This document shows positions 1 through 64,000 of a DNA stretch of 64,000 nt, piece by piece (position 1 is the stretch's first letter; every line of letters starts with the position of its first letter). The translations under genes and the position numbers were made by a program. The DNA is taken from NCBI RefSeq assembly GCF_004363095.1, contig NZ_SNYO01000004.1:499905-563904 (forward strand), in the 5' to 3' direction. Under the pieces are notes generated by a model. The model saw nothing but the letters and a program-made list of their open reading frames with translations, made no database searches and was not told where the DNA came from. The stretch is from Actinomycetospora succinea. GTDB taxonomy: Bacteria > Actinomycetota > Actinomycetes > Mycobacteriales > Pseudonocardiaceae.

Positions 1-445
1 CCGGGGTGCGGCTGTAGAGGTTCAGCGCGGAGCGCCGACGCCCGTGCAGGGACAGCTGCACCGACATCATCGCCCGGAAGCCGGCCTCCACGCAGCGGGG
101 GGCGAAGACCGGCCACCGCTCCCCGTCCGCCCCGGCGAGGTCCTGGGCGACCACGATGCCGGCCTCGGGCGGGTCGTCGGCGGCGGTGATGCACGGGCCC
201 TGTCCGAGATCGGACTGCAGCCGGTCCAGGTCGTAGACCGCCGGGTCGGTGGCGTGGCTGGAGCGCACCGTGCCTTCCTCGGTGCGCGAGATGCCCCCGC
301 CCTCGACGCCGGGGATCGTGTCCACCGCGGCGTGCACCAGCTTGGTGACCGTCGCCTCGAAATCGCGGATGCTGCGGTTCTCGGTGAGCTGCTCGGCGGC
401 GGAGCGCAGCGACTTCACCAGTCGTTCGTGCTCGGGGTCGTCCAT
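1..445 (-). CDS. GAF domain regulator, probably GAF-ANTAR (C-terminus cut by window edge)
   Basis: The minus strand reads an uninterrupted 148-codon frame from ATG 445 out of the window at base 1. A GAGGA Shine-Dalgarno sits about 9 nt upstream of the ATG. The visible part is a GAF sensor domain: GISRT, LQSDLGQGPC, GFRAMMSV and ALNLYS all have counterparts in the two genes that follow. Those paralogues end in an ANTAR RNA-binding domain, so this one probably does too, but that part is outside the window. ANTAR proteins bind paired hairpins in nascent RNA and prevent termination. It is the third member of a tandem triplet on the same strand. GAF content is seen directly; the ANTAR domain is inferred from the paralogues. 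Confidence 0.85.
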   Translation of the reverse strand, partial: MDDPEHERLVKSLRSAAEQLTENRSIRDFEATVTKLVHAAVDTIPGVEGGGISRTEEGTVRSSHATDPAVYDLDRLQSDLGQGPCITAADDPPEAGIVVAQDLAGADGERWPVFAPRCVEAGFRAMMSVQLSLHGRRRSALNLYSRTP

Positions 446-546
446 GACCGCGTCCTCGGGTCGGGGTCGACCGGACCGCGGGCTCGTCCGGATGGCGGGC
501 CCTGGTGTCGACCCATCGCCGACCGTACAAGATGTGCGTCTACTGT

Positions 547-1197
547 CTATCGAACACCGTTGCCGAGGTCGAACGGGAGCCCGGTCTCCCGGTACGCGGC
601 GTCCCGGACGCGACCGGCGATCTCCACCATCCCGAGCCCGGTGTCGTCCGAGACCCGCACGAGCGCGTCGAGGGCGGCCTCGACCTCGACGCCGGTCCGG
701 CCGGCGAGGATGCCGACGGCCTGGGCGATGAGGTCCCGGCCGGTCGGGGAGGGGCGGGCGGTGTCCGTGCCGGTGCGTGCGTCCACATCCGTGGCGGCCG
801 CGCCGTGGACCAGCGTGGCCGCGCGCGCCGCGAAGAACCTGGCGACCTCCCGGGCCGGGGCGTCGAAGACGTTCGGGCGGGTCGCGTAGAGGTTGAGGGC
901 TCCGGCCCTCCCGCGCGCGGAACCGAGCCCGACCGAGAGGATCGAGTGGAAGCCCGCGTCGAGGGCGTAGCGGGCGAAGCCCGGCCAGCGGACGGCGTCG
1001 AGGCCGTCGAGGTCGTCGGCGAGGACGTAGCCGACGGGCGGCGGGTGGTCGGCGGCGCTGATGCAGGGGCCCTCGTACCAGTCGCCCTGCAGGCGGTCGA
1101 GCGTGCGGACGGCGGCCGTCGTGGGGACGTGCGAGCCCACGTGGCCGTCCCGGGTCACCGTGACGCCCGCGGCCTCGGTCCCCGGGATCGACCGCAC
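547..1197 (-). CDS. GAF-ANTAR domain antitermination regulator (start uncertain)
   Basis: A GAF domain (GVTVTRDG, LDRLQGDWYEGPC, GFHSILSVGL, ALNLYATRP) is followed by an ANTAR domain around residues 150-205 (RDLIAQAVGILAGRTG). ANTAR domains bind dual-hairpin RNA and antiterminate. The stated GTG start (1197) lies inside the GAF homology: the frame upstream still reads LAALVRAAVRSIPG, like the paralogues. No in-frame ATG, GTG or TTG occurs further upstream. A GAGGGGG Shine-Dalgarno 6 nt before an in-frame ATC at 1287 suggests translation may really begin there, giving 246 residues, the same length as the next paralogue. Function is confident by family; the signal sensed is unknown. Confidence 0.85.
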   Translation of the reverse strand: MRSIPGTEAAGVTVTRDGHVGSHVPTTAAVRTLDRLQGDWYEGPCISAADHPPPVGYVLADDLDGLDAVRWPGFARYALDAGFHSILSVGLGSARGRAGALNLYATRPNVFDAPAREVARFFAARAATLVHGAAATDVDARTGTDTARPSPTGRDLIAQAVGILAGRTGVEVEAALDALVRVSDDTGLGMVEIAGRVRDAAYRETGLPFDLGNGVR

Positions 1198-1390
1198 GGC
1201 GGCGCGGACGAGCGCGGCCAGCGTCTGCTCGTCGTCGGGGTCCGGTGCGGGCCCGCGCGGGTCGTCGCCGACGTCGTCGATCTCGATGGCGCGCCCCCTC
1301 GCGGGTCGGCGTGGCGTGCCGGTCTGCGCGGTCGGGCACGCCTCGTGGTCGCGGCGGGGGGTCCGGGGCAGCCGTGAGGGGTCGACAGCT

Positions 1391-1422
1391 CGCTCGCTGT
1401 CGTGACACTAGCGCTCGCTGTC
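1391..1422. repeat. Two 11-bp direct repeats upstream of the second GAF-ANTAR gene
   Basis: CGCTCGCTGTC occurs at 1391-1401 and again at 1412-1422, exactly 21 bp apart, about two helical turns. The pair lies in the roughly 250-bp gap between the second and third GAF-ANTAR genes. Same-face repeats of this kind commonly bind a regulator. No protein is identified and no promoter elements could be assigned with confidence. Confidence 0.45.
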
Positions 1423-1444
1423 CGTCCGGGGTCGCCCCCGTGGG

Positions 1445-2185
1445 TCAGGACGGCGTCGACCGGCCGGTCCCGGTCTCGTCGACGAGCCATCGCGCCACGT
1501 CGTTGAGCTTGACGTTGGTGTCCTGGGAGGACTTCACGAGCAGCGCGAAGGCCTCGTCGCCGTCGAGGGCGAAACGCTCCATGAGGATGCCCTTCGCCTG
1601 CCCGATGACGTCCCGGGTCGCGAGCGCGACGCCGAGGTCGTGGGCGTGGTCGGCGCCGTAGAGCAGCGCGGACGCGTGGCTGGCGAAGAGCCCGGCCGTG
1701 ACGATCGCGGTGGAGTCGAACGCGTCCGGGGTCGCGGCGTACAGGTTGAGCGCCGCGCGGGTGCCGTCGCGCGGACCGGTCAGCGAGACCGAGAGCATCG
1801 AGCGGAACCCGGCCTCGACGGCGCGCGGCGCGAACCGCGGCCACCGCGCCGCGTCGTCGCCCGCGAGGTCGCGGGCGAGCATGACGCCGTTCTCGGGCGG
1901 GCGCTCGGCGGCCTCGACGCACGGGCCCTCGTCGAGCTCGTTCTGCAGCAGGTCGAGCTCGTCGACGGCGCCGGTCGTCGCATGGCTGGTGTGCACGTCG
2001 CCGTCCGAGGTCCGGGAGAGCCCGCCGCCGACGGCGGGCGGGACGAGGCTGACCGCGGACGCGACCAGTTGCGAGAGGAGGGCCTCGCGGTCGCGGATGC
2101 TGCGCTTGCCGATCAGGTCGCGGGAGACCGTCCGCAGTGTCACCAGGAGGTCGTTCTCCCGGGCCGCCAGGCCGTCCGACGTCAT
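1445..2185 (-). CDS. GAF-ANTAR domain antitermination regulator
   Basis: This 246-residue protein has a GAF domain over roughly residues 25-165 (GGGLSRTSDG, LLQNELDEGPC, GFRSMLSVSL, ALNLYAATPD). A complete ANTAR domain follows near residues 175-235 (ATRDVIGQAKGILMERFALDGDEAF, VKSSQDTNVKLNDVA). ANTAR proteins bind tandem hairpins in nascent RNA to allow read-through. ATG 2185 is preceded by GAAGGA at good spacing. It is the most complete of three tandem paralogues. GAF ligand and RNA targets cannot be read from the sequence. Confidence 0.92.
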   Translation of the reverse strand: MTSDGLAARENDLLVTLRTVSRDLIGKRSIRDREALLSQLVASAVSLVPPAVGGGLSRTSDGDVHTSHATTGAVDELDLLQNELDEGPCVEAAERPPENGVMLARDLAGDDAARWPRFAPRAVEAGFRSMLSVSLTGPRDGTRAALNLYAATPDAFDSTAIVTAGLFASHASALLYGADHAHDLGVALATRDVIGQAKGILMERFALDGDEAFALLVKSSQDTNVKLNDVARWLVDETGTGRSTPS

Positions 2186-2271
2186 GGGCAGCGTCCTTCG
2201 AGAAGGTCCGGCGGTGGGGAGACCCGGCCGCGCCAGCCGACAAGAGGGACGACTGGTTGACCCGACGTCAG

Positions 2272-2279
2272 CGTACAAG
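2272..2279 (-). promoter_or_regulatory. Shared CTTGTACG motif upstream of GAF-ANTAR gene
   Basis: On the coding strand CTTGTACG lies 87-94 bases before ATG 2185. The same octamer, also with a nearby GCAC, lies at 524-531, 79-86 bases before the start of the first GAF-ANTAR gene. Matching position and sequence suggest a common promoter element or activator site. The sigma factor or regulator is unknown. Confidence 0.35.
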
Positions 2280-2295
2280 GTGCTCGCTGAACGTC

Positions 2296-3102
2296 TCAAC
2301 GCGGCGCCGGACGTGTGCCCTCCGCGTGTCGCGCGGCCTTGACGGGCTCGGGCGTCGCCCGGTTGTCGACCGCCTGCTGCTGCGTGGCGTCGTCGCCGCC
2401 GACCACGTGGTCCTCGCCCGCGAACAGCGCGTCGATGCCCTGGCGCGCGACGAGGGTCCGGTCGTTCTTCCAGCTGTTGTCGCCGTAGACGGTGTCGCCC
2501 ATCCCGGCGTTGTGGTGGAACGCCGAGTCGGTCGCGCCGGGCAGCAGCGCGGTCACGCCGACGCCGTGCTCGCGCAGCTCCTCGCGCAGCGACTCGGCGA
2601 ACGAGAACCCGAAGGCCTTCGTGGGCCCGTAGACGGTCTCGTAGGGCGTGGGGGTGGTGGCCGAGACCGACGAGACGACGAGGATGCGCCGCTCGCCCCG
2701 CTCCGGGCCCTGGGCGAGCATCGCGCGGGTGACGCGCTTGGCCAGGTGGACCAGGCCGGTGCAGTTGATCGCGATCATGCGCAGCTCGTCGTCGAGGTCG
2801 GTGTCGGCGAACGCGCCGCCGATGCCGATCCCCACGTTGAGGCACGCGACGTTCAGCGGCCGGTCGAGGTCGGCGACGAACCGCCAGAACCCCTCGACGC
2901 CGTCGAAGGTCGCGGCGTCGGCCCGGTACGGGTACGCGGTGACGCCGTGCTCCTGCTCGAGCTGCCGGGCGCTGTCGTGGACGCGGTCGCTCTGTCCCGA
3001 GATCGCGACGTCGTGGCCGCGCCCGGCGAGCTCGCGGGCCAGCTCGAGGCCGATGCCGGACGAGCCGCCGGTGACGAGGGCGAGGGGGCGTGCAGGTGCC
3101 AT
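2296..3102 (-). CDS. Short-chain dehydrogenase/reductase (SDR)
   Basis: A 268-residue classical SDR, expected to be a soluble NAD(P)H-dependent oxidoreductase. The N-terminal Rossmann motif is TGGSSGIG (residues about 11-18). The strand-5 serine is in VVSSVSA and the catalytic YxxxK appears as YGPTK. The glycine motif NVG replaces the more usual NNAG. The C-terminus carries about 30 extra residues rich in Pro, Ala and Arg. ATG 3102 is close to the end of the neighbouring monooxygenase gene (gap 41 bp, same strand), so the two may be co-transcribed. Substrate unknown. Confidence 0.9.
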   Translation of the reverse strand: MAPARPLALVTGGSSGIGLELARELAGRGHDVAISGQSDRVHDSARQLEQEHGVTAYPYRADAATFDGVEGFWRFVADLDRPLNVACLNVGIGIGGAFADTDLDDELRMIAINCTGLVHLAKRVTRAMLAQGPERGERRILVVSSVSATTPTPYETVYGPTKAFGFSFAESLREELREHGVGVTALLPGATDSAFHHNAGMGDTVYGDNSWKNDRTLVARQGIDALFAGEDHVVGGDDATQQQAVDNRATPEPVKAARHAEGTRPAPR

Positions 3103-3143
3103 GACCCCGCCCTACCCACGGGCGGGGTGGCCCCGAACCTGCG

Positions 3144-3467
3144 TCAGCGCGGCTGGATCTCGCCCATCGGACCGAAGCCGTCGTGCGGCGTGTCGATGTA
3201 GAGGATCTGCGGCTGCGCCGAGACCAGGTCGGGCATGCGCTCGAAGAAGTTCTTCACGTACGGCTGCTGGACGTGGACCGCGCCGGCGTCGGAGTCCCGG
3301 AATCCCTCGATGCAGACGTACTCGTTCTCGTCGGTGAGGCTGCGCGAGAACTTGAAGTACAGGCAGCCCTCCTCGGCGTTGACGTCCTTGGCGTACGAGT
3401 CGGCCAGGGCCAGCCAGTCGTCCGTCCTCTCCGGGCGGATGGGGATCACGATGTTGATGACGATCAT
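3144..3467 (-). CDS. Antibiotic biosynthesis monooxygenase (ABM) family protein
   Basis: A 107-residue single-domain protein with the ferredoxin-like ABM fold signature. The N-terminal strand is IVINIVIPIRPE, then NAEEGCLYFKFSRSL and EYVCIEGFRD, and a C-terminal QPQILYID strand. Such proteins are small cofactor-free quinol monooxygenases or heme-handling dimers. It lies upstream of the SDR on the same strand, which fits a quinone/hydroquinone redox pair, although that pairing is inference. Confidence 0.85.
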   Translation of the reverse strand: MIVINIVIPIRPERTDDWLALADSYAKDVNAEEGCLYFKFSRSLTDENEYVCIEGFRDSDAGAVHVQQPYVKNFFERMPDLVSAQPQILYIDTPHDGFGPMGEIQPR

Positions 3468-3572
3468 GCGGGCGCTCCCTGGGACGTCGACGTCGGCGCC
3501 GTCATCGTCGTGACGGGCCGGGCGACGGTCAAGATCGCGGCGCGACGTGCAGAAGGTCGTCGGCGTGCCGCG

Positions 3573-4343
3573 TCACACCGCCGTGGCGTGCAGCAGCACC
3601 GTCACCACGTCGCCGCGCTCCATCACCCGGCCCAGGACGTCCTCCTGGTCGTGGGCCTGGCGCCACTGCGGGTGGTCGCCGTGGTCGCGGCGCACCACGG
3701 CGTCGACGGCGTCGGCGCGGGCGACCCAGTCCTGCGGCGCGCCGGGCAGCGCCGCGCCGTCGACCTGGTCGTCGACGCGGAAGCCGGTCGCCTCGAGGTC
3801 GGCGTGCAGCGAGGACCGGGTCGGGAAGTCGTTGCCCTCGGGGCTCTCGGTGAGCTCGCGGTCGGCCACGAGCACCAGGAGGCCGAGCTTGCCGCCCGGG
3901 CGCAGGACGCGGTGCAGCTCGGCGAGGACGTCCCGCTTGTCGGGCGTCGTGCACAGCACCCCGAGCAGCCAGGCCGCGGCCATCGAGCCGTCGGGCAGGG
4001 GGAGGTCCTGGGACCAGGCGGCCACGCCGGGCAGGCCGAAGAGCCGCCGGGACGCCGCGGCGGCGTGGGTCATGGGCTCGGCGAGCAGCGCGGTCCCGCG
4101 CCAGCGGTCGTGGAGATACCCGGTGAGCCACGCGGCGGGACCGCCGAGACCCGCGCCGGCGTCGAGGAACGGCGCGTCGCCCTCGAGGCCGAGGCCCTCG
4201 GCGAGCCAGGCCAGCTCCGGCGGCGACCCGCTCCCGCGGCACGCCGCGGGGATCGCGTGGCCCGGCCCGAGCTCGGCGATCGCCTCCTCGGTCCACGCGG
4301 CGACGGTGTCGAACTCCGCCTCCATCGGGGTGGCTTCGCTCAT
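3573..4343 (-). CDS. Class I SAM-dependent methyltransferase
   Basis: A 256-residue protein with a Rossmann-type methyltransferase core. The SAM-binding glycine motif is FLDAGAGLGGPAAW (around residue 60). An acidic loop follows, and the post-I motif region reads LHRVLRPGGKLGLLVLV. ATG 4343 overlaps the upstream MTHFR-like gene by 4 bp (ATGA), so the two are translationally coupled. The acceptor substrate cannot be predicted. Coupling to a folate-dependent C1 enzyme suggests a role in methyl-group flow, such as demethylation or remethylation of a small molecule. Confidence 0.85.
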   Translation of the reverse strand: MSEATPMEAEFDTVAAWTEEAIAELGPGHAIPAACRGSGSPPELAWLAEGLGLEGDAPFLDAGAGLGGPAAWLTGYLHDRWRGTALLAEPMTHAAAASRRLFGLPGVAAWSQDLPLPDGSMAAAWLLGVLCTTPDKRDVLAELHRVLRPGGKLGLLVLVADRELTESPEGNDFPTRSSLHADLEATGFRVDDQVDGAALPGAPQDWVARADAVDAVVRRDHGDHPQWRQAHDQEDVLGRVMERGDVVTVLLHATAV

Positions 4344-5419
4344 CGTTCGACCTTCCGTACGCGGCGGGCGATCTCGGCCTGGATCTCGGCGGCCTCGACG
4401 TGACCTGCCGAGGAGGCCCGCCCGGAGAGGTTGACGCCGACGACCCCGGGCACGGCGAGCAGCGCCTCGGCCTCGTCGACGGCCGCGTCGATGCCGGCCG
4501 CCACCGGGTCCGGGGCGTCGAGGACGGCGGCGACCTTCGCGGGGTCCATCGCGAGCCCCGGGAACGCGAGCAGCGAGTCGGCGGCGGGCTCGTCGGTGAA
4601 CACCGCGACCGCACCGAGGACGGGCAGGTCGACGCCGAGGCGGCGGGCGGCGCGCAGGAAGTCGTCCAGCTCGGCGGGGTCGGCGACGTGGTTGGACACG
4701 GCCAGCGAGGCGCCGGCGCGCTGCTTCTCGGCGAGCACCCGCACGCGCGCCTCCCGGGGCGGGGCGGACGGGGTGATCGCCACGGTCGCGGCGAGCCCGG
4801 TGCTCGCGGCGAGGTGGGCCAGGCGGGTCGCGTCCAGGTCGAAGACCTGGGTGACGCCCGGGCGGACGTCGGGACCCCGGATGTCGCCGGTGACGCACAG
4901 GACCCCTTCGACGCCGAGCGCGGCCAGACCGGCCAGCTCCTGCTCGAGGACCACGCGGTTGCGGTCGCGGCAGGTCAGGGTCATCCACGGGTGCCCGCCG
5001 ACGGCCCGCAGCTCCGCCGCGACGAACGTCGGGGGGAAGGTCGGCTGGTGGTGGATGTCGCCGGAGAGCACCGCGTCCGACACCGGGGCCACGATCTGCG
5101 CGGCGGTGCGCAGGGCCGGCAGGTCGAACGAGGGCACGCTGAGGTCGGTGAGCACGACCGGCGACTCCCGCGCCCGGGCGAGCATGCCGTCGGGGAGGGT
5201 GCCCGCCCGCGCACCGACCGCCGGACCGGGCCACGGCGGCACCCGCTCGTCGCCGTCGACCCAGGGGCAGGGGAGCGCGGCGTCGAGCTCGCACCCGCCG
5301 TCGTGGCGGACCCCGCCGCAGGGTCCGAACACCATGCGCTTGGGACAGCCCTCTCGGGGGGCGGCGGCCGCGGTGGTGGAGCCGTCGTTCACCGTCGCGC
5401 GATGCCCGATCCGGGGCAC
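4340..5419 (-). CDS. Methylenetetrahydrofolate reductase with N-terminal MetV-like Cys domain
   Basis: A 359-residue protein in two parts. Residues about 20-55 hold a Cys-rich stretch (CPKRMVFGPCGG, then GGCELD and LPCPW; Cys25, 34, 43, 51). It resembles the MTHFR_C/MetV-type domain that elsewhere is a separate subunit or a C-terminal domain. The remainder is a MetF-like TIM barrel with TLTCRDRNR, VLCVTGDIRG and AVAVFTDEPAADSLL. MetF reduces 5,10-methylene-THF to 5-methyl-THF using a flavin. GTG 5419 is the chosen start; GTG 5389 (VNDGST) is also possible. It overlaps the methyltransferase gene by 4 bp. A dedicated catabolic C1 enzyme, rather than the housekeeping MetF, is plausible. Confidence 0.85.
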   Translation of the reverse strand: MPRIGHRATVNDGSTTAAAAPREGCPKRMVFGPCGGVRHDGGCELDAALPCPWVDGDERVPPWPGPAVGARAGTLPDGMLARARESPVVLTDLSVPSFDLPALRTAAQIVAPVSDAVLSGDIHHQPTFPPTFVAAELRAVGGHPWMTLTCRDRNRVVLEQELAGLAALGVEGVLCVTGDIRGPDVRPGVTQVFDLDATRLAHLAASTGLAATVAITPSAPPREARVRVLAEKQRAGASLAVSNHVADPAELDDFLRAARRLGVDLPVLGAVAVFTDEPAADSLLAFPGLAMDPAKVAAVLDAPDPVAAGIDAAVDEAEALLAVPGVVGVNLSGRASSAGHVEAAEIQAEIARRVRKVER

Positions 5420-5433
5420 GCGTCAAACGAGGT

Positions 5434-5464
5434 GTGGCACGCGCTGCGAGTCGCGGTGGCACGC
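5434..5464. repeat. Two 9-bp direct repeats in the MTHFR/nitrilase divergent region
   Basis: GTGGCACGC appears at 5434-5442 and at 5456-5464, 22 bp apart, in the 117-bp region between divergently transcribed genes. This is a candidate regulator binding site acting on either or both promoters. No matching regulator gene is adjacent. Confidence 0.35.
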
Positions 5465-5536
5465 CGCGTCAGTCCCGGGCGGCGTTCCTCGGCCACGCTC
5501 GGGCGACCCGGAGCTGCCGGAGGACAGGAGGACCCC

Positions 5537-6535
5537 ATGGCCCACGTGGTGCGCGCGGCGGCGGTGCAGGCCGAGCCGCGGTGGCTGGATCTCGACGCCG
5601 GCGTCGAGCACATGATCGGCTACATCGCCGACGCGGCCGCGCGGGGCGCGCAGCTCGTCGCGTTCCCGGAGACCTTCATCCCCGGCTACCCGTGGTGGAT
5701 CTGGCTGGACACGCCGGCCGCGGGCATGGCGTTCGTGCCCCGCTACGCCGAGAGCTCCATGACCCGCGACGGGCAGGAGATGCGCCGGCTCGCCGCCGCG
5801 GCGGCCGAGCACCGCATCCACGTCGTGTTCGGGTTCAGCGAGCGCGCGGGCGGCAGCCTGTACATGTCGCAGGCGTTCCTGTCCGACACCGGCGCCGTCA
5901 TCAGCGTCCGGCGCAAGCTCAAGCCGACCCACGTCGAGCGGTCGGTGTTCGGCGAGGGCGACGGCAGCGACATCCAGGTCCACGACACCGCGCTGGGCCG
6001 GGTCGGCGCGCTGAACTGCTGGGAGCACTTCCAGCCGCTGACGAAGTACGCCATGTACTCGCTCGGCGAGCAGATCCACGTCGGCGCCTGGCCCAGCTTC
6101 TCGGTCTACCGGGGCGGCGCGCGGGCGCTCGGGCCCGAGGTCAACAACGCCGCCAGCCTCGTCTACGCCGTCGAGGGCCAGACGTTCGTCGTCGCCCCGT
6201 GCGCGGTGGTGGGGCAGGCCGGGCACGACGTCTTCTGCGACACCGAGCACAAGCGACAGCTCCTGCTGCAGGGCGGCGGGTTCGCGCGGATCTTCGGCCC
6301 CGAGGGCAGCCCGCTGGGCGAGGACCTGGCCGAGACCGACGAGGGCCTGGTCGTCGCCGACCTGGACTTCTCGATGATCGCCATCGCGAAGTCCGCCGCC
6401 GACCCGGTGGGCCACTACTCGCGCCCGGACGTGCTGCGCCTGCTCATCAACCGCGCGCCGACGCCGGTGGTCGTCGAGCGCGAGACGCCGATGCCCGGCT
6501 TCGTCGACGCCGACCGGCTCAGCCCCGCGGAGTAG
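5537..6535 (+). CDS. Nitrilase / carbon-nitrogen hydrolase
   Basis: A 332-residue nitrilase-superfamily enzyme, expected to hydrolyse a nitrile (R-CN) to the carboxylic acid and ammonia. The Glu-Lys-Cys triad is complete: Glu45 in FPETFIPGYPWW, Lys127 in RRKLKPTHVER and Cys161 in LNCWEH. The PGYPWW and LKPTHVER context is typical of true nitrilases, not amidases. No signal peptide. ATG 5537 follows a strong GGAGGAC site. It starts a same-strand run with the TSUP, SGNH and FGE genes (gaps 15, 10, then overlap). Confidence 0.93.
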   Translation: MAHVVRAAAVQAEPRWLDLDAGVEHMIGYIADAAARGAQLVAFPETFIPGYPWWIWLDTPAAGMAFVPRYAESSMTRDGQEMRRLAAAAAEHRIHVVFGFSERAGGSLYMSQAFLSDTGAVISVRRKLKPTHVERSVFGEGDGSDIQVHDTALGRVGALNCWEHFQPLTKYAMYSLGEQIHVGAWPSFSVYRGGARALGPEVNNAASLVYAVEGQTFVVAPCAVVGQAGHDVFCDTEHKRQLLLQGGGFARIFGPEGSPLGEDLAETDEGLVVADLDFSMIAIAKSAADPVGHYSRPDVLRLLINRAPTPVVVERETPMPGFVDADRLSPAE

Positions 6536-6550
6536 GGCAATCTCCGTCGG

Positions 6551-7363
6551 GTGAGGTCACGGGAGCGGGGCTCGACCGCGGGGATCGCGACCATCGGCGT
6601 GGTCGGCGGCGCCGTCGGCGGGCTGATCGGCGGGGGCGCCGGGGTGCTGTACGTCCCGGCGCTCGACCGCTTCACGTCGATGAGCCGGGCGCGCGTGCAC
6701 GGCACCTCGACGATCGCGCAGATCGGCCTCTGCGTGGCCGGTGTCCTCGCGTACGCCGTCGGCGGCGGCGCGATCGACCTGCGCGTCGGGATCCCGATGA
6801 TGATCGGCGGGACGCTCGGCGGGTTCCTCGGGCCGTGGCTGCTGGCCCGCTCGTCGGAGACGGTGCTGCGCGTGCTGCTGATCGCGATCCTGGTGCTCAC
6901 CGCGCTCAAGTTCGCGATCGACGCCTTCGGCCCGCCGCTGTTCACCCACGCGCTGGTGTCGCCCGGCCTGCTCGCGAACCCGTGGTTCTTCCTGCCGACG
7001 GCCGTCCTCGTCGGGGTCGTGGTCGGGGCGTGGGCGGGGGCGATGGGTCTCGGCGGCGGCCTGCTCGCCGTGCCGGCGATGGTGCTGCTGTTCGGTGTCG
7101 AGCTGCACGTCGCGGCCGGGACGTCGCTGCTGATGTTCATCCCGAACTCGGTGGTCGGCTCCTGGGTGCACGTCCGGCAGGGCACGGCCTCGGCGCGCTG
7201 GGGCTGGCTCCTCGGGCTGGCCTCCGTGCCGGGCGTGATCGCCGGCGCCCTGCTGGGGCTCGCCCTCGACACCGAGGTGCTCGGCCTCGTCTTCGGCACG
7301 TTCGCGCTGCTGATGGCCGTCCGGGAGATCGTCGCGCTGGCCCGCCGGCGACCGGGGACGTAG
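6551..7363 (+). CDS. TSUP-family (TauE/SafE) membrane exporter
   Basis: A 270-residue integral membrane protein with about eight hydrophobic segments in two halves, each starting with a Gly-rich helix (GGAVGGLIGGGAGVLYVP and GAWAGAMGLGGGLLAVPAM). This duplicated layout is characteristic of TauE/SafE transporters, which export sulfite, sulfoacetate or other small anions. GTG 6551 begins 15 bp after the nitrilase stop. Neighbouring sulfatase-maturation genes make a sulfur oxyanion a reasonable substrate, but this is inference. Confidence 0.88.
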   Translation: MRSRERGSTAGIATIGVVGGAVGGLIGGGAGVLYVPALDRFTSMSRARVHGTSTIAQIGLCVAGVLAYAVGGGAIDLRVGIPMMIGGTLGGFLGPWLLARSSETVLRVLLIAILVLTALKFAIDAFGPPLFTHALVSPGLLANPWFFLPTAVLVGVVVGAWAGAMGLGGGLLAVPAMVLLFGVELHVAAGTSLLMFIPNSVVGSWVHVRQGTASARWGWLLGLASVPGVIAGALLGLALDTEVLGLVFGTFALLMAVREIVALARRRPGT

Positions 7364-7373
7364 AAACGACCCC

Positions 7374-8141
7374 GTGCACTTCGCGGCGATCGGGGACAGC
7401 TTCACCGAGGGTGTGGGCGACGAGCAGGCGGACGGCTCCACCCGGGGCTGGGCCGACCTCGTGGCGGCCGGTCTGGCGCGGACGCGGGGCGAGCCCGTCG
7501 GGTACGCGAATCTGGCCGTGCGGGGCCGCCTGCTCGCGCCGATCGTCACCGACCAGCTCGACGCCGCCCTGGCGCTCGACCCGCCGCCGACGCTGCTGAC
7601 CCTCAACGGGGGCGGCAACGACATGCTGCGCCGACACATCCAGGTCGCCGACCTGGTCGCGCTCACCGAGCAGGCGGTCCGGCGCTGCCGCGACGCCGGG
7701 GTGCGCGTCGTGCTCATCGCGGGGGCGGACCCGTCCGCGCGACTCCCGCTCGGCGGCGTCGTGCGCCGGCGCGGCGAGGCGCTCACCGCGGGCGTCGCCG
7801 AGCTCGCCGCGCGGTACGGGACCGACTTCGTCGACGTCTTCCACGACGCCGAGATCCGCCACCGCCCCGGGTACTGGTCGGCCGACCGGCTGCACCTCGG
7901 CCCCGCCGGGCACCGCCGCGTCGCCGGGCTGATCCTCGCGGCGCTGGGCGAGGACCCGGCGCCGATCGACCCCGTCGCCGACGGGCCGGCGCGCCACCCG
8001 CTCGCCGAGCTGCGGTACTACCGCGAGCACGTCGTCCCGTGGGTGGCGCGGCGGCTGCGCGGCCACTCCTCGGGCGACGGCCGCGACGGCAAGCACGTGT
8101 CGTGGGTGTCGGTGGCGCCGCAGGAGACGCGCGCCCGGTGA
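7374..8141 (+). CDS. SGNH/GDSL-family hydrolase
   Basis: A 255-residue protein beginning almost directly with block I (AIGDSFTEG, Ser9 nucleophile). Block III follows (GGGND, near residue 80), then block V (ADRLHLGPAGH) carrying the catalytic Asp-His pair. These make it an SGNH-family esterase/lipase. There is no signal peptide, so it is probably cytosolic. GTG 7374 lies 10 bp after the TSUP stop, and the gene overlaps the FGE gene by 4 bp, so both belong to one operon. Substrate unknown. Confidence 0.9.
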   Translation: MHFAAIGDSFTEGVGDEQADGSTRGWADLVAAGLARTRGEPVGYANLAVRGRLLAPIVTDQLDAALALDPPPTLLTLNGGGNDMLRRHIQVADLVALTEQAVRRCRDAGVRVVLIAGADPSARLPLGGVVRRRGEALTAGVAELAARYGTDFVDVFHDAEIRHRPGYWSADRLHLGPAGHRRVAGLILAALGEDPAPIDPVADGPARHPLAELRYYREHVVPWVARRLRGHSSGDGRDGKHVSWVSVAPQETRAR

Positions 8142-8983
8142 GCCAGCTCCTCCTGCCCGCCGGCACGTTCGCGATGGGCGACCACCACGGCGACGGCGAT
8201 CCCGGCGACGGCGAGCGCCCGGTGCACCGCGTCGCCGTCTCGGCGTTCGCGATGGACGCCACCGCGGTCACCAACGCGTCCTTCGCGCGCTTCGCCAAGG
8301 ACACCGGGTACGTCACCGACGCCGAGCGCTGGGGGTCGTCGGGCGTCTTCCACCTGGCGTTCTCCGGCGACCGCACCGACGTCCTGACCAGCGTCGACGG
8401 TGCCCCGTGGTGGCTCGCGGTGCGCGGGGCGTGCTGGAAGCACCCCGAGGGCCCGGGGTCGTCGATCGGCGACCGCGCGCAGCACCCCGTCGTGCACGTG
8501 TCGTGGAACGACGCCACCGCGTACTGCGCGTGGGCGGGCAAGCGGCTCCCGACCGAGGCGGAGTGGGAGTACGCCGCCCGCGGCGGGCTCGAGGGCGCGC
8601 GCTTCCCGTGGGGCGACATCATCGGGAAGAGGTGGCCGCTGAACATCTGGCAGGGCCGCTTCCCGACCGAGAACACCCGCGACGACGGCTACCTGACCAC
8701 GGCGCCGGTCAAGACCTACCGGCCCAACGGGCTCGGGCTCTGGCAGGCCGTCGGCAACGTCTGGGAGTGGTGCGCCGACCGGTTCGCCGCCGACTGGTAC
8801 GCCCGGTCCCCGGAGCAGGACCCCGTCGGCCCGGAGGAGGGCGACGCGCGGGTCATGCGGGGCGGCTCCTACCTGTGCCACGACTCGTACTGCAACCGCT
8901 ACCGGGTCGCGGCGCGCACCTCGAACACGCCGGAGTCGAGCTCGGGGAACCTGGGGTTCCGGTGCGCCGGGGTCGTCTCGTGA
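8138..8983 (+). CDS. Formylglycine-generating enzyme (sulfatase-modifying factor)
   Basis: A 281-residue FGE-sulfatase domain protein. Family motifs run the full length: LPAGTFAMGD, HPVVHVSWNDATAYCAWAGKRLPTE, EWEYAARGG, GNVWEWCAD and RGGSYLCHDSYCNRYR. Cys247 and Cys252 match the paired active-site cysteines that bind copper and oxidise the sulfatase Cys to formylglycine. GTG 8138 overlaps the previous stop by 4 bp. The stop lies 4 bp from that of the convergent arylsulfatase, whose CSPTR motif is the expected substrate. The pairing is therefore strongly supported by context. Confidence 0.95.
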   Translation: MSQLLLPAGTFAMGDHHGDGDPGDGERPVHRVAVSAFAMDATAVTNASFARFAKDTGYVTDAERWGSSGVFHLAFSGDRTDVLTSVDGAPWWLAVRGACWKHPEGPGSSIGDRAQHPVVHVSWNDATAYCAWAGKRLPTEAEWEYAARGGLEGARFPWGDIIGKRWPLNIWQGRFPTENTRDDGYLTTAPVKTYRPNGLGLWQAVGNVWEWCADRFAADWYARSPEQDPVGPEEGDARVMRGGSYLCHDSYCNRYRVAARTSNTPESSSGNLGFRCAGVVS

Positions 8984-8987
8984 CGAC

Positions 8988-11339
8988 TCAGTGTGAGGCC
9001 ATGACCCGGTGGCGCAGACCGGCCTCGTCCTGCTCCCGGTCCGCGCCCGTGAGGTCCACGCGCACCGTGTGCACGCGGCCGGTGAACGCGTTGTCGCCCG
9101 CCGGGTAGTCGTCGGTGACCGGGGTGCCGAGGTCGACGCCCACGTCGAAGGTCTCGTCGAAGGAGAAGTAGTACGGGATCGTCGCGTCGACCCGCACGGT
9201 GCCGACCTCGTGCCCGTCGACCCGCAGCGTCGCGACGCCGCCCTTCCCGACGCCGCCGCCGTCGTAGGTGAAGTCCATCCGCACCTCGTGGCGTCCGGGG
9301 CCCATCGCGTGCTCGGCGCGGATCGTGTGCCGGCGCATCGCGAAGTGGTTGTAGACGTAGCAGGCGCGCCCGTCGAGGACGTAGAGCGCCCAGCCGCCGA
9401 AGCGCCCGCCCTGGGACACGAGGACGCCCGTCCCGCCGGAGCCGGGCGCCTCGATGTCCGCGACCACCGCGTGCGAGCGGTTCTTGACGTTGGGGGTGGT
9501 CTCCTCGATGAGGCGGCGGGTCGATCCCCGGTAGGTGACCGACGCGCGGTCGCCGACGAGGTCGAGACGGCCCGCGAGCTGCGGGTTCTCCCGTTCGGTG
9601 ACACGGTCGTCGAGCGGGAACACCTGGTACTTGGCGGCCTCGACGAGGAACAGGTCGCGCAGCCGCGCGAGGGTCTCGGGGTGCTCGGCGGCGACGTCGT
9701 GGGCCTGGCTCGGGTCGGCGGTGGTGTCGTAGAGCTCCCAGACGTCCTCGCGGAACGCGCCGCTGCGCGTCGGCACCATCTCCCACGGGATGCCGTGACG
9801 GGTCACCGCCGTCCAGCCCTCGTGGTAGATGCCGCGGTTGCCGCACATCTCGAAGTACTGCGTGCGGCGGCGGTCCGGGGCCTGCGGGTCGCCGAACGAG
9901 TAGCGCATGCTCGTGCCCTCGATCGGCTGCTGCGCGACGCCGTCCACGCTGGTCGGCTGCGGGATGCCCGCGCACTCCAGGATCGTCGGCAGCACGTCGC
10001 TGACGTGGTGGAACTGGTGGCGCAGGCCGCCGCCGTCGGTGATGCCCCGCGGCCAGTGCACGACGAGCCCGTCGCGGGTGCCGCCGAAGTGGGAGGCCAC
10101 CTGCTTGGTCCACTGGTAGGGCGTGTTCATCGCGAGCGCCCACCCCACCGGGGCGATGGGGTAGCTCGCCGGCCCGCCGATCTCGTCGAGGTGGCCGATC
10201 ATGTCGGCGGGGTCGTCGACGAGGCCGTGCCCGAGGCGGTGCTCGACGTGCGTGCCCTCGATGCCGCCCTCGCCCGAGGCGCCGTTGTCGCCGAGCAGGT
10301 ACACGAACACCGTGTCGTCCAGCTCGCCGAGCGCCTCGAGCTCGGCGACGAACCGCCCGAGCTGGGTGTCGGCGTGCTCGGTGAACCCGGCGAACGTCTC
10401 CATGAACCGCGCGCCGAGACGTCGCCGGTCGGCGTCGAGGTCGTCCCAGTGCGGCACGCCGTCCGGCCACGGCGAGAGCTCGGCGTGCGGGGGCACCACG
10501 CCCAGCGCCCGCTGCCGTGCCAGCGTCGTCTCGCGGAGCTCGTCCCAGCCACCGTCGAACTCGCCGCGGTAGCGCTCCCGCCACCCGGGCGCCACGTGCA
10601 GCGGCGCGTGCGAGGCGCCGAAGGCGAGGTAGGTGAAGAACGGGCGGTCGGGCGTCATGGTCCGCTGCGTGTGCACCCAGTCGACGGCGCGGTCGACCAG
10701 GTCCTCCGAGAGGTGGTAGCCGTCCTCGGGCCGCCGCGAGGGCTCGACGGGCGTCGTGCCCTCGTAGAGCAGCGGGTACCAGTGGTTCATCTCGCAGGCC
10801 ATGAAGCCGTAGAAGTGGTCGAACCCCTCGCCGGTGGGCCAGCGGTCGAACGGGCCGACGGGGCTGATCTCGGCCGGCGGGGTCTGGTGCCACTTGCCGA
10901 ACGCCGCGGTGCTGTAGCCGTTGCCCTGCAGCGTGCGCGCGAGCGTGGCCGCGCTGCGCGGGCGGAAGCCGGTGTAGCCGGGCGCGGAGGTCGCCATCTC
11001 GGTGGTGGCGCCCATGCCGACGGAGTGGTGGTTGCGCCCGGTCATGAGCGACTGGCGGGTCGGCGAGCACAGCGCGGTGACGTGGAAGCGCGTGTAGCGC
11101 AGGCCGTCGGCGGCGAGGCGGTCGGCGGTCGGCATCCGGCAGGGGCCGCCGAAGGCGCTGGAGCTGCCGAACCCGAGGTCGTCGAGCACCACGAGCACGA
11201 CGTTGGGGGCGCCCTCCGGGGCGGCGGTGGGGCGCACCGGCTCGAACGCGCCCTCCTGCTCGTCGATCCCGAGGGCCGTCACCACGTCCTGCCGCACGTC
11301 GGGCTGGGGCAGGACACGGCGATCGTTCGGGATGCTCAC
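8988..11339 (-). CDS. Arylsulfatase (type I, formylglycine-dependent)
   Basis: A 783-residue type I sulfatase that hydrolyses sulfate esters. Metal-binding Asp residues are in VVLDDLGFG (53-54). The modification site is Cys91 in CSPTRQSLMTGR, the classic CxPxR motif. Later motifs include GKWH, DRPFFTYLAFGASHAPLH and YLLGDNGASGEGG. The long C-terminal part (about 500-783) is a beta-rich extension seen in the ~780-residue actinobacterial arylsulfatases. No secretion signal is visible, consistent with a cytosolic aerobic-FGE-dependent enzyme. GTG 11339 is the chosen start. Confidence 0.95.
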   Translation of the reverse strand: MSIPNDRRVLPQPDVRQDVVTALGIDEQEGAFEPVRPTAAPEGAPNVVLVVLDDLGFGSSSAFGGPCRMPTADRLAADGLRYTRFHVTALCSPTRQSLMTGRNHHSVGMGATTEMATSAPGYTGFRPRSAATLARTLQGNGYSTAAFGKWHQTPPAEISPVGPFDRWPTGEGFDHFYGFMACEMNHWYPLLYEGTTPVEPSRRPEDGYHLSEDLVDRAVDWVHTQRTMTPDRPFFTYLAFGASHAPLHVAPGWRERYRGEFDGGWDELRETTLARQRALGVVPPHAELSPWPDGVPHWDDLDADRRRLGARFMETFAGFTEHADTQLGRFVAELEALGELDDTVFVYLLGDNGASGEGGIEGTHVEHRLGHGLVDDPADMIGHLDEIGGPASYPIAPVGWALAMNTPYQWTKQVASHFGGTRDGLVVHWPRGITDGGGLRHQFHHVSDVLPTILECAGIPQPTSVDGVAQQPIEGTSMRYSFGDPQAPDRRRTQYFEMCGNRGIYHEGWTAVTRHGIPWEMVPTRSGAFREDVWELYDTTADPSQAHDVAAEHPETLARLRDLFLVEAAKYQVFPLDDRVTERENPQLAGRLDLVGDRASVTYRGSTRRLIEETTPNVKNRSHAVVADIEAPGSGGTGVLVSQGGRFGGWALYVLDGRACYVYNHFAMRRHTIRAEHAMGPGRHEVRMDFTYDGGGVGKGGVATLRVDGHEVGTVRVDATIPYYFSFDETFDVGVDLGTPVTDDYPAGDNAFTGRVHTVRVDLTGADREQDEAGLRHRVMASH

Positions 11340-11369
11340 GGGTCCAGCTTCCGTCCCGCGATCATTCGT

Positions 11370-11380
11370 GTCCACTGGAC
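11370..11380. promoter_or_regulatory. Palindrome in the arylsulfatase/LysR intergenic region
   Basis: GTCCACTGGAC is an 11-bp perfect inverted repeat centred in the 72-bp gap between the divergent arylsulfatase and LysR genes. LysR proteins usually bind a dyad there and control the divergent gene and themselves. Assignment to this LysR is inference. Confidence 0.45.
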
Positions 11381-11411
11381 GTTTGCGCACGACGGTGTTC
11401 AGCTGTGACGC

Positions 11412-12335
11412 ATGGAGCTCTCGCTGCGCCGGCTGCGGACGCTGCGCGAGGTCGCCCGGCGCGGCGGGGTCAACGCGGCCGCCGCGTCGCTGCACTACTC
11501 GCCGTCCGCGGTGTCCCAGCAGCTGGAGGCGCTGGCGGCCGAGGTCGGCGCGCCGGTGCTCGAGCGGCGGGGCCGGGGCGTGCGGCTGACCCCGGTCGGG
11601 CGCGTGCTCACCGAGCACGCCGACATCCTGCTCGCCGCCGAGCAGCGGGCGTGCGCGGCGGTCGAGGGCGCCCGGCAGACGCTGACCGCGCGCCTCGAGG
11701 TCGGGGTGTTCGCCGCGGCCGCCGCGTCGCTGCTGCCCGCCGTGATGGCCGACCTGGACGCCCACCAGCCCGGCATCACCCTCGACAGCTTCGAGATCGA
11801 CACCGACGACGCCGTCACCGACCTGCGCCACGGCCAGCTCGACCTCGCACTCCTGCTCGACTACCCCGACGCCCCCGAGCCCTGGTCCGGCGACCTCGCC
11901 GTCGTCCCGCTCGGCCTCGACCGCATCCACCTCGCCGCCCCGGCCGACAGCACCTACGAGGCCGGCGTCGACCTCGCCGAGCTGGCGCACGAGAACTGGA
12001 TCATCTCGGGCCCGCGGACCTACTACGGCCGCGCCGTGCGCAGCGCCTGCCGCCGCGCCGGCTTCGACCCGGTGGTCCGCCACCACGTCGACGGCCTGGC
12101 CACCGCGCTGGCCATGGTCGCCGCCGGCCTCGGCGTCACGCTCGCCAGCGACCTCGGCCGCGTCTTCGCCCCGCCCGACGGCGTGCGCATCGTGCCGTTC
12201 GAGCAGCCGCTGCGCCGCGCGATCGTCGTCGCCCACCTCCCGCACGCCGACGACCGCCCCACCGTCCGCGCGGTCATCGACGCCCTCACCCGCGCCGCCG
12301 CGGCCCAGGGCCTCGGCCCCGTCGACGCGGCGTGA
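11412..12335 (+). CDS. LysR-family transcriptional regulator
   Basis: A 307-residue protein with an N-terminal winged helix (residues 1-60; ALR/VARRGGVNAAAASLHYSPSAVSQQLEALAAEVG). A periplasmic-binding-protein-like effector domain covers about 90-300. It diverges from the arylsulfatase gene, a typical arrangement for controlling sulfatase expression. The inducer is unknown, though sulfate-ester or sulfur status would make sense. ATG 11412 is chosen. Confidence 0.93.
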   Translation: MELSLRRLRTLREVARRGGVNAAAASLHYSPSAVSQQLEALAAEVGAPVLERRGRGVRLTPVGRVLTEHADILLAAEQRACAAVEGARQTLTARLEVGVFAAAAASLLPAVMADLDAHQPGITLDSFEIDTDDAVTDLRHGQLDLALLLDYPDAPEPWSGDLAVVPLGLDRIHLAAPADSTYEAGVDLAELAHENWIISGPRTYYGRAVRSACRRAGFDPVVRHHVDGLATALAMVAAGLGVTLASDLGRVFAPPDGVRIVPFEQPLRRAIVVAHLPHADDRPTVRAVIDALTRAAAAQGLGPVDAA

Positions 12336-12512
12336 CACGAGCACTACCGAGTACGAGCGATGCGGCATCGCTGGCATGTGACGCCAGGATCGCCACATCC
12401 TCGCTGCGCGACACGCCGGAGTTCGCGTGGGCCCGAGCGGCGCAGGAGATCACGGGCGAACTCATGCACCTCGGCAGGCCGGCGGGGTGCACCACGTCGC
12501 CCTTGATCTTCG

Positions 12513-12542
12513 GAGGTCGGCGAACCTCATGTCGCCAACCTC
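12513..12542. terminator. Hairpin between LysR and esterase (convergent)
   Basis: GAGGTCGGCGA (12513-12523) pairs with TCGCCAACCTC (12532-12542), 10 of 11 positions, across an 8-nt loop. It touches the esterase stop codon and is 178 bp past the LysR stop. It may terminate transcription from one or both sides. No U-tract follows, as is common in actinobacteria. The remaining intergenic DNA (12336-12512) shows no convincing gene. Confidence 0.5.
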
Positions 12543-13518
12543 AGGGCTGCGGCGCGACGTACGTCCGGACGGCGTACCCGAACCACTGGTCGCGGAAGGC
12601 CCGCGCCGCGACGCTGACGGCCGCCTTGGGCACGATCGCGTCGAACCCGTGGTACGCGCCGGGGAACAGGCGGAACTCCACGGGCACGCCGGCCGCGCGC
12701 AGGTCCTCCACGTACCGCACGGTCTCGTCGCGGAACGCCTCGATGTCGCCGACGTAGGTCAGGGTCGGCGGGAGCCCGGCGAGGTCGGTCGCGCGGGCCG
12801 GCGCCGCGTAGGCGGGGACGTCGTCGGTGCCGGCGAGGTCGCCGAGGTACATCCGCCAGGCCGAGCGGTTGGTGACGGCGTCCCAGATCGGGGCGTCGTT
12901 GTCACGGGTCGACTCGTTGTCCCCGCGGTCGTCGATCATCGGGTAGATCGGCATCTGGAACGCGACGCCCACCTCGCCCCGGTCGCGGGCGTAGAGCGTC
13001 GTCGCCGCGGTCAGCCCGCCGCCCGCGCTGGCGCCGGCCACGGCGATCTGGTCGCTCCGCACGCCGAGCCGCGCGGCGTTGTCGCGCAGCCAGAGCAGGG
13101 CGGCGTAGCAGTCGTCGAGCGCCGCGGGGTACGGCGCCTCGGTGCTCAGCCGGTACGCCGGGGTGACGACGACCGCCCCGCTGCCGCTGATCAGGGGGCG
13201 GAGGCCGGCCGCCTCGTACTCGGGGGCGCCGGACGCGTAGCCGCCGCCGTGGATCCAGAGCAGGCCGGGGGCGGCGTCGGGGCGCGCCGTCGCCGACCGG
13301 TACACGAACAGCCGCAGGGTCGACCCGTCCGGCCGGGTCACGTGTTCCTCGGTGCGCGTCAGGCCGCGGGGCACGCGGGCGCGCAGCCAGGTGTCGACGG
13401 CGCCGGGCACGGACATGCCCCGGCGCAGCTGCTCCTCGGACCGCGCGGCGAGCACCCGGCCCAGCAGCGCGCCACGCCGACGCAGCTCCGGGTCGATCAT
13501 GTCGCGACGAACCTGCAT
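12541..13518 (-). CDS. Alpha/beta hydrolase, HSL-type esterase
   Basis: A 325-residue hormone-sensitive-lipase family esterase. The oxyanion-hole motif is LLWIHGGGYASG, the nucleophile elbow is GASAGGG, and the acid/His part is YVGDIEAFRDE followed by FPGAYHGFD. These define the catalytic Ser-Asp-His triad. The family hydrolyses carboxylic esters of short to medium acids. No signal peptide. Its ATG (13518) lies only 11 bp from the start of the divergent GH13 gene, so their promoters must overlap the coding regions. Confidence 0.92.
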   Translation of the reverse strand: MQVRRDMIDPELRRRGALLGRVLAARSEEQLRRGMSVPGAVDTWLRARVPRGLTRTEEHVTRPDGSTLRLFVYRSATARPDAAPGLLWIHGGGYASGAPEYEAAGLRPLISGSGAVVVTPAYRLSTEAPYPAALDDCYAALLWLRDNAARLGVRSDQIAVAGASAGGGLTAATTLYARDRGEVGVAFQMPIYPMIDDRGDNESTRDNDAPIWDAVTNRSAWRMYLGDLAGTDDVPAYAAPARATDLAGLPPTLTYVGDIEAFRDETVRYVEDLRAAGVPVEFRLFPGAYHGFDAIVPKAAVSVAARAFRDQWFGYAVRTYVAPQP

Positions 13519-13529
13519 GCTGCTCCCTC

Positions 13530-14822
13530 ATGAGTGCGACGTGGGCCGACCACGCGATCTGGTGGCAGGTCTACCCCCTGGGCTTCGTGGGCGCCGAACG
13601 CGAGGCGCTGCCGCCCGGCGAGCGCCCGGCACACCGTCTCGGGAAGCTCGAGGCCTGGCTGGACTACCTGCTCGAGCTCGGGTGCTCCGGCCTCGCGCTG
13701 GGCCCGGTGTTCGCGTCCGGCTCCCACGGCTACGACACCACCGACTTCTTCCGCATCGACCCGCGCCTCGGCGACGACGCGGACTTCGACGCGTTGGTGA
13801 GCGCCTGCCACGACCGTGGCATCCGGGTGCTGCTCGACGGCGTGTTCAACCACGTCGGCCGGGGCTTCGAGGTCTTCCGCCGCGCCGAGCAGGGCGACCC
13901 GGAGGCGCGGCGCTGGTTCCGGTGGCACGGGGAGAACCCCGAGTCCTTCGAGGGTCACGACCTCCTCGTCGCCCTGGACCACGACGAACCCGCTGTCCAG
14001 GAGCACGTCGGCGCGGTCCTGCGCCACTGGCTCGGGCGCGGCGCCGACGGGTGGCGCCTCGACGCGGCGTACCAGGTGCCGCACTCCTTCTGGCGCGCCG
14101 TCCTGCCGGGCGTGCGCGCCGAGCACCCGGAGGCGTGGTTCGTCGGCGAGGTGATCCACGGCGACTACGCCGCGTTCGTCACCGAGGCGGGCCTCGACTC
14201 GGTGACCCAGTACGAGCTCTGGAAGGCGATCTGGAGCGCGCTCAACGACCGCAACTTCTTCGAGCTCGCGCACGCCGTCGAGCGGCACTCGGCGATGGTC
14301 GACACCTTCGCCCCGCTGACCTTCCTCGGCAACCACGACGTCACGCGCATCGCGAGCAGGCTCGAGCACCCCGACCACCTCGGGCACGCGCTCGCGGTGC
14401 TGCTGGGCGTGGGCGGCATCCCGACGATCTACGCGGGCGACGAGCAGGCGTTCACCGGGGTCAAGGAGGAGCACGAGTTCGGCGACGACGCCGTGCGCCC
14501 GCCGTTCCCCGACGACCCCACCGGGCTCGCCCCGTTCGGCGCGCCGACCCGCGAGCTGCACCAGCGCCTCATCGGCCTGCGCCGCCGCCACCCCTGGCTG
14601 ACCCACGCCCGCACGAGCGTCGAGCACCTCTCCAACACGACCCTCGCGCTGCGCAGCACCGGCGCTGAAGTCGATTCCGGCGAGTCGGTCCTCGTCCTGC
14701 TCTCCACCGACGACGGGCCCCAGCGCTTCCCGGACCTGCCGCACGGCGAGGTCCTGACCGGCGCGGACGGCGACGACCCCCTCCTGCTCCCGCCGCACGG
14801 CTGGCGCGTCCTCAGGGGATGA
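13530..14822 (+). CDS. Glycoside hydrolase family 13 (alpha-amylase type) enzyme
   Basis: A 430-residue GH13 barrel. The conserved regions are present: LLDGVFNHVG (region I), GWRLDAAY with nucleophile Asp178 (region II), FVGEV with general acid Glu207 (region III) and FLGNHD (region IV). It lacks a signal peptide, so it likely acts on intracellular alpha-glucans or malto-oligosaccharides. Length is short, with a reduced C-terminal beta domain. The gene overlaps the convergent oxidoreductase by 11 bp at the stops. Confidence 0.9.
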   Translation: MSATWADHAIWWQVYPLGFVGAEREALPPGERPAHRLGKLEAWLDYLLELGCSGLALGPVFASGSHGYDTTDFFRIDPRLGDDADFDALVSACHDRGIRVLLDGVFNHVGRGFEVFRRAEQGDPEARRWFRWHGENPESFEGHDLLVALDHDEPAVQEHVGAVLRHWLGRGADGWRLDAAYQVPHSFWRAVLPGVRAEHPEAWFVGEVIHGDYAAFVTEAGLDSVTQYELWKAIWSALNDRNFFELAHAVERHSAMVDTFAPLTFLGNHDVTRIASRLEHPDHLGHALAVLLGVGGIPTIYAGDEQAFTGVKEEHEFGDDAVRPPFPDDPTGLAPFGAPTRELHQRLIGLRRRHPWLTHARTSVEHLSNTTLALRSTGAEVDSGESVLVLLSTDDGPQRFPDLPHGEVLTGADGDDPLLLPPHGWRVLRG

Positions 14823-15780
14823 GCGCGATCTTCCCCGTGACCGCGCGCTCGGCGAAGCGCGCCAGCACCGCGCCGGCCTCCTCCAGCGGGTGGCGAGCCG
14901 GCGACGGCGGGTGCAGCTCGCCCCGGTCGGTGCGGGCGAGCAGGTCGGAGACGAGCGCGGTCGCCGCGGCCGGCGAGGTGCGCGCCCAGTCGCCCCAGTC
15001 GACCCCGACCACCGTGCGGTTGCCGATCAGCACCCGGTTGGCGGGCAGACGCGGGATCTCGCCGGCGGTGAAGCCGAGCACCGCGTAGCGGCCGAAGGGG
15101 CGCAGCGCGCGCAGGGCCTGCTCGGCGGCGTCGCCCCCGACGGGGTCGATCACGATGTCGGCGCCGCCGTCGGTGTGCGCGCGGATCCCGTCCTTGAGCC
15201 CGTCATACCCGATGGCGTGCTCCGCGCCGGCCTCCCGGGCGGCGCGCCGCTTGTCCTCGCTGGACGCCACGGCGAGGACCCGCGCGCCGAGGCCGTGGGC
15301 GACGTCGACCGCCGCCAGCCCGATCCCGCCACCGGCGCCGAGGACCACCACGCGCTCGCCCGCCGTGATCGGCACCCGGTGGGTGGTCGCGAACAGCAGG
15401 GTGCTGTAGCTCTCGAGCGCGGTCGCGGCGAGGGCGGCGTCGACGTCCTCCGACAGCGGGGCGACGTCCTCGGCGGGCACCACGACGTGCGACGCGTACG
15501 CGCCGAACCCCATCATCAGCGCCGCCACCCGGCAGCCGCCGAAGCGCTTGTCCACGCCCTCGCCGACCGCGGCGATCCGCCCGGCCACCGCCGTCCCGGG
15601 CGTGAACGGCAGCTCCGGTCGCAGCTGGTAGCCCCCGCGCACGATGAGGGCGTCGACGAAGCTGGCGCCGGCCGCCTCGACGGCCACGACCACCTGGCCC
15701 GGTCCGGGCACGGGGTCGGGCTCCTCGACGAGCTCGAGGCGATCGGTCGGGCCGAACTCGCGGCACAGGACACGGCGCAC
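14812..15780 (-). CDS. Zinc-independent quinone oxidoreductase / MDR-family dehydrogenase
   Basis: A 322-residue medium-chain dehydrogenase/reductase. A GroES-like N-terminal half (ELPFTPGTAVAGRIAAVGEG) precedes a Rossmann half with VVVLGAGGGIGLAAVDVA and a nucleotide-ribose loop at VASSEDKRRAA. The zinc-ligand cysteines of alcohol dehydrogenases are absent, so it belongs with the NADPH:quinone oxidoreductases. GTG 15780 fits the family N-terminus. Divergent from the cupin gene by 57 bp. Confidence 0.88.
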   Translation of the reverse strand: MRRVLCREFGPTDRLELVEEPDPVPGPGQVVVAVEAAGASFVDALIVRGGYQLRPELPFTPGTAVAGRIAAVGEGVDKRFGGCRVAALMMGFGAYASHVVVPAEDVAPLSEDVDAALAATALESYSTLLFATTHRVPITAGERVVVLGAGGGIGLAAVDVAHGLGARVLAVASSEDKRRAAREAGAEHAIGYDGLKDGIRAHTDGGADIVIDPVGGDAAEQALRALRPFGRYAVLGFTAGEIPRLPANRVLIGNRTVVGVDWGDWARTSPAAATALVSDLLARTDRGELHPPSPARHPLEEAGAVLARFAERAVTGKIALIP

Positions 15781-15837
15781 CGTGGCACCGTGCCAGGGAG
15801 ATCGTCCCCACGACCAGCGCCACCCCGGGAGTCTGCG

Positions 15838-16185
15838 ATGCCGTCCCTCACCCTCGTCCCCGCCGCGACCATCGCGGGCGAGCTCGCGGCCGGCGGCGTC
15901 CGGGAGGACGCCGACAGCGGCCGGCCCGCGATGCACATCCACGGGGTGATGACCGAGTCGTCGGCGAACGTCGGCGTCTGGGAGTGCGAGCCCGGGGGCT
16001 GGCCGGTCGTGGAGCGCTCGGGCACCGAGTTCTGCTACGTCGTGTCCGGGAGCGCGGTGATCACCGCCGCGGACACCGGCCGGCGGCACGACCTCGGCGC
16101 CGGCGACACGCTCGTGCTCCCACCGGGCTGGAGCGGGCGGTGGGACGTCACCCGCCGGATGCGGCTGGTCTACGTGGTGTTCTGA
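15838..16185 (+). CDS. Small cupin-domain protein
   Basis: A 115-residue single cupin with the motif-1 region around VERSGTEFCYVVSGSAVIT and motif 2 at GAGDTLVLPPGW. It resembles the Cupin_3 (DUF861) group related to ureidoglycine aminohydrolases. Most metal-ligand His residues of motif 1 are not obvious, so catalysis is uncertain. ATG 15838 is preceded by GGGAG. The 3-prime end overlaps the convergent membrane-protein gene by 16 bp. Confidence 0.83.
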   Translation: MPSLTLVPAATIAGELAAGGVREDADSGRPAMHIHGVMTESSANVGVWECEPGGWPVVERSGTEFCYVVSGSAVITAADTGRRHDLGAGDTLVLPPGWSGRWDVTRRMRLVYVVF

Positions 16186-17420
16186 GCCTTCTCCAGCGGA
16201 GGAGCCAGCGGCTCGGCGGGCGCGTCGGCCAGCTCCTTCATCAGCCCCCGGCGGACCTTCGGCTGCTGCGAGAGCGCCACCGCGACGATCGTGAGCAGCA
16301 CCCACATCGTGATGCTGCTGAGCACGACGAAGATCGCGGGCAGGATGATGATGCCGGACCGCTGCGCCCACTCCTGCGCGGCGAAGATGCGGACGATCAG
16401 CATCAGGTTGACGACGTAGCCGAGCACGTAGGACACCGCGAAGACGATCGCGAACTGCTTGAGCGTGCCGTCCTTGCGCCGGCGCCAGATCGGCTCGTCG
16501 CGGATCGGCACGATCACCGAGGCGATGTTGCCGACGCCGAGCCACAGCACGATGAACGAGATCATCAGGGCGCACGCCCGCAGGAACGCCTCCCAGCTCC
16601 CGGCCCGCCAGGACAGCAGCGCGCTGATGACGAACCCGATGGGCGCCACCAGGCAGATCAGCGCCAGGTTCTTGGTGATCAGCAGGTGCCAGAGCCGGGC
16701 GCCGCTCTCCAGCGCGGCGCGCACCCGCATGCCGTCGAAGCTCATCGCGTTGAGGCAGACCGCGCCACCCATGACCACCGAGACGGTCCACAGCCCCAGG
16801 TAGGGCAGGTAATGCGCCTTCGTGTCCCACTGGAACAGACGGATGACGCCGAGGTAGAGCAGCCCGAGCGCCAGGCTGATCGCGAGGCTCTGGAGCAGCG
16901 TGCGCGGCTTGCGGGTGAGCATGTAGCCGATCTCGCCGCGCAGGCCGTGGGCGAGCGCCGGGCCGTGACGCCCGACCGCGGTGCGCCCGGACAGCACGGC
17001 GTGGCCGTCGATCGAGGCGGCCCCGGGCTCGGACTCGCCGGCGTCCAGACGTGCGAGGCGGGCGTCGAGCACGGCCAGGTGCGCCTCGATCAGGGCGAGC
17101 CGGGCCACGGTGACGGCGGCCGCGGCGTCGCCCTCCGCCCGCGCGGCCTCGGCGTGGGTGACGGGCGAGTCCGGTGCGGCGTCGACGGTGTCCTCGAGCA
17201 GCGCCGAGCGCACCCGGATCCGCCGCTCGTCGCTGCCCGGGCCGAGGGGCTCGCGGCGCTCCGCGGCCCGCTGGTCGTCGAGGGCGCGCCGGACGTGGCG
17301 CCGCAGGTTCTCGACGTCCCCGCGGTCCTTCCACTTCGAGGCCAGCGCCTCGCGCTCGGCCGCGCCGGCGCGCTCGACGAGTTCGGTGAGGTCATCGACG
17401 GCGGACACGGTGCCGACCAT
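16170..17420 (-). CDS. Multispanning membrane protein with soluble N-terminal helical region
   Basis: A 416-residue protein I do not recognise. Residues 1 to about 150 are charged, Ala-rich and probably helical. Then come about six membrane spans (for example LLQSLAISLALGLLYLGVI, LTVSVVMGG, LICLVAPIGFVISALL, MISFIVLWLGVGNIASVIV and IILPAIFVVLSSITMW). The layout resembles ABC-2-type permeases, and IASVIVPIRDEPIWRRRKDG is a distinctive cytoplasmic loop. No ATPase gene is adjacent. Overlaps the cupin stop by 16 bp. Confidence 0.75.
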   Translation of the reverse strand: MVGTVSAVDDLTELVERAGAAEREALASKWKDRGDVENLRRHVRRALDDQRAAERREPLGPGSDERRIRVRSALLEDTVDAAPDSPVTHAEAARAEGDAAAAVTVARLALIEAHLAVLDARLARLDAGESEPGAASIDGHAVLSGRTAVGRHGPALAHGLRGEIGYMLTRKPRTLLQSLAISLALGLLYLGVIRLFQWDTKAHYLPYLGLWTVSVVMGGAVCLNAMSFDGMRVRAALESGARLWHLLITKNLALICLVAPIGFVISALLSWRAGSWEAFLRACALMISFIVLWLGVGNIASVIVPIRDEPIWRRRKDGTLKQFAIVFAVSYVLGYVVNLMLIVRIFAAQEWAQRSGIIILPAIFVVLSSITMWVLLTIVAVALSQQPKVRRGLMKELADAPAEPLAPPLEKAQNTT

Positions 17421-17468
17421 CGCAGGCCGGGACCCGCGCGCACATCATCCCGAGCGGGTGAAGGTCGG

Positions 17469-18134
17469 TCAGGTGCCGAGCTCGGCGCGCAGCTCCTGCC
17501 CGACGCGGCGCAGGTGGTGCTCGCCGGCCACGACGCGGCGTCGCGCGAACGGGCCGGGGCAGAACGGCTCGTCGTCGCGCAGCAGCTGGGCGGCCCGCTC
17601 GGCGAGCCACGGCGGCTCGAGCAGCTCCAGCGACCCGGTCACCGCCTCGCCCCACACCAGGCCGAGGCGTTCCGCCGACGCCGCGGCCAGGCGGTCGCGG
17701 TGGTCGGGGAACAGGTCGGAGTCGGCGCGGGCCTGCAGCAGGTCGAGGTCGATCGGGGCTCGGCGCCCGTCGGCGAGGGCGACCGCGGTGCCGCCGACGT
17801 AGACGTGCAGGTGCGGGCGGACGCCGTTGACGCGGGGCACGCGCTCCTCGACGACGTGGGCGAGGGCCAGCCGCGCAGGCTCCGGGCCGTCGGGCCCGTC
17901 GACGAACCCGACGGTCGCCTGGACCGCCTGCGCCGTGGTCGAGGCCTCGTTCTGGTGCAGCTTCCGGAGCACCGCGACGTCACCCGCGTGGCCGGTCGAC
18001 TCGAGCATCGTCATGTAGATCGCGAGCGAGAGCGGGACCGGCACCACCAGGTCGATGGCGTCCTCGGGCGGGAAGCCCGTGACCAGGTCGAACAGCCGGT
18101 CGGGACGCACCGGTGCGTCGGACGTCGACACCAT
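17469..18134 (-). CDS. Stand-alone TrwC/MobF relaxase-like domain protein, catalytic parts missing
   Basis: A 221-residue protein whose order of motifs resembles the TrwC relaxase core. IDLVVPVPLSLAIYM sits where relaxases have DLTFSAPKSVS, and RPHLHVYVGGTAVA where they have the metal-binding DPHLHTHVVVANL. It continues with DGRRAPIDLDLLQA and AERLGLVWG, as in relaxase LDARALY and RLGVEW. Two of three His ligands remain (HLHVY). The N-terminal catalytic Tyr region and any helicase domain are absent. ATG 18134 has a GGGGGTGG site; ATG 18164 is an alternative. No conjugation genes are nearby. The resemblance is by eye and function is unknown. Confidence 0.7.
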   Translation of the reverse strand: MVSTSDAPVRPDRLFDLVTGFPPEDAIDLVVPVPLSLAIYMTMLESTGHAGDVAVLRKLHQNEASTTAQAVQATVGFVDGPDGPEPARLALAHVVEERVPRVNGVRPHLHVYVGGTAVALADGRRAPIDLDLLQARADSDLFPDHRDRLAAASAERLGLVWGEAVTGSLELLEPPWLAERAAQLLRDDEPFCPGPFARRRVVAGEHHLRRVGQELRAELGT

Positions 18135-18220
18135 GTGCGGACCACCCCCGACCGTGACCGCCATCACGGTACGGGGACTCCGGCGATCCGGCCTGTTGAA
18201 CGGTTGCCCACGGCCGGCTG

Positions 18221-18670
18221 CTACAGCTCCTTCTCCCCGAAGAACACGGCGATGTGGTTGCCGTTGTACGGCGGGATCGGGCGGTACCCGGCGTCGGCGA
18301 ACAGTGCCCGGCTGTGCCGTTGCTCGGCACCGGCGTCGAGCCGGACACGCCGGTAGCCCAGCGAGCGCGCGGCGTCCTCGAGCGCGGCGAGCAGCGCGCG
18401 CCCGACGCCGCGGGAGCGGGCGTGCGGGACGACGTACATCCGCTTGATCTCGCACACGCCGTCGTCCAGGGGCCGCAGCCCGCCGATCGCCACTGGCCGT
18501 CCCGCGGAGTAGCCCACCAGGAACCGCCCCCGCGGCGGCGCCATCTCCTCGGGCGTCGTCACCGACCCCGGGCGCGCGGCGCGCCCGGGGTACTGGGTGT
18601 CGAGGAGCGCGTTGAGCTCGGCCAGCAGCTCCCGGCCGGGCGAGGCGTCGGCGCGCTCGGTGGTGAACAC
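18221..18670 (-). CDS. GNAT-family N-acetyltransferase
   Basis: A 149-residue GCN5-related acetyltransferase. It has GRFLVGYSAGRPVAIGGLRPL, the core strand EIKRMYVVPHARSRGVGRALL with the acetyl-CoA pyrophosphate loop R-S-R-G-V-G, and YRRVRLDAGAEQRHSRALFADAGY. GTG 18670 begins 11 bp after the stop of the MetE-like gene, so they probably share a transcript. Acceptor unknown; the family acetylates small amines, amino acids or proteins. Confidence 0.9.
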   Translation of the reverse strand: MFTTERADASPGRELLAELNALLDTQYPGRAARPGSVTTPEEMAPPRGRFLVGYSAGRPVAIGGLRPLDDGVCEIKRMYVVPHARSRGVGRALLAALEDAARSLGYRRVRLDAGAEQRHSRALFADAGYRPIPPYNGNHIAVFFGEKEL

Positions 18671-18681
18671 GAGGGTCAGGG

Positions 18682-19854
18682 TCAGGAGACCCCCAGCCGT
18701 TCCGCGGCCATCCGCGTCCCCGCGACCCGGTTGGTGATCTTCTGGAACGCCACCTCGCGGGCGAAGTCCGGCGAGCCGTGGTTGGGCTTCTCGTCGATCG
18801 AGAAGGGCGAGAACCCGCAGTCGTCGGTGGACCCGATCTGCTGACGGTCGATGAAGTCCGCCGCCCGCACGAGCCGGTCGGCGACCTCGGCGGCGCTCTC
18901 GACCCGCGGGTTGCCCGGGTTGATCACGCCCAGGTAGGCCATCTGCGTCACGCCGTCCGCGTCGGTGCGCAGGTGCCGGCCGATGGATTCGTAGACCGGG
19001 TCCTTCTCCCGCTCGCTGGCGAGCTGGATGAGGAAGTAACCGGCGTTGATCTTGAACATCTCGGGCAGCAGGTTGTTGTAGGGCACGTCCGCCGAGTGCA
19101 CCGAGTCGCGGTCGCCGCCGGGGCAGGTGTGGATGCCGATCCGGGTGCGCTCCTCCGCGGTGAACCGGGCCATCACGCCGTTGATCAGCTCGATGAAGTG
19201 GGGCAGCAGGCCGGCGCCGGTCCAGGGGTTGCGGGGGTCCTCGCGGGTCGCGAGCCGGCCCTCGGTGAAGTCCACCGACACCCGCGCGGCGCCGGCGTCG
19301 AACGCGAGGCGGATGTCCTTCTCGCACTCGTCGATCAGCTTCGCCTCGAAGTCCTCGCGGCTGTAGCCGTCTACCGGGTCCCTGAGGGGGTAGAGCAGGG
19401 CGAGCATCGACGGCGCGATGACCGCCTGCTTCATCGGCGTGGTCGCCTTGGGGATCGACTTCTTCAGCGAGTCGGCCGCGTAGTTGACGTACTCGAACGG
19501 GCCCTTCACGAGCTTCGGCAGCTGGCGCCCGTGCCCGTCGGCGAAGATCGCGAAGAACTGGCCGCCCGGCCCGAGCGATGGCGCGAGGCCGGTGCCGGCG
19601 AGGGTGTCGGTGATCGGGTAGGTCGCGAACGACGACCACCGCTGCTCGCCGTCGGAGATGATCGGCGCGCCCGTCGCCTCGTAGCGGGCGAGGGTGTCGT
19701 CGACGGCGGCCTCCTGCTCGACCTCGAGCGCCGCCTTGTCGATCTTCCCCTCGTCGTACGCGGCGTAGGCCTGCTGCAGCTTCTCGGGTCTCGGCATCGA
19801 TCCCACCGGTTCGGTCGGGATCCCGGTGGCGGTACGCGGGTCGTAGGTGGTCAC
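18682..19854 (-). CDS. MetE-core (cobalamin-independent methionine synthase C-terminal-like) protein
   Basis: A 390-residue protein covering only the catalytic zinc domain of MetE, about half the length of the full enzyme. GIHTCPGGDR supplies the HxC zinc pair and STDDCGFSPF the later Cys. SDGEQRWSSF and SVDFTEGRLA are family-like substrate-loop segments. Such single-domain proteins transfer a methyl group from or to thiols using donors other than polyglutamylated folate. A clear promoter lies 35 bp upstream of its transcription start region. It is likely the first gene of an operon with the GNAT gene. Confidence 0.87.
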   Translation of the reverse strand: MTTYDPRTATGIPTEPVGSMPRPEKLQQAYAAYDEGKIDKAALEVEQEAAVDDTLARYEATGAPIISDGEQRWSSFATYPITDTLAGTGLAPSLGPGGQFFAIFADGHGRQLPKLVKGPFEYVNYAADSLKKSIPKATTPMKQAVIAPSMLALLYPLRDPVDGYSREDFEAKLIDECEKDIRLAFDAGAARVSVDFTEGRLATREDPRNPWTGAGLLPHFIELINGVMARFTAEERTRIGIHTCPGGDRDSVHSADVPYNNLLPEMFKINAGYFLIQLASEREKDPVYESIGRHLRTDADGVTQMAYLGVINPGNPRVESAAEVADRLVRAADFIDRQQIGSTDDCGFSPFSIDEKPNHGSPDFAREVAFQKITNRVAGTRMAAERLGVS

Positions 19855-19895
19855 GGCGGTGCTCCAGTGGTCGACGACGCGGGGAGCCGTCGCCG

Positions 19896-19924
19896 AACCT
19901 AGGATGTGACCCCGATCACGTCAA
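19896..19924 (-). promoter_or_regulatory. Sigma-70-type promoter with Crp/GlxR-like site in the spacer
   Basis: Reading the minus strand, TTGACG (19924-19919) and TAGGTT (19901-19896) are separated by exactly 17 bp. They point at the MetE-like gene whose ATG is at 19854. Within the spacer, 19905-19920 reads TGTGA-N6-TCACG, nine of ten positions of the Crp-family consensus TGTGA-N6-TCACA. A factor bound there would sit on RNA polymerase DNA contacts, so repression is likely. Confidence 0.65.
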
Positions 19925-19985
19925 CGAGCCCGGCTCATCCTCGACGGGTGGGGACCCGGAGCGCGCCGGTGGCTAGAACCGACGC

Positions 19986-20258
19986 GTGTGCCTGCTCATC
20001 CTGCTGCTGATCCTCGGGCCCCGCGCCGTCATCGTCGTCTGGTGGCTGCTCGCTCCCGTCACGTGGAGCGTGGCGTTCGGCGGGACGCTGCTGCTGCCGA
20101 TCCTCGGCTTCCTGATCCTGCCGTGGACGACGTTGATGTACGTGCTCGTGGCGCCGGGCGGCGTCGTCGGGGTCGACTTCCTGTGGCTCGCGCTGGCGCT
20201 GTTCGCCGACATCGCGAGCCACGCCGGCGGCAACGTCTACCGTCGCCGCCGGGCGTGA
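19986..20258 (+). CDS. Small hydrophobic membrane protein
   Basis: A 90-residue protein with three probable membrane helices: LLILLLILGPRAVIVVWWLLAPV, GTLLLPILGFLILPWTTLMYVLVA and DFLWLALALFADIASH. A short basic tail (YRRRRA) follows. Its alternation and length match small actinobacterial membrane proteins of unknown role. The GTG start follows a gene-free 130-bp region. Codon usage looks genuine (strong third-position G/C). Confidence 0.75.
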   Translation: MCLLILLLILGPRAVIVVWWLLAPVTWSVAFGGTLLLPILGFLILPWTTLMYVLVAPGGVVGVDFLWLALALFADIASHAGGNVYRRRRA

Positions 20259-20270
20259 CCCGCGGACCGG

Positions 20271-20423
20271 TCACTTCCCGCTGCGCTGCTTGACCTCGCC
20301 GGCGGCCATGTCCTTCTTGCCGCTGTACTCGAGCTTCTTGTTGCCCGTGGCCTGCCCGGTGACCTCCTTGGCCTTCCCCTTCACCTGCTGCGTCCGGTTC
20401 TTGGCGGTCTTGTCGACACTCAT
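20271..20423 (-). CDS. CsbD-family stress protein (short)
   Basis: A 50-residue, highly charged, Lys/Gly/Gln-rich protein: QQVKGKAKEVTGQATGN is the CsbD hallmark. These small disordered proteins are induced by general stress in many bacteria; the biochemical function is not known. ATG 20423 is used. Convergent with the small membrane protein gene (12-bp gap). Confidence 0.85.
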   Translation of the reverse strand: MSVDKTAKNRTQQVKGKAKEVTGQATGNKKLEYSGKKDMAAGEVKQRSGK

Positions 20424-20460
20424 GTGATCGAGATTCCCCGGTCGTGCACGACCAGTCGTC

Positions 20461-20486
20461 CGCAACCGGTAAAGGGGCCGGTTGCG
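20461..20486 (-). terminator. Hairpin after the lactonase-like MBL gene
   Basis: CGCAACCGG (20461-20469) and CCGGTTGCG (20478-20486) form a perfect 9-bp stem with an 8-nt loop, 27 bp beyond the stop of the minus-strand MBL gene. On the transcribed strand the loop reads CCCCTTTA. A good factor-independent terminator candidate, separating that gene from the CsbD gene. Confidence 0.6.
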
Positions 20487-20513
20487 CTGCGAGAAGACTC
20501 CGTCCGGACGCGG

Positions 20514-21392
20514 TCAGGACTCCGGGCGCCGGGACGTGTCCCACGCGGCGACGTGCACCTCGGCCACCTCGTTCGGGCCGACCTTCCAGCTGGGGTGGCG
20601 GGCGAACAGGAGCGTGTCGTGCCCCGGGACGATGCGGTCGAGGTCGCCGCCGAGGTGGCGGTGGATCTCGCCGTAGGTCATGAGCATCGAGTACGTGTTG
20701 CCGTTGGTGTAGCCGCTCGGCCACATCTCCTCGACGTTCGAGTACCACATCACCGCGTCGCCGGCGACGACGTAGCGCCCGCCCGAGGTGTCCACCGAGA
20801 TCCACTGCGTGCCGAACGTGTGGCCGTCCTTCGACAGGTGCCCGCGGATGCCGGGAGCGAGCTCCTCGTCGTCGCCGACGAACAGCAGGCGGTGGTCGCG
20901 GGCGAGCTCGCCGAAGACGCGGGCGTCGTCGCGGTCGAACGACGAGGTGATCCAGCTCTCCTCGCCGAGCGGCGTGTAGAGGTCGGGCAGGGCCAGGGCC
21001 TTGAGCCAGCCCTGGTACTCGTCCCACTGCACGTGGACCTCGGCGTTCGGGAACGCCCCGACGTTGTTGGCGTGGTCGAAGTGCATGTGCGTCAGGAAGA
21101 TCTTCTCGATCTCCGCGGGGCGCACGCCGACCTTGCCCAGCACCGTCTCCGGCGGCTCCCAGTCGTAGAAGCCGAACCGGTGGATCCACTTGTCGGCGTG
21201 GAACCCGGCGTCGACCAGGTAGTGGTGGACGGTGCCGCCGTCGACCCGCCCGCTGACCAGCACGTAGATCATCGGCGACGCGGACACGCCCTCGCCGCTG
21301 TGGATCGGGACGCCGCCGAAGAACTCGCGCGGCAGGTCGACGTGCGAGAAGCACAGCGGGCGGATCGAGTAGTCGGGCAGTGACTCGGACAT
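20514..21392 (-). CDS. MBL-fold metallohydrolase, N-acyl homoserine lactonase-like
   Basis: A 292-residue metallo-beta-lactamase-fold enzyme. The metal motif is THMHFDHANN (His102, His104, Asp106, His107), with later ligands in GRYVVAGDAVM and IVPGHD. Overall layout and the single domain resemble AHL lactonases and related quorum-quenching lactonases, which open lactone rings. Without a close alignment, a different lactone or ester substrate is equally possible. ATG 21392 is chosen. Confidence 0.85.
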   Translation of the reverse strand: MSESLPDYSIRPLCFSHVDLPREFFGGVPIHSGEGVSASPMIYVLVSGRVDGGTVHHYLVDAGFHADKWIHRFGFYDWEPPETVLGKVGVRPAEIEKIFLTHMHFDHANNVGAFPNAEVHVQWDEYQGWLKALALPDLYTPLGEESWITSSFDRDDARVFGELARDHRLLFVGDDEELAPGIRGHLSKDGHTFGTQWISVDTSGGRYVVAGDAVMWYSNVEEMWPSGYTNGNTYSMLMTYGEIHRHLGGDLDRIVPGHDTLLFARHPSWKVGPNEVAEVHVAAWDTSRRPES

Positions 21393-21501
21393 GGGGCGGC
21401 CTCCAACGACGCGGACGCCCCCCGTCCCGGTCCGGATCGCAGCGCGCACCGGTGTCGACGGTCCAGAGCGGTGTCCGACGGTGCTGGACACCGGGACCGG
21501 C

Positions 21502-22383
21502 TCACGCCGCGACGGTCGGCTCCCGGTCCGGGGCGCGGCGCGAGAGCAGGTAGCCCACCCCGGCGGCGAGCGGGAACATGATCACGCCGTAGACCGCCGC
21601 CGGCACCGCGAGCCGCTCGTCGCCGAGCACGGTCAGCGCCACCGCGATCGCGAGCGTGCTGTTGTGGATGCCGATCTCGAAAGCCGACGCCACCGACTGC
21701 CGGTGACCGACGCGGAACAGGCGCGGCACGAGGAACCCGGCGCCCAGGCTGACGAGGCAGAACAGCGTGGTGACCAGGCCGACGTCGGCCAGGTACGTCC
21801 CGAGGTTCTCGCGCTCGGCGAGCAGCGCGCCGGCGATCACGAGGACGAGGACGACCGCGGAGAGGATGCGTACCGGGCGCTCGGCGCGCTCCGCCCACGC
21901 CGGCGCCAGGCGCCGCACGAGCATGCCGAGCGCGACCGGCACCAGGACGATCGCGAACACCTGAAGGATCTTGTCGAACTGCAGGCCGACGGACGCGTCG
22001 ACCGGCGGCGCGAACCACCCGACGGCCAGCGTGACGACCAGCGGCAGCGTCACCACGGCGAGCACCGAGTTCACGGCCGTGAGCGTGATGTTCAGGGCGA
22101 CGTCGCCGCGGAAGAGGTGGCTGAACAGGTTCGCCGTGGTGCCGCCGGGGGAGGCGGCCAGCAGCATCATGCCGACCGCGAGGACCGGGCTGAGGCCGAA
22201 GGCCACGACCAGCGCGAAGCAGATCGCCGGGAGCAGCAGGATCTGCGTCGCGAGCGCGACCCCGACGGCCCGGGGCTCCTTCGCGATCCGCCCGAAGTCG
22301 CCGACGGTCAGCGAGAGCCCGAGCCCGAACATCACGACAGCCAGGGCGAGGGGCAGGCCGACGGTGGTCAACGCGGTGTCCAT
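21502..22383 (-). CDS. Bile acid:sodium symporter (BASS) family transporter
   Basis: A 293-residue membrane protein with about nine to ten spans. The BASS core motif MLLAASPGGTTANLFSHLFRGDVALN is present, as is GIHNSTLAIAVALTVLG, both lining the ligand and sodium sites. Such transporters import organic anions with sodium. ATG 22383 has a strong GGGGAGGG site; ATG 22419 would add 12 residues but has none. Lies 84 bp downstream of the SDR on the same strand. Confidence 0.9.
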   Translation of the reverse strand: MDTALTTVGLPLALAVVMFGLGLSLTVGDFGRIAKEPRAVGVALATQILLLPAICFALVVAFGLSPVLAVGMMLLAASPGGTTANLFSHLFRGDVALNITLTAVNSVLAVVTLPLVVTLAVGWFAPPVDASVGLQFDKILQVFAIVLVPVALGMLVRRLAPAWAERAERPVRILSAVVLVLVIAGALLAERENLGTYLADVGLVTTLFCLVSLGAGFLVPRLFRVGHRQSVASAFEIGIHNSTLAIAVALTVLGDERLAVPAAVYGVIMFPLAAGVGYLLSRRAPDREPTVAA

Positions 22384-22467
22384 CGGCCCTCCCCGGGCGC
22401 CGGCGGCGGATGTGGTCATGGTCGGACAGAATCGACCATCCGGACAAGCCTCGCCGGGAGCGGACGC

Positions 22468-23436
22468 CTACGTGGTCGGCGGACCCGCCGGCACCGGGGA
22501 CGACAGCGAGAGCCCGGTGAGCTCCTCGGAGACCTCCCACACGCGGCGGGCCTCCTCGGCGCTGCGCAGCGGGGCGTACAGCTTCTGCTCGGCCGGCGGG
22601 CCGCCGAGGTTCCCGAGACCGCCCGGCCCGTAGAACCGCCCGCCCCGGGCGTCCGGGCTGGTCGCGGCGTAGAGGGCGGGCAGCCCCGCGGACTCGGCCG
22701 TCCCGACCAGGACGCCGCGCGCGGCCATCGCGCCGATTATGCGCCGGCCCAGGGTGGGCTGCTCGCGGCCGAGCTCGGCGCGGGCGGAGAGCAGGTTCGT
22801 CGGGGCGACGCCCGGGTGGGAGATGTTGCTGGTGATGCCCCAGCCGCCGGCCTGGCTGCGCCGCTCGAGCTCGAGACCGAAGAGCCCGAACGCGATCTTC
22901 GACTGGGCGTAGGCGCGCATGCCGTCGTAGGAGCGCTCCCAGCCCAGGTCGTCCCAGTGGATGGTGCCGCTGCGCGCGGCGATGCTGACCTGGGACGTCA
23001 CGCGGGCGCGGCCGGCGCGCAGCAGCGGCATCAGGTGGGCCACCAGGGCGACGTGGCCGAGGTGGTTGGTGCCGAACTGCACCTCGAACCCGTCGGCGGT
23101 CGTCTGCCGGTCCGGCGGGGTCATGACGCCGGCGTTATTGACCAGGATGTGGATCGGCCGGTTCTCCTCGCGCAGGGTCGCGCCGAGCGCGGCGACGGAC
23201 GCCAGCGAGGACAGGTCGAGCGCGCGGAGCGACACGGTCGCCTGCGGGGCGCGCTCGCGGATCCACGCGAGCGCGGCCTGGCCCTTCTGCGGGTTGCGCA
23301 CCGGCAGGACGACCTCCGCGCCGGCCTGCGCGAGCCTCGTCGCGATGCCGAGTCCGATGCCGTCGCTCGCTCCGGTGACGACGGCGCGCTGCGGCGCCAG
23401 ACCGGGGATCGTGATGTCGGGACGGGTGCGGGGCAT
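22468..23436 (-). CDS. SDR-family oxidoreductase
   Basis: A 322-residue SDR of the extended retinol-dehydrogenase/WWOX-like type. The cofactor motif is [13 protein letters not shown], the NNAG motif is [12 protein letters not shown], the catalytic Ser is in QVSIAARSG and the catalytic YxxxK is YAQSK. It diverges from an XRE regulator, a pairing often seen in actinobacteria where the regulator controls the dehydrogenase. ATG 23436 is chosen. Confidence 0.92.
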
Positions 23437-23497
23437 GTCGGTGGTCCTCTCGTGACCGGGGTGCGTGTCACCAAGCGTCGGCCGTCGCGGGGACGCC

Positions 23498-23559
23498 AAC
23501 CACGGCCTGCCGATCCGTGGCTCACGGGTCCGTGACGGGGGGATCGACGGGCCGTGGTT
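23498..23559. promoter_or_regulatory. Nested 62-bp dyad between SDR and XRE genes
   Basis: Outer arms of 19 bases (23498-23516 and 23541-23559) match at 17 of 19 positions as an inverted repeat. A smaller perfect dyad, TCACGG-GT-CCGTGA (23522-23535), shares exactly the same axis (23528.5). The structure fills the divergent promoter region and most likely is an operator for the adjacent XRE protein. Confidence 0.55.
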
Positions 23560-23607
23560 ACGGGGCGGGGTCGCCGGTAGGAACGGGGTCGGCACCGAGG
23601 AGAGGGC

Positions 23608-24453
23608 GTGGCGATGATCGACCGAGCCGGGCTGGCGGGGTTCCTGCGGCGTCGCCGGGAGTCGCTGCAACCGGACGACGTCGGGCTCCCGCGCGGGCAG
23701 CGCCGCCGGACCGCGGGGCTGCGCCGGGAGGAGGTCGCGGCGCTGTGCCACATGTCGACCGACTACTACTCCCGCCTCGAGCGTGAGCGCGGGCCGCAGC
23801 CGTCGGAGCAGATGATCGCCGCGATCGCGCAGGGGCTGCACCTGTCGCTCGACGAGCGCGACCACCTGTTCCGGCTCGCCGGGCACCACCCGCCCCTGCG
23901 CGGCGGGGTCGCCGAGCACGTCAGCCCCGGCATGCTCCGGGTGCTCGACCGCCTCGACGACACCCCCGCCGAGATCGTCACCGAGCTCGGCGAGACGCTG
24001 CGCCAGACCCGGCTCGGCGTCGCCCTGACCGGCGACACGACCAGCTTCACCGGGCCGTTCCGCAGCATCAGCTACCGGTGGTTCGCCGACCCCTCGTCCC
24101 GTGCGCTCTACGCGCCCGAGGACCACGACTTCCTGTCGCGGATGTGGGCGTCGGGACTGCGCGAGGTGCTCGGACGACGGGGCCGGGACTCCCGCGCGGC
24201 GTACCTCGCGGACCTCCTGCTCGCCGACAGCGAGGAGTTCCGCGCCGTCTGGGACGAGCACGAGGTCGGCCTCCGCCCGCAGGGCGTCAAGCACTTCGTC
24301 CACCCCGAGCTCGGGCGCCTGGACCTGACCTGCCAGACGCTGCTCGACCCGGAGCAGTCGCACGCGCTGCTGGTCTACACGGCCGCGCCGGGCAGCGAGA
24401 GCCACGAGAAGCTCCAGCTGCTGTCGGTGATCGGCGCGCAGGCGCTGACCTGA
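23608..24453 (+). CDS. XRE-family regulator with MmyB-like ligand-binding domain
   Basis: A 281-residue protein. Residues about 8-75 form a helix-turn-helix ([36 protein letters not shown]), an arrangement typical of the MmyB group. The remainder matches the PAS-like MmyB ligand-binding domain ([40 protein letters not shown]), which binds fatty acid-like ligands in relatives. GTG 23608; ATG 23614 is an alternative. Divergent from the SDR gene, probably its repressor. Confidence 0.93.
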
Positions 24454-24494
24454 GGTCCGGGGCTCGCCCGTCGCGGGAGGCGAGCTCTTTCACG

Positions 24495-24521
24495 GGAACG
24501 CTTCGGTTTCCGAAGCGTTCC
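24495..24521. terminator. Bidirectional hairpin terminator between XRE and DUF222/HNH genes
   Basis: A perfect 12-bp stem, GGAACGCTTCGG (24495-24506) with CCGAAGCGTTCC (24510-24521), closed by a TTT loop. It lies 41 bp after the XRE stop and 2 bp beyond the stop of the convergent HNH gene. Transcripts from either side would form the same stable hairpin. Confidence 0.85.
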
Positions 24522-24523
24522 GC

Positions 24524-25804
24524 TCAGGTCGGGACCCGGGGTCGTCCGCCGGGTCGGGGTCGTCGCTCGGTGTCGATGATCCAGGGCGGGGTGAACCAGG
24601 GCCGGCCGTTGATCATCTCGATGGTCCAGTGCCCGTGGTGCATCAGTTGGTGGTGGTAGCGACACAAGAGGCACATGTTGTCGAGCGCGGTCGCGCCGCG
24701 GTGCTGCAGCCATTCCTGGACGTGGTGGGCCTCGCAACGTCGTGGTCGTCGGGTGCAGCCGGGGAACGCGCAGCCGCCGTCGCGGTGGTTCAAGGCCCGC
24801 CGGATGGCATCGGGCGCGGTGCGCTGGCTGCGTCCGACGTCGAGGGGTTCGGACCTGGCGCCGAGGATCATGGGGATGATCTCGGCGTCGCAGGCCCACC
24901 GGCGGACCGTGGCGGCGTCGACGTGGTGCCCGGAGTCGAGCGTGCCGTAGCCGCCCTTGCCTTTGAGCGCCTCGCCGCCCGCCTCGTCGTCCGCCTCGTC
25001 GTCCGCCTCCGTCGGCGCGTCGGCCTCGACGCCCGCCGGATCAGGGTTGTCGTGCTCTTTGCGGGCGTCGGTGGCCAGACCTCGCGGGCCGCAGGCGTCC
25101 TGCGTGAGATCCTTGAACGCATCCGCCTGCCGCCGCGGCAGCGTGCGCTCGTCGTCGGCGCCGCACTGGGCGGCGAGCACCCCGAACACCTCGACCGCCG
25201 CCTCGGCATCCAACGGGTCGTGCAGCGTCCCCTTGAACACCAGCGACCCGTCCTTGCACCGCAACAGGTGCATCTCGTCACGGCTCGCCTCGCCGTCGGG
25301 CGGAGCGGCGCCATCGGGGTCGTAGAAATCGATGAACCCCTTCGCCAACTGCCGCAACATCCGCGGCGGCAGCACCTGCGCCTTCTCCGCGAGGGTCTCC
25401 TCCACCCCGGGCAGCTCGTCCGGCGGCGGCGGGGACGCCAACCCCGACAGGTGAGCCATCGTCTCCCGGATGATCTTCACGTGCGCCGGGTCGATCAGCC
25501 CCGCCGACAGCGCCTCACCGGTGCGCGGCAGCCGCGCCGGCAGCTTCTCGCCCAGCAACGACGACCGCGCGCACAAGTCCGCCGCCTCCATGACGAGCCG
25601 CTTGGCGTCGGCGAGGTCGAGGTTGTCCCGGTCGGCGATCAGCGACTCGGTCGAGCGGTACCCCGCCGACACCGCTGTGCCCAGATCAGCGAGCGCGGCG
25701 ATGCTCTCGAGACGCTGGAAGTAGGCCCGCCGTTGAGCGAGCACGCTGGCCGAGGCGCGGCCCAGCGCGTCGCGCTCCGCCGCGCCCACCACGTATTCGC
25801 TCAT
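24524..25804 (-). CDS. DUF222 / HNH endonuclease-domain protein (13E12-repeat-like)
   Basis: A 426-residue protein of the DUF222-HNH group that includes the mycobacterial 13E12 repeat family. The DUF222 region spans roughly 15-300, with a Glu/Asp/Ala-rich insert (ADDEADDEAGGEA). The HNH nuclease site is CAFPGCTRRPRRCEAHHVQEW, then LDNMCLLCRYHHQLMHH, intact with zinc Cys pairs. ATG 25804 (MSEYVV) is chosen because the 5-prime region matches that of the second copy. DNA cleavage is inferred; the biological role of this family is not established. Confidence 0.9.
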   Translation of the reverse strand: MSEYVVGAAERDALGRASASVLAQRRAYFQRLESIAALADLGTAVSAGYRSTESLIADRDNLDLADAKRLVMEAADLCARSSLLGEKLPARLPRTGEALSAGLIDPAHVKIIRETMAHLSGLASPPPPDELPGVEETLAEKAQVLPPRMLRQLAKGFIDFYDPDGAAPPDGEASRDEMHLLRCKDGSLVFKGTLHDPLDAEAAVEVFGVLAAQCGADDERTLPRRQADAFKDLTQDACGPRGLATDARKEHDNPDPAGVEADAPTEADDEADDEAGGEALKGKGGYGTLDSGHHVDAATVRRWACDAEIIPMILGARSEPLDVGRSQRTAPDAIRRALNHRDGGCAFPGCTRRPRRCEAHHVQEWLQHRGATALDNMCLLCRYHHQLMHHGHWTIEMINGRPWFTPPWIIDTERRPRPGGRPRVPT

Positions 25805-25845
25805 GTGTTCGAACGTAGACCCGACCCCCGACAGCGCCGGGCCCG
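25796..25845 (-). promoter_or_regulatory. Conserved 5-prime block with SOS-box-like sequence (copy 1)
   Basis: About 50 bases spanning the start codon are nearly identical to 50748-50797 upstream of the second DUF222/HNH gene (roughly 45 of 50), although the proteins are diverged. Within it, the coding strand reads TCGAAC-ACAT-GAGCGA (25812-25797), compared with the mycobacterial LexA box TCGAAC-N4-GTTCGA: six of six in the left half and four of six in the right. The right half also encodes Met-Ser-Glu, so part of the match may be coding constraint. Confidence 0.5.
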
Positions 25846-25953
25846 TTCGCCGGGACCGCCTCAACAACTTCCGCGCCGTTCCGGCGACGGCCACCCCTCG
25901 AGCGAAGGTGCCCTTCGCTCGGAACCAGATCCGGGCTGCGGTACGACTGACGC

Positions 25954-26994
25954 GTGGGGAGGGCGCGCACGCTCGCGGAGCGGTACCGGCGCTACGGCGA
26001 GGTGGACATGGCCGGGATGTCGCCGGTCCACGAGCGCGTCGCGATCGCGCTGAGCGAGTCCCCCGACGCCTTGCGGGCCATCGAGACGGCGCCGGCGCGC
26101 CGGCGGGCGCCCGCGCTGGTCCTCGCCGCGCTGCACGACCTCGCCCTCGCCGGGCGCGCCCCGGCGCTCGCAGCCGCCTACGCCACGAACGACGACGAGG
26201 CCGCCGCAGAAGCCGCCCTCGACACCCTCCGCGAGACGCCCGACGCCGTCGTCGCACGGCGACCGGTGCGCACCCCGATCGGCCACGCCCCCGTCCTCCG
26301 TCCCCTCGTCGCCGAGGCCGCGCACCGCGTCGGCGCCACCGCGATCGGGCTCGTCGACGTCGGCTGCGACGCCGGGTTCGACCTCACCGTCGACCGCGTC
26401 GGCGTCACCTACGCCGCCGGATCGAGCGACCCCGCGTCGCCGGTGCAGCAGTGGGCGTCGGTCGTGGGTGATCGCCCCGTCCCGACCCGGGCGATCCCCG
26501 ACGTTGTCGCACGCATCGGCATCGACCTCGACCCGGTCGACGTCGCCGACCCCGACGAGGCCCGCTGGCTGCGCGCCTGCCGGCCCCCGGACGAGGACCG
26601 GACGCTGCTCGCCGCGCAGATCGCCCTGGCCGCCACGACGGCGCGGACCCTGCTGCGCGGCGACGCCGTCGACCTGCTCCCGGACGCGCTCGACCGCGTA
26701 CCCGGCGACGCCCTGCCCGTCGTCACCACGACGTGGACGCTGTCGGCCCTGCCGCTCGAGCGCCGCCTGCGGTTCCTGCAGTGCCTCGACGCGGCCGCGA
26801 CCGACCGGCCGGTGGCGTGGGTGTCGGTCGAGGGCGTCGGGGTCGCGCCGGCCGTGCCGACGATGGGCGACCGCCCCGCCTCCGGGCACAGCATCCTCGG
26901 CCTGGTGATCTTCACCCACGCGGAGACGCACGCCCGGGCGCTCGGTCGGTGCTGGTCCCGCGGCCGCCTGCTGTCCTGGCTGGTCGATCCCTAG
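25954..26994 (+). CDS. DUF2332 family protein
   Basis: A 346-residue protein of the DUF2332 family: ERYRRYGEVDMAGMSPVHERVAIALSES at the N-terminus, then RRAPALVLAALHDLALAGRAP, and VGATAIGLVDVGCDAGFDL. The pattern of a methyltransferase-like Gly motif in a C-terminal region is typical, but no enzyme activity is established for the family. GTG 25954 is chosen. Divergent from the HNH gene by about 150 bp and convergent with the alkylsulfatase gene. Confidence 0.88.
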   Translation: MGRARTLAERYRRYGEVDMAGMSPVHERVAIALSESPDALRAIETAPARRRAPALVLAALHDLALAGRAPALAAAYATNDDEAAAEAALDTLRETPDAVVARRPVRTPIGHAPVLRPLVAEAAHRVGATAIGLVDVGCDAGFDLTVDRVGVTYAAGSSDPASPVQQWASVVGDRPVPTRAIPDVVARIGIDLDPVDVADPDEARWLRACRPPDEDRTLLAAQIALAATTARTLLRGDAVDLLPDALDRVPGDALPVVTTTWTLSALPLERRLRFLQCLDAAATDRPVAWVSVEGVGVAPAVPTMGDRPASGHSILGLVIFTHAETHARALGRCWSRGRLLSWLVDP

Positions 26995-27047
26995 AGCCCA
27001 TCGGCAGGTTCGGGATGGCCCCGACGTGGGCGGTCACCGCACATCGA

Positions 27048-28940
27048 TCAGGGCGTGACGATCGCGAAGCCGGGGTCGGGGGGATCGAGGACGCCGAGCG
27101 TCGTCGTGACGACGTCGCCCGCGCCCTCGACGCTCCACCGGCCGGACGCGGCGAGGTCGTCGGGCGTCGCGGCGCCCGCCAGGACGGCGAGGAGGTCGGC
27201 GCGCCCGACCGTGATCCGCGCGTCGGAGCCGCCGCGCACGGTGCCCTCGCCGTGAGTGAGGACGCCGTGGGCGAGCCGGGTCCAGTACGCCGTGCCGTCG
27301 ATCGTCCAGTCGGCGGCCAGAGTCAGATCCCAGGCCTTGGGTCCGTCGATCTGGATGGCGATGCTGTCGAAGAGCTGCGCGAGCGTGAGCTGGGCGATCA
27401 TGTCGGGCGACGCCGTGGTGGTCGGGGTCCCCGCGGTGACGCCGCGGAGCTCGGCGGCACCGGTGAGGAAGAAGTTGCGCCAGGTGCCGTTCTCGGCGCC
27501 GAAGCCGAGCTGCTCGAGGGCGGCGGCCTCGAGCTCACGGGCGTCGGTGTTGCCCGGGTCGGCGAACACGAGGTGGCCGACCAGCTCGGCGACCCAGCGG
27601 AAGTCGCCGGCGTCGAAGGCGCGGCGGCCGGCGGCGAGGACCGCGTCCGGACCGCCGATGACCTCGACGTAGCGGCGTCCGGCGGGCTGCGGCGGGTGGC
27701 GCCAGAGGTTGGCGGGGTTGCCGTCGAACCAGCCCATGTAGCGCTGGTAGACGGCCTTGACGTTGTGGCTGACCGAGCCGTAGTAGCCGTGGGTGTTCCA
27801 GGCGGCCTCGAGGGAGGGCGGGACCTCGAGCATCTCGGCGATCTCGGCGCCGACGAAGCCCTTGTTCAGCAGCCGCAGGGTCTGGTCGTGCTGGTAGGCG
27901 TAGAGGTCGCGCTGCTCGGAGAGCAGTCGCTCGATCCGCTCGCTGCCCCAGGTGGGCCAGTGGTGCGAGGCGAATTCGACGTCGGTGTCGTCGGCGAACA
28001 GCTCGATCGCCTCGGTGAGGTAGGCGGCCCACGCGCGCGGGTCGCGGACCAGGGCGCCGCGCAGGGTCAGCAGGTTGTGCAGGGTGTGGGTGGCGTTCTC
28101 GGCCATGCACAGCGCCCGCCGGTCCGGGAAGTGGAAGTTCATCTCCGCGGGCGCCTCGGTGCCCGGGGTGACCTGGAAGACGATCCGGACGCCGTCGAGG
28201 GTCTCTTCCTGGCCGGTGTGGGTGATGTCGAGGGTGGGCGGGATGAGGGTGACGGTGCCGGTCGAGGTGGTCATCCCGAGCCCGGCGCCCATCTGCCCGG
28301 TCGGGCCCGGGGGCAGTCCGGCGCCGTACATGTAGGCCGCGCGGCGGCTCATCGCGGCGCCGGCGTAGACGTTCTCGGCGACGGCGTGCTCGGTGAACCC
28401 GTGCGGGGCGAGGACCGGGACGCGGCCGGCGGCCACGTCGTCACCGGAGACGACGCCGCGCACGCCGCCGAAGTGGTCGACGTGGCTGTGGGTGTAGATC
28501 ACGGCCGTGACGGGGCGGTCGCCGCGGTGCTCCCGGTAGAGACGGAGCCCGGCGGCCGCGGTCTCCGTGGAGATGAGCGGGTCGATGACGATGACCCCGC
28601 GGTCGCCCTCGATGATCGTCATGTTCGACAGGTCGAGCCCGCGCACCTGGTAGATGCCGTCGGTGACCTCGAAGAGCCCGTGGAGGGCGACGAGCTGTCC
28701 CTGCCGCCACAGGCTCGGGTTGACGGTGTCGGGCCGCGGGCCGGACAGGGCGGGGGTCCAGGTCTCGGCGTTCCAGACCACCCGACCGTCGTCGGCGTGC
28801 ACGAGACCGTCCGGGATCGTGCCCAAGTAGCCGCGGCGGGCGTCGTCGAACGCCGTGTCGTCGGCGAAGGGGAAGCGGGCGGTCAGCGCGGACACCGCCG
28901 CCACGATCTCGGGGCGGGCGGTGGGGGAGGTGTCGGCCAC
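27048..28940 (-). CDS. Alkyl sulfatase (SdsA1-type, MBL fold)
   Basis: A 630-residue zinc-dependent sec-/primary alkylsulfatase that removes sulfate from alkyl esters such as SDS. The N-terminal MBL domain has YTHSHVDHFGG (His151, His153, Asp155, His156) and the later HTLHN. Then come an alkylsulfatase dimerisation domain (NPANLWRHPP, VAELVGHLVFADP) and a C-terminal SCP2-like substrate domain (from about 510). No signal peptide is seen; the P. aeruginosa homologue is secreted. GTG 28940 is chosen. Unrelated in mechanism to the formylglycine arylsulfatase at 8988. Confidence 0.93.
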   Translation of the reverse strand: MADTSPTARPEIVAAVSALTARFPFADDTAFDDARRGYLGTIPDGLVHADDGRVVWNAETWTPALSGPRPDTVNPSLWRQGQLVALHGLFEVTDGIYQVRGLDLSNMTIIEGDRGVIVIDPLISTETAAAGLRLYREHRGDRPVTAVIYTHSHVDHFGGVRGVVSGDDVAAGRVPVLAPHGFTEHAVAENVYAGAAMSRRAAYMYGAGLPPGPTGQMGAGLGMTTSTGTVTLIPPTLDITHTGQEETLDGVRIVFQVTPGTEAPAEMNFHFPDRRALCMAENATHTLHNLLTLRGALVRDPRAWAAYLTEAIELFADDTDVEFASHHWPTWGSERIERLLSEQRDLYAYQHDQTLRLLNKGFVGAEIAEMLEVPPSLEAAWNTHGYYGSVSHNVKAVYQRYMGWFDGNPANLWRHPPQPAGRRYVEVIGGPDAVLAAGRRAFDAGDFRWVAELVGHLVFADPGNTDARELEAAALEQLGFGAENGTWRNFFLTGAAELRGVTAGTPTTTASPDMIAQLTLAQLFDSIAIQIDGPKAWDLTLAADWTIDGTAYWTRLAHGVLTHGEGTVRGGSDARITVGRADLLAVLAGAATPDDLAASGRWSVEGAGDVVTTTLGVLDPPDPGFAIVTP

Positions 28941-28975
28941 GGACCCGACAGTCCCGGCGGACAGCCGCCGGCGCC

Positions 28976-30388
28976 TCATCCGTGGCGGGTGGATCCTGCG
29001 ACGCGGTCGGGCTCGGGCGCGTCGATGTCGACGCCGCGGCGCAGCAGCTTGAGCGTGTAGATCGTCTTGTGGGAGACGAGGTGGCTCAGCCCGGTCGCGA
29101 GGACGACGGCGATCATCAGGGGCAGGATCACGTCGTAGTCGCCGGTCAGCTCGAACACGATGAGCACCGCGGTGATCGGCGCGTGGGCGGCGCCGGCGAA
29201 CACCGCGGCCATCCCGACCAGCCCGAAGGCGCCGGGCGCGAGGTGCAGGCCCGGGAACAGCGCGGCGGCGAGCATCCCGAACGCGGTGCCGGCCATCCCG
29301 CCGATGAACAGCGACGGCGCGAACACGCCGCCGGAGCCCCCGATGCCGATGGTCAGGCTCGTGGCGAGCATCTTCCCGACGAGGAGCAGCAGCAGGAACC
29401 CGACCGCGTACTGCCCGGCCAGCCCGTCCTCGAGCACCGGGTAGCCGACGCCGTAGAGCTGCGGCAGCGCCAGCAGCACCGCGCCCAGCACGACGCCGCC
29501 GACGGCCGGGCGCAGCCACTCGGGGCCGCGCCAGAGCACGTCGCAGAGGTCCTCGACGCCGTAGAGCACCCGCGCGAACCCCCACCCGAGCAACCCGGCG
29601 AGCAGCCCGAGCCCGGCGTAGAGGAGCAGCTCGGTGGACGAGCCCAGCGTGTAGTGGGGGAGGTGCAGGATCGTGTCGTCGCCGACGAGCAGGCGGGCGA
29701 CGACGTTCGCGGTCACCGACGAGATCACCAGGACGCCGAACGCCTCCGCGGCGAAGGCCCGCAGGATGATCTCCAGGCCGAACACCACGCCGGCCATCGG
29801 GGCGTTGAACGTCGCCGAGATCCCGCCGGCGGCGCCGCAGGCGACCATGAGCACGAGCCGGCCGGCGGGCACCCGCAGCGCCTGGCCGATCGAGCTGCCC
29901 AGCGCCGACCCGATCTGCACGATCGGGCCCTCGCGGCCCACCGAGCCGCCGGTGCCGATGCACAGAGCCGACGCCAGCGCCTTGACCCCGGCCACGCGCG
30001 CCGGGATCCGGCCCTCGTTCCGGGCCACGGCGACCATCACCTCGGGCACCCCGTGACCGCGTGCCTGCGGCGCGAACCGCGTGACCAGCGGCCCGTAGAG
30101 CAGGCCGCCGAGGACGGGCGCGAGCAGGAGGAACCACGGCCCGAGGGCGGGCAGGTGGGTGCTCGCGACGCGGCCGGCGTCGGAGAAGTCCTCCCGCCCG
30201 GTGACGAGCCAGGTGATGCCCAGGATGAGGTACCGGAACGCCACGGCGCCCAGGCCCGCGCCGACCCCGATGATCAGCGCGAGCCCGACGAGCCCGGGCC
30301 GCGACGCGGTCAGCCAGCGGTGCAGCGTCCGCGCCGCGCGCGCCGGACGGCCCGGTGCCGGGGTCTCCTCGTCGACGGACGCGGTCAC
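28976..30388 (-). CDS. ClC-family chloride channel/transporter
   Basis: A 470-residue ClC protein with about ten to eleven hydrophobic helices. The selectivity sequences are present: GTGGSVGREGPIVQ with the gating Glu, GGSGGVFAPSLF, and the C-terminal helix region ITAVLIVFELTGDYDV. Such proteins exchange chloride for protons or conduct chloride. No CBS domains follow. GTG 30388 overlaps the stop of the MarR gene by 4 bp, indicating co-translation. Possibly part of an acid or anion stress response. Confidence 0.93.
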   Translation of the reverse strand: MTASVDEETPAPGRPARAARTLHRWLTASRPGLVGLALIIGVGAGLGAVAFRYLILGITWLVTGREDFSDAGRVASTHLPALGPWFLLLAPVLGGLLYGPLVTRFAPQARGHGVPEVMVAVARNEGRIPARVAGVKALASALCIGTGGSVGREGPIVQIGSALGSSIGQALRVPAGRLVLMVACGAAGGISATFNAPMAGVVFGLEIILRAFAAEAFGVLVISSVTANVVARLLVGDDTILHLPHYTLGSSTELLLYAGLGLLAGLLGWGFARVLYGVEDLCDVLWRGPEWLRPAVGGVVLGAVLLALPQLYGVGYPVLEDGLAGQYAVGFLLLLLVGKMLATSLTIGIGGSGGVFAPSLFIGGMAGTAFGMLAAALFPGLHLAPGAFGLVGMAAVFAGAAHAPITAVLIVFELTGDYDVILPLMIAVVLATGLSHLVSHKTIYTLKLLRRGVDIDAPEPDRVAGSTRHG

Positions 30389-30864
30389 GGGGCCACCACG
30401 CTGTCCGTCCAGTCCCGCTCGGGCACCTCGTCCGCGGCGTCGGCGAGGGAGCGCAGGCCCTCCACGACGGCCGCACGGCGCCCGGTGGGCACGCCCGCGA
30501 GCAGCGTGCGCAGCTCGTCGCGCCGGCGGCGGCTGACGTCGTCGACCAGCGCCCGCCCGGCCGGCGACAGGGACACCGCGACGGCCCGGCGGTCGTCGGC
30601 GGGGCGCTCGCGGACCACGAGGCCCTTGCCCTCGAGCCGCCCGCACATCCGGGTGCAGGTCGGCGGCGTCACGGCCAGGGCCGCCGCGAGCTCCGCCGAC
30701 CGCATCCCGCCGCGCTGACCGAGCACGACGAGCGCCCGGTACTGCGGCAGCGTCACGTCCTCGTCGACGGCCGCGAGCGAGCGCACCACCACCGCCAGCA
30801 GCGCCCTGCTCGCCGTCATCACCGCGTCGACGAGCTCATCGCCCGGCTCCTCCAGTCGTTGCAC
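30385..30864 (-). CDS. MarR-family transcriptional regulator
   Basis: A 159-residue winged-helix regulator: DVTLPQYRALVVLGQRGGMRSAELAAALAVTPPTCTRMCGRLEGKGLVVRERPADDRR is the DNA-binding region with the wing. It is translationally coupled to the ClC gene and presumably represses both. GTG 30864 has no Shine-Dalgarno, and the mRNA may be leaderless. A perfect palindrome lies 10 bp upstream. Confidence 0.93.
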   Translation of the reverse strand: MQRLEEPGDELVDAVMTASRALLAVVVRSLAAVDEDVTLPQYRALVVLGQRGGMRSAELAAALAVTPPTCTRMCGRLEGKGLVVRERPADDRRAVAVSLSPAGRALVDDVSRRRRDELRTLLAGVPTGRRAAVVEGLRSLADAADEVPERDWTDSVVAP

Positions 30865-30873
30865 AGGCTAATT

Positions 30874-30888
30874 GTTGCCCTGGGCAAC
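30874..30888. promoter_or_regulatory. Probable MarR operator
   Basis: GTTGCCC-T-GGGCAAC is a perfect 15-bp palindrome centred about 17 bp before the MarR start codon, in the short gap after the glycosyltransferase gene. Position and symmetry fit a MarR dimer autoregulating its own operon. Confidence 0.65.
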
Positions 30889-30901
30889 GCTGTCGGCAAG
30901 T

Positions 30902-32728
30902 TCAGTGCCGGACGAGCCGGCCGTCCCGCCCCATCGCGCCCCGGGTCACCGCGGCGAGGTAGACGTCGGCGATCTGTCCCGCGAGCACGTCGAGGTCGTG
31001 GGCCCGCGCGAGCCGCGGCCCCCGGACGGCGGCGGCATCCCGGCGCTCCCGGTCGGCGTGCACCGCCAGCAGGGCCTCGGCGATCGTCGCGGGGTCGGGC
31101 CGGTCGGGCACCAGGATGCCGACCGCCGCCGGCACGACCTCGCGCAGAGCCGGCGTGTCCGGGCCGAGCACCGGGGTGCCGACGGCGAGCGCCTCGAGCG
31201 CGACGGCCCGCGCCGCCTTCTCCGGGGCGCCCGGCGGCACCACCGCGAGGCGCGCCGCCGCCACGCGCGCGTGCCGGGCGTCGCCGTCGGGCTCGGCGGC
31301 GAACTCCACCTGCTCGCCCAGGCCCAGCTGCACCGCGCACTGCCGCAGGACGGCCTCGTGGGCGCCGCAACCGATGAGCACGAGCCGGCCGGTGATCGCC
31401 GGGCCCGTGCGCGCCCAGGCGTAGAGCAGCGGGCGCACCACGTCCGGGCCGGCGCCGAGGCGCCCGACGCGCACGACGACGTCGTCGCCGCGCCGGCGGG
31501 GCGCGGTCCAGAGCGCCGCCGGGTCGATCCCCTCGCCGACGACCGCCACGTGGGCGCGGGAGCGCGCGGCGGCGAGGGCGTCGGCCGCGGCGGGGGAGCG
31601 GACGACGACCGAGCGGTGGCTGCGGATCGCCCACCAGCGCAGGCGCAGCAGCGAGGCCGACCGGTCCGCCGGCTCCGGGTCGGGCAGCCATGTCGCGAGC
31701 GCCACCACCGGGCGCGTCGTCCAGCGCGGGAGCGCCAGCGGGCCGGGCGAGGCGACGAGCTCCTCGACGACGACGTCGGCGCGGGTGTCGCGGGCCGCGA
31801 GGATCGCCGCCGCGACGTAGCCCAGCATCCGCCCGGGCCGGGTCCAGCCGCGGCGCACGGGGTGGGTCCAGCGCACCATGCCGGCGCCGTGCGCCTCGAT
31901 GCGGTCGTGGGCGCCGGGGAACCGGGGGCTCAGGACCGTGACCTCGTGCCCGGCGGCGCCGAGACGGCGGTGGAGCTCGGCGGAGGCCTCCGGCTCGGCG
32001 CCGGCGAGGTGCAGGACCCGCAGGGTGGGTCCCCAGGCGGCGGGGACCGGCGGGGGTGGGTCCACCTCGATCGTCGCGTACGGGTCGTCGGACCCGGGGG
32101 TCGCGAGGTCGCCGGGCGGGCGCACCACGGGGTCGACGGCCAGGGCGGCCCGCGGCGTCCCGGCGCGGACGTGGGCCACGAGCAGCGGCAGGCCGGCCAG
32201 GACGACGGCGATGACGCCGACCGCGACGAGCCACGCCGGCACCGACGTCCGCGCCACCGCGAGCACCAGGAGCACCAGGCCCGCACCGACCAGCGGCCCG
32301 CGCACGCTGCGCGGGGCCGGCACGCCGGCGAGCGACCGGTGCCGCCACCGCACGATCACGCCGAGCAGTCCCGCGCCCGCGATCGCGCCGCCGGCGGCGC
32401 CCACCACCGGCCCGGCCCACCCGGCGGGCGCGATCTCCCGGCCGATGGCGAGGCCCTCGCCGAGCAGGACCCCGGCGCCGACGAGGCCCGTGCCCGCGGC
32501 GACCCGCGTCCCGAGGGCGAGGAGGCGCCACACCCCGACCGCCGTCAGCCCCACCCCGGCCAGCACCACGGCCCCGCCGGCGAGCACCAGCTCCGGCGGC
32601 GAGGCCGCGGGGACGGCCGGGCCGATCAGCGCCGGCGGCACGGTGCCCACCACGGCGACGACGGGCAGCAGCACCCGCAGCACCGCGTCCGGCCGGTCCT
32701 GCGGACCCACCGCGATCCCCACCGACAT
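30902..32728 (-). CDS. Membrane-anchored GT4-like glycosyltransferase
   Basis: A 608-residue fusion. Residues 1 to about 210 hold six to seven hydrophobic segments. After a Pro-rich linker (VDPPPPVPAAWGP), residues 230-600 form a GT-B glycosyltransferase: RRLGAAGHEVTVLSP, VRVGRLGAGPDVVRPLL, and the donor-binding region EKAARAVALEALAVGTPVLGPDTPALREVV. It likely adds sugar from a nucleotide donor to a lipid or envelope acceptor. The ATG has a GGGAGGG site. Pathway unknown; no other envelope genes adjoin. Confidence 0.85.
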   Translation of the reverse strand: MSVGIAVGPQDRPDAVLRVLLPVVAVVGTVPPALIGPAVPAASPPELVLAGGAVVLAGVGLTAVGVWRLLALGTRVAAGTGLVGAGVLLGEGLAIGREIAPAGWAGPVVGAAGGAIAGAGLLGVIVRWRHRSLAGVPAPRSVRGPLVGAGLVLLVLAVARTSVPAWLVAVGVIAVVLAGLPLLVAHVRAGTPRAALAVDPVVRPPGDLATPGSDDPYATIEVDPPPPVPAAWGPTLRVLHLAGAEPEASAELHRRLGAAGHEVTVLSPRFPGAHDRIEAHGAGMVRWTHPVRRGWTRPGRMLGYVAAAILAARDTRADVVVEELVASPGPLALPRWTTRPVVALATWLPDPEPADRSASLLRLRWWAIRSHRSVVVRSPAAADALAAARSRAHVAVVGEGIDPAALWTAPRRRGDDVVVRVGRLGAGPDVVRPLLYAWARTGPAITGRLVLIGCGAHEAVLRQCAVQLGLGEQVEFAAEPDGDARHARVAAARLAVVPPGAPEKAARAVALEALAVGTPVLGPDTPALREVVPAAVGILVPDRPDPATIAEALLAVHADRERRDAAAVRGPRLARAHDLDVLAGQIADVYLAAVTRGAMGRDGRLVRH

Positions 32729-32859
32729 GCACGCCCTCCCGGGACGGTCCACCCCACCGGTGACCGAGCGTCCCTCGGTCACGCCCCGTGCAGGGCGGGG
32801 GTCCGGAGAGTCCAACGAGGCGATCTCGGAAGGGTGTCGCCCGGGTCGGGAGCCGGGCC

Positions 32860-34185
32860 TCAGGCGGCGACCGCCTCCCGTTCCCGGGTCGAGGCCTTGT
32901 ACGGGTCGGGGGAGAACAGGGCCGCGACGATCGTGATCAGCACCATCGCGGACATGTAGACCGCGATCCAGCCCCAGCCGCCGGTCGCGTCGAGCAGCGC
33001 GGTGGCGATCACCGGCGCCAGCCCGCCGGCGAACACGCTCGCGCCCTGCGCCCCGATCGACGCCCCGCTGTAGCGCACCTCCGGCTCGAAGAGCTCGGAG
33101 AACCAGGCCGGCTGCGGCGCGTAGACCGCCGAGTTGCCCACGTTCACCGCGATGACGGTGGCCAGGATGATCCAGGGCAGCTCACGCGTGTCGAGCGCCC
33201 AGAAGTACGGCCAGCTCATGAGCAGCAGCACCAGCGAGCCCCACAGCACCACCGGGCGCCGCCCGAACCGGTCGGCGGCCCAGCCGTAGAACGGGATGCT
33301 GAGCAGCCCGAGCGCCGAGGACACGATCACCGCGAGCAGCAGGTCGCTGCGCGCGAGCCCGAGCACCACGGTGCCGTAGGTCAGCACGAACGTGGTGTGG
33401 ATGTAGAACGTGCTGTTCTCGGCGAACCGCAGGCCCGCCGCCCGCAGCACGTTCAGCGGCTGGCGGCGCAGCACCGCGACGATCGGCTGCCGCTCGATCT
33501 TCCCCGCCGACTTCGCCTGCTCGAAGACCGGCGACTCGGCCACGCGCAGCCGGATCACGATGCCGACGGCGACCAGGACGATCGAGGCCAGGAACGGCAC
33601 GCGCCAGCCCCAGGCCAGGAACGCCTCGTCCGACATCAGCGCGGACATGATCAGCAGCGACAGGTTCGCGGTGAGCATGCCGGCCGGCACCCCGGTCTGC
33701 GGGAAGCTCCCGAAGAACCCGCGCCGCTTCGGGGGCGCGTACTCGACCGCCATCACCGCGGCGGCGCCCCACTCGCCGCCGAGCCCGATGCCCTGCACGA
33801 TCCGCAGGAGCACGAGCAGGATCGGCGCCGCGATCCCGATCGTCGCGTAGGTCGGCAACAGCCCGACGACGAACGTGCCGCCGCCCATCATCACCACCGA
33901 CAGGACCAGCATCGACTTGCGGCCGATCCGGTCGCCGAAGTGCGCGAAGATCACGCCGCCGAGCGGCCGGGCCACGAAGCCGACGCCGAAGGTGGCGAGC
34001 GCGAGCAGCGTGCCCGTGAGCGGGTCCGCCGAGGGGAAGAAGAGCTTCCCGAACACCAGCGCGGCCGCGGCGCCGTAGACGAAGAAGTCGAACCACTCGA
34101 TGGACGTGCCGATCAGCGTCGCCGCCGCCACGCGGCGGGTCTCCTTCGCCGTCGGGGTGTGCGGTGCGCTCGGAGCGGGATGCAT
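32860..34185 (-). CDS. MFS transporter, metabolite:H+ symporter (MHS) type
   Basis: A 441-residue, 12-span MFS protein of the MHS group. TSIEWFDFFVYGAAAALVF is the typical first-helix signature, then GDRIGRK in loop 2-3, GGEWGAAAVMAVEYAPPKRRGFFGS, and DRFGRRPV in the second half. Members import small acids such as shikimate, citrate or alpha-ketoglutarate with protons. It diverges from the acyl-CoA synthetase gene, which suggests uptake and activation of one carboxylate. Confidence 0.93.
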   Translation of the reverse strand: MHPAPSAPHTPTAKETRRVAAATLIGTSIEWFDFFVYGAAAALVFGKLFFPSADPLTGTLLALATFGVGFVARPLGGVIFAHFGDRIGRKSMLVLSVVMMGGGTFVVGLLPTYATIGIAAPILLVLLRIVQGIGLGGEWGAAAVMAVEYAPPKRRGFFGSFPQTGVPAGMLTANLSLLIMSALMSDEAFLAWGWRVPFLASIVLVAVGIVIRLRVAESPVFEQAKSAGKIERQPIVAVLRRQPLNVLRAAGLRFAENSTFYIHTTFVLTYGTVVLGLARSDLLLAVIVSSALGLLSIPFYGWAADRFGRRPVVLWGSLVLLLMSWPYFWALDTRELPWIILATVIAVNVGNSAVYAPQPAWFSELFEPEVRYSGASIGAQGASVFAGGLAPVIATALLDATGGWGWIAVYMSAMVLITIVAALFSPDPYKASTREREAVAA

Positions 34186-34360
34186 CGGTGAACCCCTGTC
34201 CGCCGTGGGAGTCGGTCGCCGTGTGTGACGGACACCATACGGAGCGCTTCGCCAAATCACCAGGAGGTGCGCCCTCCGGACGATCGAGACAGCTTTCGGC
34301 GACGTCCACCTCGCCCTACCGTGAAGGAGGTCACACTTCCGGGATCGCGGGGGAGTCGTC

Positions 34361-35983
34361 GTGGAACCACCGTTGCTGCGCCCGGCCGCGAGCTACGACG
34401 AGCTCTGGCGCCAGGTCGACTTCGCCACTCTGCCGATCCCGGAGCGGTTCAACCTGGGCGTGGCGTTCGCCGACCGGCAGGACCCCGACGCGCGGGCGCT
34501 CACGGTCGTCGAGGTCGACCGGACCTCGCGCGACCACACGTTCGGCGAGGTCACCACGGCGTCGAACCGGCTCGCGAACGCCCTCGCGGCCCTCGGCGTC
34601 GGGCGCGGCGACGTCGTCGGGCTCGTCAGCCCGGCGTCGTTCGAGACCGGCGTCGGCTTCGTCGCGATGTTCCGCATGGGTGCGATCGCGCTGCCCCTGT
34701 CGTCGCTGTTCGGGCCGGACGCCCTGCGCTTCCGCCTGCGGAACGCCGGGGCGAAGGCCGTCGTGACGGCGGCGGCGAACGCGGACCGCGTGCGCGAGGC
34801 CCTCGACGACGGCGGCGAGCAGATCCCGCTGCTGGTGATCGGGAGCCAAGAAATCGGACTGAGCGGCCCGGAGTCGTTCGAGGACGCCCTCGCCGCGGCG
34901 TCGCCGGAGTTCACGCCGGTGGACACGGCGGCCGAGGACCCGGCCTTCCTCATCTACACCTCGGGCACCACCGGCGACCCCAAGGGCGCGCTGCACGCCC
35001 ATCGGATCGTCTACGGGCACCTGCCGGCCTTCGAGGCGGTCTACGAGTTCTTCCCGCAGGCGCACGACGTGATCTGGTCGCCCGCCGACTGGGCGTGGAT
35101 CGCCGGGATCATGGACATCCTCGCGCCCGCCTGGTTCCACGGGCTGCCCGTCGTCGTCGACCGCGAGCCCGCGTTCACCGCGGAGCGCGCGGTGTGGCTG
35201 ATGCGCGAGTTCGGGATCACGCTGACCCTGCTGCCCGCCACCGCACTGCGGGTGATCCGCGCGTCGGGCCTGGAGGGCGGCGGGTTCGCGTTCCGCTCGA
35301 TCTGCTCCGGCGGCGAGGCCCTGGGCGCCGACCTGCTGAAGTGGAGCGAGGAGTTCTTCGGCGCGACCGTGAACGAGGGCTACGGGCAGACCGAGCTCAA
35401 CGCCTGCATCGGCAACTGCGCCTCGGTCTATCCCATTCGCCCCGGCTCGCTGGGCAAGGGGCTGCCGGGCTTCACGCCGGTGGTGCTGGACGAGGACGGC
35501 GAGCCGGTGATCGACACGGTCGGCGAGCTCGCCCTCGACCGGCGGACCCCGTCCACGATGCTCGAGTACTGGCGCAACCCGGAGGCGACCGCCGAGAAGT
35601 ACCGCGGCGAGTGGCTGCTCACCGGCGACCTCGCCCGCCAGGACGCCGACGGCTACGTCTGGTTCGAGTCCCGTAAGGACGACGTCATCAACTCGGCGGG
35701 CTACCGGATCGGGCCCGGCGAGATCGAGCAGAGCCTCGGCGGGCACGACGCCGTCGCGATGGCCGCGGTGGTCGGCGTGCCGGACGAGCGGCGCGGCCAG
35801 GTGCCGAAGGCGTTCGTGGTGCTGAGGCCGGGGGTCACCGCGTCCCCCGAGCTGGCCGGCGAGCTGCGCGCCCACGTCCGGGCACGCCTGGCCGCCCACG
35901 AGGTGCCCGCGCACATCGAGTTCCTCGACGAGCTGCCCCGCACGACCACGGGCAAGATCCTCCGACGGGCGCTGCGGGACTAG
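34361..35983 (+). CDS. Acyl-CoA synthetase (AMP-forming, medium/short-chain type)
   Basis: A 540-residue adenylate-forming ligase. The P-loop is LIYTSGTTGDPKGALHAH, the A5 region is NEGYGQTELNACIGNC, A7 is LLTGDLARQDADGYVWFESRKDD, and the C-terminal catalytic Lys is in TTTGKILRR. It activates a carboxylic acid to an acyl-CoA. Length and sequence resemble acetyl/propionyl or medium-chain acyl-CoA ligases. GTG 34361 follows a 175-bp divergent region from the MHS transporter. Confidence 0.93.
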   Translation: MEPPLLRPAASYDELWRQVDFATLPIPERFNLGVAFADRQDPDARALTVVEVDRTSRDHTFGEVTTASNRLANALAALGVGRGDVVGLVSPASFETGVGFVAMFRMGAIALPLSSLFGPDALRFRLRNAGAKAVVTAAANADRVREALDDGGEQIPLLVIGSQEIGLSGPESFEDALAAASPEFTPVDTAAEDPAFLIYTSGTTGDPKGALHAHRIVYGHLPAFEAVYEFFPQAHDVIWSPADWAWIAGIMDILAPAWFHGLPVVVDREPAFTAERAVWLMREFGITLTLLPATALRVIRASGLEGGGFAFRSICSGGEALGADLLKWSEEFFGATVNEGYGQTELNACIGNCASVYPIRPGSLGKGLPGFTPVVLDEDGEPVIDTVGELALDRRTPSTMLEYWRNPEATAEKYRGEWLLTGDLARQDADGYVWFESRKDDVINSAGYRIGPGEIEQSLGGHDAVAMAAVVGVPDERRGQVPKAFVVLRPGVTASPELAGELRAHVRARLAAHEVPAHIEFLDELPRTTTGKILRRALRD

Positions 35984-36441
35984 GCGGCCACACCCCGCTG
36001 CCCGACCGCGCCGCGCAGGCCGACGCAGCCGACGCACCCCACGCAGTCGACACAGTCGACGCACCCGATGCAGCCCACGCAGCGCGTGCAGTCGACGCAG
36101 GCCAGCGTGGCCACGCACAGCCGCAGCCGCGCCCCGAGCACCGTGAGCAGGCTGCCCAGGATGGCGACGCTGCCGGCCGTGCCGGCGCTGCCGGCCACCG
36201 CGACGCTTCCGGCCGTGGCCGCGCTGCCCGCGACCGCGACGCTGCCGGCCGTCGCGGCGCTGCCCGCCACGGCGATGCTGCCGGCCGTGCCCGCGCTGCG
36301 CGCCACGCCGACGCTGCCGACGGTCGAGGTGCTCCCGGCGACCGCGACGCTGTGGGAGGTGTCGACGCTCGCCGCGACCGCGACGCTGTCGTCCGTGCCG
36401 GTGCTCGCGACGGTGCTCCCGGGGTCCTGGTCCTCGGCCAT
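35980..36441 (-). CDS. Repeat protein: Ser/Ala-rich 12-residue repeats plus Cys-ladder tail
   Basis: A 153-residue protein of unusual make-up, not recognised. From about residue 12 to 95 a 12-residue unit repeats seven times (xSxxTxxSVAVA, with the conserved Ser at 19, 31, 43, 55, 67, 79 and 91). A hydrophobic link (ILGSLLTVLGARLRL) leads to a ladder of nine Cys at exact three-residue spacing (115-139: CVDCTRCVGCIGC and onwards). It ends in VGLRGAVGQRGV. A 12-residue period suits a beta-solenoid; the Cys ladder may continue it or bind metal. Its stop overlaps the acyl-CoA synthetase stop. Confidence 0.75.
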   Translation of the reverse strand: MAEDQDPGSTVASTGTDDSVAVAASVDTSHSVAVAGSTSTVGSVGVARSAGTAGSIAVAGSAATAGSVAVAGSAATAGSVAVAGSAGTAGSVAILGSLLTVLGARLRLCVATLACVDCTRCVGCIGCVDCVDCVGCVGCVGLRGAVGQRGVAA

Positions 36442-36481
36442 GGTCGAGAGGTTGCCCGGGCCGCGGGACGCCGTCCAGCGT

Positions 36482-37687
36482 TCAGCGGCGGCGCATCCGG
36501 AGCACCGACCCGACGCCGCCGACCACCACCATCACGGCGACGACGGCGCACAGGCCGACGGCCACCGAGGCCAGGCCCCAGAGGTCGACCGCGACGCCCG
36601 CGAGCAGGCTCGCGACGGCGGCGGCCAGGTAGCAGTACAGGTAGATCGCGGCGAGGGTGCCGGCGTGCGTGCCCTCCGGGCTCCGGTCGAGCAGGGTGCG
36701 CATGGCCCCGGCGAACGCGACGCCGAAGCCGGCGCCGGCCACGACCGCCGCGACGAGGTAGGCGGCGAAGCTCCCGACGGCGATCGCCGCGATGTAGCCC
36801 CCGATCCCGACGACCAGGCCGGCCGCCCCGCCGGCGAGCGCCCGCGCGGCGCTCAGCCGGTTGGCGGCGAGCCCGGCCACCGGCCCGACGAGGTGGTAGA
36901 CGGCGACCGCCAGGGCGCCGCTGAGCGGGCCGGCGAAGCCGGTACTGCCGTCGAGCACCGACACCACCAGCGACGGGGCCAGCGCCTGGGTGAAGCCACC
37001 GAGGACGTAGGTCCCCGCGACCAGCAGGCACACCGGCGGGAACACCCGCCGCGCCGTCGGCGGGACCCGCACGACCGGGCGCAGCGACCGCACCGCGCCG
37101 GGTGCCCGCACGACCGTCTCCGGCAGGAACACCACGGCCACCGCGGCGGCGGTGAGCACCGACGCCGTCACCACGAACGACAGGACCGGGGCGCTCGCGG
37201 GCACGACCTGGAGCGCGATCCCCGAGGTCAGCGCGCCGAGGGCGATGCCGCCGGGCGGCGCCCCGCTGGTCACCGCGCCGGCGAGCCCGGGGCGCGAGGG
37301 CGGGACCAGGTCGACGACGAAGGCCCCGAGCGCGCTGAGCGCGAGCCCCACCGAGAGCCCCTGCACCGCGCGCCCGACGAGCAGCGGCGCCGCGGAGTCC
37401 ACGGTCGCGAGCACCACCGAGCCCGCCGCGCCCGCGAGCAGCGCCGGCACGGCCACCCGGCGGCGTCCGAGGTGGTCGGACAGGGCGCCGCAGCACAGCA
37501 GGGCGGCGAGCAGCGGCAGGATGTAGATCGCGAACGCGCCGGTGAGCACGACCGTCGAGAGGCCGTAGGTCTGCTGGTAGACGACGTAGAGCGGCGCCGG
37601 GACGCCGGCCGCGGCGCACGCGGCCACGAACGCGACCGACGCCGTGGTGAAGGTCGTCGCGGAGCGGCGGGATCGGGTGTGCAGCAC
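36482..37687 (-). CDS. MFS transporter (drug-efflux type)
   Basis: A 401-residue, 12-span major facilitator protein. It has GALSDHLGRRRVAVPALL (loop 2-3 motif), GRAVQGLSVGLALSALGAFVVDL, and a long run of Ala/Val/Gly-rich helices. The N-terminus has no signal. GTG 37687 is used. The upstream gap holds a MarR-like operator. Likely exports small hydrophobic compounds; substrate not known. Confidence 0.9.
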   Translation of the reverse strand: MLHTRSRRSATTFTTASVAFVAACAAAGVPAPLYVVYQQTYGLSTVVLTGAFAIYILPLLAALLCCGALSDHLGRRRVAVPALLAGAAGSVVLATVDSAAPLLVGRAVQGLSVGLALSALGAFVVDLVPPSRPGLAGAVTSGAPPGGIALGALTSGIALQVVPASAPVLSFVVTASVLTAAAVAVVFLPETVVRAPGAVRSLRPVVRVPPTARRVFPPVCLLVAGTYVLGGFTQALAPSLVVSVLDGSTGFAGPLSGALAVAVYHLVGPVAGLAANRLSAARALAGGAAGLVVGIGGYIAAIAVGSFAAYLVAAVVAGAGFGVAFAGAMRTLLDRSPEGTHAGTLAAIYLYCYLAAAVASLLAGVAVDLWGLASVAVGLCAVVAVMVVVGGVGSVLRMRRR

Positions 37688-37728
37688 CGTCAGACCACCC
37701 CGGCGCGCAGCATCACCGGGTCAGGGTA

Positions 37729-37744
37729 GTTGGCCCGGGGCAAC
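37729..37744. promoter_or_regulatory. Inverted repeat upstream of MFS gene, similar to the MarR operator at 30874
   Basis: GTTGGCCC-GGGGCAAC is a 16-bp near-perfect inverted repeat (one mismatched pair) 42 bp before the MFS start. It shares the GTTG-CC/GG-CAAC pattern of the palindrome upstream of the MarR-ClC operon, but is 1 bp longer. Confidence 0.45.
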
Positions 37745-37781
37745 GACCGTGAGGACGGACGTCACCACCGGGGAGCGGAGA

Positions 37782-37964
37782 TCAGGGCAGCGAGATCATC
37801 TGGGCGCCGGCGGCGACGAGGTGGTCGTGGTGGGCCCGGCCGTGGTGTCCGCAGAACGCGAGCTCGCCACCGCGGGGGAGGATCGCGAGGGACAGGGCGC
37901 GCACCCCGCATCGGTCGCAGTCCAGCCGGGCAGCCTGCTCGGGTGCCGTGGCGATGGCGGTCAT
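37782..37964 (-). CDS. DUF7455-like small zinc-ribbon protein
   Basis: A 60-residue protein matching the small actinobacterial family with CDRCGVRALSLAILPRGGELAFCGHHGRAHHDHL. Cys-Cys and Cys-His pairs could bind one zinc. An excellent GAGGAGG site lies 9 nt before ATG 37964. Function unknown; it is commonly found near sigma factor or ribosome-related genes. Confidence 0.85.
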   Translation of the reverse strand: MTAIATAPEQAARLDCDRCGVRALSLAILPRGGELAFCGHHGRAHHDHLVAAGAQMISLP

Positions 37965-38095
37965 GGTGCTCGCCTCCTCGGAGAGCTCGGGTGATGGCAC
38001 GAGACTGCTCCGCGCCCGCGAGCCCGGACAGGGTGCGCGCCCGTGGACCCCGGGGGGTCAACCCGACTCGTGGGCGCGCACGAGGCGCTGAGGCC

Positions 38096-38722
38096 TCACG
38101 AGGTCGCGGCGACGGCCTTCGACTGCTCGACGGCGAGACGGTCGACGAGGTCGTTCATCTCGTCGCCCGAGTGGCCCTTGGTCCAGCGGAAGGACACGTC
38201 GCCGCGGTCGTTGACCAGGGTGATCAGCGGTTCCCAGAGGTCGCGGCTGACCACCGGCTTCTTCGCGCTGGTCGTCCAGCCCCGCGCGATCCAGCCCTTC
38301 CACCAGCCGTCGCGGAAGCAGTTCACGACGTAGGTCGAGTCGCTGACGACGACGAGCGGGCCGTCGAGCGCCCGCACGGCCTCGAGGGCGGCGCGGATCT
38401 CCATGCGCTGGTTGGTGGTGCCGGGCTCGCCGCCGCTGTCCTGCCGGCCCTCACGGGTGGCCCAGGCCCAGCCGCCGGGGCCGGGGTTGCCGGAGCACGC
38501 GCCGTCGGTCCACACCTCGAGCGCGCCCTCGGCGGCCGGCATGTCGGGGCGCGGGGGCTTCGTGGCCTTCGTGGCCTTCGCGGACCTCGTCCGAGCGGCG
38601 CCCGATCCCGCCGAGCCGGCGCAGGCCGCGTGCGCCCAGCGCTCCCCGGAGCGCGCGATCTCCTCGCCGGGGGAGACGGCGGAGGCGCAGACCCCGCACG
38701 TCGTGGCGTACTTGGCGGTCAT
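38096..38722 (-). CDS. rnhA: Ribonuclease HI with N-terminal Cys extension
   Basis: A 208-residue RNase H. It cleaves RNA in RNA-DNA hybrids. Catalytic acidic residues are in WTDGACSGNPGPGGW, NQRMEIRAALEAV, VVSDSTYVVNC and KGHSGDEMNDLVD. An extra N-terminal 60 residues carry CGVC and a later HAAC, a possible zinc ribbon, followed by an Ala/Lys/Thr linker. ATG 38722 is preferred over GTG 38728. Housekeeping function in replication and repair. Confidence 0.94.
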   Translation of the reverse strand: MTAKYATTCGVCASAVSPGEEIARSGERWAHAACAGSAGSGAARTRSAKATKATKPPRPDMPAAEGALEVWTDGACSGNPGPGGWAWATREGRQDSGGEPGTTNQRMEIRAALEAVRALDGPLVVVSDSTYVVNCFRDGWWKGWIARGWTTSAKKPVVSRDLWEPLITLVNDRGDVSFRWTKGHSGDEMNDLVDRLAVEQSKAVAATS

Positions 38723-38737
38723 CGGCACGCCGTCAGG

Positions 38738-39349
38738 CTAACCAGCGGCCGGCGCGGTCCTCGGCACCGCCGGGGCAGGCGTCCAGTCGGCCATGGCGGA
38801 CGCGAGCCGGTACCGGGCACGGGCGAGCCGTCCGCGCACCGTCGCCTCCGACACCCCGGTCACGGCCGCCGCCTGGCGGTAGGACATCCCTTCGAGCTGG
38901 ACCAGCACGAGGGGCACGCGCAGCTCGTCGGGGAGCGCGGCGACGGCCCGCAGGCCGGCGGCGACCTCCGCGGCGGTCACCACCGCGTGCTCGGGTCCGC
39001 GGCTGCGGGGGTGGGCGCTCTCGGTGATCTCGCTGGTGGGGCGGTGGGCGCGCCGGTGGTTCAGGCACCGGTTGACGACGACCCGGTGCAGCCAGGTCGT
39101 GAACGCGGCGGTGCCGTCGAACCGCTCCAGGGCGGTCGCGAGGTGGATGACCACGTCCTGCGCGACGTCGTCGGCGTCCGCGGGACAGCCCAGCACCTGC
39201 AGGGCGACCCGGTAGACGCGGTCGCGGTGGCGGTGGACGAGCGCGGCGTAGGCCTCGCGGTCGCCGACGCGCGCCCGGTCGACCAGGAACGTGTCGGTCG
39301 GGACGAGCGTGACGTCGGCCGCGCCGGCCGCAGGGGGAGTCGACAACAT
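38738..39349 (-). CDS. ECF-type RNA polymerase sigma factor
   Basis: A 203-residue sigma-70 family factor with region 2 (YRVALQVLGCPADADDVAQDVVIHLATAL, TWLHRVVVNRCLNHRR) and region 4 (ELRVPLVLVQLEGMSYRQAAAVTGVSEATVRGRLARARYRLA). No region 1.1 or 3. No anti-sigma gene is adjacent on this strand. ATG 39349 is chosen; the frame is open for 78 codons further upstream but without family similarity. Signal unknown. Confidence 0.9.
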   Translation of the reverse strand: MLSTPPAAGAADVTLVPTDTFLVDRARVGDREAYAALVHRHRDRVYRVALQVLGCPADADDVAQDVVIHLATALERFDGTAAFTTWLHRVVVNRCLNHRRAHRPTSEITESAHPRSRGPEHAVVTAAEVAAGLRAVAALPDELRVPLVLVQLEGMSYRQAAAVTGVSEATVRGRLARARYRLASAMADWTPAPAVPRTAPAAG

Positions 39350-39551
39350 CGTGGTGGCTCCTCGCGCATGACCCCGACCCGACCCCGCGTCGACCGACGG
39401 TCGCGCGGGTGTCCCGGCGACGGTGCCGCGACACCGTCCTCGTACCCCGGCTGGTTGTTCACCATTCAATCGCGCACGACGAATCTCCTGAGGCGTGCGC
39501 CACGGGCAGACGGGTACGCCGTCACCCGTCACGACGATCCAGGAGGAGGCC

Positions 39552-40229
39552 CGCATGACCGCTCCCGACGAGCAGGACGACACCTTCGACCCCTACGCCG
39601 ACGCGACCGCCGTGGCCGTCGCGGCGAGCACCGTCCCGGGCGAGTTCCTCGTCCCCGACCTCGTGGAGACGTTCACCGCCGAGCACCCCGAGGCCGTCGT
39701 CGACACCGTCGTCACCGACTCCGAGGGCGTGTTCACCGCCCTGCGCGACGGCAACGCGGAGGTCGGGTTCGCGGGCGCCGAGCCCGACGGCGACGACCTC
39801 GACGCCGAGGTCCTCACGGCCGAGGAGATCGTGCTCGCGGTGCCGCGCGGCCACGCGCTGGACACCGCCGAGCCGGTGACCGTCGCCCAGCTCGCCGCGA
39901 CGCCGCTGGTCGAGCGCGAGGAGGGGTCGGGGACGCGGCGCTCGTTCACCGACGCCCTCGCCACACGCGGCACCCCGCTGATCTCCGACCAGCGGTGGAC
40001 GATCCGGGACAGCAACCAGGGCGTGATCGACGCGGTCGCCGCGGGCGACGGGGTCGGCGTCGTCAGCTCGTGGGCCCTCGCACGCCACGCGCACCACGGC
40101 GTCCGCGAGGTCCGGCTCGAGGGCGACCCGATCGAACGCTGCCTCTACCTCGTGCTCCGGCGCGACGACGACCTCGGCCCGGCGGCGACGAGCTTCGTGA
40201 CCCTGGCGCGCGAGCAGGCCCAGGTCTGA
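39552..40229 (+). CDS. Orphan LysR-type substrate-binding domain protein
   Basis: A 225-residue protein that resembles the effector-binding half of LysR regulators (ASTVPGEFLVPDLVETFTAEHPEAVV, NAEVGFAGAEPDGDD, VLAVPRGHAL, SNQGVIDAVAAGDGVGVVSSWAL) but has no helix-turn-helix. It also lacks a signal peptide, so it is not an obvious periplasmic binding protein. ATG 39552 has a strong AGGAGG. It may sequester an effector or interact with another regulator. It diverges from the ECF sigma gene by about 200 bp. Confidence 0.8.
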   Translation, partial: RMTAPDEQDDTFDPYADATAVAVAASTVPGEFLVPDLVETFTAEHPEAVVDTVVTDSEGVFTALRDGNAEVGFAGAEPDGDDLDAEVLTAEEIVLAVPRGHALDTAEPVTVAQLAATPLVEREEGSGTRRSFTDALATRGTPLISDQRWTIRDSNQGVIDAVAAGDGVGVVSSWALARHAHHGVREVRLEGDPIERCLYLVLRRDDDLGPAATSFVTLAREQAQV

Positions 40230-40245
40230 CGCCGCGCCGCGAGGA

Positions 40246-40563
40246 TCAGTGTCCGGGGGCGCGGCGGCGAGCGCGCACCGCCCAGACGAGGCTCGCGAGG
40301 GCCACGAGGACGAGCAGGACCGGTGCCGACCACAGGTTGGCCGGCGCGGGCAGCAGGGTGCTGAGGACCGCGAACACCGAGCTCGCCAGCAGGACGAGCA
40401 CGACCGTGCGCCACCGCAAGGCCGCCGGCGAGGGACGCCCCGTCCGCGCGCGGCGGCGGGCGGTGCGGCGGTAGTCGGCGATGATGCGCTCGAACTCGCG
40501 CGTCTCGTGAGCGTCGAGCGGGCGCTCGTCCTCCTCGCCGGGGCGCGGAGACGATGGGGACAT
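40246..40563 (-). CDS. Small two-span membrane protein (DUF3040-like)
   Basis: A 105-residue protein. A charged N-terminal helix (HETREFERIIADYRRTARRRARTGR) is followed by two membrane spans (VVLVLLASSVFAVL and SAPVLLVLVALASLVWAV) and a basic tail. The arrangement resembles DUF3040 proteins, though the exact family is uncertain. Convergent with the orphan LysR-type domain gene (16-bp gap). Confidence 0.7.
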   Translation of the reverse strand: MSPSSPRPGEEDERPLDAHETREFERIIADYRRTARRRARTGRPSPAALRWRTVVLVLLASSVFAVLSTLLPAPANLWSAPVLLVLVALASLVWAVRARRRAPGH

Positions 40564-40625
40564 GCCCGTGGTTCGCACCGGGGCACGCCCCGGATCGGTC
40601 GGTGCGGACCGTTATCGTCGGGACG

Positions 40626-40952
40626 ATGACGGCGACCTACTCGATCGACGACGAGCCAGCCGGCGGGCATCCCCTGCGCCAGGGTGCGTCCCCCGCCGCG
40701 ATCCACGCGGCGCTGCCGCCCGAGGACCGGGCGGACTTCGACGCCGACTACGCGAAGGCGCTCGACCGCGCGGGCACGACCCGCGACCTCACGGAGCTGT
40801 TCACCGTGCTCGAGCACTGGCGGCGGCTGGCGGTGCTGCAGTCGGAACCGGAGATCTTCCGGCGGGTGGCGGAGCGGGCGGCGGAGCTGCGCACCGACGA
40901 GCCGGCCACCGAGGACCCGGCCGCGGAGGCGCAGGCCGACCCCGGCCGCTGA
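40626..40952 (+). CDS. DUF6247 family protein
   Basis: A 108-residue acidic protein with the pattern GASPAAIHAALPPEDRADFDADYAKALDRA and LTELFTVLEHWRRLAVLQ of actinobacterial DUF6247 proteins. The family often sits beside RelE/ParE-type toxins and may act as an antitoxin. Here no toxin gene is adjacent. ATG 40626 is preceded by a modest GGGAC site. Confidence 0.8.
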   Translation: MTATYSIDDEPAGGHPLRQGASPAAIHAALPPEDRADFDADYAKALDRAGTTRDLTELFTVLEHWRRLAVLQSEPEIFRRVAERAAELRTDEPATEDPAAEAQADPGR

Positions 40953-41011
40953 GCCCCCTCACCCACGGCGGGTGAGCCGTACCGGGCGCCGGTCGCCCTA
41001 GCGTCCGGCGG

Positions 41012-42013
41012 GTGACGCGCGCGCTGCCGTTCGGCCCCGTGACCGAGGACGACCTCGACCGCGTCACCGGCAAGCTCTTCCTGACCGATCGCACCGGCCT
41101 CTCCGCGTTCTGGGTGCTGCTCACGCTGGCCGCGGTCATCGCGAGCACCGGGGTCGTGGCCGACTCGACCGCCACCGTGATCGGGGCGATGATCGTCGCC
41201 CCGCTGATGACCCCGATCCTCGGTACCGCGCTCGCCCTGGTGCTGGCCGACCGGCGGGCGATGCTCGCGAGCGTCGCGCTCGTCGTCGGGGGCGCGGTCC
41301 TGGTGGTGGGGATCGGGTACCTGTCCGGCCTGCTCAGTCCGGTGCCCGAGGTCGCCGCGACCAACTCGCAGGTCGCCTCGCGGGTGGCGCCGAAGCTGGT
41401 CGACCTCGTCTCGGCGCTCGCGACGGGCGCGGTCGGGGCCTTCGCGCTCGTGCGCTCCGACGTCTCGGACACCCTGCCCGGCGTCGCGATCGCGATCTCG
41501 CTGGTGCCGCCGCTGGCCGTCGTGGGCCTGACGCTGGAGTCCGGGGCGCCCGACCAGGCGGGCGGGGCGCTCCTGCTGTTCCTCACCAACGTCACCGCGA
41601 TCATCGCGACGGGCACGGTGGTGCTGCTGGCCTACCGGGTGCGCGCCACCGCGGTCAGTACGGGACGGGAGGTGGGCCGCCTGCGGCCCCGCACGGTCGT
41701 CGTCGTGGTCGCGCTGCTCGTGGCCGTCGCCGTCCCGCTCGGTGTCGGGAGCTACCAGACCTTCCGCGGCCAGAGGATCCTCACCGCCGCGCAGCCGGTG
41801 GTGGCGCAGTGGGCGCAGGCCCGGTCGTGGCAGGTCGTCGACGTGACCTGGAGCCAGGGCGTGCTGCAGGTCGTCGCGGCCGGTCCGCCGCCGGCCGCCG
41901 ACCCGGCCTCGCTGCGTGGCGCCCTCGATGGCGCGGGGCTGACCGCGGTGCCGGCGCGGCTCTCCGAGGTCCTCGGGGGGACGACGGAGCTGCCGGTGAG
42001 CCCGTCCCCGTGA
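41012..42013 (+). CDS. DUF389 membrane protein
   Basis: A 333-residue DUF389 protein. Core family motifs are STATVIGAMIVAPLMTPILGTALALVLADR and GVAIAISLVPPLAVVGL. It has about six to seven membrane helices. A C-terminal soluble part (about 250-333) is predicted. No biochemical function is established for the family. GTG 41012 is chosen. Its stop lies 5 bp from the convergent TetR gene. Confidence 0.88.
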   Translation: MTRALPFGPVTEDDLDRVTGKLFLTDRTGLSAFWVLLTLAAVIASTGVVADSTATVIGAMIVAPLMTPILGTALALVLADRRAMLASVALVVGGAVLVVGIGYLSGLLSPVPEVAATNSQVASRVAPKLVDLVSALATGAVGAFALVRSDVSDTLPGVAIAISLVPPLAVVGLTLESGAPDQAGGALLLFLTNVTAIIATGTVVLLAYRVRATAVSTGREVGRLRPRTVVVVVALLVAVAVPLGVGSYQTFRGQRILTAAQPVVAQWAQARSWQVVDVTWSQGVLQVVAAGPPPAADPASLRGALDGAGLTAVPARLSEVLGGTTELPVSPSP

Positions 42014-42018
42014 GGGCG

Positions 42019-42567
42019 CTACCCGGCGGTCATCGCCAGCACCATCCAGCGGGCCGTGGCGACGATCGTGGCGAGGTCGTCGTCCGGCGCGGCGGCCAGG
42101 GCCGCGCAGGTGAACGCCTCGAACAGCAGGCGGACCTGGAGCCGGTCGACGGGGTCGGCGGGGTCGGCGAAGTCGTCGACGAGCGCCGTGAGCGCCGTGA
42201 GCGCCCCGTCCCCGGCGAGCGCGGGGTGGACGGCCCGGGCGAGGCGCAGCCCGTCGAGCCGGTCCTGGCCGGCGCTCTCCACCCAGCGCAGCGCCGTCTC
42301 GCGGAGCAGGCCCGGATGGTTCTCCTGGGCCCGCGACCAGGCGACCAGGGCGTCGATCTCGTCGCGGTGGGGCTGCGCGAGCGCCGCGAGGATCGCGTCC
42401 TTCGCGGGGAAGTGGTAGTAGAGCGCCGCGGTGGTCAGGCCGACCTCGGCGGCGATGTCGCGCATCGACGTGCCGTCGTACCCGCGGTCGGTGAACAGGC
42501 GGCGCGCGGCCGCGAGCACGGCCTCCCGCGTCGTCGGTCCGGCGTTCGGTCCGGGACGTTTGGGCAC
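42019..42567 (-). CDS. TetR-family transcriptional regulator
   Basis: A 182-residue TetR protein. The N-terminal HTH is TREAVLAAARRLFTDRGYDGTSMRDIAAEVGLTTAALYYHFPAKDAIL. The C-terminal ligand domain is Ala/Leu-rich. GTG 42567 is used. A short palindrome upstream is a likely autoregulatory operator. Its regulated target is not evident, though the Ogt-ECF operon ends 26 bp upstream. Confidence 0.93.
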   Translation of the reverse strand: MPKRPGPNAGPTTREAVLAAARRLFTDRGYDGTSMRDIAAEVGLTTAALYYHFPAKDAILAALAQPHRDEIDALVAWSRAQENHPGLLRETALRWVESAGQDRLDGLRLARAVHPALAGDGALTALTALVDDFADPADPVDRLQVRLLFEAFTCAALAAAPDDDLATIVATARWMVLAMTAG

Positions 42568-42577
42568 GTCACGAGCT

Positions 42578-42593
42578 TACCGATCGTCCGGTA
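42578..42593. promoter_or_regulatory. Probable TetR operator
   Basis: TACCG-ATCGTC-CGGTA, a 16-bp inverted repeat with a 6-bp centre, fills the gap between the TetR start and the Ogt stop. Spacing and symmetry are typical of TetR dimers repressing their own gene. Confidence 0.55.
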
Positions 42594-43184
42594 TCAGGTC
42601 TTCTCCTCGGCTTTCTCGGACTGGAGGAGCGCCTGCTTGACGGGCACGCCGAAGATGTAGCGCCCGACGTCCCCGTGGCTGGGCACGACGCGGTGGCACG
42701 GGATGAGCAGCGGCACCGGGTTGGTGGCCAGCGCGGTGCCCGCGGCGCGGACCGCGCGGGGCCGTCCGATCTCGGCGGCCACCCAGGCGTACGACCGGGT
42801 CTCGCCGGCCGGGATCGTGCGCGTGGCCGCGAGGACGTCGCGCTGGAAGTCGGTGAGCGCCAGCAGGTCCAGGCGCGGGCGGGCGCCGGCGTCGCCGTCC
42901 AGGGCGGCCTCGAGGTCGTCGGGCACCGACCGTGCCGGGCGCAGCGGGCGCCCGAAGCGGTCGCGGTAGGCGGCGCGGAAGCCCTCGTCGTCGAGGTCGG
43001 CGGCGCGGCGCAGGAAGCTGACGCCGTCGCGCGTCGACGCGACCCGTACCGGGCCGATGCGGCTCGGGACCGCGAGCCAGCCGTCGAAGACGCGGTCGGT
43101 GAGGTCCGGGGCGTCCGACGGCGCGAGGGCGGCGAGCCCCGCGAGCAGGGCGTCCCCGTGGTCCGGTGTGGTCATCGTCGTCAT
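42594..43184 (-). CDS. ogt: Methylated-DNA--protein-cysteine methyltransferase (Ogt/AGT)
   Basis: A 196-residue suicide repair protein that removes O6-alkyl groups from guanine by transferring them to its own Cys. The active-site motif is PCHRV, with Cys163. The MGMT domain also includes YAWVAAEIGRPRAVRAAGTALATNPVPLLI. ATG 43184 overlaps the stop of the upstream ECF sigma gene by 4 bp (ATGA), so translation is coupled. ATG 43175 is an alternative. Last gene of the NTF2-ECF-Ogt operon. Confidence 0.95.
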   Translation of the reverse strand: MTTMTTPDHGDALLAGLAALAPSDAPDLTDRVFDGWLAVPSRIGPVRVASTRDGVSFLRRAADLDDEGFRAAYRDRFGRPLRPARSVPDDLEAALDGDAGARPRLDLLALTDFQRDVLAATRTIPAGETRSYAWVAAEIGRPRAVRAAGTALATNPVPLLIPCHRVVPSHGDVGRYIFGVPVKQALLQSEKAEEKT

Positions 43185-43813
43185 CCTCGCTCCGCCGGGC
43201 GTGCGGTCCCGGCTCCGTTCTCGATACACGCCCGCAGCCGGGTGAGGCCACGGGAGACGTGGGACTTGGCGGTGCCGACCGGGCACCCGAGCACCTCGGC
43301 GACCTCGCCGATCGGCAGGTCGGCGACGTGGCGCAGCACCACGGCGTGGCGCTGGGTGTCGGTGAGCTGGGCGAGGGAGGCGGCGAGGTGCTCGCCGGTC
43401 TCGCGGTGCTCGGCGTGCTCCTCGACGGTGGGGCCGGGGACCGGCCGCTCGGGCACCTCGCCGTCGGCGCCCCGCGGGCGCCGGGCGGCGTCGCGGACCT
43501 GGTTGCGGCGGGTGTTGAGCACGATCGTCAGCAGCCACGGCCGCGGGGAGAGCGCCCGGATCCGGCGGGCGTCGTACCCGGACAGCGCCCGGTAGGCGCG
43601 CAGGAGGCTCTCGGCGGCGAGGTCCTCGGCGTCGGCGCGGTGCCCGGTCGTGCGCAGCGCCACCGCGAACACGACGCCGTGGTAGGCGCGGTAGAGCTCG
43701 GCGAACCCCACGTCGAGACCCTCGGCGAGGGCCGCCGAGACGCGGCCGGCGTCCGGGTCGGACGGTGCCGCCCGCTCGCCGGCCACCGTCTCGGCGACCC
43801 CCGCGCCGGTCAC
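43181..43813 (-). CDS. ECF-type RNA polymerase sigma factor, coupled to Ogt
   Basis: A 210-residue sigma factor with region 2 (GFAELYRAYHGVVFAVALRTTGHRADAEDLAAESLLRAYRAL, PWLLTIVLNTRRN) and region 4 (TDTQRHAVVLRHVADLPIGEVAEVLGCPVGTAKSHVSRGLTRLR). It overlaps both its neighbours by 4 bp: GTGA with the NTF2-like gene upstream and ATGA with Ogt downstream. This places a sigma factor within an alkylation-repair operon. No anti-sigma gene is found. GTG 43813 is the chosen start. Confidence 0.92.
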   Translation of the reverse strand: MTGAGVAETVAGERAAPSDPDAGRVSAALAEGLDVGFAELYRAYHGVVFAVALRTTGHRADAEDLAAESLLRAYRALSGYDARRIRALSPRPWLLTIVLNTRRNQVRDAARRPRGADGEVPERPVPGPTVEEHAEHRETGEHLAASLAQLTDTQRHAVVLRHVADLPIGEVAEVLGCPVGTAKSHVSRGLTRLRACIENGAGTARPAERG

Positions 43814-44256
43814 CGCGCGGCGACGAGACCGAGCTGCCGGAGCGCGGTCACCCCGTCGTCGAGCCCGATCTCCTCGGTGATCAGGCCGTTCTCGACGCGC
43901 AGCACCGTCACGCCGGTGAAGCGCATCTGCTTGCCGGAGCCGGCGGGGACGCTCCCGATCGGCAGGTCGTCGAACGCCGGCCCGGTGTGCGTCCCGCCGC
44001 CCTCCCACCGGCCCACCACGTGGTCGCCCTCGGCGATCAGGTCGGCGGTACCCCAGAAGTGCAGGTCGGGGAAGGCGGCGCGGAAGGTCTCGGCGAACGC
44101 GCGGACCTGGTCGCGGCCGCGGCACGGGTCGTGCATGGAGTACTCGAAGCGGATGTCGGGTGCGGCGAGCTCGTCGACGACCGCGGGGTTGAAGTCCTTG
44201 CCCCAGAACTCGGTGAACCAGCGGGCGACGACGGCCTTGTTGTCCTCGGTGCTCAT
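43810..44256 (-). CDS. SnoaL/NTF2-like domain protein
   Basis: A 148-residue SnoaL-like (NTF2-fold) protein: NKAVVARWFTEFWGKDFNPAVVDELAAPDIRFEYSMHDP, then RDQVRAFAETFRAAFPDLHFWGTADLIAEGDHVVGRWEGGGTHTG. These small domains bind or isomerise hydrophobic compounds; in ECF41-type sigma factors a related domain is fused and regulatory. Here it is a separate first gene coupled to the sigma factor. ATG 44256 is the chosen start. Confidence 0.88.
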   Translation of the reverse strand: MSTEDNKAVVARWFTEFWGKDFNPAVVDELAAPDIRFEYSMHDPCRGRDQVRAFAETFRAAFPDLHFWGTADLIAEGDHVVGRWEGGGTHTGPAFDDLPIGSVPAGSGKQMRFTGVTVLRVENGLITEEIGLDDGVTALRQLGLVAAR

Positions 44257-44296
44257 GTCCCCCGGAACCCCGGGGGTGGGGCGGAGGTTGCAGCCG

Positions 44297-45262
44297 TCAG
44301 CTCCCCGGCACGTACCCGGCCTGCTTGTCGACGACGTTGTCCGGCGCCACGCCGGCCTCGTCCTGCGCGAGGAGCCGCAGGAACTGGCGGCACAGATCGT
44401 CCTCGAAGCCCTCGTAGTCGCCCGACATGTGCGGCGTGAGGATCACGCCGGGCAGCGTCCACAGCGGGCTGTCGGCCGGCAGCGGTTCCTCCGCGACCAC
44501 GTCCAGTGCGGCGCCCGCGATCCGGCCGTCCCGCAGCGCCTCGACGAGGTCCCGCTCGACGACCGTGCTGCCGCGCCCGACGTTGACGAACCGCGCCGTG
44601 GGCTTCATGGCGCCGAACTCGTCGGCGCCGAACCATCCCTCGGTGCCGGGGGTGTCGGGCATGACGGCGACGACCCAGTCGGCCCGCCCGAGAAGCGTGA
44701 CGCGGTCGTCGCGGCCGTGCACGCGACCGAACACGGTGTCGGTCTCGCGGGCGGTCCGGCCGATGCCGTGCACGGTGACGCCGGCGGCGGCGAGGAGCTC
44801 CCCGACGCGCCGGCCGATGGCGCCGACGCCGACCACGACGGCGGTGGTGCCCTCGAGCCGCTCGGAGTGCCGGTAGGTCCACCGCCGGTGGCGCTGCTCC
44901 TCGAGCGCGGCGGGCAGGCGCAGGGCGAAGGCCAGGATCGTGCCCAGGACGTACTCGGCCATCGCCCGGTCGAAGACGCCCCGGGCGTTGGTGAGGACGA
45001 CGTCGCTCGCGACGAGGTCGCCGAACAGGGCCGGCCGCACGCCCGCCCCGCACCAGTGCACCCAGCGCAGGCGGCGCGCGAGGGGCCAGTGCCGCTCGAG
45101 GCCCGAGCCGCGGAAGGTCCAGCTGACGAAGACCTCCGCGGTCGGGAGGTGCTCGGCGAGCGCCGCGTCGTCCGGCGCGAACGCGACGTCGTGGCGGTCG
45201 GCGAGCTCCCGGAGCACGGGGACGTCGTCGAACCCGGCGGCGCCCCCGATCACGATCCGCAC
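44297..45262 (-). CDS. D-2-hydroxyacid dehydrogenase family protein
   Basis: A 321-residue NAD-dependent D-isomer-specific 2-hydroxyacid dehydrogenase. NAD motif VVVGVGAIGRRVGELL, catalytic Arg in VNVGRGSTVV, Glu in VVAEEPLP and His in LTPHMSGD are all present. It interconverts a 2-keto acid and a D-2-hydroxy acid. GTG 45262 fits the family N-terminus. Divergent from the aldo/keto reductase gene by 86 bp. Confidence 0.92.
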   Translation of the reverse strand: MRIVIGGAAGFDDVPVLRELADRHDVAFAPDDAALAEHLPTAEVFVSWTFRGSGLERHWPLARRLRWVHWCGAGVRPALFGDLVASDVVLTNARGVFDRAMAEYVLGTILAFALRLPAALEEQRHRRWTYRHSERLEGTTAVVVGVGAIGRRVGELLAAAGVTVHGIGRTARETDTVFGRVHGRDDRVTLLGRADWVVAVMPDTPGTEGWFGADEFGAMKPTARFVNVGRGSTVVERDLVEALRDGRIAGAALDVVAEEPLPADSPLWTLPGVILTPHMSGDYEGFEDDLCRQFLRLLAQDEAGVAPDNVVDKQAGYVPGS

Positions 45263-45348
45263 GGCGTCCTCCCGGTCGGCGTCGGCGCGGCCGAGGCTAG
45301 CCGGGCCCACCGGGGGAATGCGGCGCGCCCGGGGCCGGTTGGCCCGGT

Positions 45349-46197
45349 GTGTCCCCGAGCATCGACGTCGGTCTCACGGTCACGCTCAACAACGGCGTGC
45401 GCATGCCCCAGCTCGGCTTCGGGGTGTCCGAGGCGCGCGACGCCGAGGCCTCGGTGACCGAGGCGCTCGCGCAGGGCTACCGCAGCATCGACACCGCCGC
45501 GGTGTACGGCAACGAGGACGGCGTCGGACGCGCGATCGCTGCCTCGGGCGTCCCCCGCGAGGACCTCTTCGTCACCACCAAGGTCTGGAACGGCCACCAG
45601 GGCTGCCAGCACGCGCTGGACTGCCAGGCGCGCAGCCTCGAGCGGCTCGGCCTCGACTTCGTGGACCTGTACCTCGTGCACTGGCCCACCGACGCGTTCG
45701 CCGAGTGCGTGCAGACGTGGTCGGCGATGGAGCAGCTCTCCGAGGAGGGCCGGGCGCGCGCGGTCGGGGTGTCGAACTTCCGCGCGGGTCACCTGCAGCG
45801 GATCCTGGTGCTCGGCGGTACGGTGCCGGCCGTCAACCAGATCGAGCTGCACCCGCACCTGCAGCAGCACGAGATGCGCGCGCTGCACGACGCGCACGGC
45901 ATCCGCACCGAGGCGTGGAGCCCGCTGGGGCGCGGCTCGGTGCTCGCCGAGCCCGTGCTGGAGCGCATCGCCGAGCGCCTCGGCGCGACCCCGGCGCAGG
46001 TGGTGCTGCGCTGGCACCTGCAGCAGGGGCACATCGTCATCCCGAAGTCCGACACCCCGCAGCGCATCGCGGAGAACCGCGCCGCCGCCGACCTCGAGCT
46101 CACCGACGACGACCTCGCGGCCATCGCCGGCCTCGACGTGGCCGACGGCGCGGGCCGCATCGGTCCGGTGCCGGACGACCCCGCCGTCACGCCCTGA
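45349..46197 (+). CDS. Aldo/keto reductase
   Basis: A 282-residue AKR barrel. The tetrad is visible: Asp in SIDTAAVYGNEDGVG with the catalytic Tyr, Lys in VTTKVWN, and His in LYLVHWP. Cofactor-binding PKSDTPQRIAEN at the C-terminus is typical of NADPH users. It reduces aldehydes or 2,5-diketo-gluconate-like substrates. GTG 45349 is chosen. The alkylation glycosylase gene follows 2 bp after its stop. Confidence 0.92.
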   Translation: MSPSIDVGLTVTLNNGVRMPQLGFGVSEARDAEASVTEALAQGYRSIDTAAVYGNEDGVGRAIAASGVPREDLFVTTKVWNGHQGCQHALDCQARSLERLGLDFVDLYLVHWPTDAFAECVQTWSAMEQLSEEGRARAVGVSNFRAGHLQRILVLGGTVPAVNQIELHPHLQQHEMRALHDAHGIRTEAWSPLGRGSVLAEPVLERIAERLGATPAQVVLRWHLQQGHIVIPKSDTPQRIAENRAAADLELTDDDLAAIAGLDVADGAGRIGPVPDDPAVTP

Positions 46198-46199
46198 CC

Positions 46200-46829
46200 G
46201 TGCCGCCGTTCTCGGAGCCCCACCGCGTCGCGGCGGCCGAGCTGGCGGCGCGGGACGAGACGATCGCGCGGCTGGCCGACCGGTTCGGGCTGCCGACGTT
46301 CCCGCCGCCGACCGAGTCCGCCTTCGCCGCCCTCGTCCGCGCGATCACCCACCAGCAGCTCTCGAACCGGTCCGCCGAGGCCATCCGGGGTCGGTTGCTG
46401 GTCGCGCTCGGCGGCGACATCACGGCCGCCGGGCTGCTCGCGCTGCCGGAGACCGGCCTGCGCGAGGTCGGGATGTCCCAGGCGAAGATCCTGTCGTTGC
46501 GCGACCTGGCCCGGCGGGTCGAGGAGGGCGCGCTGGTCCTCGACCGCGCGGCGCTGGTCGAGCAGGACGACGAGACGGTGACCGCGGCGCTGACCGCGGT
46601 CCGCGGCGTCGGCCGGTGGACCGCGGAGATGTTCCTGCTGTTCCAGCTCTCGCGGCTCGACGTCTGGCCGACCGGCGACCTCTCGATCCGGAAGGGCTAC
46701 GCCGCCGGCTGGGACGTCGCGGTGCCGACCGCGACGGAGCTGGACGTGCTGGGGGAGGCGTACCGGCCGTATCGTAGCGTCGCGGCCTGGTACTGCTGGG
46801 CCGTCCTCGGGCAGGCTCCGGGGGCGTGA
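46200..46829 (+). CDS. DNA-3-methyladenine glycosylase (AlkA-like, HhH-GPD)
   Basis: A 209-residue base-excision glycosylase. The HhH-GPD core is TAVRGVGRWTAEMFLLFQLSRLDVWPTGDLSIRKGY, with the catalytic Asp in GDL. The N-terminal RAITHQQLSNRSAEAIRGRLL is typical of AlkA/MagIII relatives. It removes alkylated bases such as 3-methyladenine. GTG 46200 begins right after the aldo/keto reductase stop, and GTGA overlaps the next gene. Fits with Ogt nearby. Confidence 0.93.
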   Translation: MPPFSEPHRVAAAELAARDETIARLADRFGLPTFPPPTESAFAALVRAITHQQLSNRSAEAIRGRLLVALGGDITAAGLLALPETGLREVGMSQAKILSLRDLARRVEEGALVLDRAALVEQDDETVTAALTAVRGVGRWTAEMFLLFQLSRLDVWPTGDLSIRKGYAAGWDVAVPTATELDVLGEAYRPYRSVAAWYCWAVLGQAPGA

Positions 46830-47794
46830 CCGGCATGCTGATGGACCCCGCGACGACGACGAAGCGGATCCCCGGTCCCGAGCGCCTGCGCGAGCGCGTC
46901 ACCGACGTCGACGACGTCTACCTGATCGGCCACTTCGGCGTCGCCCACGTTCACCCCGGGAGCTGGCGGCTGCGGGTCGGCGGGGACGTCGCGACCCCGC
47001 TCGACCTGGACCTGCCCGCGCTGCGCGCCATGCCCTCGGTCGACGTGCCGGCCGTGCTGGAGTGCTTCGGGAATCCGCTCGTGCCGGGCGAGTTCGTGCG
47101 CCGGGCCGCGAACGTGGTGTGGCACGGCGTCCCGGTCGCGGCGCTGCTCGAGGCCGCGGGCGCCGCGCCGGCCTCGGCGCTGTGGGCGACCGGGTCCGAC
47201 TCCGGGGTGTTCGACGACGTCGCGTGCACGGAGTACCGCAAGGACGTGCCGCTGGCGGTCGCCCGCGAGCGCGCGATCGTGGCGCTCGGCATGAACGGCG
47301 CGCCGCTGACCGACGAGCACGGGGCACCTGCCCGGTTCGTCGTGCCCGGGTACTTCGGCACCAACAACGTCAAGTGGCTCCGCGAGCTGACCATCGCCGA
47401 GGAGCGCCCCGAGCACCTGTTCACGACCCGCCTCTACCAGCGCCGCCTGCCCGGCGACCCCACGCTGCGGCCGGTGCGCGACCTCGACGTCACCAGCGTG
47501 GTCACGACCCCGCTCGACGGCGACCGGACCGGCGGCGACGTCGCGGTCTCGGGGTGGGCGTGGGGCGCGTTCCCGGTGGCGACGGTCGAGGTCGGGGTGG
47601 ACGGGCACTGGCGACCGGCGGTCCTCGAGCCGCGCGGCGAGCACCGCACGTGGCAGCGCTTCGCCCTCGGCGTCGCGCTGCCGCCCGGCGACCACGTGCT
47701 CGCGGCGCGGGCCACCGACGCCGAGGGTCGCGTCCAGCCGGCCGCGGGAGCGCGCAACGCGGTGCACGAGGTGCGGGTCGTCGTCGGCACGTAG
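46826..47794 (+). CDS. Sulfite oxidase-like molybdopterin enzyme
   Basis: A 322-residue SuoX/SorA-like protein. The molybdenum ligand Cys80 lies in VLECFGNPL. The cofactor domain contains WRLRVGGDV, VVWHGVPVAALLEAAG, and VPGYFGTNNVKWL. A C-terminal Mo-co dimerisation immunoglobulin-like domain covers about 200-320. Unlike MsrP-type proteins it has no Tat signal, so it is cytosolic. It may oxidise sulfite or reduce a related substrate. GTG overlaps the glycosylase stop by 4 bp. Confidence 0.9.
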   Translation: MTGMLMDPATTTKRIPGPERLRERVTDVDDVYLIGHFGVAHVHPGSWRLRVGGDVATPLDLDLPALRAMPSVDVPAVLECFGNPLVPGEFVRRAANVVWHGVPVAALLEAAGAAPASALWATGSDSGVFDDVACTEYRKDVPLAVARERAIVALGMNGAPLTDEHGAPARFVVPGYFGTNNVKWLRELTIAEERPEHLFTTRLYQRRLPGDPTLRPVRDLDVTSVVTTPLDGDRTGGDVAVSGWAWGAFPVATVEVGVDGHWRPAVLEPRGEHRTWQRFALGVALPPGDHVLAARATDAEGRVQPAAGARNAVHEVRVVVGT

Positions 47795-47839
47795 TGGCCT
47801 GCTCGACTGGTCGGGAAGTGGCCCTCGCAGCAGGCCACT
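47793..47839 (+). promoter_or_regulatory. Competing hairpins between sulfite-oxidase-like and PaiB-like genes
   Basis: AGTGGCCTGCT (47793-47803) is perfectly complementary to AGCAGGCCACT (47829-47839). A second copy of AGTGGCC (47817-47823) can instead pair with the last seven bases of the same arm (GGCCACT), with a 9-nt loop. The two structures exclude each other, as in attenuators. It may also simply be a terminator for the upstream gene. Confidence 0.45.
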
Positions 47840-47859
47840 CTGAGGGCGACAGTCGTGGC

Positions 47860-48477
47860 ATGTACGTACCGGCGCACTTCGAGCCCGACGACGAGGCGGT
47901 CCACCGGCTGCTCTCCGAGCACGGGGCCGTCGAGCTGATCACCGCCACCACCGACGGGCTCATGGCCACGACCCTGCCGATGAGCTACGACCGGGAGGCC
48001 GGTGTCCTGCGCGGGCACCTCGCGCGGCAGAACGACCAGTGGCGTGCCGAGGTGCTCGGCGACGCCCTGGTCATCGCGCGCGGGCCGGACTCCTACATCT
48101 CGCCGTCCTGGTACGCGTCGAAGGCCGAGCACGGCAAGGTCGTCCCGACCTGGAACTACCTCACCGTGCACGTCCACGGCCCGCTGACCGTCCACGACGA
48201 CTCGGGCTGGCTCGCCGCCCAGGTCGCGGCGCTGACCGACCACCACGAGGCCGGACGGGCGCACCCCTGGAGCGTCGCCGACGCGCCCGAGCGGTTCGTC
48301 GCCGGACAGCTGCGCGCGATCGTCGGCGTCGAGGTGCGCGTCGACCGCCTCGAGGCCAAGTTCAAGCTGAGCCAGAACCGGCCGAGCGCGGACATCGACG
48401 GCGTCGTCGCGGGCCTGACGTCCGTGGGCGATCACGTCGGCGCGGCGCTCGTGAGCGCACACCGGGGAGTGAAGTAG
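47860..48477 (+). CDS. FMN-binding PaiB-like protein
   Basis: A 205-residue FMN-binding negative transcriptional regulator-type (PaiB) protein: MYVPAHFEPDDEAVHRLLSEHGAVELIT at the N-terminus, SYISPSWYASKAEHGKVVPTWNYLTVHVHG in the flavin fold, and LEAKFKLSQNRPSADIDGVVAGL at the C-terminus. Members have a split-barrel flavin fold; the regulator label comes from Bacillus PaiB, and an oxidoreductase role is possible. ATG 47860 is the chosen start. Confidence 0.92.
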   Translation: MYVPAHFEPDDEAVHRLLSEHGAVELITATTDGLMATTLPMSYDREAGVLRGHLARQNDQWRAEVLGDALVIARGPDSYISPSWYASKAEHGKVVPTWNYLTVHVHGPLTVHDDSGWLAAQVAALTDHHEAGRAHPWSVADAPERFVAGQLRAIVGVEVRVDRLEAKFKLSQNRPSADIDGVVAGLTSVGDHVGAALVSAHRGVK

Positions 48478-48511
48478 CTCGAGGCTCGCTCTCGAGGTCT
48501 GTCCCGGCCGA

Positions 48512-50756
48512 TCAGAACGGCGGTGGGTCGTTCGGGTCGTGGACAGCGGGGACGGTGGCGGTCCTGCTGCTCGTGGTGGTCGTGCGCGCCTTGCTGGTGG
48601 TGGTGGCGCCGGTGGTGCGGCGCAGGAACTGGTGTCGCCACTGGGCGTCCGCGGCGGCGTCGGCGTCGGCGTCGGCCTCGTTGTAGGGGTGGGTGCGCCA
48701 GCCGTCGTCGGGCAGGGGTCGGGGCCGGTGCGCGGGGCGGGGTTCGGGGAGCTTGTCGAGGATCTTCTTCGGGGTGGTGTGGAGTCGTTGTCCGGCGCGG
48801 GTGCGGATGGCGAAGTGGCCGGGGGCGGGTTGCTGGATCTGCCAGTGGGCGTGGTGTTTGGCGCGGTGGTGGTGTGTGTCGAGCACGCCGAGGTTCCAGT
48901 GCGCCGAGGGGCCGTGGTGGGCCCAGTCGTGGGTGTGGTCGAGCTCGGCGCGGTGGGCGGGGCGGTGGCAGCAGGGGATGATGCAGCACCGGTCGGCGGA
49001 CCCGGGTCCAGCGTTCGGTCTCGGCGCTGAGGCGGCGCCGCAGCTGGTCGGCGAGGCTCGCACGGGGCGGGCCCGGCGCGTCGAGCTCTGTGAGGTCGCT
49101 GAGTCGGGTTTGGAGTTCGCGCAGCAGGGCGGTCCAGGTGGGGTGGGCGTCGGGGTCGAGGGCGGCGAGCAGTGTCGTCGGAACCTGGAGTTCGACGATG
49201 GCTCGGTGTTGCCCTGGCCCCCGCGGCTGGTGGTCGCTGCGGGGGCGGGCTGGTCGTCGGCGGGCGAGCAGGACGTGCTGGAGGTGGCCGTCGGGGGTGG
49301 TGAGCACGATGCGCCATTCGCCGTGGTGGGCGGCGGTGAGCAGGGTGCGGGCGTGGTGGGCCAGCACGGTGCCGTAGCCGGGGACGGTGGCGGGGTACTG
49401 GTCGAGTCCGAGCGCGGTGGTCAGGCGTAGGCGCAGTTCGCTGGTGCCGGTGCGGACGCGTCCGGGTCCGGGGTCGGGCCCGTCGATCTCGGGCGGGAAC
49501 TCCGGCACCGGCGGCTCAACGGGTTCGTCGGGCTCCTCCGGCTGGTCGGGGTCGGATAGCTCGGGGTCGGGTAGACCGGGTTCGGGTAGACCGGGCAGGT
49601 CGAGTACGCCCTGACCGGCTGACTCGCCCTCGGCGTGCTCACCAGCCTCGGCGTCGTCAACAGCGGCGGTGCCCTCACCAGCGGCGGGGCCCTCGTCGTG
49701 CGGATCTCCATCGCCGGGTTGTCCGGCGTCGTCGGGCGTCTCGCGCCGGTCGTCGGTCGGTGCCCCGCCAGCCGGCCCGTTGTCGGGTCCGCGGTCGTCG
49801 GGTCCGTCATCGCGCGGCCCGTCGGGGCCGTCGCCGTCCGGCTCGTCGCCGTCCGGCTCGTCGCCGTCCGGCTCGTCGCCGTCCGGCTCGTCACCGTCCG
49901 GCTCGTCACCGGGTTCGTCGTCGGGTTCGGGTGGTTGGCCGGCGGCGTGGTATTCGGCGGCGAGGATGCAGATGATCTGGTGGTCGGTGAGTCCGGCGCT
50001 GGAGCCGTCGAGCAGGCGGGCGGCGACCTCGCCGCGCAGGTCCCCGACCGGGAGCCGCACCCCGAGCGCGCGGACCGCGGCGGCGATCGCGTCGCAGCGG
50101 TCGCGCATGGCCAGCCCGCGCGGCGCGGTGGTGTCGCAGACCGCGAAGGTGGCGGTGCCCGAGGGGTTCGCGGTCAGCGTCACCCGCAGGTTCTTCGCCG
50201 CGCGGGCTTCGCGGCGCGCGGCCCAGTCGGGGTCAATCGCGGTGGCGATCTGCTCGATGCGCCGGATCAGCTCCCCGACCGGCAACGACGGCGCCTCGGG
50301 CAGCAGGACCTGGGTGACGTGGCGGGCGTGGTCGTCGCACAGGTCGCGGGTCCACTCGCACAGCCGGGTGGCCTTGGGTTCGTCGAGCCAGCCGTCCCAG
50401 AGCGCCTCACCGACCGCGGGCAGGCGGGCGGCGAGGTCGTCGGCGAGGTCGAGCTTGCGGCACGCCATCGACCGCGACCAGCCGAGGGCGACCGCGACCT
50501 CGTCACCGGAGTACTCGTCGAGTACCTGGCGGCGGTCGCGGCGCCCGTGCTGGGCGCGCCCGAGGTGGTGCATCGCGTCCAGCAACCGCGCGGTGCCGTG
50601 GTTGGTCAGCCGCGCGCACGCCCGCACGTAGGCGGCCAGCTCGTCTCCGGTCAACGTGTCCGGGGAGAGGTCGTCGAGGACCGCGAGCAGCTCCGGCCCC
50701 GCCGACAGGGCATCCAGGTCGGCCACCGGGCCGCCTCGCACACCCTGTTCGCTCAT
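48512..50756 (-). pseudogene. DUF222 / HNH endonuclease-domain gene, frameshifted before the HNH site
   Basis: The N-terminal DUF222 part reads in one frame from ATG 50756 (MSEQGV) to about 49010 (RRRLSAETERWT). The expected HNH end reads in another frame down to 48512 (DRCCIIPCCHRPAHRAELDHTHDWAHHG, then SAHWNLGVLDTHHHRAKHHAHW). The switch falls in the GC run near 49001-49009 and needs a net one-base shift. Either a disabled gene or a sequencing error. A long acidic Asp/Glu/Pro/Gly linker lies in the middle (about 49600-49920). Start region is near identical to the copy at 25804. Confidence 0.85.
49831..49920 (-). repeat. 15-bp tandem repeat encoding Asp-Glu-Pro-Asp-Gly
   Basis: Five near-perfect copies of TCGCCGTCCGGCTCG plus one degenerate copy, in phase with the reading frame of the second DUF222/HNH gene. 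On the coding strand each unit encodes the pentapeptide DEPDG. A slippage-prone tract in the acidic linker. Confidence 0.85.
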
Positions 50757-50797
50757 GTGTTCGAATGTAGCCACGACCCCCGACAGCGACGGCCCCG
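50748..50797 (-). promoter_or_regulatory. Conserved 5-prime block with SOS-box-like sequence (copy 2)
   Basis: Same block as at 25796-25845: start codon, TCGAAC-ACAT-GAGCGA (50764-50749) and a shared GTCGGGGGTCG stretch upstream of it. Divergence between copies is low here compared with the protein-coding parts, which suggests functional constraint or recent common origin of the 5-prime region. Confidence 0.5.
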
Positions 50798-50834
50798 AGA
50801 ACACCCGCCGCTACATCACAGAACGGTCACGAAC

Positions 50835-51980
50835 TCAGAGCCGCTTCTCGGCGAGCCGGGCCCCCTGCACCAGGGCCTCGAGCTTCGCCCACTGGACGCT
50901 CGGGTGGACGCGGCGCACCAGCGGGCCCTGCGCGAAGCCGCAGTCGCTGCTCGCCACCACCCGCTCCGGCCCGACGAGCTTCGCGAGGCGGACGATGCGC
51001 TCGGCGACCAGTTCGGGGTGCTCGACGACGTTGGTTGCGTGGCTGACCAGGCCCGGCATCAGCACCTTGTCGTCGGGCAGCGTGACGTCCTCCCAGACCC
51101 GCCACTCGTGCTCGTGGCGCGGGTTGGCCTGCTCGAGCGAGTAGGTGCGCACGGGCACCCGCAGGATCAGGTCGACGATGTCGCGCAGGGGCACGTCGCC
51201 GACGTGCGGCGCGTTCCAGCTGCCCCAGCAGACGTGGTACCGCGCGCGCTCGGCCGGGATGCCGTCGAGGGCCCGGACCAGCGCCTCGGTGCGCAGTTCG
51301 GCCCACGGCCGGTAGGCGGCGAGGTCCCCGCGCATCGTGTCGTAGGCGATCGCGAAGTGCGCGTCGTCGATCTGCACGACGAGACCCGCGTCCACCACGG
51401 CGCGGTACTCCTCGTTGAGCGCGTCGGCGACCGCGAACAGCAGCTCCTCGTCCGAGGCGTAGTGGTCGTGCGTGGGGCGGGGGACCGCGCTCGCCGGCGC
51501 GACGACGGGCAGGAAGCCCTCGACACCACCGTGCAGCGCCACCGTCAGGTTCGCGATGTCGCGCCCGACCGCCGCGGCACCCGTGTAGTGCACCGGGCCC
51601 GTCGCGCGCCACTCGCCGCCGCCCCCGACGAACCCCTGCCCCGCCTCGTACTCGGCGTAGAACTCGCCGAAGAGGTGCTTGTCGGTCCCCGGCGGCACGT
51701 TCGAGCGGCCCGCCTCCGGTGCGGCCGCCGTCGCGGTGAACCCACCCAGGCGCTCGCGGATGTAGCGCGACCAGCTGTCGGACTTGCCGTACTCGCCGTC
51801 GCTGACCACGTCGAGACCGATCTCGACCTGGCGCCGCACGACGTCGGCGACCGCCGCGGTGAGCACCTCGGCGTGCCGGTCGGGGTCGACGGGCTCGCCG
51901 TACTCGCGCGCCCGCATGATCTCGACCAGCTCGGGCGTGCGGACGAGGCTGCCCACGTGGGTCGTCCGGATGCGCGTCAC
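50835..51980 (-). CDS. MetE-core (cobalamin-independent methionine synthase C-terminal-like) protein
   Basis: A 381-residue protein covering the catalytic domain only. MTRIRTTHVGSLVRTPEL is the typical N-terminus, ISDGEYGKS-like DVVSDGEYGKSDSW forms the homocysteine-site loop, YHVCWGSWNAPH has HxC zinc ligands, and VVASSDCGFAQGPL the last Cys. A second, distant paralogue of the protein at 18682. A GGACAGGAG site precedes GTG 51980. Methyl donor unknown. Confidence 0.88.
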   Translation of the reverse strand: MTRIRTTHVGSLVRTPELVEIMRAREYGEPVDPDRHAEVLTAAVADVVRRQVEIGLDVVSDGEYGKSDSWSRYIRERLGGFTATAAAPEAGRSNVPPGTDKHLFGEFYAEYEAGQGFVGGGGEWRATGPVHYTGAAAVGRDIANLTVALHGGVEGFLPVVAPASAVPRPTHDHYASDEELLFAVADALNEEYRAVVDAGLVVQIDDAHFAIAYDTMRGDLAAYRPWAELRTEALVRALDGIPAERARYHVCWGSWNAPHVGDVPLRDIVDLILRVPVRTYSLEQANPRHEHEWRVWEDVTLPDDKVLMPGLVSHATNVVEHPELVAERIVRLAKLVGPERVVASSDCGFAQGPLVRRVHPSVQWAKLEALVQGARLAEKRL

Positions 51981-52085
51981 GGTCCACTCCTGTCCTCGGT
52001 GGGGTCCCAGGGTGGCGCGGTGATCGCGGCCGCGGGGGGTGCGTTTCCGTCTCGCGAACGCGATCTCGACCCCTACGGTGTGCCC

Positions 52086-52601
52086 GTGACCTCCACCGGG
52101 GACGTGTCCGAGCACCCGCCGGTGGCGGTGCTCGCCGAGCGGCTCAAGGAGCGCATCTACGCCGAGCTGACCGTGGTCGCGGTCGTGCTCGGGCTCGCCG
52201 CGGGCGGGGCCGAGAGCGCGGGCGCGGCGGCGCTGTCGGTCGCGGGCACGGTGCTGGGCCTCTGGCTCGCGACCATCGCCGCCGACCACCAGGCCCACCT
52301 CGCCGCGTACGGGCACCGGCCCCGCGGCCACGAGCTGCGCCGGATGCTGTTCGTGTCGAGCGCGCTGCTGATCGCCGCGGTCGGGCCGCTGCTCCTCATC
52401 GCCCTGTCCGCCCTGGGCGCCCTCGAGCTGACCGCCGCGCTCTACGTGTCCGCGGGGATCTCCCTGGCGATCATGTTCGCGTGGGGGCTGGGGATCGGGC
52501 GCCGGATGGGCGCCGGGCTCGTCGCGGCGCTCGTGTCGGGCGCGGTCAACGTCGCCATCGGCGGGCTCGTCGTCGCGGTCAAGCTCCTGGCCGGGCACTA
52601 G
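52086..52601 (+). CDS. Small multispanning membrane protein
   Basis: A 171-residue protein with about four membrane spans (ELTVVAVVLGLAAGG, AALSVAGTVLGLWLATIAADHQ, MLFVSSALLIAAVGPLLLIALSALGAL, ALYVSAGISLAIMFAWGLGIG). A charged loop (HLAAYGHRPRGHELRR) follows span 2. Unknown function. GTG 52086 is chosen; GTG 52080 adds two residues. Convergent with the RibD-like gene (9 bp). Confidence 0.8.
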   Translation: MTSTGDVSEHPPVAVLAERLKERIYAELTVVAVVLGLAAGGAESAGAAALSVAGTVLGLWLATIAADHQAHLAAYGHRPRGHELRRMLFVSSALLIAAVGPLLLIALSALGALELTAALYVSAGISLAIMFAWGLGIGRRMGAGLVAALVSGAVNVAIGGLVVAVKLLAGH

Positions 52602-52610
52602 GGCATCCGG

Positions 52611-53171
52611 TCAGCCGCCGGGCGGCCCGTCGATCAGCGTCGGGACGTACTCGAGCAGCTGGAGGCGCCCGTCGAACGTCCGGCTCTCGACCAGGTCGAG
52701 AGCGATGTCGGGGTAGCCGTCGAAGATCCGCTCCCGCCCCGTGACGCCCGTGATCACCGGGAAGACGACGACCCGGAAGCGGTCCACGATGCCGGCGCGC
52801 AGCAGCGCCCGGGTGAGGGTCAGGCTGCCGACGGTGTGCAGCGGGCGGGGGTGGTCGCTCTTCAGGGCGCGGAGCGCGTCGACGGGGTCGGTGGTGACCA
52901 GTTCGGTGTTCGCCCAGGTCAGCGGCTCCTCGAGGGTCGAGGAGAACACGATCTTGGGCTGGGCGGTCATGGGGGCGAACTCGGCGGGCATCTCGGCGGC
53001 GAACCCGGACATCAACCGATAGGTCCTCGCCCCGAACAGGGCCGTGTGCTCCGGGTGGTCCTCGAGCCAGCCGAGGTACTCCGGTCCCTCCAGGCCCCAG
53101 AAGCCCGGCCAGCCCTCGCCGTGGCCGTAGCCGTCGAGCGAGATGATGAAGTCGACCATGAGGGTCTGCAT
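52611..53171 (-). CDS. Dihydrofolate reductase-like / RibD C-terminal domain protein
   Basis: A 186-residue protein of the bacterial RibD-C/dihydrofolate-reductase-like fold: VDFIISLDGYGHGEGWPGFWG, HTALFGARTYRLMSGFAAEM, KIVFSSTLEEPLTW, LHTVGSLTLTRALLRAGIVDRFRVVVFPVITGVTGRERIF. Members are NADPH-binding reductases of uncertain substrate, common in actinobacteria. An AGGAAGGA site precedes ATG 53171, and a promoter with an operator lies upstream. Confidence 0.9.
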   Translation of the reverse strand: MQTLMVDFIISLDGYGHGEGWPGFWGLEGPEYLGWLEDHPEHTALFGARTYRLMSGFAAEMPAEFAPMTAQPKIVFSSTLEEPLTWANTELVTTDPVDALRALKSDHPRPLHTVGSLTLTRALLRAGIVDRFRVVVFPVITGVTGRERIFDGYPDIALDLVESRTFDGRLQLLEYVPTLIDGPPGG

Positions 53172-53195
53172 CGGGTCGTCCTTCCTCGGAGTTGG

Positions 53196-53236
53196 TCCTA
53201 GAATCGTACTCAACTGATGAGTTGAATGGCAAGTCG
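53196..53236 (-). promoter_or_regulatory. Promoter with operator in the spacer, driving the RibD-like gene
   Basis: On the minus strand TTGCCA and TACGAT are 18 bp apart, a plausible -35/-10 pair. The spacer contains the perfect inverted repeat TCAACT-GATG-AGTTGA (53210-53225). A repressor bound there would block polymerase directly. The regulator is not adjacent; the MarR gene at 54081 is the nearest candidate, but its own operators differ in sequence. Confidence 0.5.
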
Positions 53237-53262
53237 CCGGGTGATCCGCGATCATCGCGGCC

Positions 53263-54084
53263 GTGAAGTACGGGGTCGTGCTGTTCGCCACCGACGAGAC
53301 CATCGCTCCGGCCGTGCTGGGGCCCGCGCTCGAGGAGCGGGGGTTCGACGCGCTGTTCGTCCCCGAGCACTCCCACATCCCGGCGAGCCGCGAGAGTCCC
53401 GCGCCCGACGGCGGCGACCTGCCCCGGCACTTCCACCGCACGATCGACGTCTTCGTGACGCTCGCAGTCGTCGCCGCGACGACCTCGCGACTCGGGCTCG
53501 GCACCGGCGTGGCCCTTCCCGCCGAGCGCGACGTGATCCACACGGCCAAGCAGGTCGCCAGCCTCGACCTGGTCAGCGGCGGGCGGGCGCTGTTCGGCGT
53601 CGGCGTCGGGTGGAACCGCGAGGAGGCCGCCGACCACGGCGTCGACCCGCGCCGGCGCGGCAAGGTGCTCGACGAGAAGCTGGCCGCGATGGTCCGGATC
53701 TGGACCGAGGAGCAGGCCGAGTTCCACGGCGAGCACGTCGAGTTCGGGCCGATGTGGTGCTGGCCCAAGCCGGTGCAGACCCCGTACCCGCCGATCTACG
53801 TCGGCGGGGAGAGCGATGCCGCGCTGCGGCGCCTGCGCGACCACGGCGACGCCTGGCTGCGCGATCGGTTCGACCTCGAGACCTTCCGGCGCGTGCGGTC
53901 GTGGCTCGCCGACGAGGGCCGGCCCGACGTCCCGTTCACGGCGTTCGGCGCCGACCCCGACACGCTCGACCCCACCGGTTTCGACGACGTCGGCGTGGAC
54001 CGCGTCGCGTTCTGGGTGGACCCGGTGTCCGAGCGCGACGTGCTGCGGCGTCTCGACGCGATCGCGGAGCGCTGGATTCGCTAG
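53263..54084 (+). CDS. LLM-class F420-dependent oxidoreductase
   Basis: A 273-residue luciferase-like monooxygenase-fold protein: MKYGVVLFATDETIAPAVLGPALEERGFDALFVPEHSHIP, RLGLGTGVALPAERDVIHTAKQVASLD, FGVGVGWNREEAADHGVDPRRR and TPYPPIYVGGESDAALRR. This pattern is typical of mycobacterial/actinobacterial F420-using enzymes. Substrate unknown. GTG 53263 is chosen. It overlaps the convergent MarR gene by 4 bp at the stops. Confidence 0.92.
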   Translation: MKYGVVLFATDETIAPAVLGPALEERGFDALFVPEHSHIPASRESPAPDGGDLPRHFHRTIDVFVTLAVVAATTSRLGLGTGVALPAERDVIHTAKQVASLDLVSGGRALFGVGVGWNREEAADHGVDPRRRGKVLDEKLAAMVRIWTEEQAEFHGEHVEFGPMWCWPKPVQTPYPPIYVGGESDAALRRLRDHGDAWLRDRFDLETFRRVRSWLADEGRPDVPFTAFGADPDTLDPTGFDDVGVDRVAFWVDPVSERDVLRRLDAIAERWIR

Positions 54085-54578
54085 GAGCCGCCCCTGCGGC
54101 GGCGCGACGTCGCGGAGCGCGGTGGCGTCGAGCGCATGTGGTCGCGGACCGGCGTGAGCAGGCGGGCGAGGGTGCGGGCGTCGTCCTGGGAGAGCGGCTC
54201 GAAGAGCATGCCGCTGACGACCTCCTCGTGCCCCGGCAGCACCCGCGCGATCAGCGCCCGGCCGGCGTCGGTGATCGTCGCCGTGGTGCTCCGCTCGTCG
54301 TCCGGGCTGGGGGAGCGCGTGATCAGGCCCGCCTCCTCGAGCCGGCCGGCCTGGTAGGTCAACCCGCTGCGGCTGTAGACGACGGCGTCGGCGAGGTCGG
54401 TCATGCGGTGGCTGCCCGTCGGCGACTGCCCGAGGCGCATCAGGACCTGGAACTGCACGAACGTCAGGTCGCCGGCCTCGCGCAACTGCTGCTCGATCGC
54501 GTGCCGGAGCAGGCCGGACACCTCGATCAGGGCGAAGTAGGCGCCGAGCTGGACCGGGTCGACGTGGTGCTCGGGCAT
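54081..54578 (-). CDS. MarR-family transcriptional regulator
   Basis: A 165-residue winged-helix regulator: LTFVQFQVLMRLGQSPTGSHRMTDLADAVVYSRSGLTYQAGRLEEAGLITRSPSPDDERSTTATITDAG. It diverges from a quinone oxidoreductase gene, and two matching palindromes lie between them. Repression of both, lifted by a quinone- or aromatic-like ligand, is a standard arrangement for MarR proteins. The C-terminal tail is Arg/Ser-rich. Confidence 0.94.
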   Translation of the reverse strand: MPEHHVDPVQLGAYFALIEVSGLLRHAIEQQLREAGDLTFVQFQVLMRLGQSPTGSHRMTDLADAVVYSRSGLTYQAGRLEEAGLITRSPSPDDERSTTATITDAGRALIARVLPGHEEVVSGMLFEPLSQDDARTLARLLTPVRDHMRSTPPRSATSRRRRGGS

Positions 54579-54592
54579 GACGGGAGTCTACT

Positions 54593-54648
54593 TGCTTCGA
54601 ATTCGAAGCAGGTCTAGCGTCGGCGCCAGGTGCTTCGAGTTCGAAGCA
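54593..54648. promoter_or_regulatory. Twin 18-bp MarR operators with overlapping promoter
   Basis: TGCTTCGAATTCGAAGCA (54593-54610) is a perfect 18-bp palindrome. TGCTTCGAGTTCGAAGCA (54631-54648) differs by one base. They are 38 bp apart. A forward promoter TTGCTT (54592-54597) with TAGCGT 17 bp later overlaps the first operator. Together they control the MarR gene and the divergent oxidoreductase gene. Confidence 0.8.
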
Positions 54649-54672
54649 CATCGGACGAGAGCGAGGCTCCCC

Positions 54673-55617
54673 ATGAAGGCCGTGCGGTTCCACGAGTTCG
54701 GCGACGCCGAGGTCCTGCGCTACGAGGACGTGGAGACGCCCGTCCCCGGTGCCGGCGAGGTGCGGCTCCGGGTCGCCGCGACCACGTTCAACCTGGTCGA
54801 CGACGGCATCCGCGGCGGCTATCTGCAGGGACCGTTCCCGGTGACGCTGCCGCACATCCCCGGCATCGAGGTGGCCGGCACCGTCGACGCGCTGGGTGAT
54901 GGGGTGGACGGCCTCGCGGTCGGGGACGCGGTCGTCGGCTTCCTGCCGATGGTGCCCGACGGCGCCGCTGCGGAGTACGCGATCGCGCCGGCCGAGGTCC
55001 TGACGGCGGCCCCGCGCAGCATCCCCCTGGCCGACGCCGCCGCCCTGCCGATGGTGGGCCTCACCGCGTGGCAGGCGCTGCTCGACGACGCGAAGCTGAC
55101 GGCCGGGCAGCGCGTGCTGGTCAACGGCGCGGGCGGCGCGGTCGGCGGGTACGCCGTGCAGCTCGCGAAGCACGCCGGGGCGTACGTGATCGCCACCGGC
55201 ACCCCGCGCAGCAGCGCCCGGCTGACCTCGGTCGGCGCCGACGAGGTCGTCGACCACACCGCCACCGACGTCGTGTCCGCGGTGACGGAGCCGGTCGACG
55301 TCCTGCTCAACCTCGCCTCGATCGAGCCGGAGCAGCTGAGCGCGCTCGTCACCCTCGTCCGGGACGGCGGCGTCGTCGTCAACACGGTGCCGCGGACGCC
55401 CGCGCCCGCCGACGAGGCGCGCGGCGTGCGCGCCGTCGACGTCTTCGTCCGCAACGACGCCGACCTGCTCGCCCGCCTGGTGGCGATGGTCGACCGCGGA
55501 GAGCTGCGCGTCGACGTCGAGCGGCGGGTGTCGCTGCCCGAGCTCGCGGAGGTCCACGCCGAGGCGACCGCCGGGACGCTGCGGGGCAAGGTGGTCGTCG
55601 TGCCGGCGCAGGCCTGA
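54673..55617 (+). CDS. NADP-dependent quinone oxidoreductase (MDR family)
   Basis: A 314-residue zinc-free medium-chain reductase: MKAVRFHEFGDAEVLRYEDV start, GIEVAGTVDALGDGVDGLAVGDAVVGFLP, the Rossmann motif VLVNGAGGAVGGYAVQLAKHAG and a typical C-terminal LAEVHAEATAGTLRGKVVV. Probably reduces quinones or enones with NADPH. Divergent from the MarR repressor with two operators in between. ATG 54673 is chosen. Confidence 0.93.
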   Translation: MKAVRFHEFGDAEVLRYEDVETPVPGAGEVRLRVAATTFNLVDDGIRGGYLQGPFPVTLPHIPGIEVAGTVDALGDGVDGLAVGDAVVGFLPMVPDGAAAEYAIAPAEVLTAAPRSIPLADAAALPMVGLTAWQALLDDAKLTAGQRVLVNGAGGAVGGYAVQLAKHAGAYVIATGTPRSSARLTSVGADEVVDHTATDVVSAVTEPVDVLLNLASIEPEQLSALVTLVRDGGVVVNTVPRTPAPADEARGVRAVDVFVRNDADLLARLVAMVDRGELRVDVERRVSLPELAEVHAEATAGTLRGKVVVVPAQA

Positions 55618-55779
55618 CGCCCAGGCGACCAGTGCGAGGAGCTGCCGCGTGTGTCCGGGGAGCTCGACGTCCTGAGGCCCCCGGTTGTCGTCGGTGGTGG
55701 GCGCGCCCGCCGTCACGGCGGCGATGGCGTGCAGCGTCGTTGCACATCGAGGAGGACGTCGCCACTCTTCAGTTGCACA

Positions 55780-56790
55780 TCATGGGGGAGGCGCCTCGGT
55801 CAGGACCTGCGCGAGCGGGCGGCGCGGCGTCGGGACCAGCGGCGCGCTGCGCGGCTCCGGCCAGCCGAGGCGCAGCACGCACACGGGCGGCCGGTGCATC
55901 CCGACGACGAGGTGACGCACCCGCTCCCGCGTCTCCGACACCTCCAGGACCTGGGTGATCGGCGTCGTCCCCAGCCCCTGCGCGGTGGCCTCGAGCAGGA
56001 CGGCACTGAGGGCCTCGCCGGCGCGCAGCACCGAGACGGGGCTGTCGTCGACCGCGGTGAGCACGGCCAGCACCGACGCGTCCCGCTCGTCGGCGCCGGC
56101 CCGCGGCTGACGCAGCGTCCCGCGGGGGAACCACCGCAGCACGAGGTCGCGGTAGGACGGCGGGGGACCGTCGAGGCGGGCGCTCGCCGGGATGCCGTCG
56201 TGCCCGCCGGCGTAGCGGTGGGTCCAGTGGTCGAGCTCGGCGGCGTAGCCCTCCTGGAGGGGCTGTCGTTCCGCCGCCTCGCGCATGGCGTCCGCGACCA
56301 CCGCGCGGTGGCCGCCGTACGCGAGGTGGAGCACGCCGCCGAAGGGCCGGGCCGCGTCGTCGAGCTCCTGCAGGACGGTGGTGGGGACCGAGCGTCCCGA
56401 GAACCGGCGACGGTCGGTGTGTCGCTGGTCGATCGCGGCAGCGTGCCGGCGCGCCCACGGGTCCGCCTCGGTCGCCGGCCGGATGCGGACCCGGGCGAGC
56501 GGGCGTCGCCCCTCGCGGTCCTCGGGCTGGTGGCGGACGTCGGTGTGCCAGCCCCGGTCGCCGAGCGCGACCCGCAGGTGGTGCAGGGCGGCCCCGCAGC
56601 CGAGCAGCACGCCGTGGCCCCGCTCGTCGGTGAAGCGCAGCCGGCGCGTCGGGTCGACGTGGAGGTCGAGGTGGTCGGTGCCGAGGACCCACCGCCAGGG
56701 CTGCGCGTTGTGCTCCGACGGAGCCCGCAGCGCCCGTGCCACCGCGTCGCGCAGCGCGGCCTGCTCGGTGCCGACGGTCGGGGTGCTCAT
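55780..56790 (-). CDS. Acg-family nitroreductase-like FMN-binding protein
   Basis: A 336-residue protein of the Acg (Rv2032-like) group, a duplicated nitroreductase fold: ARALRAPSEHNAQPWRWVLG at the N-terminus, RHAAAIDQRHTDRRRFSGRSVP in the middle, and SVLRAGEALSAVLLEATAQGLGTTPITQVLEV in the second half. M. tuberculosis Acg is a dormancy-regulon protein that sequesters FMN and lacks typical nitroreductase activity. Divergent from the DUF6544 and universal stress genes. Confidence 0.92.
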   Translation of the reverse strand: MSTPTVGTEQAALRDAVARALRAPSEHNAQPWRWVLGTDHLDLHVDPTRRLRFTDERGHGVLLGCGAALHHLRVALGDRGWHTDVRHQPEDREGRRPLARVRIRPATEADPWARRHAAAIDQRHTDRRRFSGRSVPTTVLQELDDAARPFGGVLHLAYGGHRAVVADAMREAAERQPLQEGYAAELDHWTHRYAGGHDGIPASARLDGPPPSYRDLVLRWFPRGTLRQPRAGADERDASVLAVLTAVDDSPVSVLRAGEALSAVLLEATAQGLGTTPITQVLEVSETRERVRHLVVGMHRPPVCVLRLGWPEPRSAPLVPTPRRPLAQVLTEAPPP

Positions 56791-57001
56791 CGCTCGTCCC
56801 TCCAGGGTCGCTCTCCGGGGTCCGAGTCCAGCCCTTCCGACGGGGCGGGTCGAGGTCCGCTGGTCACCTCCTCCGCCGCCGGACGTCCCTCGTCCGCCCG
56901 GGACCCGCCGGGGCCGCGCCGGGACCCTCCGGCCCTGCCGCCGGGCTCCTCGGTCCGGCACCGTCGTCGGTGGTGGGGCCCGGACGACGGAGGGGGACCA
57001 G

Positions 57002-57754
57002 ATGACGACGGACGTGACGGAGACGGCGGCGCTCCCGCCGGCCACCCGGTACGCGGAGCGCTCGGTGGCGCCGACGGCCCGCGACGTCACCGGGGTCCGG
57101 CTGACCACGCGCGGCGAGATCCGTCTCGGGCGCGGGTGGTGGCCGTTCCGGGCCCACGAGGTGACGGTGCCGGGGCACGGCTACTTCCGCGAGCTGCGGG
57201 CGGCCGGCGTCGTGCGGATCGTGGACGCGTGGGTCGCGGGCACCGCGCGGCGGGAGACCACGGTCCTCGGCCGGCGTCTCCACCCGGCCGTCGTCGGCCC
57301 CGACCTCGCCCGGGCGGCCCGCGCCCACGCCACGATGAGCGCGATCTTCGTGCCGTCCGTGCTGGCGCCGTGCGACGCGGTCCGGTGGACCGAGGAGGAC
57401 CGCGACACCGCCACCGTCGCGTTCGCCGTCGCCGGCTCCCCGGTGGCGCTGCGCCTGACCCTGCACCGCGGCGGGCTGCCGCGCCGCGTCACCACCACGC
57501 GGTGGGGCGACCCCGGGCACACCGGCTTCTTCCGCGACGAGCCGTTCGGCGCCGAGATCCTCGAGCACCGCACCTTCGGCGGCCTCACCGTGCCCGCCAC
57601 GGGGGTCCTCGGCTGGCGCGTCGAAGGTGAGGGGCCGGCGCGGGAGGTCCTGCGCTTCCAGGTGACCGCGCTCGAGCCGCTGCACGGCGAGGGCCCGGCC
57701 GAGATCGCCGGCGACGCGCTGTCGCCGGACGCGGGCGAAGGAGAGAACCGGTGA
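57002..57754 (+). CDS. DUF6544-like protein
   Basis: A 250-residue protein with no enzymatic motif that I can name. It reads DVTGVRLTTRGEIRLGRGWWPFRAHEVTVPG, then FVPSVLAPCDAVRWTEEDRDTATVAFAVAG, RRVTTTRWGDPGHTGFF and TVPATGVLGWRVEGEG. That layout matches proteins labelled DUF6544 in actinobacteria. A strong GGAGGGGG site precedes ATG 57002, and the stop overlaps the universal stress gene by 4 bp. Confidence 0.8.
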   Translation: MTTDVTETAALPPATRYAERSVAPTARDVTGVRLTTRGEIRLGRGWWPFRAHEVTVPGHGYFRELRAAGVVRIVDAWVAGTARRETTVLGRRLHPAVVGPDLARAARAHATMSAIFVPSVLAPCDAVRWTEEDRDTATVAFAVAGSPVALRLTLHRGGLPRRVTTTRWGDPGHTGFFRDEPFGAEILEHRTFGGLTVPATGVLGWRVEGEGPAREVLRFQVTALEPLHGEGPAEIAGDALSPDAGEGENR

Positions 57755-58584
57755 CCGCGGCGGTCGTCGTCGGGGTCCCCCTGCACGGCCAGGGTGAGCC
57801 GGCCGTGCGGTGGGCCGCGGCCGAGGCGCGCGACCGCGGGGTCGCCCTGCGGCTGGTGCACGCGATGGTCTCCCCGGTCGGGAGCTACCCGGGGCGGTCG
57901 GTGGTGGGGGTCGACGCCCGCCGGGGCCTGCACGACCTGGCCCGACACGCGCTGGACGAGATGGCCGAGGTGGCCCGGACGGCGGCCCCCGGACTCGCGG
58001 TCGAGGAGTCCGTCGTCGAGGGCGACGTGGTCGCCGTGCTGCGCGCGCAGGCAGCGTCGGCGTCGCTGCTCGTCGTCGGCTCGGACGGGTTCGGGCTGAT
58101 CGGCGAGCTCGCCCTCGGAGGCGTCGCCCGCGGCCTCGCCGGACACGTCGAGGTGCCGGTGGTCGTGGTCCCACCGGAGACGGCGGGCCGCGGCGACGTC
58201 GTCGTGGTCGGCGACGACGGTACCCCGGGCTGTCGCGGTGCCCTGCGCTTCGCGGCGCGCCGGGCGGCCGAGCGCGCGGTCCCGCTCGTCGTGGTGCGTG
58301 CCGGTCCGGACGCCCGCCTCCTGCCCGACGACCTGCCGGAGCTCGGCGACGCGCGCCCGTCCACGCTGCAGGTCGTGCTGGCCGAGGACCGGGCGGACCG
58401 GGTGCTCGCCGACCAGGCGCGCGCGGCCGAGCTCGTCGTGCTGGGGGTGGGCGAGCACGGCTGGCGGCACCCCCGCCACAGCACCCGTCGCGGCCTCGTC
58501 GGCCACGTCCAGTGCCCGGTGGTCGTCGTGCCGCCGGACCACGCGGCGCCGCGCAACGCGGTCGGGGCTACCCGGCGGGGATGA
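57751..58584 (+). CDS. Tandem universal stress protein (two USP domains)
   Basis: A 277-residue protein with two UspA domains (about 1-135 and 140-265). The first has VVVGVPLHGQGEPAVRWAAAEARDRG and ends in SLLVVGSDGFGLIGELALGGVARGLAG; the second has VVVGDDGTPGCRGALRFAARRAAER. The usual Asp after the first VGV is missing in domain 1 but kept in domain 2. Such proteins are induced in hypoxia and starvation. It overlaps the DUF6544 stop by 4 bp and the CocE stop by 17 bp. Confidence 0.92.
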   Translation: MTAAVVVGVPLHGQGEPAVRWAAAEARDRGVALRLVHAMVSPVGSYPGRSVVGVDARRGLHDLARHALDEMAEVARTAAPGLAVEESVVEGDVVAVLRAQAASASLLVVGSDGFGLIGELALGGVARGLAGHVEVPVVVVPPETAGRGDVVVVGDDGTPGCRGALRFAARRAAERAVPLVVVRAGPDARLLPDDLPELGDARPSTLQVVLAEDRADRVLADQARAAELVVLGVGEHGWRHPRHSTRRGLVGHVQCPVVVVPPDHAAPRNAVGATRRG

Positions 58585-60076
58585 CGGGCACGAGCAGGTG
58601 CGAGGCGTGCTCGCCGCCGACGTGGACGGTCACCCCGGTGGCGGGGCGGCGGAGGTCGGCGCGGTCGTGCGCCATCATCCCCATGTCGGAGTCCTCGGTG
58701 AGCAGCTCCAGGCGCAGCCGCTCGCCGGGCGCGAGCGTGATGCTCGTCGGCCAGATCTCGACCTCGAGGAGCGTCGGCTCGCCCGGGGTCAGCGGGACCG
58801 CGCGGTCGTGGGGGTGCCACGGCCGGTACGGCAGGGAGAGCTCGGGGTCGGTCTCGCGGTGCGAGGCGCGCAGCCAGCCCATCGCCATCGGGACGTCCCC
58901 GCCGAGCGGGCCGATCGCGGGGATCGGTGAGCCGTCGGCGTCGAGGTGCTGCAGCCGGGCGAAGACGTCGAAATCCTGGTCGGCCGACACCCACAGGCGC
59001 AGCGCGACGGGGCCGGTCAGCTCGAGGGGCTCGGTCACCGGGGCGGTGTCGAGCGTCGCCGGGTAGCCGACGGTGGCCGGCTCCGGTGCCGTCCAGGAGA
59101 GGTCCTTCTCGCCCAGGTGGAGCTCGCGCCACTGCGTGCCCGGGAGCGGGAGGTCGGTGGTGTCGCGCCAGACGACCTCACGTCCGTGGCGGACGGCCAG
59201 CTGCACCGGGGGCACGCCGTCCATGCGCTCCGGCTGGTCCTTCAGGAAGCGGTCCAGGAAGCGCAGCTGCAGGTCGACGGCCCAGTCGGCGTAGTAGGGG
59301 TCGATGTGGGTGCCGGTGTGCACCACGAGCCACTTGTCCGGCGACGCGGCCCGGCGCCAGCCCTCGAGGTTGCCGCGCAGGTGGAGGTGCAGCGCGCCCC
59401 AGTTGCCCGCGGAGAGCAGCGGCACGGTGACGCGGTCGAGGTCGGTGACGCGCGCGCGGTGGAAGTCGTCGAGCAGGGGGTGCTGCGGGAGCACCTCGCG
59501 CCAGTCGTCGCCGTCGGTGCCGTGGCGCTGCGGCTCGATCTGGCGTGCCCACCAGAACTCCATGAACCCGTGGGCGTAGAGGCCGCCCTGGAACGCCGCC
59601 TCCCGGTAGAGGTCGGTCGCGCCCTCCCAGGCGATCACTGCGGCGAGGTGCGGCGGCTGGAGCGCGGCGACGCGCCAGCCCATCATCGCGAGCCACGAGA
59701 TGCCGCTGGACGCGACCTTCCCGGTGCTCCAGGGCTGCACGCCGGCCCACTCGACGACGTCGTGGAAGTCCTCGGCGTCCTGCGGGCCGTACAGGTCCAT
59801 GCGGCCCGGCGACTTGCCGGTGCCCCGGGTGTCGGCCCGCAGGAGGGCGTAGCCGCGCGCGGTCCACCACTCGGGATCCGGGGTCTCCCAGACCATGTGG
59901 TCGTTGTGGGGCACGTGCTCGTAGTGCGGGTAGCGCTCGGGCCAGTGCACGTCCTTGCCGTACGGGCTGATGGACGCGATCACCGGGAACGGTCCGTGGC
60001 CGTCGGGCCGGAAGACGTCCACGACGATCGGGGATCCGTCGCGGGTCGGGACCGCCACGTCGCGATCGATCTGCAT
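58568..60076 (-). CDS. CocE/NonD family hydrolase
   Basis: A 502-residue alpha/beta hydrolase of the CocE/X-Pro dipeptidyl-peptidase family. The N-terminal catalytic domain has VIASISPYGKDVHWP, RADTRGTGKS and the nucleophile region SSGISWLAMM, with the catalytic His near HTGTHIDPYYADW. The C-terminal jelly-roll domain begins around PLELTGPVALRLWVSADQDFDV and includes GWLRASHRE. It hydrolyses esters or amides. Divergent from the TetR gene. No signal peptide. Confidence 0.92.
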   Translation of the reverse strand: MQIDRDVAVPTRDGSPIVVDVFRPDGHGPFPVIASISPYGKDVHWPERYPHYEHVPHNDHMVWETPDPEWWTARGYALLRADTRGTGKSPGRMDLYGPQDAEDFHDVVEWAGVQPWSTGKVASSGISWLAMMGWRVAALQPPHLAAVIAWEGATDLYREAAFQGGLYAHGFMEFWWARQIEPQRHGTDGDDWREVLPQHPLLDDFHRARVTDLDRVTVPLLSAGNWGALHLHLRGNLEGWRRAASPDKWLVVHTGTHIDPYYADWAVDLQLRFLDRFLKDQPERMDGVPPVQLAVRHGREVVWRDTTDLPLPGTQWRELHLGEKDLSWTAPEPATVGYPATLDTAPVTEPLELTGPVALRLWVSADQDFDVFARLQHLDADGSPIPAIGPLGGDVPMAMGWLRASHRETDPELSLPYRPWHPHDRAVPLTPGEPTLLEVEIWPTSITLAPGERLRLELLTEDSDMGMMAHDRADLRRPATGVTVHVGGEHASHLLVPVIPAG

Positions 60077-60088
60077 CGCTCCTCCTTT

Positions 60089-60103
60089 AAGTCCAGTCGA
60101 CTT
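60089..60103. promoter_or_regulatory. Probable TetR operator upstream of CocE hydrolase
   Basis: AAGTC-CAGTC-GACTT is a 15-bp inverted repeat in the 90-bp region between the divergent hydrolase and TetR genes, 13 bp before the hydrolase start codon. A simple model is repression of the hydrolase by the neighbouring TetR. Confidence 0.5.
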
Positions 60104-60166
60104 GCGTCAGCAGTGTGGGCCGGGTCCGGCGCGAAAAGCAAGCGGAGTTGCGTTAGGGTGCCGCGG

Positions 60167-60751
60167 GTGAGCGAGACGGAGGTGAAGCGGCGCCCCGGCG
60201 GCCGGTCGGCCCGGGTGCGGGCCGCGGTCCTGGAGGCGACGGTCGAGCTCCTGGGCGTCCAGGGGCTCGCGGGGCTGCGGATCGCCGAGGTCGCCGAGCG
60301 GGCCGGGGTGCACGAGACGTCGATCTACCGGCGCTGGGGCACCCGCGAGAACCTGCTGCTCGACGCGCTGCTCGAGGTGTCCGAGCAGCTCCGGGTGCCC
60401 GACACCGGCGTCGTGCGCGACGACCTGATCGCCTACGCCCGCGACCTCGCGGCCTTCCTCGCCACCCCGCTGGGCTACGCACTGGAGCACGCGCTCGCCG
60501 CCGCCGGCGACGACCCCGACGCCCGGTGCGCCCGCGACCGCTACTGGGAGACCCGCGCCTCGCGGTCGCGACAGATCGTGGTCCGCGGCATCGAGCGCGG
60601 CGAGCTCCCCGACACCGTCGACCCCCGGCTCGTCATCGAGATGCTCGTGAGCCCCGTGCACTTCCGCGTCGTCCTGACCCGCGAGGCGATCGAGCCCGAG
60701 ATGCCGGCGCGGATCGTCGACGCGCTGCTGGGCGGCGTCGCCGGCCGGTGA
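60167..60751 (+). CDS. TetR-family transcriptional regulator
   Basis: A 194-residue TetR regulator: RSARVRAAVLEATVELLGVQGLAGLRIAEVAERAGVHETSIYRRWGTRENLLLDALLE is the DNA-binding domain, and the C-terminal part ends in VIEMLVSPVHFRVVLTREAIEPEMPARIVDALL. Presumably controls the divergent CocE-type hydrolase. GTG 60167 is chosen. Confidence 0.93.
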   Translation: MSETEVKRRPGGRSARVRAAVLEATVELLGVQGLAGLRIAEVAERAGVHETSIYRRWGTRENLLLDALLEVSEQLRVPDTGVVRDDLIAYARDLAAFLATPLGYALEHALAAAGDDPDARCARDRYWETRASRSRQIVVRGIERGELPDTVDPRLVIEMLVSPVHFRVVLTREAIEPEMPARIVDALLGGVAGR

Positions 60752-60782
60752 GGGCCCGGCCCGGGCTGATCGTCTCCGTATC

Positions 60783-61892
60783 GTGGGGATCATGGCCCGT
60801 GGCGCCCTGCTCCTCCCCGTCGCGCTCGCCGGCGCCGCGCTCGCGACGCACGTCCGCCGGAACATGGGAGCGTCGCGCGCGGAGCTGCGGCGGGCGGCGG
60901 CGCGGTCGCCGCACGCGAGCGGCGGGACGTTCGCCAACCGGGAACCGGGCCTCCCGCGCCCGGACCTCACGGTGCGGCAGCTCGCGACGATGGTGCTCGG
61001 GCGCACGCCGCGCGGGCGGCCGGGCGGCCCGATCCCGCTGGTGACGTCCGGCTCGCACGACGGGCGCGCCGAGCTCGCCGTCACGTGGTTCGGGCACGCG
61101 AGCGTCCTGCTCGAGGTGGACGGGCGGCGGGTGCTCGTCGACCCCGTGTGGTCGGAGCGCACCTCGCCCGTGCCGCGCTCCGGACCCCGGCGCCTGCACC
61201 CGGCGCCGGTCCCGCTGGCGGCGCTCGGCGAGGTCGACGTCGTCCTCCTCAGTCACGACCACTACGACCACCTCGACCGCCCGACGATCACCGCGCTGGC
61301 CCGGGACACCGCGGCGGTCTTCGTCGCCCCGGTCGGGGTCGGCGCGCACCTGCGGGCGTGGGGCGTCGCGCTGCACCGCATCGTCGAGGGCGACTGGGAC
61401 GACGTCCTCGAGGTCGCCGGCCTGACGCTGACGTGCCTGGAGTGCCGGCACTTCTCGGGCCGCACCTTCCGCCGGAACACGACGCAGTGGGCCGCGTGGA
61501 AGGTGGCCGGCCCGGCGCACGCGGTCTACGTCGCCGGGGACACCGGACCGAGCGAGGCGCACGCGCGCACCGGCGCCGCCCACGGCCCCTTCGACCTGAC
61601 CCTCATGCCCGTCGGGGCGTACGCGGACCTCTGGCCCGACATCCACACCACGCCCGAACAGGCGGTCGCGGCGCACCTCGACGTCAAGGGCGGCGTCATG
61701 CTGCCGATCCACTGGGCGACCTTCGTGCTGGGGTTCCACCCGTGGGACGAGCCCGCGGAGCGGACCCTGCGCGCGGCCGAGGAGCACGACGTCCCGCTCG
61801 TCCTCCCCACCCCCGGCGGTCGCGTCGACCTCTCGATCACGGACCGGGCGACGTCGCCGTGGTGGCGGGGGATCGGGACGCCCGTCAGCTAG
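60783..61892 (+). CDS. MBL-fold hydrolase, NAPE-PLD/UPF0173-like
   Basis: A 369-residue metallo-beta-lactamase fold protein. The metal motif is LLSHDHYDHLDR, with further ligands in CLECRHFSGR, YVAGDTGPS and LPIHWATF. An N-terminal hydrophobic segment (LLLPVALAGAALATHVRR) suggests membrane anchoring. The family resembles bacterial NAPE-PLD-like and UlaG-like enzymes acting on phosphodiesters or lactones. GTG 60783 or ATG 60792 may be the start. The stop overlaps the MFS gene by 8 bp. Confidence 0.9.
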   Translation: MGIMARGALLLPVALAGAALATHVRRNMGASRAELRRAAARSPHASGGTFANREPGLPRPDLTVRQLATMVLGRTPRGRPGGPIPLVTSGSHDGRAELAVTWFGHASVLLEVDGRRVLVDPVWSERTSPVPRSGPRRLHPAPVPLAALGEVDVVLLSHDHYDHLDRPTITALARDTAAVFVAPVGVGAHLRAWGVALHRIVEGDWDDVLEVAGLTLTCLECRHFSGRTFRRNTTQWAAWKVAGPAHAVYVAGDTGPSEAHARTGAAHGPFDLTLMPVGAYADLWPDIHTTPEQAVAAHLDVKGGVMLPIHWATFVLGFHPWDEPAERTLRAAEEHDVPLVLPTPGGRVDLSITDRATSPWWRGIGTPVS

Positions 61893-63327
61893 CCGGGGCC
61901 GAGGTCGCGCGTGAGGTGCGCAGGATCGCCCAGCCCACGAGTACCGCGGACACGGCGGTGAGCACGAGGCCCGCGACGGTGACGGCGTCGGCGAACTGCC
62001 CGCTCTGCGCCGGCGTCCAGGGCGTCGCGGTGATGGTGCCGGTGACCAGGGCCGCGAGGATGGTGCCGGCGACGGCGATGCCGATCGCGGAGGTGACCTC
62101 GGAGGCGGTGTCGACGAGCGCGGCGCCGATCGAGGTGCGGTTCTCGGGCAGTCCGTCGAGCACGGAGAAGCCGGCCACGACGCCGACGACGCGCATCCCG
62201 GCGGCGACGAGCACCAGCGACACGGCGACCCAGGCGTACCCGAGGTCGCCGAGCAGGCTGTAGACGGCGAGCCCGACCACGACGGTGGCGGCGCTGACCG
62301 ACGCCGCCCGGCCCACGCCGACCCGCTCCACGAACCCGTTCACGAACGGTCCGCCGGCGACGAGGACCACGACCTGCGGCAGCATGCCGACGGCGGCCAT
62401 CGCCGGCGACCAGCCCCAGGCCAGCTGGAGCTGCAGGGTCACCAGATAGCCGAGGCCGGCGATCGCGAGGCCGGCCGCGGCCTTGAACGCCAGCCCGCTC
62501 GACACCAGCGGGCGGGCGACGAGCGCGAGGTCCAGCAGGGGGTGGCGCGCCGAGCGCTCGCGCAGGACGAACAGGGCCGCCCCGACGACGGTCGCCGCGG
62601 TCGCCGCCCACGGCGCCCACGAGCCGGGGCCGTCGTCGACGAAGAGCGTGGGCGCGACGAGGGCGACCACCACGGTGCCGGTGCCCAGCAGGCCGCCGAG
62701 CACGTCGGCGGGGGTGCGGTGCAGCCCGGCCGGGTCGTCGGCGGGGATGCCGGCGCGGATGCCGAGGAACGCGAGCGCGGCGATCGGCACGTTGACCAGC
62801 AGCAGGACCTGCCACGGGGCGATCGCGAGCACGAGACCGCCCGCCGTCGGGCCGACGGCGAGCCCGACCAGGCCGACGGTCGAGACCAGCGTGATCGCGC
62901 GGATCCTCGGGCCCTCCTCGGTGAACAGGCGGAAGGCGAGCGCGATCGAGCCGGGCGTGGTCATCGCGGCCGCCACGCCCATCACGGCGCGGACCAGGAT
63001 GAGCTCCTCCGCGGTCGTCACGAACGCGGTCGCCGCGCTGGCCGCGGCGAGCAGGACGAGGCCGACGAGCATGACGCGGCGGCGGCCGAAGCGGTCGGCC
63101 ACGGCGCCCAGCACCAGCATCAGCCCGCCGAAGACGACCGCGTACACGTTGGTCACCCACTGCAGCGCGACGGTCGAGGCCGCCAGCTCGCGGCCGATCG
63201 TCGGCAGGGCGACGTTGAGGATCGAGTTGTCGAGCATCTCGAACAGGAAGACCGCCGAGAGCCCGGTCAGGGCCACCCACGCCTCGCGCAGCGACCTGGG
63301 AGCGTCCAGTGTTCGTGGCACGAACAC
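61885..63327 (-). CDS. MFS transporter, DHA2-type drug efflux
   Basis: A 480-residue, 14-span-type MFS protein: MLDNSILNVALPTIGRELAASTVALQWVTNVY (motif D1), GAVADRFGRRRVMLVG (motif A), PGSIALAFRLFTEEGPRIRAI, and a TVGLVGLAVGPTAGGLVL motif C-like helix. Exports hydrophobic drugs. GTG 63327 or 63321 is the start, because TTG 63357 coincides with the -35 box. With the -10 at 63334-63329, the mRNA may be leaderless with GTG 63321 as its first codon. Confidence 0.92.
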   Translation of the reverse strand: MFVPRTLDAPRSLREAWVALTGLSAVFLFEMLDNSILNVALPTIGRELAASTVALQWVTNVYAVVFGGLMLVLGAVADRFGRRRVMLVGLVLLAAASAATAFVTTAEELILVRAVMGVAAAMTTPGSIALAFRLFTEEGPRIRAITLVSTVGLVGLAVGPTAGGLVLAIAPWQVLLLVNVPIAALAFLGIRAGIPADDPAGLHRTPADVLGGLLGTGTVVVALVAPTLFVDDGPGSWAPWAATAATVVGAALFVLRERSARHPLLDLALVARPLVSSGLAFKAAAGLAIAGLGYLVTLQLQLAWGWSPAMAAVGMLPQVVVLVAGGPFVNGFVERVGVGRAASVSAATVVVGLAVYSLLGDLGYAWVAVSLVLVAAGMRVVGVVAGFSVLDGLPENRTSIGAALVDTASEVTSAIGIAVAGTILAALVTGTITATPWTPAQSGQFADAVTVAGLVLTAVSAVLVGWAILRTSRATSAPAS

Positions 63328-63329
63328 TG
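63307..63329. promoter_or_regulatory. 23-bp operator upstream of the MFS pump
   Basis: Arms CAGTGTTCGTG (63307-63317) and CACGAACACTG (63319-63329) form a perfect 11-bp inverted repeat around one base. It abuts the -10 box and covers the likely transcription start and the start codon. A partial repeat (ATGTTCGTGT, 63345-63354) overlaps the -35. The divergent TetR protein is the obvious binder. Confidence 0.8.
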
Positions 63330-63357
63330 TTCTAAACGCGACCGATGTTCGTGTCAA
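63329..63357 (-). promoter_or_regulatory. Sigma-70-type promoter of the MFS pump
   Basis: TTGACA (63357-63352) and TAGAAC (63334-63329) on the minus strand, with a 17-bp spacer. The best promoter match in the window. About 8 nt after the -10 comes GTG 63321, suggesting a leaderless transcript. Confidence 0.75.
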
Positions 63358-63373
63358 CTGCTAGGCTCGGTCC

Positions 63374-64000
63374 ATGCCGGAGCGAGCCCCCGTGACGCGT
63401 GACCAGTGGGCGGCCCGGATCGCGGCGCTCGACGCCCCGCGGCGCGCCACGCGGGCCCGCAAGCCGCCGATCACGGTCGAGCGGATCGTCGAGGCCGCGT
63501 TCGGGCTCGTCGCGGCCGAGGGGTACGACGCGCTGACCATGCGCCGGGTCGCCACCGCGCTGGAGACCGGCCCGGCCTCGCTGTACGCCCACGTCCGCGA
63601 CAAGGCGGAGCTCGACGACCTGCTGATCGGCGAGCTGTGCGCGCAGGTGACGCTGCCCGAGGCCGACCCCGTCCGGTGGCGCGAGCAGTTCCTCGACGTC
63701 TGCCGCCAGCTGCGCGACCAGTACTTGCGCTACCCGGGCATCTCGGGTGCCGCGCTGTCCACCGCCCCCCACGGCCTCGACGCGCTCCGGCTCAACGAGG
63801 GCCTGCTCGCGATCCTGCTGGCCGGCGGGGTGGCGCCCCGGAGCGCCGCCTGGGCGATCGACGCCGCGTTCCTCTACGTCGGCGCCTACAGCCTCGAGGC
63901 GTCGCTGCGCCGGCACGCCGACGCGAGCACCGACCAGCGGCTCCTCGACCGCGACGAGGTCGTCGCCCGCTTCCGGATGCTGCCCGCCGACCGCTTCCCG
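63374..64000 (+). CDS. TetR-family regulator (C-terminus cut by window edge)
   Basis: A TetR protein of which 209 residues are visible, with no stop in the window. The HTH is VERIVEAAFGLVAAEGYDALTMRRVATALETGPASLYAHVRDKAELDDLL, preceded by a 40-residue Arg/Ala-rich extension. The C-terminal domain (TetR_C-like) includes YPGISGAALSTAPHGLDALRLNEGLLAILLAGG. Divergent from the MFS pump with a shared operator, the standard TetR-pump layout. ATG 63374 is chosen. Confidence 0.92.
   Translation, partial: MPERAPVTRDQWAARIAALDAPRRATRARKPPITVERIVEAAFGLVAAEGYDALTMRRVATALETGPASLYAHVRDKAELDDLLIGELCAQVTLPEADPVRWREQFLDVCRQLRDQYLRYPGISGAALSTAPHGLDALRLNEGLLAILLAGGVAPRSAAWAIDAAFLYVGAYSLEASLRRHADASTDQRLLDRDEVVARFRMLPADRFP

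Follow-up and report, generated by a model that had tools for sequence, protein, structure and literature searches.

A conserved two-part serine and cysteine repeat protein of Actinomycetospora succinea, possibly a 12-residue solenoid with a thiol-lined end

Introduction

The closest known fold to that predicted for the protein described here belongs to the antifreeze (thermal hysteresis) protein of Tenebrio molitor (TmAFP; PDB 1EZG / 1L1I), with which it has a 12-residue repeat in common. The residue positions of the beetle repeat used below are those given in the portion of PMC8038014 that was consulted. Cys at every third residue is found as well in PHROG 15341, a family of phage proteins with no assigned function that carry long Cys-x-x ladders like the one of Actinomycetospora succinea, and in the precursors of heterocycloanthracin (TIGR03601), which have Cys-Xaa-Xaa repeats as the protein studied here does and in which, according to the portion of PMC2674419 consulted, indels suggest a Cys-Xaa-Xaa unit. 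Here we describe a gene found in a 64,000-nucleotide stretch of A. succinea DNA (the window), whose 153-aa product combines a Ser/Ala repeat with a Cys ladder.

Results

Gene and periodicity

The gene lies opposite an acyl-CoA ligase and shares its final 4 bases with the end of that frame; an overlap at the ligase stop had been noted in a previous reading of these letters without database searches (the sequence-only reading). The features are as follows.

34361-35983, plus strand: acyl-CoA ligase ORF, converging on the end of the repeat-protein gene
35980..36441, minus strand: two-part repeat protein gene, 153 aa, ATG start, stop included
35983-36441, minus strand: coding part of the repeat-protein ORF, with the stop codon at 35980-35982
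36151..36405, minus strand: predicted solenoid part of Ser/Ala type, residues 13-97, repeat unit SVAVAGSxATAG, Ser at every sixth residue, assigned from periodicity, model and 1EZG match
36118..36150, minus strand: junction, residues 98-108, three-residue phase maintained
36025..36117, minus strand: Cys ladder, residues 109-139, C109 and then C115 to C139 every third residue
35983..36024, minus strand: conserved end, residues 140-153, GLRGAVGQRGV in most homologues
36449..36477, minus strand: putative promoter of the gene's own, TGGACG-17-CAACCT, separated from the ATG by 7 bases (leaderless)

Elsewhere in the window, a fifteen-base tandem repeat of 5.5 copies (49829-49911) is read as an acidic GDEPD segment of the minus-strand ORF 48432-50804.

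The two regularities first described for the protein, Ser at residues 19, 31, 43, 55, 67, 79 and 91 (a spacing of 12) and nine Cys at residues 115-139 (one per three residues), both hold, and the fuller pattern is a Ser at every sixth position between 13 and 97, 15 in succession without a gap, with C109 as one further Cys, the tenth, that shares the ladder phase. Self-identity of residues 19-97 is 73% at a lag of 12 and 48% at a lag of 6, and in 100,000 shuffles of its sequence a Cys-every-3 run of 9, a Ser-every-12 run of 8 or a Ser-every-6 run of 15 was never reached. From S19 to V151, in fact, a single three-residue phase is kept, occupied by Ser, Val, Ser and Thr at first and by Cys afterwards, with mostly Val/Ala and Gly/Ala at the flanking positions; because both parts hold this same phase, the Ser part and the Cys ladder are not independent of each other. 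The last 120 residues of 80 homologous loci (described below) have Ser in the ladder phase in 848 of 976 instances and Gly outside that phase in 1415 of 1480, counts that include near-duplicate loci and are free of the construction that partly determines the figure for Cys (928 of 933 in phase), since a Cys pattern served to find the loci and the ladder to define the phase. The last 110 residues of these loci contain 9 to 15 Cys, an even number in 38 of the 80, and the ladders of G043, G021 and A. succinea differ by whole triplets.

Conservation and distribution

The two-part repeat gene is real and conserved, and as far as our searches reached its family is undescribed; within the open-licence papers covered by the literature search, no title or abstract on it was found. 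A protein search returned at least 29 homologues at E up to 0.01 among the best 8000 candidates. When 61 genomes, including that of A. succinea, were searched, 16 had a match at E < 1e-30, the only matches counted as members (29 genomes matched at E 0.01 or better), and 14 of these 16 belong to the genus, which was represented by 18 genomes. Among named relatives the nearest is A. lutea, with 89% identity. A scan of GTDB contigs gave 103 relatives, of which 80 were kept, from Actinomycetospora, Pseudonocardia, Mycobacterium, Mycolicibacterium, Gordonia, Desertimonas and other Acidimicrobiia, from unplaced actinobacterial MAGs, and from single MAG contigs that carry the labels Acidobacteria and Dormiibacterota, perhaps through misbinning. 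With a family profile at E 1e-15, the gene was found in at least 14 of the 200 genomes searched in the family, 25 of 397 in the order and 8 of 396 in the phylum (lower bounds throughout, A. succinea being counted each time).

The homologues are 50-89% identical across several genera, and five ladder Cys are invariant in an alignment of 34 rows and eight in one of 74 rows. In a tree of 75 rows, in which 19 of the 70 inner branches are open, rows of the same genus tend to cluster, with Mycobacterium and Pseudonocardia each scattered over several places and P. autotrophica placed inside Actinomycetospora. The dN/dS ratio was 0.15-0.67 in 11 comparisons with the A. succinea gene and 0.08-0.62 in 12 close pairs, and changes with respect to the nearest relative fall 10/6/41 on the three codon positions. 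The sequence-only reading had named a lack of both homologues and codon constraint as the sign that this is not a real gene; both were found, and the gene passed that check.

Predicted structure

The best predicted model of the 153-aa protein has strands every 6 residues, with pLDDT about 80-85 over the Cys ladder and low from residue 141 on, and it matches 1EZG over residues 15-96, with the ladder outside the matched region. If a constant ungapped offset is assumed, the Ser-part residues in the conserved phase map to inward positions of 1EZG. The stacked beta structure initially proposed is therefore favoured by the best model, which is a solenoid, and by its match to 1EZG, while the prediction was confident in only one of five models and the match stops short of the ladder. 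That the chain forms a single tight, right-handed beta-solenoid without a break, with about 12 residues to a coil as in the Tenebrio antifreeze protein and with its Cys inward, is an evenly balanced proposition, and our confidence in it was reduced because the 1EZG match ends at residue 96. We infer the orientation of the ladder Cys from a structural match that covers the Ser part only; Ser would probably be packed inside the first two-thirds and Cys inside the last third. The Cys-lined edge suggested before appears less likely than a Cys-lined core, given the inward phase of the Ser part on 1EZG and the fixed Cys of phage ladders.

A left-handed hexapeptide helix, based on the hexads GSVAVA/GSAATA, was considered and dropped, as the phase is three throughout and both the model and its best match are of the 12-residue type. 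Matches to PDB entries 9FGQ, 9E5C and 8ZXL were set aside, their alignments looking compositional. Pentapeptide-repeat and other parallel beta-helix proteins have longer coils, and no such family was found in the 153-aa protein by a Pfam search at E up to 1. A profile of the protein's own family did not recover 1EZG at E up to 1, and neither the outward residues of the ladder nor its lag patterns gave a signal for coil length.

Phage-type ladders

Thirteen viral contigs with Cys ladders were called relatives by our search, one of which (L139) may be a simple repeat; the viral ladder runs reach 52 triplets. All nine of the viral ladder proteins scanned match PHROG 15341, and PHROG 15341 itself matches the 153-aa protein at E 1.5e-4 over residues 109-140, a stretch of only 32 residues. 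Cys is constant in 23 distinct ladders, a condition of the search pattern, and the other two positions are variable and often polar or charged, a combination consistent with Cys in the interior and the other residues at the surface. Built from 20 phage-type ladders (7 viral rows and 13 metagenome proteins), a profile recovers 1EZG at E 3.6e-6, a match with strong composition bias, both being Cys-rich. PHROG 5073 (tail fibre) and PHROG 1658 match the 153-aa protein at E 0.009. In tblastn searches, phage and plasmid records gave no match, an outcome that the low-complexity filter of BLAST makes uninformative.

Several ladder arrangements were seen along the way. Within 10 kb (L144:1-10192) of a 127-kb viral contig there are ten Cys-x-x ladder ORFs of 9-27 triplets, one cut by the end of this segment and eight with a similar N-terminal stretch, and in the phage-type protein at L137:4881-5684 a 52-triplet ladder is followed by a C-terminal stretch matching PHROG 20532 and 7964. 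In P0016 and P0029, Cys ladders come after N-terminal stretches of apparently unrelated proteins, through either fusion or a miscalled start. Within the genus, a genome counted as a non-carrier of the main gene is weakly matched by the phage ladder family (E 5e-4) at G014:C13:128952-129224. Minus-strand frames at L027:1480-1656, L023:1462-1968, L165:1369-1950 and L167:700-1893 (reverse-complement coordinates) mimic Cys ladders and look like simple repeats, which calls for caution in searches by Cys pattern; L027 and L023 come from the genome search, among the matches not counted as members.

Surroundings and promoter

The gene had been noted as having no obvious partner, and this holds as far as our comparisons go. 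The order RNase H, DUF7455, MFS, repeat gene, acyl-CoA ligase is kept only in G011, one of 15 loci compared with eight A. succinea genes, and an operon with the MFS gene was rejected on that account. At the 15 genus loci of the MFS gene, the acyl-CoA ligase stands beside it only in A. succinea and G011; the changing place of the repeat gene is thus not special. When the ORFs of 81 loci (the 80 and A. succinea) were compared all against all, with genes within 700 bases taken as adjoining, eight neighbour families of at least 4 loci each spanned at least two of the three main genera, the most widespread, the gene itself apart, being near 19 of the 81 loci; where such a family adjoins the gene in seven or eight loci, all of those loci are from Mycobacterium. 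An acyl-CoA ligase lies within 700 bases in 6 of 81 loci (Actinomycetospora and Pseudonocardia) and within the examined flanks in 10, no excess over chance estimates of about 3 and about 15, which take into account the 86 AMP-binding matches in the A. succinea genome, and the ligase was rejected as a partner. Ten neighbours picked by eye at 14 loci comprised three hydrolases, two signalling proteins, a DUF1579 protein, an acyl-CoA ligase, a short-chain dehydrogenase, an enoyl-CoA hydratase and an iron-sulfur protein. A role as a defence gene was discarded, with no PADLOC match in the 3 proteins scanned.

Upstream of the gene lie TGGACG, 17 bases, CAACCT, 7 bases and the ATG. TGGAC with a second box (CANNNT in nine, GANNNT in one) at similar distance occurs in 10 of 14 upstream stretches, compared with 0.002 on average and never more than 1 over 2000 shuffles, the pattern and the stretches having been picked by eye after the upstream sequences were viewed. 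A scan for the sigma-70 consensus did not recover it, and we regard TGGACG-17-CAACCT as a lead only to an own leaderless promoter. No RNA element was found by an Rfam scan of 35500-37800.

Discussion

Our best overall explanation, in which our confidence falls somewhat short of even, is a 12-residue solenoid with a hydroxyl-to-thiol core that binds soft metals. Every third residue would face inward, with Ser, Val, Ser and Thr over the first two-thirds and Cys over the last third, and the core would shift from hydroxyl to thiol along the solenoid. The protein presumably remains cytosolic, as no hydrophobic N-terminal stretch is evident by eye, and for this reason the ladder thiols are taken as reduced; stacked, they might hold soft metal ions, for example Cu(I) or Zn, and the Ser part may serve as a rod or folding seed. 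Among single roles, soft-metal binding would be the likeliest in our analysis, even if it is by itself unlikely, and a structural disulfide rod would come next.

Such a rod, to which we assign a rather low probability, would be the same solenoid with ladder Cys 6 apart oxidised to disulfides, making it a stiff staple. The ladder does contain Cys pairs 6 apart, and the beetle protein has disulfides of the C2-C8 type, according to the portion of PMC8038014 consulted. However, the even Cys number in 38 of 80 loci argues that complete internal pairing is not favoured or selected, no export signal is visible by eye, and the ladder has twice as many Cys per 12 residues as the beetle repeat. It is improbable that the product is instead a ribosomal peptide precursor, heterocycloanthracin-like, with Cys converted to thiazoles by maturation genes located elsewhere. 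Precursors distant from their operon are known (PMC2674419, in the portion consulted), A. succinea has one YcaO gene, three of nine homologues scanned weakly match TIGR03601 (best 15.1 bits, cut-off 35) and three the thiocillin model NF033482 (best 13.2, cut-off 25); the 153-aa protein itself, however, matches neither, and YcaO is missing from 5 of 14 genus carriers (one only 59% complete) and from 6 of 9 further carriers and present in all four non-carriers of the genus, so that it does not track the repeat gene and YcaO-type maturation is unlikely.

The remaining readings are more improbable still. Ice binding is suggested by the nearest fold match, 1EZG being an antifreeze protein, but the beetle TCT consensus is missing and Val/Ala and Gly/Ala predominate at the places next to the inward residue, so we consider it very improbable. 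We hold a collagen-like triple helix to be just as improbable: collagen requires Gly at every third residue, and the Gly phase of the 153-aa protein has Gly at 21 and Ala at 11 of 44 positions, and although Pfam Collagen (PF01391) is found at E 0.001, the score is under the cut-off (19.2 vs 27.2 bits), with one of ten homologues scanned (P0010) above it at 28.7 bits and weak matches to collagen-like adhesin models. Least probable of all is a spurious frame over a nine-base DNA repeat. The DNA is repetitive, repeats elsewhere yield look-alike ladders (L023, L027, L165 and L167), and the antisense frame sharing the wobble position is 88% alike between A. succinea and A. lutea, compared with 89% for the sense frame, so that this pair alone cannot choose the strand. 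Against it stand the identity of homologues across genera, the eight invariant Cys and the distribution of changes over codon positions, and stop codons interrupt that antisense frame in 33 of 79 loci and the sense frame in none, the latter by construction, as open segments were taken. The sense strand is decided, at the level of sequence, by the conserved Cys.

We can also envisage, with little confidence, a principle shared by the bacterial and phage proteins: a minimal solenoid with an all-Cys core would present four thiols per coil and hold a one-dimensional metal-thiolate (or persulfide) column, its length set by Cys triplets, from 9 to over 50, and the bacterial form would add a rod with a Ser core, from which the thiol tube is nucleated. 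If our proposals are true, a beetle-type 12-residue solenoid occurs as an unannotated conserved bacterial protein, a solenoid core can be entirely cysteine, thiol chemistry or metal clusters would gain a simple scaffold of tunable length, and there would be a first hypothesis for PHROG 15341.

In comparison with known systems, the viral ladder proteins examined lack the Ser/Ala part and have longer ladders than the 153-aa protein, and the family described here, which has Cys-Xaa-Xaa repeats as heterocycloanthracin precursors do, shows no dependence on YcaO. With TmAFP it shares an inward residue at every third position, in the predicted model and for the Ser part only. The protein is, however, bacterial and without an export signal by eye; its Ser/Ala unit, SVAVAGSxATAG, contains no Cys; its core would be Ser/Val/Thr and then Cys only; and, because the TmAFP consensus TCTxSxNCxxAx is absent, we do not place it in the beetle antifreeze family and regard it, by predicted fold, as a variant of the tight beta-solenoid.
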